A stretch of DNA of 23,293 nt, taken from positions 1 to 23,293 of IMG/VR virus record IMGVR_UViG_3300030419_002116. One strand, written 5' to 3'. The notes below the pieces were generated by a model. It saw only the letters and a program-made list of their open reading frames with translations. It did no database searches and had not been told where the DNA came from. The translations under genes were made by a program, and so were the position numbers. The first letter of the stretch is position 1; every line of letters starts with the position of its first letter. This DNA comes from a virus. Below, one piece after another: positions 1-23,293 of this stretch.

Positions 1-117
1 GGGGCAAGAAAAAAGACTAGTATTGGCAACAGCCCCCGCACAAAGCGAGGGAAACCCGGTCCACACGGGGGCAACAAGGGATATAAGAAGCGCTATCGCG
101 GTCAAGGAAAGGGTTAG
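1..117 (+). CDS. C-terminal end of a basic hypothetical protein (5' truncated)
   Basis: Frame 1 is open from the window edge to TAG at 115-117 and gives 38 residues. They are rich in Lys, Arg and Gly: near the start comes RKKTSIGNSP and the end is KKRYRGQGKG. This composition and the downstream hairpin support a real gene end. The KKYRGQG-type tail resembles small basic phage proteins of unknown role, which could bind nucleic acid. The start lies outside the window, so neither length nor function can be given. Confidence 0.6.
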   Translation, partial: GARKKTSIGNSPRTKRGKPGPHGGNKGYKKRYRGQGKG

Positions 118-123
118 TAGGCA

Positions 124-149
124 CCCTCAACTATTTAAGTTGGGGGTTT
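124..149 (+). terminator. Hairpin after the first gene, possible terminator or translational control
   Basis: Bases 124-132 (CCCTCAACT) pair with 138-146 (AGTTGGGGG) as nine base pairs, one of them G-U, around the loop ATTTA, followed by only three T. It could be a weak intrinsic terminator. The G-run of the right arm is also the only Shine-Dalgarno-like sequence before the ATG at 154, so the hairpin might instead mask the start of the J-domain gene. Confidence 0.5.
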
Positions 150-153
150 CCTC

Positions 154-849
154 ATGAGAGTTAATGATTTAATAAAATGGAAGAGAGCATTAAACGAAAT
201 CAAGTTTAAGCACATCGAACTCGACTTGGTGAAAGAGACTTGTGATTCTCACGGACCACAGTTTCAAATGTTCTTGGAGGATTATTGTGCCAACAACGGC
301 ATAGACTTGCGAAAACTAAATGAAGAGAAGGCTGCTCGCACACCACCTAGTAAGAAAGAGGTTGTTCCAAAAAAGCGACGGCTACCCGAGAATACAGAAA
401 AAGGTGGGCATATGGTTGTTTCGGAAAATCATTATACAGAAGACGCCCCACCCGTTAAGCCCATATTCGCAGAGAAAAAGGATGTAGATCAGATCGCCGT
501 AGTGTTCAAGAATTTGTTTAAAAAACTTGCGATGTTTCTGCATCCAGATCGCTCAGCGGGCTTGACAGACGAGGAGAAACAGGATAGATTATCTATGTTC
601 AAGGAGGCCAAGCAGGCTCTAGCAGACAAACGCTACTTCGTTCTCCTTGAGATGTCTGAAAAGTTTAATATAAGAATGCCTAAAAATTACAAACAACAAA
701 CTAGATGGATGAAAGCAAAGATAATACAACTTGACCAAGAGATACAGTCCCAGAAGCACACATACAACTATGTTTTTTCTGAGTGCGAGACTACAGAAGA
801 AAAAGAGAGAATCGTTAAAAATTTTTTGAGGCAAATTTTCCAGATTTAG
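154..849 (+). CDS. J-domain (DnaJ-like) protein
   Basis: 231 residues. A J-domain-like segment lies at about 113-170, with the HPDR signature (H130-P131-D132) between two predicted helices (FKNLFKKLAMFLHPDR, then a helix of about 25 residues). J domains stimulate the ATPase of Hsp70 (DnaK). This protein lacks the Gly/Phe region and zinc-finger region of DnaJ, so it is a stand-alone J protein that could direct host DnaK to a phage client. The N-terminal 60 residues and the Lys/Pro-rich linker (62-85) are not recognised. The C-terminal 55 residues are helical and charged. The start follows the hairpin at 124-146 with no clear separate Shine-Dalgarno. The J-domain call is good; the client is unknown. 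Confidence 0.75.
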   Translation: MRVNDLIKWKRALNEIKFKHIELDLVKETCDSHGPQFQMFLEDYCANNGIDLRKLNEEKAARTPPSKKEVVPKKRRLPENTEKGGHMVVSENHYTEDAPPVKPIFAEKKDVDQIAVVFKNLFKKLAMFLHPDRSAGLTDEEKQDRLSMFKEAKQALADKRYFVLLEMSEKFNIRMPKNYKQQTRWMKAKIIQLDQEIQSQKHTYNYVFSECETTEEKERIVKNFLRQIFQI

Positions 850-857
850 GAGGTAAT

Positions 858-971
858 GTGGAACATCTTATGAACTGCCACGGAGAATGGGCAGCACTTT
901 TTACTTGCATATCTTCTCTTCCCATGATAAGATATTGGTATACAGCAAGAAACCACAAGGAGGTAACTTGA
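858..971 (+). CDS. Small hydrophobic ORF of 37 residues upstream of purA
   Basis: A GTG at 858 sits just after a full AGGAGG (848-853), which overlaps the stop of the J-protein gene. The frame runs to TGA at 969-971, and that stop overlaps the TTG start of purA as TTGA. The product starts MEHLMNCHGEWAALF; its middle is hydrophobic (AALFTCISSLPMI) and its end basic. It may be a small membrane peptide or a leader that couples translation into purA. The strong ribosome site and exact overlap support it. The competing ATG at 856 gives only five codons. Confidence 0.5.
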   Translation: MEHLMNCHGEWAALFTCISSLPMIRYWYTARNHKEVT

Positions 972-1975
972 TTACAGACATCGTTATTGGTCTCCAGCAC
1001 GGAGATGAGGGCAAGGGAAAGGTGACCCACCACTTGCTAAAGAAGGGCGATTACACCCATTGCGTCAGGTTCAATGGAGGGTGTAACGCAGGTCACACCA
1101 TCTATCACGAAGGAAAGAAGCTGGTTACCCACCACATTCCAGCGGGAGTGTTCTTCAACATAACATCTGTTATTGGTAACGGCTGCGTTATTGATCCTGT
1201 GAAGTTGTTTGAGGAAATTGAGTATCTTGAAGCGAATGGCATAAATGTGAGGGATAATCTCAAGATTGCCCATAACGCTCACATCATCACAGAACTACAC
1301 AAGGCACAAGACGGCAAAGACGAAAAGATTGGCACCACCCGCACAGGCAATGGTCCTGCTTATCGCGACAAGTACAATCGCACTGGTATTAGGGCTTGCG
1401 ACATCCCCGCTCTTGAACCTATGCTAGTAGACATTTACGAAGAACTTTCAGGCGATACAGTTATCCTGATGGAAGGGGCACAGGGCTTTTGGTTAGATCC
1501 TGATTGGGGCGACTATCCTTATGTGACCTCTTCGCATACTGGTGTCGCCGCTGCTATTCAAAACGGCATCAATCCACGCTCTATCCGCAACATTTGGGGC
1601 ATTATCAAGGCTTACGAAACCTATGTTGGTAAGCGAAACTTTCAACCCGACGATCCAATCTTTGATAAGATTCAGGAGGTCGGTGGTGAGTTTGGCTCAA
1701 CGACGGGACGAGTCCGCCAATGTAACTGGATTAACATTGAAGAAATCAGAAAGGCCATTCAAATGAATGGTGTAAATCGGCTTGTCGTTAACAAGATGGA
1801 TGTTTTGCGGGAAGTCGGTGTGTGGGGAACAACTGACCGACGTATCCACGGAGAAAGACATTTCCGAGATTTCCTGAACGAAGAGTTTGGTCCGACAATA
1901 GGAATAGACAAGATCTATTTTTCCAATAACCCCCGAGACATTTGCGACTCAAATAAGCGCGCATTAACCGCTTGA
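968..1975 (+). CDS. purA: Adenylosuccinate synthetase, short archaeal-length form
   Basis: The enzyme joins IMP and aspartate using GTP to make adenylosuccinate, the committed step to AMP. I choose TTG 968, five bases after AAGGAGG (957-963), because the product then begins MITDIVIGLQ and the first beta strand aligns with PurA. An in-frame ATG at 887 would add 27 unlikely residues. Visible motifs are GDEGKGK with the catalytic Asp13, NAGH with His43, GTTRTGNGPAYRDK, YPYVTSS, TTGRVR (aspartate loop) and VNKMD (guanine recognition). It has 335 residues against about 430 in E. coli, a length typical of archaeal PurA. Phage PurZ, which makes the diaminopurine precursor from dGMP, belongs to the same family, but in the PurZ proteins I know Asp13 is replaced. 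Here it is kept, so IMP is the likelier substrate. The stop overlaps the -35 box of the next promoter. Confidence 0.9.
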   Translation: MITDIVIGLQHGDEGKGKVTHHLLKKGDYTHCVRFNGGCNAGHTIYHEGKKLVTHHIPAGVFFNITSVIGNGCVIDPVKLFEEIEYLEANGINVRDNLKIAHNAHIITELHKAQDGKDEKIGTTRTGNGPAYRDKYNRTGIRACDIPALEPMLVDIYEELSGDTVILMEGAQGFWLDPDWGDYPYVTSSHTGVAAAIQNGINPRSIRNIWGIIKAYETYVGKRNFQPDDPIFDKIQEVGGEFGSTTGRVRQCNWINIEEIRKAIQMNGVNRLVVNKMDVLREVGVWGTTDRRIHGERHFRDFLNEEFGPTIGIDKIYFSNNPRDICDSNKRALTA

Positions 1976-2000
1976 CAGCAGGCGATCACCCTGATATATT
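1972..2000 (+). promoter_or_regulatory. Sigma-70-type promoter before uvsE
   Basis: TTGACA (1972-1977), a 17-base spacer and TATATT (1995-2000), followed by ATAG. The -35 box contains the purA stop codon (TGA 1973-1975). The expected start point is near 2007, just before the GGAGG of uvsE. It is nearly identical to the site at 2958-2986. Confidence 0.85.
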
Positions 2001-2018
2001 ATAGGTATTGGAGGACAG

Positions 2019-2975
2019 ATGCCGAAGAACTATGGCTACGCATGTATCAATATGCAGCTTTCAAATCCACAAGACTACGGTGGCAAAGCAAAAGATAGAA
2101 TCACCACCAACAGGTCCATGATCAAAAGGACCTTTCAGGAGCGGGGGATCGAGTATGCGTCCTCCTTGTCCCTCCTAAACGTACTCGATCTTCAGAAGAT
2201 CCTTGAGTGGAATGTAAAGCACGGCATCAAGTTTTTCCGTCTGTCCTCCAATATCTTTCCTTGGGCGTCAGAATATCAACTACACGACATGCCTGACTAC
2301 GAGGCTATTTGGGATGCTTGCGATGCAGCAGGCAACTATGCCAAAGAGCACGGCATCCGTCTTACATCGCATCCTGGTCCTTTCAACAAGTTGGCTTCTC
2401 CCAAGGAAAATGTATTCCAGAACACCAAGCGTGATCTGGAGATCCATGGTGAGTTATTCGACATGCTCAATTTGCCCCGAGACCATTACGCAAAAATCAA
2501 CATTCACGTCGGCGCGGCTTATGGAAACAAGCCTGTCGCACTAGATACATTTGTAAGAAACTTTGAGAGACTCCCAGAGTCCGTAACCTCTAGACTGACG
2601 GTAGAAAACGATGATCGCGAAAGCCTATACTCTACTAAAGAGCTTTATGATGGACTGCATCATCGCACTGGTATTCCTATTGTTTTTGATTATCATCATC
2701 ACGGTTTCTGTACCGGGGGAATTACGGAGAAGCAGGCTTTGGAGATGGCTATCTCAACGTGGAAAGACATCAAGCCGGTAGTTCATTATTCAGAGTCTCG
2801 CGCTATCGAGTACAGGAATCCAAAGATTCGCCCGCACGCCCACTCTGACTATGTCAACGGACCCATCGACGACTACGGCTACGACCTCGATGTGATGATC
2901 GAAGCGAAGGCCAAAGAACTAGCCCTATTCGGGCTCCAAAAACTTGACGCCCAGCGCTTGACAGCAGCGGCGTGA
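2019..2975 (+). CDS. uvsE: UV damage endonuclease (UVDE/UvsE family)
   Basis: 318 residues with the UvsE TIM-barrel pattern: YACINMQL near the start, RLSSNIFPW (74-82), SHPGPFNKL (117-125), INIHVGAAYGNK (160-171), LTVENDD (193-199), FDYHHHGFC (223-231) and VHYSES (255-260). The His, Glu and Asp residues in these strings correspond to the metal cluster of the family. The enzyme nicks DNA 5' of UV photoproducts and starts light-independent repair, so it would let the phage repair sunlight damage without host UvrABC. Family length is about 300, so the gene looks intact. GGAGG precedes the ATG, and the gene has its own promoter in the end of purA. Its 3' end holds the next promoter. Confidence 0.92.
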   Translation: MPKNYGYACINMQLSNPQDYGGKAKDRITTNRSMIKRTFQERGIEYASSLSLLNVLDLQKILEWNVKHGIKFFRLSSNIFPWASEYQLHDMPDYEAIWDACDAAGNYAKEHGIRLTSHPGPFNKLASPKENVFQNTKRDLEIHGELFDMLNLPRDHYAKINIHVGAAYGNKPVALDTFVRNFERLPESVTSRLTVENDDRESLYSTKELYDGLHHRTGIPIVFDYHHHGFCTGGITEKQALEMAISTWKDIKPVVHYSESRAIEYRNPKIRPHAHSDYVNGPIDDYGYDLDVMIEAKAKELALFGLQKLDAQRLTAAA

Positions 2976-2986
2976 CCTGATATATT
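2958..2986 (+). promoter_or_regulatory. Sigma-70-type promoter before the gene at 3011
   Basis: TTGACA (2958-2963), a 17-base spacer and TATATT (2981-2986), followed by ATAG. The -35 box lies in the last uvsE codons and the uvsE stop (2973-2975) lies in the spacer. It is the near twin of 1972-2000: both read CGCTTGACAGCAG at the -35 and CTGATATATTATAG at the -10. Confidence 0.85.
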
Positions 2987-3010
2987 ATAGACAGCCACAA
3001 GGAGGATAGC

Positions 3011-3271
3011 ATGGCTACATCAACCGAAGAGAAGAAGCGTTACGTTCTGGAGTACCTCCGGTCGTTGAGCGCGATTGAAGAGGCTATGGAGCCCTACAAG
3101 GAGCAGAAGCGCGAACTGCGATCCGAGTTTCGCGAGCAAGGCTGGCTCAACACTGACGAGATTCGGGCGGCTGTGAAGGCTTACCGTCTGTTCAAGGGCA
3201 AAGTAAATATTGATGAGGTTTACGACAACTTCAAGATGCTTTCAGGCGAAGATGATACGGAGGAAGGATGA
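3011..3271 (+). CDS. Small hypothetical protein, helical
   Basis: 86 residues, strongly charged, read from an ATG behind AAGGAGG. Helix 1 spans about 4-45 (with EEAMEPYKEQKRELRSEF), then come GWLNTDEI and a second helical part through VDEVYDNF. The layout, a coiled-coil-like helix followed by a Gly turn and a short helix, is loosely like GapR/DUF2312 DNA-binding proteins, but I cannot confirm homology. It is the first gene after a strong promoter and probably leads the dut-methyltransferase operon. The stop overlaps the dut start as ATGA. Confidence 0.7.
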   Translation: MATSTEEKKRYVLEYLRSLSAIEEAMEPYKEQKRELRSEFREQGWLNTDEIRAAVKAYRLFKGKVNIDEVYDNFKMLSGEDDTEEG

Positions 3272-3720
3272 TTATTGAGTTTTTCAAAATTCATTCTGAT
3301 GCCACAACTCCAACCAGAGCAAACCCATCAGATGCCGGGCTTGACATTTATGCGAGATTGGATTACGACCGTATGTGGATTGATCCCGGTTCATCTGCGG
3401 TAGTTCCTACTGGCATCAAAGTGGGTGTCCCACACGGCTATATGCTTCAGGTGATGAATCGTTCTAGTGTAGCAGCGAAGAGGAGTTTGATTGTGGGCGC
3501 TCATGTTATTGATTCTGGATATGACGGAGAGATTTTCATCAATCTACACAACGTAGGAGAGCGTGTCCAGTCGGTTCGTAATGGCGACAAGATCGCCCAG
3601 TTGGTTATGATTCCGGTTGTGTCTTTCCGCCCAGTAGAGCGCCAAGAAGATTCACTTTACAGCGATGGTATCACTATTTCAAACAGAGGCGATGGAGCCC
3701 TAGGGAGCACAGGTGGATAA
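3268..3720 (+). CDS. dut: dUTP diphosphatase (trimeric dUTPase)
   Basis: The enzyme hydrolyses dUTP to dUMP and pyrophosphate, keeping uracil out of DNA and feeding dTMP synthesis. All five motifs are present in 150 residues: motif 1 DAGLDI (22-27), motif 2 NRSSV (64-68), motif 3 IDSGYDGE (81-88), motif 4 GDKIAQLV (106-113) and motif 5 RGDGALGSTG (140-149). The usual motif 5 Phe (GFGSTG) is replaced by Leu. Length is normal for a homotrimeric enzyme. It starts at ATGA shared with the gene before and overlaps the possible GTG start of the next gene, so it is likely translated as part of one operon. Confidence 0.95.
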   Translation: MIIEFFKIHSDATTPTRANPSDAGLDIYARLDYDRMWIDPGSSAVVPTGIKVGVPHGYMLQVMNRSSVAAKRSLIVGAHVIDSGYDGEIFINLHNVGERVQSVRNGDKIAQLVMIPVVSFRPVERQEDSLYSDGITISNRGDGALGSTGG

Positions 3721-4192
3721 AACAACACGAGAAGTAATGTTTAGTTCAAAGTCTAATGAGTGGGCAACTCCACAATCATTTTTTGATAAACTAAACGAAA
3801 TGTATGGACCCTTCACTCTCGACGCCGCCGCATCCGATAAGAATTACAAGGTCGATACATATCTAACAGCAGACGATGACGCGCTTTCTGCTGACTGGTC
3901 TGGAAACACAGTATTTCTAAACCCCCCTTATGGACGCGGACTAAAAGAATGGATCCGCAAGTCTTATCAAGAGGGACAAAAGCAAGATACAACGGTGGTT
4001 ATGCTTATCCCCGCTCGCACCGACACAAAGTATTGGCACGACTATGTAATGAAGGCAGACGAGATTCGATTTGTTCGTGGCCGTATCAAGTTTGGCGATG
4101 AGACGAATAGCGCACCATTCCCATCAGCGGTGGTGGTTTTTCGCAGAACAAACTTCAACGGACCACGTATCACCGGAATGGAGCGCCCGTGA
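3713..4192 (+). CDS. Phage-type DNA N6-adenine methyltransferase (Dam, PF05869-like)
   Basis: 159 residues. The family opening SNEWATP (14-20) is followed by YGPFTLDAAAS (31-41) and the catalytic LNPPYGRG (69-76). This matches the small phage N6-adenine methyltransferases that modify adenine in DNA from S-adenosylmethionine. The probable role is protecting phage DNA from host nucleases or marking it. The GTG at 3713 overlaps the dut stop; an ATG at 3737 would give a protein 8 residues shorter that still contains the whole domain, and I cannot decide between them. The gene is unrelated in type to the second adenine methyltransferase at 9736. The stop overlaps the next GTG as GTGA. Confidence 0.85.
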   Translation: MDKTTREVMFSSKSNEWATPQSFFDKLNEMYGPFTLDAAASDKNYKVDTYLTADDDALSADWSGNTVFLNPPYGRGLKEWIRKSYQEGQKQDTTVVMLIPARTDTKYWHDYVMKADEIRFVRGRIKFGDETNSAPFPSAVVVFRRTNFNGPRITGMERP

Positions 4193-4446
4193 ATAGAGCA
4201 CAACGTCGGCGGCTAAAAAAGAAGAATAAAGGAAACGAAGTTCTCGCAGAAAAAATTTCCTCATTCAGCCACAGACCAGACGCATGTTCCGCCTGCTCGG
4301 CACCATTTGATGCAAAGTCAAAGGAACACGCACAAACTTGGCGGGTAGTAGTACACGAAAAACCAACTCGTGTATCCTTGTTCTGCCCCCAATGTATTGA
4401 GAAAGCAAAGGAGATTATAGATGAGCACTCAAGCACAAAACAATGA
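4189..4446 (+). CDS. Small putative zinc-binding protein
   Basis: 85 residues from a GTG that overlaps the previous stop. The N terminus is very basic (AQRRRLKKKNK). Two Cys pairs, CSAC (33-36) and CPQC (66-69), are about 30 residues apart, the layout of a treble-clef or ribbon zinc site. The C-terminal helix overlaps the coding start of the next gene by 26 bases. Function is unknown; binding to nucleic acid is plausible but only inferred. Confidence 0.65.
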   Translation: MNRAQRRRLKKKNKGNEVLAEKISSFSHRPDACSACSAPFDAKSKEHAQTWRVVVHEKPTRVSLFCPQCIEKAKEIIDEHSSTKQ

Positions 4447-4774
4447 TTTATTCAATCTAAGCGACATAAGCGACCCCGCAACTGTAGAAGATGTCGCCAC
4501 CGAAATACTAAACAAACTCAAGATCGAGTCGCAAGCTCTAGAAGGTCTTGCCCGTCGCGAAGCAGTAAATCATCCCCCACATTACAATCAAGGAAAAATC
4601 GAAGTAATCGACGCCATTGAGGACTGGGGACTTGACTTCAACGCTGGCAATGTGGTAAAATATGTTGCGAGACATAGACACAAAGACGAGCCGATAGAAG
4701 ACCTAAAGAAGGCTCGCTGGTATCTTGACCGTCTTATTGAAGGATATGAAAATGGCAGTAACAAGAATCAATAG
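4421..4774 (+). CDS. DUF3310 family protein
   Basis: 117 residues. The C-terminal 70 residues carry the DUF3310 pattern: HPPHYNQGKIEVIDAIEDWG (51-70), GNVVKYVARHRHK (76-88) and DLKKARWYLDRLI (94-106). The family is widespread in phages and is sometimes labelled a nucleotide kinase, though I know of no firm basis for that label. The first 45 residues are an acidic, variable extension. AAAGGAG precedes the ATG well. It sits between an adenine methyltransferase and a thioredoxin-like gene in the nucleotide-metabolism block. Confidence 0.85.
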   Translation: MSTQAQNNDLFNLSDISDPATVEDVATEILNKLKIESQALEGLARREAVNHPPHYNQGKIEVIDAIEDWGLDFNAGNVVKYVARHRHKDEPIEDLKKARWYLDRLIEGYENGSNKNQ

Positions 4775-5114
4775 AAGGAACCTCCTTCAAATTCTTGAAG
4801 GAAAGGTAAAAGACCCTCACGAAGTCGTTATCAAGTTCTATGGCTCTAATTGCCATCTATGCCACGCTCTAAAAGATCAGTTTGTGGAAATTTCTGACGA
4901 ATATGACGACCTAATCTTCTATGCTTTCAATATGGAGAGTGGGGCTGGATTAGAGAAAAAATATGGCTTTCAAGGTATTCCATCTATCTGCTATGTTAGA
5001 ACTGGTGGACTAAAGCCTGTGGTTCGTTTTATGGAAGAACCTAAAAAGCCCCATAAGGAAACTTGGTATCACCCAACAGGTATCAGGGTCTTCATAAACA
5101 ATAACAGGAGTTAA
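4752..5114 (+). CDS. Thioredoxin-like protein
   Basis: 120 residues. VVIKFYGSNCHLCHALKDQF (25-44) holds the redox pair C34-H-L-C37, and GFQGIPSICYV provides the cis-proline segment of a thioredoxin fold. It could reduce phage or host ribonucleotide reductase or other disulphides. I choose ATG 4752, seven bases after AAGGA, over an earlier ATG at 4746 or TTG at 4725. The start overlaps the DUF3310 gene by 23 bases. The CHLC pair is not the classic CGPC, so its redox potential and partner may differ. Confidence 0.8.
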   Translation: MAVTRINRRNLLQILEGKVKDPHEVVIKFYGSNCHLCHALKDQFVEISDEYDDLIFYAFNMESGAGLEKKYGFQGIPSICYVRTGGLKPVVRFMEEPKKPHKETWYHPTGIRVFINNNRS

Positions 5115-5115
5115 A

Positions 5116-6138
5116 TTGGAACTATCAATAACATATGACGATGTCCTAATACTTCCACAGTATTCAGACATTCGTTCAAGATCAGAGATTGATATCTCAA
5201 CTGATCTAACAAATAGACTAAAACTGTCGCTTCCGATCATATCTTCTCCGATGGATACCGTTACAGAAGACTATATGTCTGTTGCTATGCACAATGCAGG
5301 TGGCACAGGCATTATCCATCGCTATAACACTATCGAAGAACAAGCCAACATAGTTGGCCGTGCCTTTGCTAGAGGAGCCACCAATATTGGCGTTGCAGTT
5401 GGGGTATCGGATGACTTTGTTGAAAGATCCGAGGCTTGTTTAGAACAAGGGGCCAAGTTTATTTGCGTTGATGTGGCTCACGGACATCACATCTTGATGA
5501 AAGAAGCCCTAGCATCACTTCGTCTTACATTAGGCGACGATGTTCATATTATGGCTGGAAATGTCGCCACACTTAACGGGATCAACGATCTTGCTGACTG
5601 GGGAGCCAATTCGGTTCGTTGTAACATTGGTGGAGGTTCTATTTGCTCTACCAGGGTTCAAACAGGACACGGATGCCCTGGACTACACACAGTCTCTATG
5701 TGTGCGAGAACAGACCGAGATGTTGCTGTCATCGCTGATGGTGGTATTCGCAACTCTGGAGACATTGTTAAGGCTCTTGCTGCTGGCGCAGATGCCGTAA
5801 TGTTGGGCTCCCTTCTATCAGGAACCAAAGAAACGCCAGGAGAGGTATTTACACATGCAGACGGAAGAAAATACAAAACTTATCGTGGAATGGCTTCAAA
5901 GGAAGCACAAGTTGAATGGCGTGGAAAGTATTCCTCTTTTGAAGGTGTTTCTTCGACCATCCCGTACAGAGGAAAGGTCAAAAATGTGCTCGGAGACCTC
6001 GAACGCGGAGTAAGATCTGGTTTTTCTTATAGTGGGGCTCGTTCTCTAAAAGAAATGCGCTCTAAGGCTATCTGGGTTCGTCAGAGTGTTGCTAGTTTAG
6101 GCGAGAGCAGGACGCATATTACTACTCGGAAGTGGTAA
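5116..6138 (+). CDS. IMP dehydrogenase / GMP reductase family enzyme without CBS domains
   Basis: 340 residues on a TIM barrel: [16 protein letters not shown] (7-22), SSPMDTVTE (43-51), the catalytic Cys loop GGGSICSTR (172-180, Cys177), [12 protein letters not shown] (206-217), MLGSLLSG (229-236) and [10 protein letters not shown] (256-265). The CBS pair of normal bacterial IMPDH (about 490 residues) is absent. The flap between GMAS and IPYRG is short, and I see no clear Arg-Tyr dyad of IMPDH there; Glu276 lies in a position like that used by GMP reductase. The C terminus ([12 protein letters not shown], then ESRTH) looks more like IMPDH. So the direction, IMP to XMP or GMP to IMP, is unresolved. 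The start is TTG, five bases after AGGAG. Confidence 0.85.
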
Positions 6139-6485
6139 TGTCCGACAAGCCTTATTTATACGGCGAAGAGCTTAAATCAATACGCTTTTTGATCTCCGAT
6201 GATGATCATGCTCGTTTCATAGTAAGACTGCGCCATCATAATATAAAGCACGCTGCTCCATTCTTTAGGGCTATGATGGATGCCGTCATCGAGGGTGATG
6301 AGACAATCGCGCCTTTTCTTGAGAAGTATGTGATAGAACACAAACTCCTTAGTCGAAAGCGTTTTACTGACTCTCTTAAACTAAAGAAGAAGGGTAAGCA
6401 AACTATGGAAGATTTCGGTCTTCTTGATGATGCTGAAAAAGAAGAACTATTCGATTTAATCGCAAAGGAGTTTCCAGAACTATGA
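6138..6485 (+). CDS. Hypothetical protein, possible small regulator
   Basis: 115 residues from ATG 6138, whose first base is the last base of the previous stop. A GTG two codons earlier is the alternative. The segment IRFLISDDDHARFIVRLRHH, followed by a helix (APFFRAMMDAVIEGDE), looks like a strand plus two helices and might be a ribbon-helix-helix-like fold. The C-terminal half is Lys-rich and then acidic (LDDAEKEELFDLIAKEFPEL). It overlaps the sigma-like gene by four bases, which would fit a pair of regulators, but no function can be assigned. Confidence 0.65.
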   Translation: MSDKPYLYGEELKSIRFLISDDDHARFIVRLRHHNIKHAAPFFRAMMDAVIEGDETIAPFLEKYVIEHKLLSRKRFTDSLKLKKKGKQTMEDFGLLDDAEKEELFDLIAKEFPEL

Positions 6486-6736
6486 AAGATGGACTATTAG
6501 AGTGCTCAAGATTTTGTCTTAAAAACAAAGAATGTTGCGAGGCACAAAGTTGCAAATATCATATAGAATATGAAAGGGAGTTCAACTGCTCTTTGATCTC
6601 GATTTATGAGAATGGGGCTATGTCTTTGCGAGAAGTCGCTGAAAGAATGGGGCTTTCTTTCGCTAGGATTAAACAAATAGAGTCCAAGGCACTACTTAAG
6701 ATAAGAAAAAGGTTTCCTGATGGTGGAATTTTCTAA
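6482..6736 (+). CDS. Sigma-70 region 4-like protein with a cysteine cluster
   Basis: 84 residues. The C-terminal half (GAMSLREVAERMGLSFARIK, then QIESKALLKIRKR) is a helix-turn-helix of sigma region 4 type, which in full sigma factors contacts the -35 element and the beta flap. The N-terminal half instead carries Cys8, 12, 18, 19, 24 and 36 plus His27, spacing that suggests a zinc or iron-sulphur site. Regions 2 and 3 are absent. It could act as a co-activator or anti-sigma-like subunit that redirects host RNA polymerase to phage promoters. ATGA overlap joins it to the gene before. The helix-turn-helix call is firm; the role is inferred. Confidence 0.8.
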   Translation: MKDGLLECSRFCLKNKECCEAQSCKYHIEYEREFNCSLISIYENGAMSLREVAERMGLSFARIKQIESKALLKIRKRFPDGGIF

Positions 6737-6791
6737 ACTATTGGTGCCTTTTACACTATTTACTTTGAGTTTTTAAGGAGAACTAAATAAA

Positions 6792-7448
6792 ATGGCTCGT
6801 AAAACACTATTAACAGAAGCAGAGATTCGCCAGTTCATGAAATTGGCCAACATTAATCCCCTACAGGAAATGGGGTATGATATGCCCGGTATGCGCGACG
6901 AGGACGAAGACGAGAAGGTCGAAGAGTCCGAGGAGCCTGCTGGCGACACTCTTCAGGAAGAAGAGGAAGAAGAAATGGAAATGGATGCTCCCGCACCCGA
7001 AGGCGCCGAAATGGAAATGGACGCCGAACTTGGTGGCGAGGAAGAGGTGGTAGATATGGAACCCGTGGATGACATGGGGATGGAAGCAGAAGGTGGCGAC
7101 AAGGAAGATGCTGTAATGGCTATCCTTGATGCCCTAAAGGATCTAGTCGGAGACGAAGTGGATCTTGATGTTTCCGTAGGTGACGAAGCAGAAGATCTAG
7201 GGGGTGAAGTTGAGGCCGAAGAAGGTGGTGATCTAGAAATGACCGAAGCCGCTCCCGAGGCAGAAATGGACATGGAACCCGCTCTTGAAGAAGAAGCGGA
7301 GCCCGCTCTTGAAGAAGAGATGGATCAAGATGAGATAGTGCAAGAAGTTGCACGTAGAGTCGCAGCCCGCTTGCTCCGTGAAAAGAAGACAGAAGATGTG
7401 GCGAACAAGTTAGCCGAACGCATTTTCCGTAGACTTGCCTCAAAATAA
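6792..7448 (+). CDS. Highly acidic protein, possible scaffold or virion protein
   Basis: 218 residues. It opens with a helix, LLTEAEIRQFMKLANINP (5-22). Residues 32-190 are dominated by Glu and Asp with Met, Ala and Gly and include a tandem EPALEEE. A final mixed-charge helix follows (VARRVAARLLREK ... KLAERIFRRL). Such acidic low-complexity bodies with helical ends occur in prohead core or scaffold proteins like T4 gp67, but also in DNA mimics, so the role is a guess. The LLTE near the start recurs at the start of the 977-residue protein at 14392. AAGGAG precedes the ATG; 55 bases separate it from the previous gene. Antisense open frames here are by-products of the repetitive GAA/GAG codons. 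Confidence 0.8.
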   Translation: MARKTLLTEAEIRQFMKLANINPLQEMGYDMPGMRDEDEDEKVEESEEPAGDTLQEEEEEEMEMDAPAPEGAEMEMDAELGGEEEVVDMEPVDDMGMEAEGGDKEDAVMAILDALKDLVGDEVDLDVSVGDEAEDLGGEVEAEEGGDLEMTEAAPEAEMDMEPALEEEAEPALEEEMDQDEIVQEVARRVAARLLREKKTEDVANKLAERIFRRLASK

Positions 7449-7452
7449 TAAC

Positions 7453-7481
7453 TTGACAACGTTCTCCTGAGTCGTTATAAT
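7453..7481 (+). promoter_or_regulatory. Consensus sigma-70 promoter
   Basis: TTGACA (7453-7458), exactly 17 bases, then TATAAT (7476-7481): a perfect match to both consensus hexamers. It starts five bases after the stop of the acidic gene. Its -10 box runs into the left arm of the hairpin at 7479-7513, and the expected start (about 7488) falls at the end of that arm. Confidence 0.92.
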
Positions 7482-7518
7482 AGTCATCTAGGGTCACTCC
7501 TACGATGACTATTTTTTT
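7479..7518 (+). terminator. Intrinsic terminator overlapping a promoter
   Basis: AATAGTCATC (7479-7488) pairs perfectly with GATGACTATT (7504-7513). TAGG (7489-7492) pairs with CCTA (7499-7502) around a six-base loop, leaving C7503 bulged. A T7 run (7512-7518) follows. Transcripts from upstream would form the full hairpin and stop. Transcripts started at the overlapping promoter would lack the left arm. The GGAGG for the next gene begins at 7519. Confidence 0.8.
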
Positions 7519-7527
7519 GGAGGATAA

Positions 7528-7944
7528 ATGACTTGGACTATTATTGCGGCGATTGGTTCGTTTGCGCTTGGTTACCTAACTTGTAGTATTTTCTACTTCG
7601 TTAGAAGTTCCCAAACATCCTTGGTAATCTTGAAGATGTCTCAAATCATCTACTTGAGTATCTTGATGAAGTGTATTGAAGATTGGTATTTTTCTCATAC
7701 TACCAAGTTGGATGCTTTGCGTAAAAGTGGCGTAAGTTATCAGGATCAGGCATATATTAAGATCAAAAAAGATCATGATAATAGCCTTGCGGCTTTCAAG
7801 GACAGGTCGATAAAGTTTCTGATTGAGAGCCACCCGGGACTATTTAAAGAAGCCATAGACTTTAACGACTGGCGAGGAGCGATGAGATTTCTAGAGAAGA
7901 ATAAAGAAATGGCTATTTTATTTAACAAAGGAATTAACCAATGA
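7528..7944 (+). CDS. Hypothetical protein with an N-terminal membrane anchor
   Basis: 138 residues. Residues 3-25 (WTIIAAIGSFALGYLTCSIF) form one transmembrane segment, and the rest is a soluble, mostly helical, basic domain that is not recognised. The first gene after the promoter and terminator at 7453-7518, with GGAGG four bases before ATG. It overlaps the ClpP-like gene by four bases (ATGA), so the two are probably co-translated. I cannot assign a function. Confidence 0.7.
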   Translation: MTWTIIAAIGSFALGYLTCSIFYFVRSSQTSLVILKMSQIIYLSILMKCIEDWYFSHTTKLDALRKSGVSYQDQAYIKIKKDHDNSLAAFKDRSIKFLIESHPGLFKEAIDFNDWRGAMRFLEKNKEMAILFNKGINQ

Positions 7945-8630
7945 TGAAGAAGATTCTATCAAAGATTTTAGATTTAGTTCTCGGACAGAAGGGAGAAGGT
8001 CCACCACCCACCGATGGGGAACCTCCACAGAAGCCATCCAAGGGCGTTACCTTGGAGCAAATACTTGGCGCAGCAGCCATGGAGGCTCCCAAGGAGCCAG
8101 ATTTGCGAGTTATCGGACTTTACTCTGATGTGAACGATGAGAAGATTGCTGAACTTACACAGGCTCTTCTTTATCTCTCAGAACTCAACCGCTTGCGCCC
8201 AGCAAAGCAAGAAGCAAAGCCAATCGAGTTCTATATTAACACCTATGGTGGTTCTGCTGATGATATGTTTGCTCTCTATGATGTTATGCAAACCGTGAAA
8301 GAAGAAACCGAAATTCACACTATCGGTGTTGGCAAGGTTATGTCCGCCGGCACCCTACTCCTCGCAGCAGGAACTAAGGGTAAGCGCAAGATTGGTCGCA
8401 ACTGCCGCGTAATGATTCACAATGTCGCAGCAGGAACTTTTGGGAACCTTCCCAACTTGGCCAACGAACTAGAAGCCATCCAGCAGTTGCAAGATGACTA
8501 CATTTCTGCTATGGTAGAACACACCAAGTTTACTCGAAAGAAGTTGGAGAAACTACTTAATGAAAAGGTGAACATATATCTTGACGCGGACGAAGCGGTC
8601 AAATATGGGCTTGCCGATGAGATAATGTGA
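7941..8630 (+). CDS. ClpP-like serine protease
   Basis: 229 residues. A Pro-rich N-terminal extension of about 50 residues precedes the ClpP core: LRVIGLYSDV, FYINTYGGSADDMFALYD (97-114), GKVMSAGTLLLAAG (131-144) with the nucleophile Ser135, CRVMIHNV (155-162) with His160, and LDADEAVKYGLADEIM at the end. The residue aligned with the third member of the E. coli triad (Asp171) is Asn211 in KVNIYLDAD, so activity may be altered. In other tailed phages ClpP-fold proteins act as head maturation proteases, but no capsid gene is near. Binding to host Clp ATPases is another option. ATG 7944 is an equally possible start. Confidence 0.88.
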   Translation: MMKKILSKILDLVLGQKGEGPPPTDGEPPQKPSKGVTLEQILGAAAMEAPKEPDLRVIGLYSDVNDEKIAELTQALLYLSELNRLRPAKQEAKPIEFYINTYGGSADDMFALYDVMQTVKEETEIHTIGVGKVMSAGTLLLAAGTKGKRKIGRNCRVMIHNVAAGTFGNLPNLANELEAIQQLQDDYISAMVEHTKFTRKKLEKLLNEKVNIYLDADEAVKYGLADEIM

Positions 8631-8639
8631 GGTTATATT

Positions 8640-9725
8640 ATGTCTGATACGTTGTTAATGCTTCTCGAAATGATGGAGGAGGCTTTGGAAGAGCAGGATT
8701 ATAGTAAAAATCTTAAAATGGCTCTAGATGCGATCAAAACTGAATCAGAAAACATGGGCTTCACTTATGAGGTTTTTGGCAAAAACAAGATTAGAATTAG
8801 AGCAGAAAATAGAGAGGCTGTGATGGCCGAAATGGAGCCCATTCTTTCGCGCTTTGGCTTCCAGCATCACGAAGACGGAAGTAGTCTCGGTAGACTACAA
8901 CTCAAGACGCCTGGAAGCCGAGACAACGTGTATGTTGTCTTTAAGCAGCCTGTTGGTGCAAACCCAGCCACTTTTGGCAATCAAGCAGAGCAAAAAATCG
9001 CTGATAGATTTAGTGAACTGTCGGGTGGTAAAGTAAAGGCTACTGCTGCCGGCGCAGGTCATGGTTCAGACATAGAGGTGATCGGACCCACCGGCACCTT
9101 GACAATAGAAAACAAAACTTCTTTGGGTGCTGATTTCGGTCAATTCCGACTCAGATATAATATGGAAACAGGACAATGGACCCCGTCCCCCACTAAGGGT
9201 TTTCAAAAAAATCAACATATTTTCTTGCCAATCTATACAAAGTATGCTAAAGATTATGTAGATAGGAATTACGTGTTACAACTACCAGAAAAAATAGAAG
9301 AGATTAAAGAAATATACAATGTTTCGGATTCAAAATATATTACCGGATTAAAAAGAGGACCACAGACCGCAGAAAGAAAAAGGGCTTTGGAGAAATCTTG
9401 GTTCAATGGGAAGACAGGAGCTTTTCATGATTTCCCCTTTTCCGAAATTTCCAGCTACTATGCCGACAAAAACGATAGATTTATAAATGTAGGCAGAAAA
9501 GGACTATTCGCTTTGAATCCAATTGATGCGAAAGACTTTGGTATACAAGAATTTGCAAATACTGAACTGGTTCCAAGTGTTAGGTTGAGGCTGAAGCCGT
9601 CATCTGGTGCAAATAGCAGCACCGGATTCATAGTAGCAATCAAAGTAAAAGGCAGGTTGGACAAAAGCAATATTAGCCTCAACAACGATCAAGATATACT
9701 AAAATTAATTAACCTAATCAGCTAA
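8640..9725 (+). CDS. Putative PD-(D/E)XK-type endonuclease
   Basis: 361 residues. An N-terminal helical and alpha/beta part (1-105) ends in NVYVVFKQPVGANPAT. Then come a helix with Glu117 (GNQAEQKIADRF) and the core GSDIEVIGPTGTLTIENK (142-159), where Asp144, Glu157 and Lys159 have the spacing of a PD-(D/E)XK nuclease active site. The C-terminal 200 residues, ending in a strand-rich part (VPSVRLRLKP, GFIVAIKVKGRL), are not recognised. The gene ends ten bases before an adenine methyltransferase start, which suggests a cutting and protecting pair. The nuclease call rests on motif spacing only; a DNA-binding protein without activity remains possible. Confidence 0.6.
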   Translation: MSDTLLMLLEMMEEALEEQDYSKNLKMALDAIKTESENMGFTYEVFGKNKIRIRAENREAVMAEMEPILSRFGFQHHEDGSSLGRLQLKTPGSRDNVYVVFKQPVGANPATFGNQAEQKIADRFSELSGGKVKATAAGAGHGSDIEVIGPTGTLTIENKTSLGADFGQFRLRYNMETGQWTPSPTKGFQKNQHIFLPIYTKYAKDYVDRNYVLQLPEKIEEIKEIYNVSDSKYITGLKRGPQTAERKRALEKSWFNGKTGAFHDFPFSEISSYYADKNDRFINVGRKGLFALNPIDAKDFGIQEFANTELVPSVRLRLKPSSGANSSTGFIVAIKVKGRLDKSNISLNNDQDILKLINLIS

Positions 9726-9735
9726 CGGAGGAAAC

Positions 9736-10497
9736 TTGAAATCACCACTACGTTATCCCGGCGGCAAAACACGCGCAATAAAGCACCTACTCCCCCACAT
9801 TCCAGAGGGAGACATTTGTTCCCCATTCTTGGGCGGCGGGTCATTAGAATTGGTGCTCTCAAAAGATAGAAAGGTCTATGCTTACGATGCCTTCTATCCT
9901 CTTTACAACTTTTGGAACTGCCTGCTCACAGATAAACAAAAGTTAGTGGAGAATGTTCGCAAGATACATCCTATTGAAAAGAACGACTTTAAGCATCTCC
10001 GTGAGATTCTAATCTCTTTTAAGCCTGGGGTTCCAAAAAGTTGCTTTACTGCGGCTGCTTATTTTGCAGTTAATCGATCTTCGTTCTCTGGCGCAACACT
10101 TTCTGGTGGGTTCTCACAGCAAGCAGCCGATGGCCGCTTTAACGAGAACAGCATCAAAAGACTTGAGAATTTCAGCGCACCCAACCTAAAAGTAGGCTTT
10201 GAGAGCTTCGAGGAGTCCATTCCTCGCCACGAAAAAGAGTTCCTGTATCTTGACCCTCCTTATTTTTTGGAAGCCAAGAGCAGGCTGTATGGAAAGAATG
10301 GAGATATGCACGAAGGTTTTGATCATAAATTATTACATTCCCTCTTGACAAGTCGCAAAAACTGGTTATTATGTTATAACGATTGCGAGTTTATACGAGC
10401 ACACTACAGCGACTATGAAATCATACCTGCTAAATGGGCTTACGGAATGAACAAGAGCAAAGAATCAAACGAAGTATTCATCATTTCACGAGGTTAA
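9736..10497 (+). CDS. dam: D12-class DNA N6-adenine methyltransferase (Dam-like)
   Basis: 253 residues with the class signature in order: LRYPGGKTRA (5-14), SPFLGGGSLEL (29-39, SAM binding), the substrate-side AAYFAVNRSSFSG (107-119), LSGGFS, and catalytic YLDPPYF (171-177). It transfers a methyl group from S-adenosylmethionine to adenine N6; GATC is the usual target of the class but cannot be read from sequence here. The start is TTG, behind GGAGG. Its neighbours are a putative PD-(D/E)XK nuclease just upstream and groEL one base downstream. A degenerate paralogue lies at 12944. A promoter-like sequence for groEL is inside its 3' part. Confidence 0.93.
   Translation: MKSPLRYPGGKTRAIKHLLPHIPEGDICSPFLGGGSLELVLSKDRKVYAYDAFYPLYNFWNCLLTDKQKLVENVRKIHPIEKNDFKHLREILISFKPGVPKSCFTAAAYFAVNRSSFSGATLSGGFSQQAADGRFNENSIKRLENFSAPNLKVGFESFEESIPRHEKEFLYLDPPYFLEAKSRLYGKNGDMHEGFDHKLLHSLLTSRKNWLLCYNDCEFIRAHYSDYEIIPAKWAYGMNKSKESNEVFIISRG
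10345..10372 (+). promoter_or_regulatory. Possible promoter for groEL inside the dam gene
   Basis: TTGACA (10345-10350), a 16-base spacer and TATTAT (10367-10372). The predicted start is about 120 bases before groEL. It lies in coding sequence and could be chance, but it matches the other promoters of the window in the -35 box. Confidence 0.45.
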
Positions 10498-10498
10498 A

Positions 10499-12076
10499 AT
10501 GACAAACAAAATGGTCTTCGCCAATAACGAAGAACTACGACAGAAAATCCTAAATGGGGCAAACACCCTTGCAGACTTTGTTTCTTCTACCCTTGGGCCA
10601 AAGGGCAGGACTGTTTTGCTTAAGGAGAAGGACAAGCCTGCTTTTGCAACCAAGGATGGAGTCACGTGCGCCCAATTTGTCCAACTTGACGATCCCTTTG
10701 AGGATGCAGGCGCCCAAGTTATTCGCCAAGCAGCAAACGAGACAAACACGAGTGCTGGCGATGGAACCACAACGGCTACCGTTCTTGCGAGAGCAATCCT
10801 AAACGAAGCACAACGACATATCGTTGCTGGTGTTTCGCCTATTGAACTACAGAGAGGTATTGATGCAACAGTCACAGAGATTTGTAGAAATCTCACAGAA
10901 ATGGCTCGACCTGTCAACAGCATTGACGATATCAAGCACATCGCCACTATTTCAGCGAACAATGACTCTGCCATTGGCGATCTTATTGCTCTGGCTGTGG
11001 ATAAAGTTGGTCAAGATGGGTCTATAACGATCGAGGAGTCTCGGTCACTAGACACTTCTATTGATGTTATGGAGGGCTTCCGCTTTCCCGCTGGCTATTG
11101 TGCGTCGGCTTTTGTGAACGATGAGCGCAGAAACATTATGACCCACGAACAGCCTCTTGTGATGGTTACAGACTACAAGATTACACAGGTAGAACAGATC
11201 CTTCCTATCCTTGAGTTGGTCGCACGAGAGGCACGCCCACTTGTTATCGTAGCAGAAGACCTTGAAGGGCAGGCACTTGCTGCTATGATTATGAACGCTA
11301 TGCGTGGCTCTTTGAAGATCGCTGGTATCAAGGCTCCGTTCTATGGAGAGGAACGCAGGCAGATGCTTTCGGATCTTGCCCTATCAACTGGCGCAACTTT
11401 TATCACCAGAGAATCAGGGCAAAAACTACAAAGCGTAACTCTTTCTGATTTGGGTTCGGCCAAGTCTATTGAGAGCACCAAAGTTGGAACCATCCTCGTC
11501 GGTGGCAACTGCGACTATGAAGCCGTAGAGACTCGTATCGAGAGCCTAAAAGCAGAAATAGAAAACACAGAAGACTTTGGGACTTGCGAACGCATCCAAG
11601 GTAGGATCGTGCGTCTTTCTTCTGGCGTTGCGGTTGTTCATGTTGGAGGAGCAACTCAAGTCGAGATGACTGAAAAGAAACATCGTATTGAGGATGCTTT
11701 GGAAGCCGTGCGCTCCGCACAAGAAGAAGGCGTCATTGGTGGCGGTGGCACCGCTTTGTTGCGTGCAAGCCATTCAGCCGAAATCACCCTAGAGCACAGC
11801 GAACAAAAGATTGGTATAGATATTGTTCGTCGCGCTTGTGAGGCACCATTCCGTCAAATGTGCAGAAACGGAGGCAAGAGCGAAGACCTACTTCTAAACC
11901 ATGTTTTAACGCAAGAGGAAGGCATGGGCTATGATTTCCGTGCTGGCGACTTGACAAACCTATATGACCGTGGTATATTAGATCCAGTGAGGGTAACAAA
12001 GTCTGCCTTAAAGAACGCAGCGTCTTGTGCAGGCACCCTCATAACAACCAACTATGGGATTATCCAGATAAAATGA
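10499..12076 (+). CDS. groEL: Phage-encoded GroEL-type chaperonin
   Basis: 525 residues, co-linear with GroEL. Visible are STLGPKGRTVLL (30-41), TKDGVT (51-56), the ATP site SAGDGTTTATVLARAI (85-100), RRQMLSDLALSTGA, RIEDALEAVRSAQEEGV with the catalytic Asp, and GGGGTALL. It would fold proteins in an ATP-driven ring. The C terminus stops at ITTNYGIIQIK and lacks the GGM repeat tail that fills the base of the GroEL cavity. No GroES-like gene is in the window, so it may use the host co-chaperonin or one elsewhere. The start follows ACGAGG at good spacing. The 3' end holds a strong promoter, and the stop overlaps the next ATG. Confidence 0.95.
   Translation: MTNKMVFANNEELRQKILNGANTLADFVSSTLGPKGRTVLLKEKDKPAFATKDGVTCAQFVQLDDPFEDAGAQVIRQAANETNTSAGDGTTTATVLARAILNEAQRHIVAGVSPIELQRGIDATVTEICRNLTEMARPVNSIDDIKHIATISANNDSAIGDLIALAVDKVGQDGSITIEESRSLDTSIDVMEGFRFPAGYCASAFVNDERRNIMTHEQPLVMVTDYKITQVEQILPILELVAREARPLVIVAEDLEGQALAAMIMNAMRGSLKIAGIKAPFYGEERRQMLSDLALSTGATFITRESGQKLQSVTLSDLGSAKSIESTKVGTILVGGNCDYEAVETRIESLKAEIENTEDFGTCERIQGRIVRLSSGVAVVHVGGATQVEMTEKKHRIEDALEAVRSAQEEGVIGGGGTALLRASHSAEITLEHSEQKIGIDIVRRACEAPFRQMCRNGGKSEDLLLNHVLTQEEGMGYDFRAGDLTNLYDRGILDPVRVTKSALKNAASCAGTLITTNYGIIQIK
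11951..11979 (+). promoter_or_regulatory. Sigma-70-type promoter in the end of groEL
   Basis: TTGACA (11951-11956), 17 bases, TATATT (11974-11979), in the last 130 bases of groEL. The expected start near 11986 would give a leader of about 90 bases to the gene at 12073. Spacing and hexamers equal those of the intergenic promoters. Confidence 0.65.
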
Positions 12077-12309
12077 CGAAGGGAGAATTAGTCCACATAC
12101 CGCAGGATACTCTTTTATTAGATTGCACTAACGATCGCAAAACAATGCCAAAGAGTTATCTAAAGACAGAGAAGCCATCTAAGGCTTTGTTTTGGGAAGT
12201 GGATGCAAGTAACCCAAAGTGGTGTTGCGTCTTTTATAAAAGCCGCATCTGGACAGTGCGAAAGAAAGACATTTATCCATTAATCGAGGAGAAGGAAAAT
12301 GCTAGTTAA
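12073..12309 (+). CDS. Small SH3-like 'GELV' protein
   Basis: 78 residues from ATG 12073, which overlaps the groEL stop; upstream in-frame codons lie inside groEL. It begins MTKGELVHIPQDTLLLD and has NPKWCCVFYKSRIWTVRKKD in its second half, a short beta-rich pattern. The opening K-G-(D/E)-L-V and the later strand with Trp or Val match at least four other small proteins in this window (20441, 20679, 21980, 22248), so I place it in the same SH3-like family. Function unknown. It ends 11 bases into the next gene. Confidence 0.65.
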   Translation: MTKGELVHIPQDTLLLDCTNDRKTMPKSYLKTEKPSKALFWEVDASNPKWCCVFYKSRIWTVRKKDIYPLIEEKENAS

Positions 12310-12589
12310 GTTGACAGAAGTGTGTGGAACAGGTGCTGCGACTACTGGTCGTAAGTATTCTCTACGAGAAGTGTTTGTGAATCCAGAGCACGTTGTTTTA
12401 GTGAGAGAAGAACATCAAATCAGAAACCTTAACGAACAGGGGCTTATCACCGAAGGCTTAGATAAGGAGCATCGTTTCTCTAAGGTGGTTATTGACAAGG
12501 GAACAACCGGTTCAGAGATTGTTGTGATTGGTGATCCGCCTGCTATCGAAAGAGCACTAAACTCTCGTAGTTATGTGCTGAAGGGCTAA
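12299..12589 (+). CDS. Hypothetical protein, FlbD-like start
   Basis: 96 residues, beta-rich. It opens MLVKLTEVCG, has SLREVFVNPEHVVLVREE (21-38) and ends with KVVIDKGTTGSEIVVIGDPP before a short helix. The alternation LTxx...VNPEHVVxV resembles the small FlbD/CsrA-sized family that reads ...KLT...NxxxI..., but similarity is weak and the role unknown. AGGAGAAGGA precedes the ATG. It is part of a tight run with the genes on each side. Confidence 0.65.
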   Translation: MLVKLTEVCGTGAATTGRKYSLREVFVNPEHVVLVREEHQIRNLNEQGLITEGLDKEHRFSKVVIDKGTTGSEIVVIGDPPAIERALNSRSYVLKG

Positions 12590-12591
12590 AA

Positions 12592-12984
12592 ATGGGACAA
12601 CGAGTAAACATCCAGTATTCTGTGGATTTGGAAGAACTACAAGGTGAAGTTAACAGACTTTTTGATAAGACAACCACAGAGCTTATTTCATTGGGCTCTG
12701 GATGGGGAACACATGAATTTGTCCCCATGGATGTTGCTGGCGCTGAAATGATTGACAATATACGCCAACGGCTTACACGCTTGGACATTATGCTTGGAGA
12801 TATCCAAAACATTGTTCAGGGATATATTCGTTTCAGGGCAACCCCTACAACAAACGAAGTCCAAAAAGCCGAAATTCCCTCACCACCCTCACAAGAGACT
12901 GAGAGTCTAGAAGATAGTATTGCTCGCTTTAAGGAATTGATAAATGAGAAGCCCGATCAAGAATCTGAAAAACTCAACGAATAG
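12592..12984 (+). CDS. Hypothetical protein
   Basis: 130 residues. The start, GQRVNIQYSVDLEELQGEVN, leads to a long helical part (25-85: RLFDKTTTELISLG, MIDNIRQRLTRLDIMLGDIQ), then a Pro/Thr-rich linker and an acidic tail. This looks like a small coiled-coil protein that forms oligomers. No family is recognised. AAGGG precedes the ATG and the 3' end overlaps the next gene by 41 bases. Confidence 0.7.
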   Translation: MGQRVNIQYSVDLEELQGEVNRLFDKTTTELISLGSGWGTHEFVPMDVAGAEMIDNIRQRLTRLDIMLGDIQNIVQGYIRFRATPTTNEVQKAEIPSPPSQETESLEDSIARFKELINEKPDQESEKLNE

Positions 12985-13687
12985 TTTGGCTGTTTTAAGA
13001 GAACTTATCCCAAAAGGCTCTGTTGTAGAGTCTTATCCTTTTTACGATGGTAATGTGGAATTTACTCTCAGTCAGAGTGACAGGTTTTTAATCGGAACTA
13101 CTGATAGTCCGGTGGTTTTTGAGTTTTGGAAATTTGTTATGGATGACCCAAGGCGTGTTTCGCTGATCGCAGACAAGCTGTTTTCCATCGTAGAAGAAAA
13201 TACATTTGACATTCTCAGAAAAAAGTGGTTTACTTATAAAGATCCTTATACTCGGTCAGCCTTGTTTTTTCTTTTGAATCGGTGCTCTGAGATTGGAATG
13301 ATTTCTCATGGAGACATGAATACTAAAAATTATAATCCGTTAGCAATAAATGCTTTAAGAACCTTTGAAATCTCAAACTTTCATCTTAACTTTTTAAAAG
13401 AAAAAACAATCTTTGATCAAACTAGCGGAGAGATAAATCTATTTATACCTGGAAACTATTGCTATGATGTGTTATCGACTATGCCGCCTATTGGTATAGA
13501 AGAAAGTCACTTCAAGCATGTAAAGACACTAAAGCACTTTACAAAAGAAAAGAGCATTTTTGTCTATCAGTTTCATAAGGCGTTGCTTAACAACAGAAAT
13601 TATGATAAAATTCTTATAGATCAATACGGGAAAAGAACAAACGACCACGCTTCTGCAAAGGAAATAATCCTCCATAATGTACGATAA
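12944..13687 (+). CDS. Degenerate D12 adenine methyltransferase paralogue (predicted inactive)
   Basis: 247 residues that align end to end with the methyltransferase at 9736. MRSPIKN fits MKSPLRY, SYPFYDGNVEFTLSQ (30-44) fits SPFLGGGSLELVLS, FEFW (59-62) fits YNFW, and SALFFLLNRCSEIG (105-118) fits AAYFAVNRSSFSG. The catalytic and cofactor residues are gone: PGGK is replaced by LKNS, the glycines of motif I are mostly lost, and DPPY is PGNY (169-172). It is therefore probably a pseudo-enzyme, perhaps a DNA-binding partner, regulator or decoy. The frame is intact with good length, which argues against decay. AAGGAA precedes the ATG. Confidence 0.7.
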   Translation: MRSPIKNLKNSTNSLAVLRELIPKGSVVESYPFYDGNVEFTLSQSDRFLIGTTDSPVVFEFWKFVMDDPRRVSLIADKLFSIVEENTFDILRKKWFTYKDPYTRSALFFLLNRCSEIGMISHGDMNTKNYNPLAINALRTFEISNFHLNFLKEKTIFDQTSGEINLFIPGNYCYDVLSTMPPIGIEESHFKHVKTLKHFTKEKSIFVYQFHKALLNNRNYDKILIDQYGKRTNDHASAKEIILHNVR

Positions 13688-14024
13688 ACTAGCAATCGCA
13701 ACCGCTTTGTTTGTTTTGGGGCAGATTATTACTTGGTTTAGTTCTTATTCGCAGTTCGTATGGCAATGGGCAGCAGACAGACCAATCACAATAGCAGCCT
13801 TGACTGCTATTCCTGCTGCTCTCTGCTTTATCTATGGACTCAAGTATGCTTTTGTTTTCTTTGATAGTGGTTGGGGGCCAAGATTCTACATTTTCTCTCT
13901 TTCTTTTATTGTTATGCCGGTTTTGTTCTGGTATTTTATGAACGAAAACTTTTTTACAGTCAAAAATATGATATCAGTTCTACTCGCAACTGCTATCATC
14001 TACATTCAAATGAGGTTTAAATGA
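13677..14024 (+). CDS. Small integral membrane protein, about four helices
   Basis: 115 residues, very hydrophobic. Probable membrane segments are at about 5-22, 36-62 (one long or two short), 69-88 and 97-112, with short polar turns (AADRP, DSGWGPR). No transporter or holin signature is visible. It might be an inner-membrane accessory protein. It overlaps the genes on both sides by 11 and 4 bases and so is probably expressed with them. Confidence 0.7.
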   Translation: MYDKLAIATALFVLGQIITWFSSYSQFVWQWAADRPITIAALTAIPAALCFIYGLKYAFVFFDSGWGPRFYIFSLSFIVMPVLFWYFMNENFFTVKNMISVLLATAIIYIQMRFK

Positions 14025-14353
14025 GAAAAGTACACAAGAAATGGGGACACGAATTAATTTGGGCTGAAACCGATGGTTATGTCGGCAAGCTATTGCACAT
14101 CAACGCAGGACATAGGTTATCGCTTCAATATCACGAGATCAAAGAGGAGACTGTTTATGTACTCTCTGGGATCCTTTATGTTTACGATGGAGAAGGCAAC
14201 ATCACAAAGCTGTCACCCGGTCAGTCCTTTCACGTTAAGCCAAAACAGATACATCGCTTTGGTGCGAACGAAAGTGCTGTGGAGGTTATGGAAGTTAGTA
14301 CCCCACATCTTGAGGATGTTGTGAGATTAGAGGACGACTACGGCAGAAAATAG
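14021..14353 (+). CDS. Cupin, mannose-6-phosphate isomerase type II-like
   Basis: 110 residues forming one cupin barrel: KKWGHELIW, GHRLSLQYHEIKEETVYVLS (30-49), LSPGQSFHVKPKQIHRFG (64-81) and EVMEVSTPHLEDVVRLEDDY. His38, Glu43 and His78 are candidate metal ligands. It resembles the C-terminal isomerase domain of ManC-type enzymes, which interconvert mannose-6-phosphate and fructose-6-phosphate. As a stand-alone domain it could act on another sugar, perhaps for nucleotide-sugar or glycan modification, but no other sugar gene is nearby. The start overlaps the previous stop as ATGA. Confidence 0.8.
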   Translation: MRKVHKKWGHELIWAETDGYVGKLLHINAGHRLSLQYHEIKEETVYVLSGILYVYDGEGNITKLSPGQSFHVKPKQIHRFGANESAVEVMEVSTPHLEDVVRLEDDYGRK

Positions 14354-14391
14354 AAAAAAGAAAACTATTTATTGGGTAATGGGAGAATATA

Positions 14392-17325
14392 ATGTCGTTT
14401 GCTACTGATAAATGGTTTCGCCACGTCCGCGAAGAACTGCTAACCGAGGGTCTTGGAGACATAGGACTTAGCGAAGATAATGTAAACAGGATTAGAATGG
14501 AACTCCCCGACGCCAGCGAGAAAGGTCGCGTATGGGTCGGGAACGCTCTAAAAGACTACGGAACTCGGACCACCCACGGTCCCAGAATTACACTAAGAGC
14601 CCAAATTCGGGAAGACTACAAAGACATCGAGGAAGCCTACAAAGACAAGTTCCAAAAAGGCGACTTCAACATCCTAACGCAATATATGAAGGTCATTAGC
14701 GGACAGCCAATCAAGAAATGGCCGAAAGCCAAAAAGTCCTTCATCAAAAACTCCCGCAAGTTAGGCGTCAGCGATGCGATTATAAACACCGTCACGCTTT
14801 TTGTTGATGAGGTGGAGGGCAAAGTTTTTAGTGAGTTTGCGAGTAGATTACAAAGTATATTTGTTACTCTCAACCAGAATCCCAACAACTACGAGATAAT
14901 AAAGGACTATCCCCCCACTGCATGGGACGAGGCAGAAGAGGAGTGTTTTCATTTTCAACAAAATCAAGAAGATCCAGACGACATCCTTCATACATTTGAG
15001 GACGGCTCCTATTGGTATGATCTTAATACATCCAACTGCAAGTACGAGGGCGAAAGGATGGGGCATTGTGGGAGAGACAACCGAGGCGGGCTCTATTCTC
15101 TTCGCAAGAGAGGCAAGGGCAAAAAAGAATCTAAGTCCTATGTAACCATATCCTATAACGCCTACGAAAGCACCATTTACCAGATCAAAGGTCGCTCCAA
15201 CACTTGCCCACCAGAAGAGATGTGGCCACACATCGAGTGGTTTATTGAAGAGATGCACGCCACCAAACTTGAAGAGACTGGCGAGTATTCATCCGAAGAA
15301 GACGAGTTTCAGGTAATGGGTCAGCACCTCGCAGATGCCACAGGAATAGAGTTTGAAGGCGGTATTGATGCAAGAACGAACGAGTTGCGTGACGAGTGCG
15401 AATCATATTTGGATACCTTCCAACGAGAATACTCCGATCAGGCTGTCCGTAGCGGCTTGGATGTTGATGCTGACGACTTCGGGGCTGGGCTCCAACCCTA
15501 TTGGTCAGATAGACTCGAAGAAATTTGTGTGGAACTCCCATTTCAGTTTTTAAATAAAGAATCTTTGGGCTACGGAGTAATAGAGGAAGAAATAATTGAG
15601 GAGATACAAGAGGCTATAGACTCTGAAGATCGAAAAGATCTCTTTCAAATGCGCTGGTCGGATCAACCCGAGTTGTTCTTTACAAAAGCAAATAGTTATG
15701 AGGACGCCATAAGAAAGTCAAACAATCATTATGGCAACACAGAGTCAGGCGCCGTCGCCGAAGGAGAGAACACTTACTTGGTCCTTATGAGCCTCGATAG
15801 CAGTATGACCGAATGGTTTAACGATAACAATGGCGACAACTATTCAAGCGATGGTTATTCATCTTTTCTAGAAGGAATAGAAGAACTTATAGAAGATGTT
15901 GACGATGCGCTGGATGAGATCGAAGGGGTCTTGGTCAAAGCAGGCTTGGTAGCAAAACCAAAAATCAAGGGCTATGTTGAAAAGGTCGAAGGAGAATTCA
16001 ACAACTTCCAAATAAGCACATACAAAGCCAAACGAGGAGAGTATAGCATCATCGCCACGGGCATTGCTATCAAGACAACCCAAGACGAAATGGATACTCT
16101 TCTTGGACCAGTCTCATTTGTGGAGACTTTCACAGCGAAGGATGGGTATAAAACGAGTTCAGGTTATTATACAAGCCCCCTGTTCAAGGCAGATGTGATA
16201 GACGAGTTGTCTAGCCATCAAGCACAAGCAGTAAAGTTTGCTAAAAGCCAGATGAAGTTAAACTACGGAGAACAATACGAAGAAAAGATTGAAAACTTTT
16301 GGGATAAAATGTCAGAAAACAACAAACTCTTTTACGACTCGATTTTCATTGGCTTTGGGATCAAGCGCGGCTCAAAGGGATCTCGGACACCCCGCCCCGG
16401 TTCCGTAATAGATTCAGAAAACTATTTCAGTTATAAAATGGAAGTTATCTTAAATGAAAAAACATTACCATTTTATGGTCCATTTTTGGAATACTACGAC
16501 AACAACTTTCAACTAGTTATTGACGCATTTGACGATGCGATCAGAGAGCAGATCCGACGGGCTGTCAGGAAGTTTAAGAAGGAGACTGGTAACGACACAA
16601 ACCTTCCGCTTCAAGAAGTTGAGAGCCCATTTGATGTAAGGGTCTATGAAATAGACTTTGTTATGTCCTACCCTCTTGGCCAAGGTTTTGAAATCACCGA
16701 CATTCACAACATCATTCGTGCTATTCCCGATGTTACAACCATCAGAAGCATTGGTCACGCCAAGAGAACTCAAGGCAACAGGACCGCTTCACTTCAACAT
16801 TTGAAGTTTGCTCTACAAGGGCAAAGAAGCAGAATGGATTGGGTCCAGCAGATCCTATTACCACAGATCCGCAAGATCGATAATCGTATTAGGATTCACA
16901 AAGTTGAGCGTGCCGAGTTGGTTTCTTCAAGCAAGAGCCTCCGCGAAAATTGGTCCACACCCTACCAGCGCCAAGCGCCCGCTATGGTTACTCCCCGAGC
17001 AACCATCAGGCAAACTTTGGAAGATTGGGTCCAGGGTGGCGTGATGTACGATAGTCCCATGCACACCAATCTTTCAAGTTATCATGTGATGGTTCCAGTA
17101 GAAGAACTGGAGCCCTATATGAGCCGCCAAGCAAGGAAGCACGGACACCACTTTGATGCTGGTTACGAAAACTTTATTGCTAATGGTCCCGTGCAACCTA
17201 TTTACTTGGCGATAGGAAAAAATGGGAGAGTGAAAATCACAGGCAATGAAGATGATTTACGCTATGCTTTGAAAGCAGGAGTAAAGGAAGTTCCAGTATT
17301 CTTTTCTTATCAAAGGCAGGTTTAA
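14392..17325 (+). CDS. 977-residue composite protein with PcfJ-like and ParB-like segments
   Basis: The longest gene of the window. An N-terminal helix contains LLTEGLGDIGLS (16-27). Residues 200-285 (SYWYDLNTSNCKYEGERMGH, YSLRKRGKGK, TIYQIKGRSN) follow the pattern EG-x-x-M-x-HC, then YSLR and QIKGRxN, known from PcfJ-like proteins of mobile elements and phages. Residues 290-640 are acidic and variable. A possible ferredoxin-like part contains MSYPLGQGFEITDIHNIIR and IPDVTTIRSI. The last 90 residues (PVEELEPYM, then PIYLAIGKNGRVKITGNEDD, and EVPVFF) look like a ParB/Srx fold, where G-x-x-PI, a central turn and EVPV are typical. ParB-like domains can bind CTP or act as nucleases. The overall role is unknown. 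GGGAG precedes the ATG. Confidence 0.75.
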   Translation: MSFATDKWFRHVREELLTEGLGDIGLSEDNVNRIRMELPDASEKGRVWVGNALKDYGTRTTHGPRITLRAQIREDYKDIEEAYKDKFQKGDFNILTQYMKVISGQPIKKWPKAKKSFIKNSRKLGVSDAIINTVTLFVDEVEGKVFSEFASRLQSIFVTLNQNPNNYEIIKDYPPTAWDEAEEECFHFQQNQEDPDDILHTFEDGSYWYDLNTSNCKYEGERMGHCGRDNRGGLYSLRKRGKGKKESKSYVTISYNAYESTIYQIKGRSNTCPPEEMWPHIEWFIEEMHATKLEETGEYSSEEDEFQVMGQHLADATGIEFEGGIDARTNELRDECESYLDTFQREYSDQAVRSGLDVDADDFGAGLQPYWSDRLEEICVELPFQFLNKESLGYGVIEEEIIEEIQEAIDSEDRKDLFQMRWSDQPELFFTKANSYEDAIRKSNNHYGNTESGAVAEGENTYLVLMSLDSSMTEWFNDNNGDNYSSDGYSSFLEGIEELIEDVDDALDEIEGVLVKAGLVAKPKIKGYVEKVEGEFNNFQISTYKAKRGEYSIIATGIAIKTTQDEMDTLLGPVSFVETFTAKDGYKTSSGYYTSPLFKADVIDELSSHQAQAVKFAKSQMKLNYGEQYEEKIENFWDKMSENNKLFYDSIFIGFGIKRGSKGSRTPRPGSVIDSENYFSYKMEVILNEKTLPFYGPFLEYYDNNFQLVIDAFDDAIREQIRRAVRKFKKETGNDTNLPLQEVESPFDVRVYEIDFVMSYPLGQGFEITDIHNIIRAIPDVTTIRSIGHAKRTQGNRTASLQHLKFALQGQRSRMDWVQQILLPQIRKIDNRIRIHKVERAELVSSSKSLRENWSTPYQRQAPAMVTPRATIRQTLEDWVQGGVMYDSPMHTNLSSYHVMVPVEELEPYMSRQARKHGHHFDAGYENFIANGPVQPIYLAIGKNGRVKITGNEDDLRYALKAGVKEVPVFFSYQRQV

Positions 17326-17328
17326 AAT

Positions 17329-18063
17329 ATGAAAATACTCAAATCAGTGCTGAAATATCTGACTATTGGGATCATCTTCGGCTTATGGTTTGGCGTATTT
17401 CTCTTCTCAACCCCTGAACATACTCCAGATTACAAAGAGGTAAAATCCTCAAGTTATACAATCTCGGAGAAAAAGGCAGTCCGGCAGTCCGTAAACTCTG
17501 TTGTGGCCGTTTTTTCGATCTCGGATGATTCATCGCAGTTGTCCACCCTATCTGGAACTTATTTTGAGTTCAACGGCGAGTATTATGTTTTAACTTCTGC
17601 TCACGGTATCCTTGGCGACTGTACGCGGATTGTGGCGTCACACTTGGACGAACAATCATCGTGTGAAGAGATAAAGGTTATTAACCGAGAAGTAGATTAC
17701 GCCATCTTTAAAGTTGAAAAGATGGAATCAAGAGAGCCCCTAAAATTAAGGAACGCTCTGCCAAGTGCGAGAAAGAGTTACAAACTTCTTGACAAAGTTT
17801 ATTATACAGGTTATCCTAATAGCATAGGTCCGACAACTTGGTCTGGTACTATTGCTGGAGCAAGTGGGGACTATTTGATACTGCAATCTTATGCGTGGTC
17901 TGGTTCATCTGGTTCAGGTGTTTTCGATGAAAGGGGAAAACTGATAGGAATAGTGATGGCTCTTGATGTCGGTATGACACCAATGGGTCCACAGATATTA
18001 GAAAACTTTGTTGTTGTTATCCCCATCTGGAAAGTAGACTGGCTCGCAGCATTTACGGAGTAA
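17329..18063 (+). CDS. Membrane-anchored trypsin-like serine protease
   Basis: 244 residues. Residues 8-27 (LKYLTIGIIFGLWFGVFLFS) are an N-terminal membrane segment after a basic start, so the protease domain probably faces the periplasm. The full triad is visible: His92 in LTSAHGILG, Asp123 in EVDYAIFKVE and Ser194 in SGSSGSGVFD. Cys98 and Cys112 could form a disulphide. The domain is of the HtrA/Deg size but there is no PDZ domain. It may cut host envelope proteins during infection or exclude other phages; the target is not indicated. Three bases separate it from the 977-residue gene and three from the next gene. Confidence 0.85.
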   Translation: MKILKSVLKYLTIGIIFGLWFGVFLFSTPEHTPDYKEVKSSSYTISEKKAVRQSVNSVVAVFSISDDSSQLSTLSGTYFEFNGEYYVLTSAHGILGDCTRIVASHLDEQSSCEEIKVINREVDYAIFKVEKMESREPLKLRNALPSARKSYKLLDKVYYTGYPNSIGPTTWSGTIAGASGDYLILQSYAWSGSSGSGVFDERGKLIGIVMALDVGMTPMGPQILENFVVVIPIWKVDWLAAFTE

Positions 18064-18066
18064 AAG

Positions 18067-18285
18067 ATGAGTAAGAAAAAGGAATGTCCCTTTGAAGCAC
18101 TCAAGGGAAAGTTAGAAAATATTGATGTAGGACTGGAGAAACTTAAGGAAAACTTGGAGACTCTTCAAAAAGACTTTGAAGAAGAGTGCGCCGATGAAAA
18201 AGAATCTGAAAAATGTCTCCAGCGCGCACTTGATGCTTATTTTGTGGAAGAACTTTTAAAACAAAAGCCAGTAGGAGAAGCATAA
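18067..18285 (+). CDS. Small coiled-coil hypothetical protein
   Basis: 72 residues, nearly all charged helix (ENIDVGLEKLKENLETLQKD), with three Cys (7, 40 and 49 by my count) and heptad-like leucines. It begins three bases after the protease stop, and its own stop overlaps the next start by one base. It could be a partner of the protease by position only. No family recognised. Confidence 0.6.
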   Translation: MSKKKECPFEALKGKLENIDVGLEKLKENLETLQKDFEEECADEKESEKCLQRALDAYFVEELLKQKPVGEA

Positions 18286-18659
18286 TGTCGGAAACATCAG
18301 AGGCTATAAGCACAGAGGTCGAAGACCTCAAGCCTAAAAAGATTACCAACAAAGCACCACAAGGTATAACAACCTTCACGGTTTGTCGCCAAAACGATGA
18401 GACGGGCATTTCTGGCGAGGGTGTTGTGATAGAGGGTTGCTTGTTTGCTACCGGTCACACCATTATTCATTGGCTCACCCCGAGTCCACGCGGAAGCATT
18501 GCTTTCTTTGATAATTTTGACGACTTCATCAAGATTCACGTTAGTTCTCATCCAACAAACGGAACAATTATTACCTACGATGATGGCCGACAAACTATTT
18601 ATACTGCAACCGGCGAGGTAAAGAAAAATGAAAAAACAGAAGAAAGTGGATCAGCGTAA
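18285..18659 (+). CDS. Hypothetical phage protein, compact beta fold
   Basis: 124 residues. A central conserved-looking block reads FTVCRQNDETGISGEGVVIE (31-50) then GCLFATGHTIIHWL and FFDNFDDFIKIHVSSH. I have seen this order (R-x-x-D-x-TGxSGxGxVxEG-x-xF-x-x-G-x-x-x-x-W) in small phage proteins without known function. Both ends are low-complexity charged tails. The 3' end overlaps the nucleotidyltransferase gene by 32 bases. Confidence 0.65.
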   Translation: MSETSEAISTEVEDLKPKKITNKAPQGITTFTVCRQNDETGISGEGVVIEGCLFATGHTIIHWLTPSPRGSIAFFDNFDDFIKIHVSSHPTNGTIITYDDGRQTIYTATGEVKKNEKTEESGSA

Positions 18660-19551
18660 GAGCCCCGAACCCTCTCAGATAACCGGCAACGCCGCCCAGC
18701 GCGCTTACCGCTCATCACGTCGAGAAGCCAGCAAAATGTTCACAACTGGCGGATTAAAAAACAAAGGTTCTGGTAGCCCTTACACGAAAAACATCAAACC
18801 ATTTGGAACCGACAAGTATCGCTTTGAGGAAGTATTGGAGGTTGATCCCGAAGGCTTCCCCATCAATGATGAGTTGGAGCCACAAGTGTGGAGAGATGAC
18901 AGCCTAAAGCCAATGATCTCAAAACGCCTAATGAAGATAGCAGAAGACTTTGTTGCTGGACTCCCTTTTCCTGTAACCATCAAAGACGTTAGGTTCACAG
19001 GATCCCTCGCAAACTATAACTGGTCCGAGTATTCCGACATAGACCTCCACATCGTCGTGGACTTTACCGAGTTAGACGACAACAAGGATTTGGTCAAGGA
19101 GATGTTTGATGCCAAGCGTTTGCGCTGGAACGAGAAACACGACATAAAGATCAAGGGCTATGAGGTTGAGTTATATGTGGAAGACGAGGGCGAGGAGCAC
19201 TCTTCTTCTGGTATCTACTCTTTGATGGATGACGAATGGGTTAAACATCCAGAGCAGATAGATATGACGATAGACTTGGACACAGCAAAGAAGAAAGCAT
19301 CGGATATTGAGCAGCAAATAGCCTCTCTGGACGCTCTATACGAGCGAGGCGAGTTTGAAAAAGTTATACGACACGTAGACCGCATAAAAAATAAGATACG
19401 CTCTATGAGGCAAGCAGGACTTGACACAGAAGAAATGGAATTCAGTCCAGAAAATATTGCCTTCAAACTCTTGCGTAGAAACGATCTTCTTGATACACTA
19501 ACCAAGTTGAAATATAAAGCATACGATCAATCTATGACCCTGGATGACTGA
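18628..19551 (+). CDS. Nucleotidyltransferase-fold protein
   Basis: 307 residues. RFTGSLANYNWSEYSDIDLH (122-141) is the nucleotidyltransferase signature: Gly125-Ser126, then Asp137 and Asp139. VELYVED (180-186) supplies the third acidic strand. The fold adds a nucleotide to a protein, RNA or small molecule. The N-terminal 70 residues are basic and disordered-looking. The C-terminal 90 residues are helical (KKASDIEQQIASLDALYERG) and could hold the substrate. It lacks the features of CCA-adding enzymes and of a paired HEPN antitoxin gene, so the substrate is unknown. It starts within the previous gene. Confidence 0.78.
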   Translation: MKKQKKVDQRKSPEPSQITGNAAQRAYRSSRREASKMFTTGGLKNKGSGSPYTKNIKPFGTDKYRFEEVLEVDPEGFPINDELEPQVWRDDSLKPMISKRLMKIAEDFVAGLPFPVTIKDVRFTGSLANYNWSEYSDIDLHIVVDFTELDDNKDLVKEMFDAKRLRWNEKHDIKIKGYEVELYVEDEGEEHSSSGIYSLMDDEWVKHPEQIDMTIDLDTAKKKASDIEQQIASLDALYERGEFEKVIRHVDRIKNKIRSMRQAGLDTEEMEFSPENIAFKLLRRNDLLDTLTKLKYKAYDQSMTLDD

Positions 19552-19781
19552 TGGAGTTTTACGAGATAACCGAGGATGCTTTCCCGCACCCCGGCGAATA
19601 CATTCTTTATGTGCCAGCGCAAGCCATCGTGCTTTGCGGTGCTTACACGGGCGATCGTATCAAGGCACTCCAGAACGGAAAAGTGATTGAGGATAAAGTC
19701 GAAAACTTTATGAAGATCAAGATCGGAAGAAAAGAAAAGAAAAAGAAGTTTTTTTCCAAATGTAAAGCGTGTGGCTCTTGA
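19551..19781 (+). CDS. Small hypothetical protein with basic C terminus
   Basis: 76 residues. The start codon shares one base with the previous stop. A beta-like N-terminal half (GEYILYVPAQAIVLCGAYTG) is followed by a Lys-rich stretch (KIGRKEKKKKFFSK) and a terminal CKACGS. The single Cys pair could be half of a metal site in a dimer. No family recognised. Confidence 0.6.
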   Translation: MEFYEITEDAFPHPGEYILYVPAQAIVLCGAYTGDRIKALQNGKVIEDKVENFMKIKIGRKEKKKKFFSKCKACGS

Positions 19782-20041
19782 CCAAGATTTATACTTATTG
19801 TTTGTTTGATGGCGACGACACCTTCCACGGTGTCTATTCGTCGTTGGCCGCCGTCTATCGTGATGCGATCAAACTCGCAAACCGAGGTCAAAGCAGGGTA
19901 ATGCTCCGCACAGAGGATGGATGGATAGAGCCCACCTTGACAACACTCCGCAACGTGTTATATTCTAAGTGTGACGTGATCGTGCTGCTCCAGAGCGGAC
20001 GGCACCGAGCGAAGATTTTGAAAACACGACTAAAGGAGTGA
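19778..20041 (+). CDS. Small hypothetical protein
   Basis: 87 residues from TTG 19778, which overlaps the previous TGA as TTGA, the same junction seen before purA. A GTG at 19769 is the alternative. The product starts MTKIYTYCLFDGDDTFHGVY and has an alpha/beta pattern (SLAAVYRDAIKLANRG, then RTEDGWIEPTLTTLRNVLYS). This looks like a small protein fold but is not recognised. A promoter-like sequence lies in its second half. Confidence 0.6.
   Translation: MTKIYTYCLFDGDDTFHGVYSSLAAVYRDAIKLANRGQSRVMLRTEDGWIEPTLTTLRNVLYSKCDVIVLLQSGRHRAKILKTRLKE
19937..19964 (+). promoter_or_regulatory. Possible sigma-70-type promoter inside the gene at 19778
   Basis: TTGACA (19937-19942), a 16-base spacer and TATATT (19959-19964). 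The expected start near 19971 lies about 70 bases before the small gene at 20044. The hexamers match the other sites, but the location inside coding sequence makes it less sure. Confidence 0.55.
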
Positions 20042-20043
20042 CC

Positions 20044-20169
20044 GTGACCGACAACGACCATTACGCATTTATTGAAATGCACGAAGACCTTGAATGTGAG
20101 AACCCATTTGACGAAGACCTGACATGGTGGTGGGATTACGATATTGACAACGAGCCCCACCAGGATTAA
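20044..20169 (+). CDS. Tiny acidic protein of 41 residues
   Basis: GTG at 20044 lies five bases after GGAG; a second GTG at 20038 overlaps the previous stop. The frame ends at TAA 20167-20169. The product is very acidic and contains FIEMHEDLE and LTWWWDYDIDNE with three consecutive Trp. It fills the space between two genes exactly and has its own ribosome site, so I regard it as real although short. Function unknown. Confidence 0.5.
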   Translation: MTDNDHYAFIEMHEDLECENPFDEDLTWWWDYDIDNEPHQD

Positions 20170-20173
20170 GATA

Positions 20174-20428
20174 ATGTATATGATCTATGGCGTCACAGAC
20201 TGCCCGCATTGTCTACGCGCGCAAGCCTTGTGTATGGACAAGGGCGTTGAGTATGTTTGGGTCAATATGGATTGGTCCAAACAATACCGCGAATACATCA
20301 AGGGTAGTTGGAGATGGAAGACCTATCCAATCATTACAAAAATGTATTTTGACGAAGATGGTCCAGAGGAATTCATCGTCGGAGGCTTTGACGAACTTGA
20401 ACAAAGGCTGCTTTCAGACGAAGAATAA
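20174..20428 (+). CDS. Glutaredoxin-like protein
   Basis: 84 residues. MIYGVTDCPHCLRAQALCMD holds the redox pair Cys10-Pro-His-Cys13 directly after the first strand, and KTYPIITKMYFD gives the cis-proline segment. It would move electrons to ribonucleotide reductase or other disulphides, alongside the thioredoxin-like protein at 4752. ATG 20174 gives a normal glutaredoxin length. An in-frame ATG at 20144 would overlap the small gene before by 26 bases. The ribosome site is weak. Confidence 0.85.
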   Translation: MYMIYGVTDCPHCLRAQALCMDKGVEYVWVNMDWSKQYREYIKGSWRWKTYPIITKMYFDEDGPEEFIVGGFDELEQRLLSDEE

Positions 20429-20440
20429 CATACTTACTAT

Positions 20441-20677
20441 GTGCAAGAGATTTTCCCAGGTGATTTGGTCAAATGGATCGTAGACTATAAGGTTTTTGAA
20501 GCAGACGAGGACGGCGAAATATTTCCAGTAGATGCCGTTTGGGCTTACGGCATAGTGATAGAGGCTTCGGAAGTGGACCCTCATTGTGTTGTGATAGTTA
20601 GACTGGATACGAAAACACATCAAATTTTACACATGATACACGACGGCTTTGTTGTGGTCAGCAAAGCGAGGGAATAA
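20441..20677 (+). CDS. Small SH3-like 'GDLV' protein
   Basis: 78 residues from GTG 20441. It begins MQEIFPGDLVKWIVDYKVFE, then AYGIVIEASEVDPHCVVIVR and DGFVVVSKARE, a five-strand pattern like an SH3 or KOW barrel. I see no good Shine-Dalgarno, so the exact start is uncertain. The opening GDLV and a later G-I-V strand link it to the proteins at 12073, 20679, 21980 and 22248. Function unknown. Confidence 0.6.
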   Translation: MQEIFPGDLVKWIVDYKVFEADEDGEIFPVDAVWAYGIVIEASEVDPHCVVIVRLDTKTHQILHMIHDGFVVVSKARE

Positions 20678-20678
20678 A

Positions 20679-21140
20679 ATGTCAAACATTAAAAAAGGAG
20701 ACTTGGTTCATCTTTTTCGTAGAAGAGTTCCGGGTATGGGAATAGTGTTGGACAGGGTTGAAGATGTCAATGACTATGCTGATTTTGATTTATCAGAAGC
20801 ATTTTTGAAAATCTTTGATAGGAATCACCCAGAGTATTTCCTAAGAGATGTGCCCGATAAAATGGTTTTCCGATGGCAGCACGAAAGTAGTTTAATCCAA
20901 GATATAAACGAAACGATCATAAGAAAGAACGCACTATTAGATGAAGCACTTATATCAAGTTTTTGGACTTTCAATCGTGCCTACTCTGTTCAGCGTAGAG
21001 GATCCGTTGTGAAAGAACCAAAGGTTGATTTTTGTTTAGTGATGTGGACGCGCCCTCCATCTGATTATGGGGCTCAACCAAGTCACTGGCACAAGAACAA
21101 ACAACTATGGACGAACACAAGTTGGTTAAAGAAAATGTGA
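20679..21140 (+). CDS. 'GDLV' SH3-like protein with C-terminal extension
   Basis: 153 residues from ATG 20679 behind CGAGGGA; an upstream in-frame codon at 20649 lies in the previous gene. Residues 1-30 (MSNIKKGDLVHLFRRRVPGM, then GIVLDRVED) match the start of the small SH3-like proteins around it. Residues 30-110 are helical and unknown. The end contains DFCLVMWTRP, which could complete the barrel after the insertion. It is the longest member of the family here. Function unknown. Confidence 0.65.
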   Translation: MSNIKKGDLVHLFRRRVPGMGIVLDRVEDVNDYADFDLSEAFLKIFDRNHPEYFLRDVPDKMVFRWQHESSLIQDINETIIRKNALLDEALISSFWTFNRAYSVQRRGSVVKEPKVDFCLVMWTRPPSDYGAQPSHWHKNKQLWTNTSWLKKM

Positions 21141-21148
21141 TCGTCGCC

Positions 21149-21177
21149 TTGACAACCACCGACCAGCAGGATACATT
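21149..21177 (+). promoter_or_regulatory. Sigma-70-type promoter before the deaminase gene
   Basis: TTGACA (21149-21154), 17 bases, TACATT (21172-21177) then ACAGG. It is in the 56-base gap between genes and the start near 21184 falls just before AGGAGG of the next gene. Confidence 0.82.
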
Positions 21178-21196
21178 ACAGGCATAGGAGGGGACG

Positions 21197-21643
21197 ATGT
21201 CCAGACCTGCCGCCGAGTATGATGATGGTCCGCTGACCAAGCGGGTTATGACTTATCGTGGTCGTAACCTGCGTTATTTCAACATCGCACGAAAAGTTGC
21301 TTATTGCTCTTTACACGATGATTACAGGCACGGCGCAGTCTTGGTAAAAGGAGGCTCTGTTATCAGCACTTCTTGTAACAAGAATAGTTTTTCCTCTTTT
21401 GCGACGAGGTTTTGTGTTGAGCACGATGGTGTCGCGACCCTTCACGCAGAGTTGGGAGCCATTCTCGGCATTGATCGCAGTATCACCGAGGGTGCCTCTA
21501 TCTATGTTTGTCGCGTAGGCAAGGATGCCAGTTTTAGACTTTCCAAGCCTTGTTCTATGTGTTTTGGTGCGATGAAGTATGTCGGCATCAAACGGGCTAT
21601 TTGGACTATTGACGACCACAACTGCGGGATGGTGAAACTATGA
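21197..21643 (+). CDS. CMP/dCMP-deaminase-like zinc enzyme
   Basis: 148 residues. The zinc motifs are LHAELGAI (82-89: His83, catalytic Glu85) and KPCSMCFGAMKYVGIKRAIW (117-136: Cys119, Cys122). This is the cytidine/deoxycytidylate deaminase fold. With dut it could supply dUMP for thymidylate, the usual role of phage dCMP deaminase. The HAE and PC-x-x-C pattern is also found in nucleoside and RNA-editing deaminases, so the substrate is not settled. AGGAGG is well placed before ATG and the gene has its own promoter. The stop overlaps the next ATG. Confidence 0.82.
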   Translation: MSRPAAEYDDGPLTKRVMTYRGRNLRYFNIARKVAYCSLHDDYRHGAVLVKGGSVISTSCNKNSFSSFATRFCVEHDGVATLHAELGAILGIDRSITEGASIYVCRVGKDASFRLSKPCSMCFGAMKYVGIKRAIWTIDDHNCGMVKL

Positions 21644-21990
21644 GGAAATGCGGAAACTGCGGTGAAACCGGACACAACCGACGCACTTGTTCTGCTTCCA
21701 AGCCAGATCCAGTTATTGAGTCAGTTGTTGAGTTTGAGATCGAGGCTCCCGAGGAAGAGGAGCAAGAAGAAGTTGAGGTAGTGACCTGTTCTCTTTGTCA
21801 CGACGAAGGACACACTATTGAAACTTGTATGTATAACATTCCCGAAGGCAAGAAACTTGGTCCAGACCTAATGGAATGTGGCCATTTTAGTTGGTGGTGG
21901 GAAAACGAAAGGTGTACGAGGTGTAATATTTTCACTATTGTTTTGGAAAAACTTGAAAATGAGATCAACCAAGTGGCAAATGAAAATTAA
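21640..21990 (+). CDS. Double CCHC zinc-knuckle protein
   Basis: 116 residues. CGNCGETGHNRRTC (4-17) and CSLCHDEGHTIETC (50-63) are both exact C-x2-C-x4-H-x4-C knuckles, as in retroviral nucleocapsid and eukaryotic RNA-binding proteins. A third cluster, Cys80, His82, Cys92 and Cys95, is near the end. A Glu-rich linker (34-48) separates the first two. Zinc knuckles usually bind single-stranded RNA or DNA, so this may bind phage RNA or ssDNA. The start overlaps the deaminase stop as ATGA. Its last 11 bases overlap the next gene. Confidence 0.8.
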   Translation: MRKCGNCGETGHNRRTCSASKPDPVIESVVEFEIEAPEEEEQEEVEVVTCSLCHDEGHTIETCMYNIPEGKKLGPDLMECGHFSWWWENERCTRCNIFTIVLEKLENEINQVANEN

Positions 21991-22195
21991 GGTAGGCGAT
22001 CTGGTTCGTGTTAGTACGGCGCCACATCCACGCCGTCCCTGGCTTTGGAAAGCCTTTCTAAAAAATCACAAATTGATTGTAATGGATCTATGGTCTGATG
22101 GTAACCACGGCTGGGTTTATTATGATGGTAAGCGAAGGTTTCTTAACCTTCAAATGTATGATGTGGAGGTTGTGTCGTCCGGTGACATTTCGTGA
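21980..22195 (+). CDS. Small SH3-like 'GDLV' protein
   Basis: 71 residues from ATG 21980. It begins MKIKVGDLVRVSTAP, then LIVMDLWSDGNHGWVYYDGK and a final strand VEVVSSG. It is the same family as the proteins at 20441, 20679 and 22248. An upstream ATG at 21959 adds seven residues and is less likely given the overlap with the zinc-knuckle gene. Basic middle (HPRRPWLWK). Function unknown. Confidence 0.62.
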   Translation: MKIKVGDLVRVSTAPHPRRPWLWKAFLKNHKLIVMDLWSDGNHGWVYYDGKRRFLNLQMYDVEVVSSGDIS

Positions 22196-22196
22196 C

Positions 22197-22225
22197 TGGA
22201 CAACCCACGATCCCCGTGCTATGTT
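22197..22225 (+). promoter_or_regulatory. Sigma-70-type promoter
   Basis: TGGACA (22197-22202), 17 bases, TATGTT (22220-22225), followed by ATACAGG as at the deaminase promoter. One base off consensus in each of the -35 box and the fourth position of the -10 box. It lies in the gap before the gene at 22248, two bases after the previous stop. Confidence 0.7.
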
Positions 22226-22247
22226 ATACAGGTAAGGAGAGCGAAGA

Positions 22248-22430
22248 ATGAAAGTCGGTGACCTTGTGAGATCACTCAATGATAGAAAACACAAAAAACT
22301 TGGTTACGGCTTTGTCGTCGATGCCGGCGACCATCATCTGAGCGCCGTGACAAGGGTTTTTTGGCTTCGCTATAAAGGTAAAGCCAATCCTCGTTGGATA
22401 AACACAGAAACTTTGGAGAAAGTAGAATGA
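22248..22430 (+). CDS. Small SH3-like 'GDLV' protein
   Basis: 60 residues. It begins MKVGDLVRSLNDRKHKKLG, then YGFVVDAGDH and RVFWLRYKGKANPRWINTE: the basic five-strand layout of the family in its shortest form. AAGGAGAG precedes the ATG. The stop overlaps the tilS start as ATGA, so the two are co-translated from the promoter at 22197. Function unknown. Confidence 0.65.
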   Translation: MKVGDLVRSLNDRKHKKLGYGFVVDAGDHHLSAVTRVFWLRYKGKANPRWINTETLEKVE

Positions 22431-23023
22431 TCCGCATTACAGGCGAGATCCCAAGACAAGTTGCTGTCGCTGTAAGCGGTGGTATTGATAGTATGGCTGT
22501 ATTGGACTTTCTACGAAGAAAGCACAATGTTCTTGTTCTTCACTACAACCACGGCACGCCCTACGCTCCAAAAGCAGAACAACTCGTTCGTGACTATTGC
22601 GAAGAACACGGCGTCCAAGTCATCGTGGGAACAAACACGGAAGAGATGCCGGCTGGTGTTTCCAAGGAAGCGTGGTGGCGAGACCAAAGATACAAGTTTT
22701 TTGAGTCGGTCACAAGTTTCCCTATCATCACAGCGCATCACCTTGACGACTGCGTAGAAAACTGGATCTTTACCAGTATGAACGGCAACCCATTCTTGAT
22801 CCCAAGCAAGCGTGATCAATACATTCGTCCGTTCTTGACTACCGAAAAGAGAGACTTTACGATGTGGTGCGTTCGCAAGAATGTTCCAACTATTGATGAC
22901 CCAAGCAACGCAGAGACAAAGTATCGTAGAAACTACATTCGTCACATTATGATGCCGCACATTTTGAACATCAACCCAGGCATCAAGAAAACTATCAGAA
23001 AAAAAGTCCTTGACAACCTGTGA
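22427..23023 (+). CDS. tilS: tRNA(Ile)-lysidine synthetase, short form
   Basis: 198 residues with the PP-loop ATP site AVSGGIDSMAVLDFL (15-29). Also present are the family pieces LHYNHGTPY, EAWWRDQRYKFFE, ITAHHLDDCVENWI, PFLTTEK, VPTIDDPSN and RRNYIRHIMMPHIL. TilS makes lysidine at C34 of the CAU-anticodon tRNA-Ile, so that it reads AUA. This version stops after the catalytic N domain and lacks the C-terminal tRNA-binding domains of the E. coli enzyme (about 430 residues), as in some short bacterial forms. A tRNA gene begins 247 bases downstream. The 3' end carries the next promoter. Confidence 0.9.
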   Translation: MIRITGEIPRQVAVAVSGGIDSMAVLDFLRRKHNVLVLHYNHGTPYAPKAEQLVRDYCEEHGVQVIVGTNTEEMPAGVSKEAWWRDQRYKFFESVTSFPIITAHHLDDCVENWIFTSMNGNPFLIPSKRDQYIRPFLTTEKRDFTMWCVRKNVPTIDDPSNAETKYRRNYIRHIMMPHILNINPGIKKTIRKKVLDNL

Positions 23024-23038
23024 TCGCCGGGCTATATT
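23010..23038 (+). promoter_or_regulatory. Sigma-70-type promoter in the end of tilS
   Basis: TTGACA (23010-23015), 17 bases, TATATT (23033-23038). The tilS stop (23021-23023) lies in the spacer. The start near 23045 is 16 bases before the ATG at 23061. Confidence 0.85.
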
Positions 23039-23060
23039 ACAAGGGTAAGGAGAGAGAAAA

Positions 23061-23219
23061 ATGCTTGTCTATGTTGTCTTTGAGCATACGAGACACGAAG
23101 AAAGTAGAATTGCCGCTGTCTTTGATTCAGAAGAAAAGGCAAGAGACTACGTTCGTAATCATTATCCAGATGACGACTCTCAATTCTGGATTGATTGGGA
23201 TCTTTACAGAGTTCAGTAA
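23061..23219 (+). CDS. Small hypothetical protein of 52 residues
   Basis: ATG 23061 follows AAGGAGAG and the frame ends at TAA 23217-23219. The start is MLVYVVFEHT; then RIAAVFDSEEKARDYV and FWIDWDLYRVQ give a beta-alpha-beta outline. The block VFDSEEKAxxY is common in small phage proteins of unknown role. It has its own promoter, and the next promoter begins nine bases after its stop. Confidence 0.65.
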   Translation: MLVYVVFEHTRHEESRIAAVFDSEEKARDYVRNHYPDDDSQFWIDWDLYRVQ

Positions 23220-23227
23220 AAAAATCC

Positions 23228-23256
23228 TTGACAAGCCGCACCCCTCCGGTTACAAT
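23228..23256 (+). promoter_or_regulatory. Sigma-70-type promoter for the tRNA gene
   Basis: TTGACA (23228-23233), 17 bases, TACAAT (23251-23256). The expected start is about seven bases before the 5' end of the tRNA at 23270, a layout usual for tRNA operons. Confidence 0.85.
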
Positions 23257-23269
23257 AGAGGGGAGACAA

Positions 23270-23293
23270 GGGGAGATAGCTCAATCAGGTTAG
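23270..23293 (+). tRNA. 5' end of a tRNA gene, cut by the window edge
   Basis: GGGGAGA (23270-23276) would be the acceptor strand, TA are positions 8 and 9, GCTC (23279-23282) the D stem, and the sequence continues AATCAGGTTAG with the GG of the D loop. The anticodon lies outside the window, so identity is open. It follows directly after a strong promoter and near tilS. Confidence 0.75.

Follow-up and report, generated by a model that had tools for sequence, protein, structure and literature searches.

The window analyzed here is a 23-kb virus record of 23,293 nucleotides, in which a predicted nuclease gene and an adenine methyltransferase gene lie between genes for a ClpP-like protease and a GroEL-like chaperonin. 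The interval between clpP and D12/GroEL, occupied here by the nuclease gene, is referred to as the slot. The features of the locus are as follows:

7941–8630, + strand: ClpP-like protease gene (PF00574, E 2.1e-36), the constant upstream flank, syntenic in relatives.
8640–8693, + strand: conserved leader of 18 codons (MSDTLLMLLEMMEEALEE), common to slot proteins with otherwise unrelated bodies.
8640–9725, + strand: predicted PD-(D/E)XK nuclease gene, ATG start, 361 aa, assigned from the catalytic alignment and the model; it consists of the leader (residues 1–18), an alpha/beta domain (~23–102), and the nuclease domain (~109–361, with E117, D144, E157, K159, and Q168).
9726–9735, + strand: 10-bp gap with the D12 Shine-Dalgarno sequence GGAGG, the downstream boundary of cassette exchange.
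9736–10497, + strand: D12-class adenine-N6 DNA methyltransferase gene, TTG start, 253 aa (PF02086).
10499–12076, + strand: GroEL-like chaperonin gene, named from its sequence, the constant downstream flank, syntenic in relatives.

The original prediction was that a 361-residue protein with PD-(D/E)XK spacing (Asp144, Glu157, Lys159) stops ten bases before D12. The ORFs were confirmed at 8640–9725 (TAA stop at 9723–9725) and 9736–10497. The 361-residue protein matched no Pfam or NCBIfam family. It matched phrog_26930 weakly (E 1.8e-4) and the cyanophage protein P-TIM40_181 (E 8e-7), which, when used as a bridge query, led to 59 viral-contig loci. In an alignment of 18 sequences, with homologues 21–67% identical to the window nuclease, residues G113, E117, D144, E157, K159, Q168, Y273, Y274, R317, and K319 were invariant. 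The three predicted residues were thus conserved throughout, in the D...(E/D)xK arrangement of the PD-(D/E)XK superfamily.

The AF2 model built on this alignment (pLDDT 83.7, pTM 0.67) replaced a single-sequence structure prediction with a pLDDT of 37.6. In the alignment-based model, D144, E157, and K159 are borne by strands 145–148 and 153–159. A Foldseek search of the PDB with the model returned nothing at E ≤ 0.001. A second look with VIA-align matched residues 111–359 to R.HhaI (6uke; Z 10.9, rmsd 4.2, 181 residues, 20% identity), and Hjc resolvases were the next fold match (Z ~7). Hjc also ranked first, weakly, in a profile search of PDB sequences (E 0.017). The model and the matches to R.HhaI and Hjc show the alpha-beta core fold of the superfamily. 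Based on the alignment and the model, the 361-residue protein is a predicted PD-(D/E)XK nuclease of HhaI/Hjc-like fold, with the fold assigned from this single structural model. The N-terminal domain (residues 1–104) resembled nucleotidyltransferase folds (Z 6–7), a match that was too weak and was not used. No literature linking HhaI plus Hjc was found, and the nuclease had no plasmid matches. When viral contigs were scanned for the window nuclease using short exact patterns, no relatives were returned; L073 and L077, whose nucleases are 65–68% identical to the window nuclease, were missed and were reached later via D12. The same type of scan of bacterial genomes with the L077 homologue as the query found no relatives. 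Because these scans use short exact patterns, absence from them is weak evidence.

The D12 protein matched PF02086 (E 1.8e-27) and phrog_56 (E 4.7e-44), and its GGG and DPPY motifs, as found in the D12 class, are intact and invariant in relatives. Syntenic loci were gathered by scans with the D12 protein and a ClpP alignment, and the contigs compared are metagenomic fragments. The gene order in close relatives is guaB–...–clpP–slot–D12–GroEL, and the GroEL-like protein is 87–90% identical in most full-length close relatives (59% in L086). The near relative G001 (191 kb) encodes a T4-type prohead protease of gp21 type (PF03420, E 5.6e-30) and a gp23-type major capsid protein (PF07068, E 7.2e-60), which places the clade among T4-like phages. 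Of note, a second adenine methyltransferase gene, of the phage Dam family (PF05869, E 3.9e-34), is located at 3713–4192 of the window, and a similar ORF is found at 15657–16136 of G001. A degenerate D12 paralogue is located at 12944–13687 (hhalign against the D12 family, E 2.9e-18, 238 columns). It has lost GGG and DPPY and is found at 33–59% identity in relatives, also where D12 is missing. As judged from its motifs, it is probably a catalytically dead methyltransferase retained for another role.

In 22 syntenic contigs, the slot is occupied by several kinds of PD-(D/E)XK-like body that show little or no detectable homology to one another. Type A (window, L073, L077/L078) and type A' (L068b, L082b, L085) carry the motif GSDI..ENK/ELK, and L079 and L084 are further relatives of these types. 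Type C/E comprises eight sequences (L069, L080, L081, L086, L076, L091, L102, L115) with the invariant residues KTD ... SVKK ... E218, a layout that we take to resemble the Cfr10I/NgoMIV arrangement. Type B, found in L068a, L082a, L117, and more distant phages, carries the motif E..D..SLK with an invariant GF..E. Type D is a single allele (L070 group), and type H is represented by 2 sequences (L126, L127, L137). Type F (L083) belongs to phrog_3560 (E 3.4e-24) and clusters with type A, yet has its own motif spacing. In hhalign, types A and C/E aligned just over a 20-residue leader (E 8.7e-10), types A and H over the leader and the catalytic region, and types A and B weakly. No slot protein matched a Pfam family above the cut-off; types B–F and H are putative PD-(D/E)XK-like nucleases, nuclease-like by motif only. 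In L147–L178, the slot of the clpP-GroEL interval holds family-B proteins of ~410–550 aa, with no D12, and many of these proteins have a longer conserved N-terminus (MSDYIKDMFIEVREKDETISPLTELEQMIEEV..). In L079 (3329–5004), the slot contains two tandem nuclease-like ORFs, the second of which (L079b, 243 aa, A-like) is without the leader.

The boundaries of the exchange are sharp. Nucleotide homology of the flanks (83–96%) breaks off 43–52 nt after the start of the slot gene and begins again at the D12 GGAGG. The edges are the leader of 18 codons (MSDSLLMLLEMIEEVLEE) on one side and the ribosome-binding site of D12 on the other, and the exchange is confined to the nuclease body. The slot ORF of many relatives extends into the GGAGG site of D12, which is why the proteins end in ..EET; this accounts for the C-terminal EET that several slot proteins share and that might otherwise be taken for a protein signal. 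Whole nuclease bodies have been replaced by recombination, while the leader, the methyltransferase, and the flanks stay. The slot between clpP and D12/GroEL is exchangeable in this clade of T4-like marine phages, and the locus looks like an exchangeable weapon slot.

This exchange bears on two alternative roles of the nuclease. A housekeeping function as an Hjc-like recombination or resolution nuclease would agree with Hjc being the second-best fold and the best profile match, and with the cyanophage homologues being part of the replication region, close to uvsX and gp41. However, relatives have other nuclease types or none, as one would not expect of a core function, and this role is quite improbable. 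Alternatively, the nuclease could act in homing or marker exclusion, cutting the region in rivals with another allele or an empty slot, so that recombination spreads the cassette. Empty and filled alleles, the sharp boundaries, and the mosaic distribution are what such a process could produce, and nuclease genes are known at phage exchange boundaries (PMC10448857). The phage enzymes surveyed in that work, however, belong to families such as T5orf172 and IPA-HNH, PD-(D/E)XK restriction-like enzymes with a common selected leader are not typical of homing, and insertion into a recognizable target was not found. Homing is an unlikely explanation of the locus.

The original prediction further held that the nuclease and D12 form a type II restriction-modification-like module, in which the nuclease would cut unmodified rival or host DNA and D12 would methylate the same site in the phage. 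As in type II systems, the nuclease and methyltransferase genes are adjacent, with the 10-bp gap giving the geometry of one operon, and the nuclease has an R.HhaI-like fold in the model. The search for the gene pair in other phages revealed that the slot protein always accompanies D12 in the clpP-GroEL interval (22 of 22 contigs with D12). By hand count, slot protein and D12 occurred together in 22 contigs (window and L091 included, several near-identical), the slot was filled without D12 in about 20 intervals and empty in 17, and D12 without a slot protein was found in 0; these are counts of contigs, not of independent events. As D12 in this interval never occurred without a slot protein, some functional link is possible.

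The specificity-matched co-evolution of a type II pair was not found. D12 is 72–99% identical across the 22 syntenic contigs, and it is nearly the same next to different nucleases: 99% identical between L073 (type A) and L076 (type E), 97% between L069 (C) and L070 (D), 97% between L077 (A) and L082 (B + A'), and 95% between L081 (C) and L085 (A'). These sequence comparisons argue strongly against matched specificity of the nuclease and D12. In addition, D12 relatives in L087–L092 (70–72% identical to that of the window) are located between SSB-like and RecA/UvsX-like genes with no nuclease, and the cyanophage nuclease homologues are located between mazG or purH and a cytidyltransferase gene with no annotated D12. 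If the nuclease had kept the GCGC site of HhaI, an adenine methyltransferase would be unable to protect that site. The window also shows no avoidance of GCGC (55 observed against 63 expected). Because D12 stays 95–99% identical beside different nucleases, it is probable that the nuclease is not its cognate partner and that the two do not make up a matched restriction-modification pair; the type II reading is highly improbable. Of the original module, the adjacency, the nuclease assignment, and the co-occurrence stood, whereas the matched pair did not, with nucleases being swapped next to a constant D12.

A more convincing pair of the restriction-modification type than that of the window was observed in G001, where a 162-aa MunI-like restriction enzyme (PF11407, E 1.4e-5) overlaps a second D12 (L182:11965–13376). 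CAATTG was not avoided in G001 (74 observed, 65 expected). A search for one avoided palindrome linked to the type of nuclease found none. The window strongly avoids GGCC (21 observed, 62 expected) and AGCT (14 observed, 82 expected); GGCC is strongly avoided in all tested relatives as well, and AGCT in several. CTGCAG, GTCGAC, CTCGAG, GAGCTC, GACGTC, and others are absent from G001. The avoidance of GGCC and AGCT suggests host restriction pressure.

The leader was compared using 26 distinct DNA versions. Codons 1–18 are shared, and divergence begins after L16-x-E18, in which x is variable. E18 is present in 23 of the 26 versions and is missing in L082, L117, and L085 (types B and A'). A second conserved L-x-E is located at positions 8–10. 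For codons 2–18, pN/pS was 0.37 in 14 of the 26 versions, which are related and few. This value points to selection on the leader peptide and makes it less likely that the leader serves only to anchor recombination. A degenerate pattern of the leader DNA was found in 17 IMG/VR contigs, with the end of clpP directly upstream in all 17, and a position-specific scan detected no further copy in G001 or the window. Like L079b, the cyanophage homologues are without the leader.

Such a leader could serve as a capsid-targeting sequence (CTS), in which case the nuclease would be packaged into the head, cleaved after L-x-E by a gp21-type protease, and injected. The T4 Ip proteins likewise share just an N-terminal leader (PMC12373910, PMC3012670). 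The conserved block of the slot leader stops at L-x-E18 with a variable x, the leader is under purifying selection, and G001 has gp21 and gp23 homologues. However, the slot leader is unlike the MKLLLENWRKFLTE-type leaders, the evident candidates for a CTS in G001, and the second conserved L-x-E at 8–10 makes the cleavage reading ambiguous. Packaging, as a special case of a stand-alone cassette, is a tentative proposal that we regard as possible but doubtful. In G001 (58136–61271, loci L184–L185), five consecutive genes have MKLL(L/I)ENWR-type leaders followed by E. As read from their sequences, these leaders resemble T4 capsid targeting sequences, and the genes likely form an internal-protein array. 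Since the slot leader differs from these T4-CTS-like leaders, any packaging signal in it would be a different one.

The best explanation of the locus, which we consider likely, is an interchangeable stand-alone nuclease cassette behind a selected leader, independent of D12. The nuclease would most likely act as a stand-alone DNA-cutting effector against non-self DNA, with rival phage, satellite, plasmid, or host DNA as candidate targets, and nuclease diversity may be favored because these targets vary. The leader is a peptide under selection that probably directs the different nucleases to a single shared location or partner. Speculatively, this destination could be the prohead, in which case the nuclease would be cleaved after L-x-E and injected when the phage next infects, although we would not expect it. 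D12 would act independently, as an orphan-like methyltransferase that may give the phage DNA general protection. That T4-like marine phages pack swappable restriction-fold nucleases via one leader and, by injecting them, destroy the DNA of rivals, satellites, or the host is, taken as a whole, rather unlikely. These likelihoods are not mutually exclusive, as packaging belongs within the stand-alone cassette.

The locus, in which one constant leader under selection precedes nucleases of several unrelated types, provides a panel of uncharacterized marine-phage PD-(D/E)XK enzymes. It is also a direct test case for whether phages deliver or deploy DNA-cutting weapons in a modular way, as T4 does with its restriction inhibitors. 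If packaged, the slot nucleases would be internal proteins that attack DNA and do not inhibit nucleases, beside a constant methyltransferase. The locus also cautions that gene adjacency alone is insufficient to name a restriction-modification system.

Among the closest known systems, phrog_26930 and PSSM2_192 of P-SSM2 (BFVD match Q58MG2) have a homologous nuclease domain, with the invariant residues shared by the cyanophage relatives. These proteins have no leader, no N-terminal domain, and no annotated D12 neighbor, whereas the window nuclease has all three. R.HhaI, a type IIP restriction enzyme, is the best fold match (residues 111–359). Compared with R.HhaI, the window nuclease has an extra N-terminal leader and alpha/beta domain, and it adjoins an adenine methyltransferase, whereas the counterpart of R.HhaI is a cytosine-5 methyltransferase. 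The orphan phage D12 methyltransferases of L087–L092 adjoin SSB-like and RecA/UvsX-like genes, whereas the window D12 follows the nuclease slot. ICP1 carries either Odn or CRISPR-Cas at one locus, against satellites (PMC8263062), and thus, like the slot, has alternative DNA-cutting systems at one phage locus. Odn is a chimeric origin-directed nuclease against PLE satellites, whereas the slot proteins have predicted restriction-type PD-(D/E)XK folds and a common leader. T4 Ip1-3 have only a leader in common and are injected (PMC12373910, PMC3012670). The T4 internal-protein loci and the slot each combine a short conserved leader with bodies without mutual homology at a hypervariable locus of a T4-like phage. 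The T4 Ip proteins inhibit GmrSD nucleases, whereas the slot bodies follow another leader sequence and are themselves nuclease-like.
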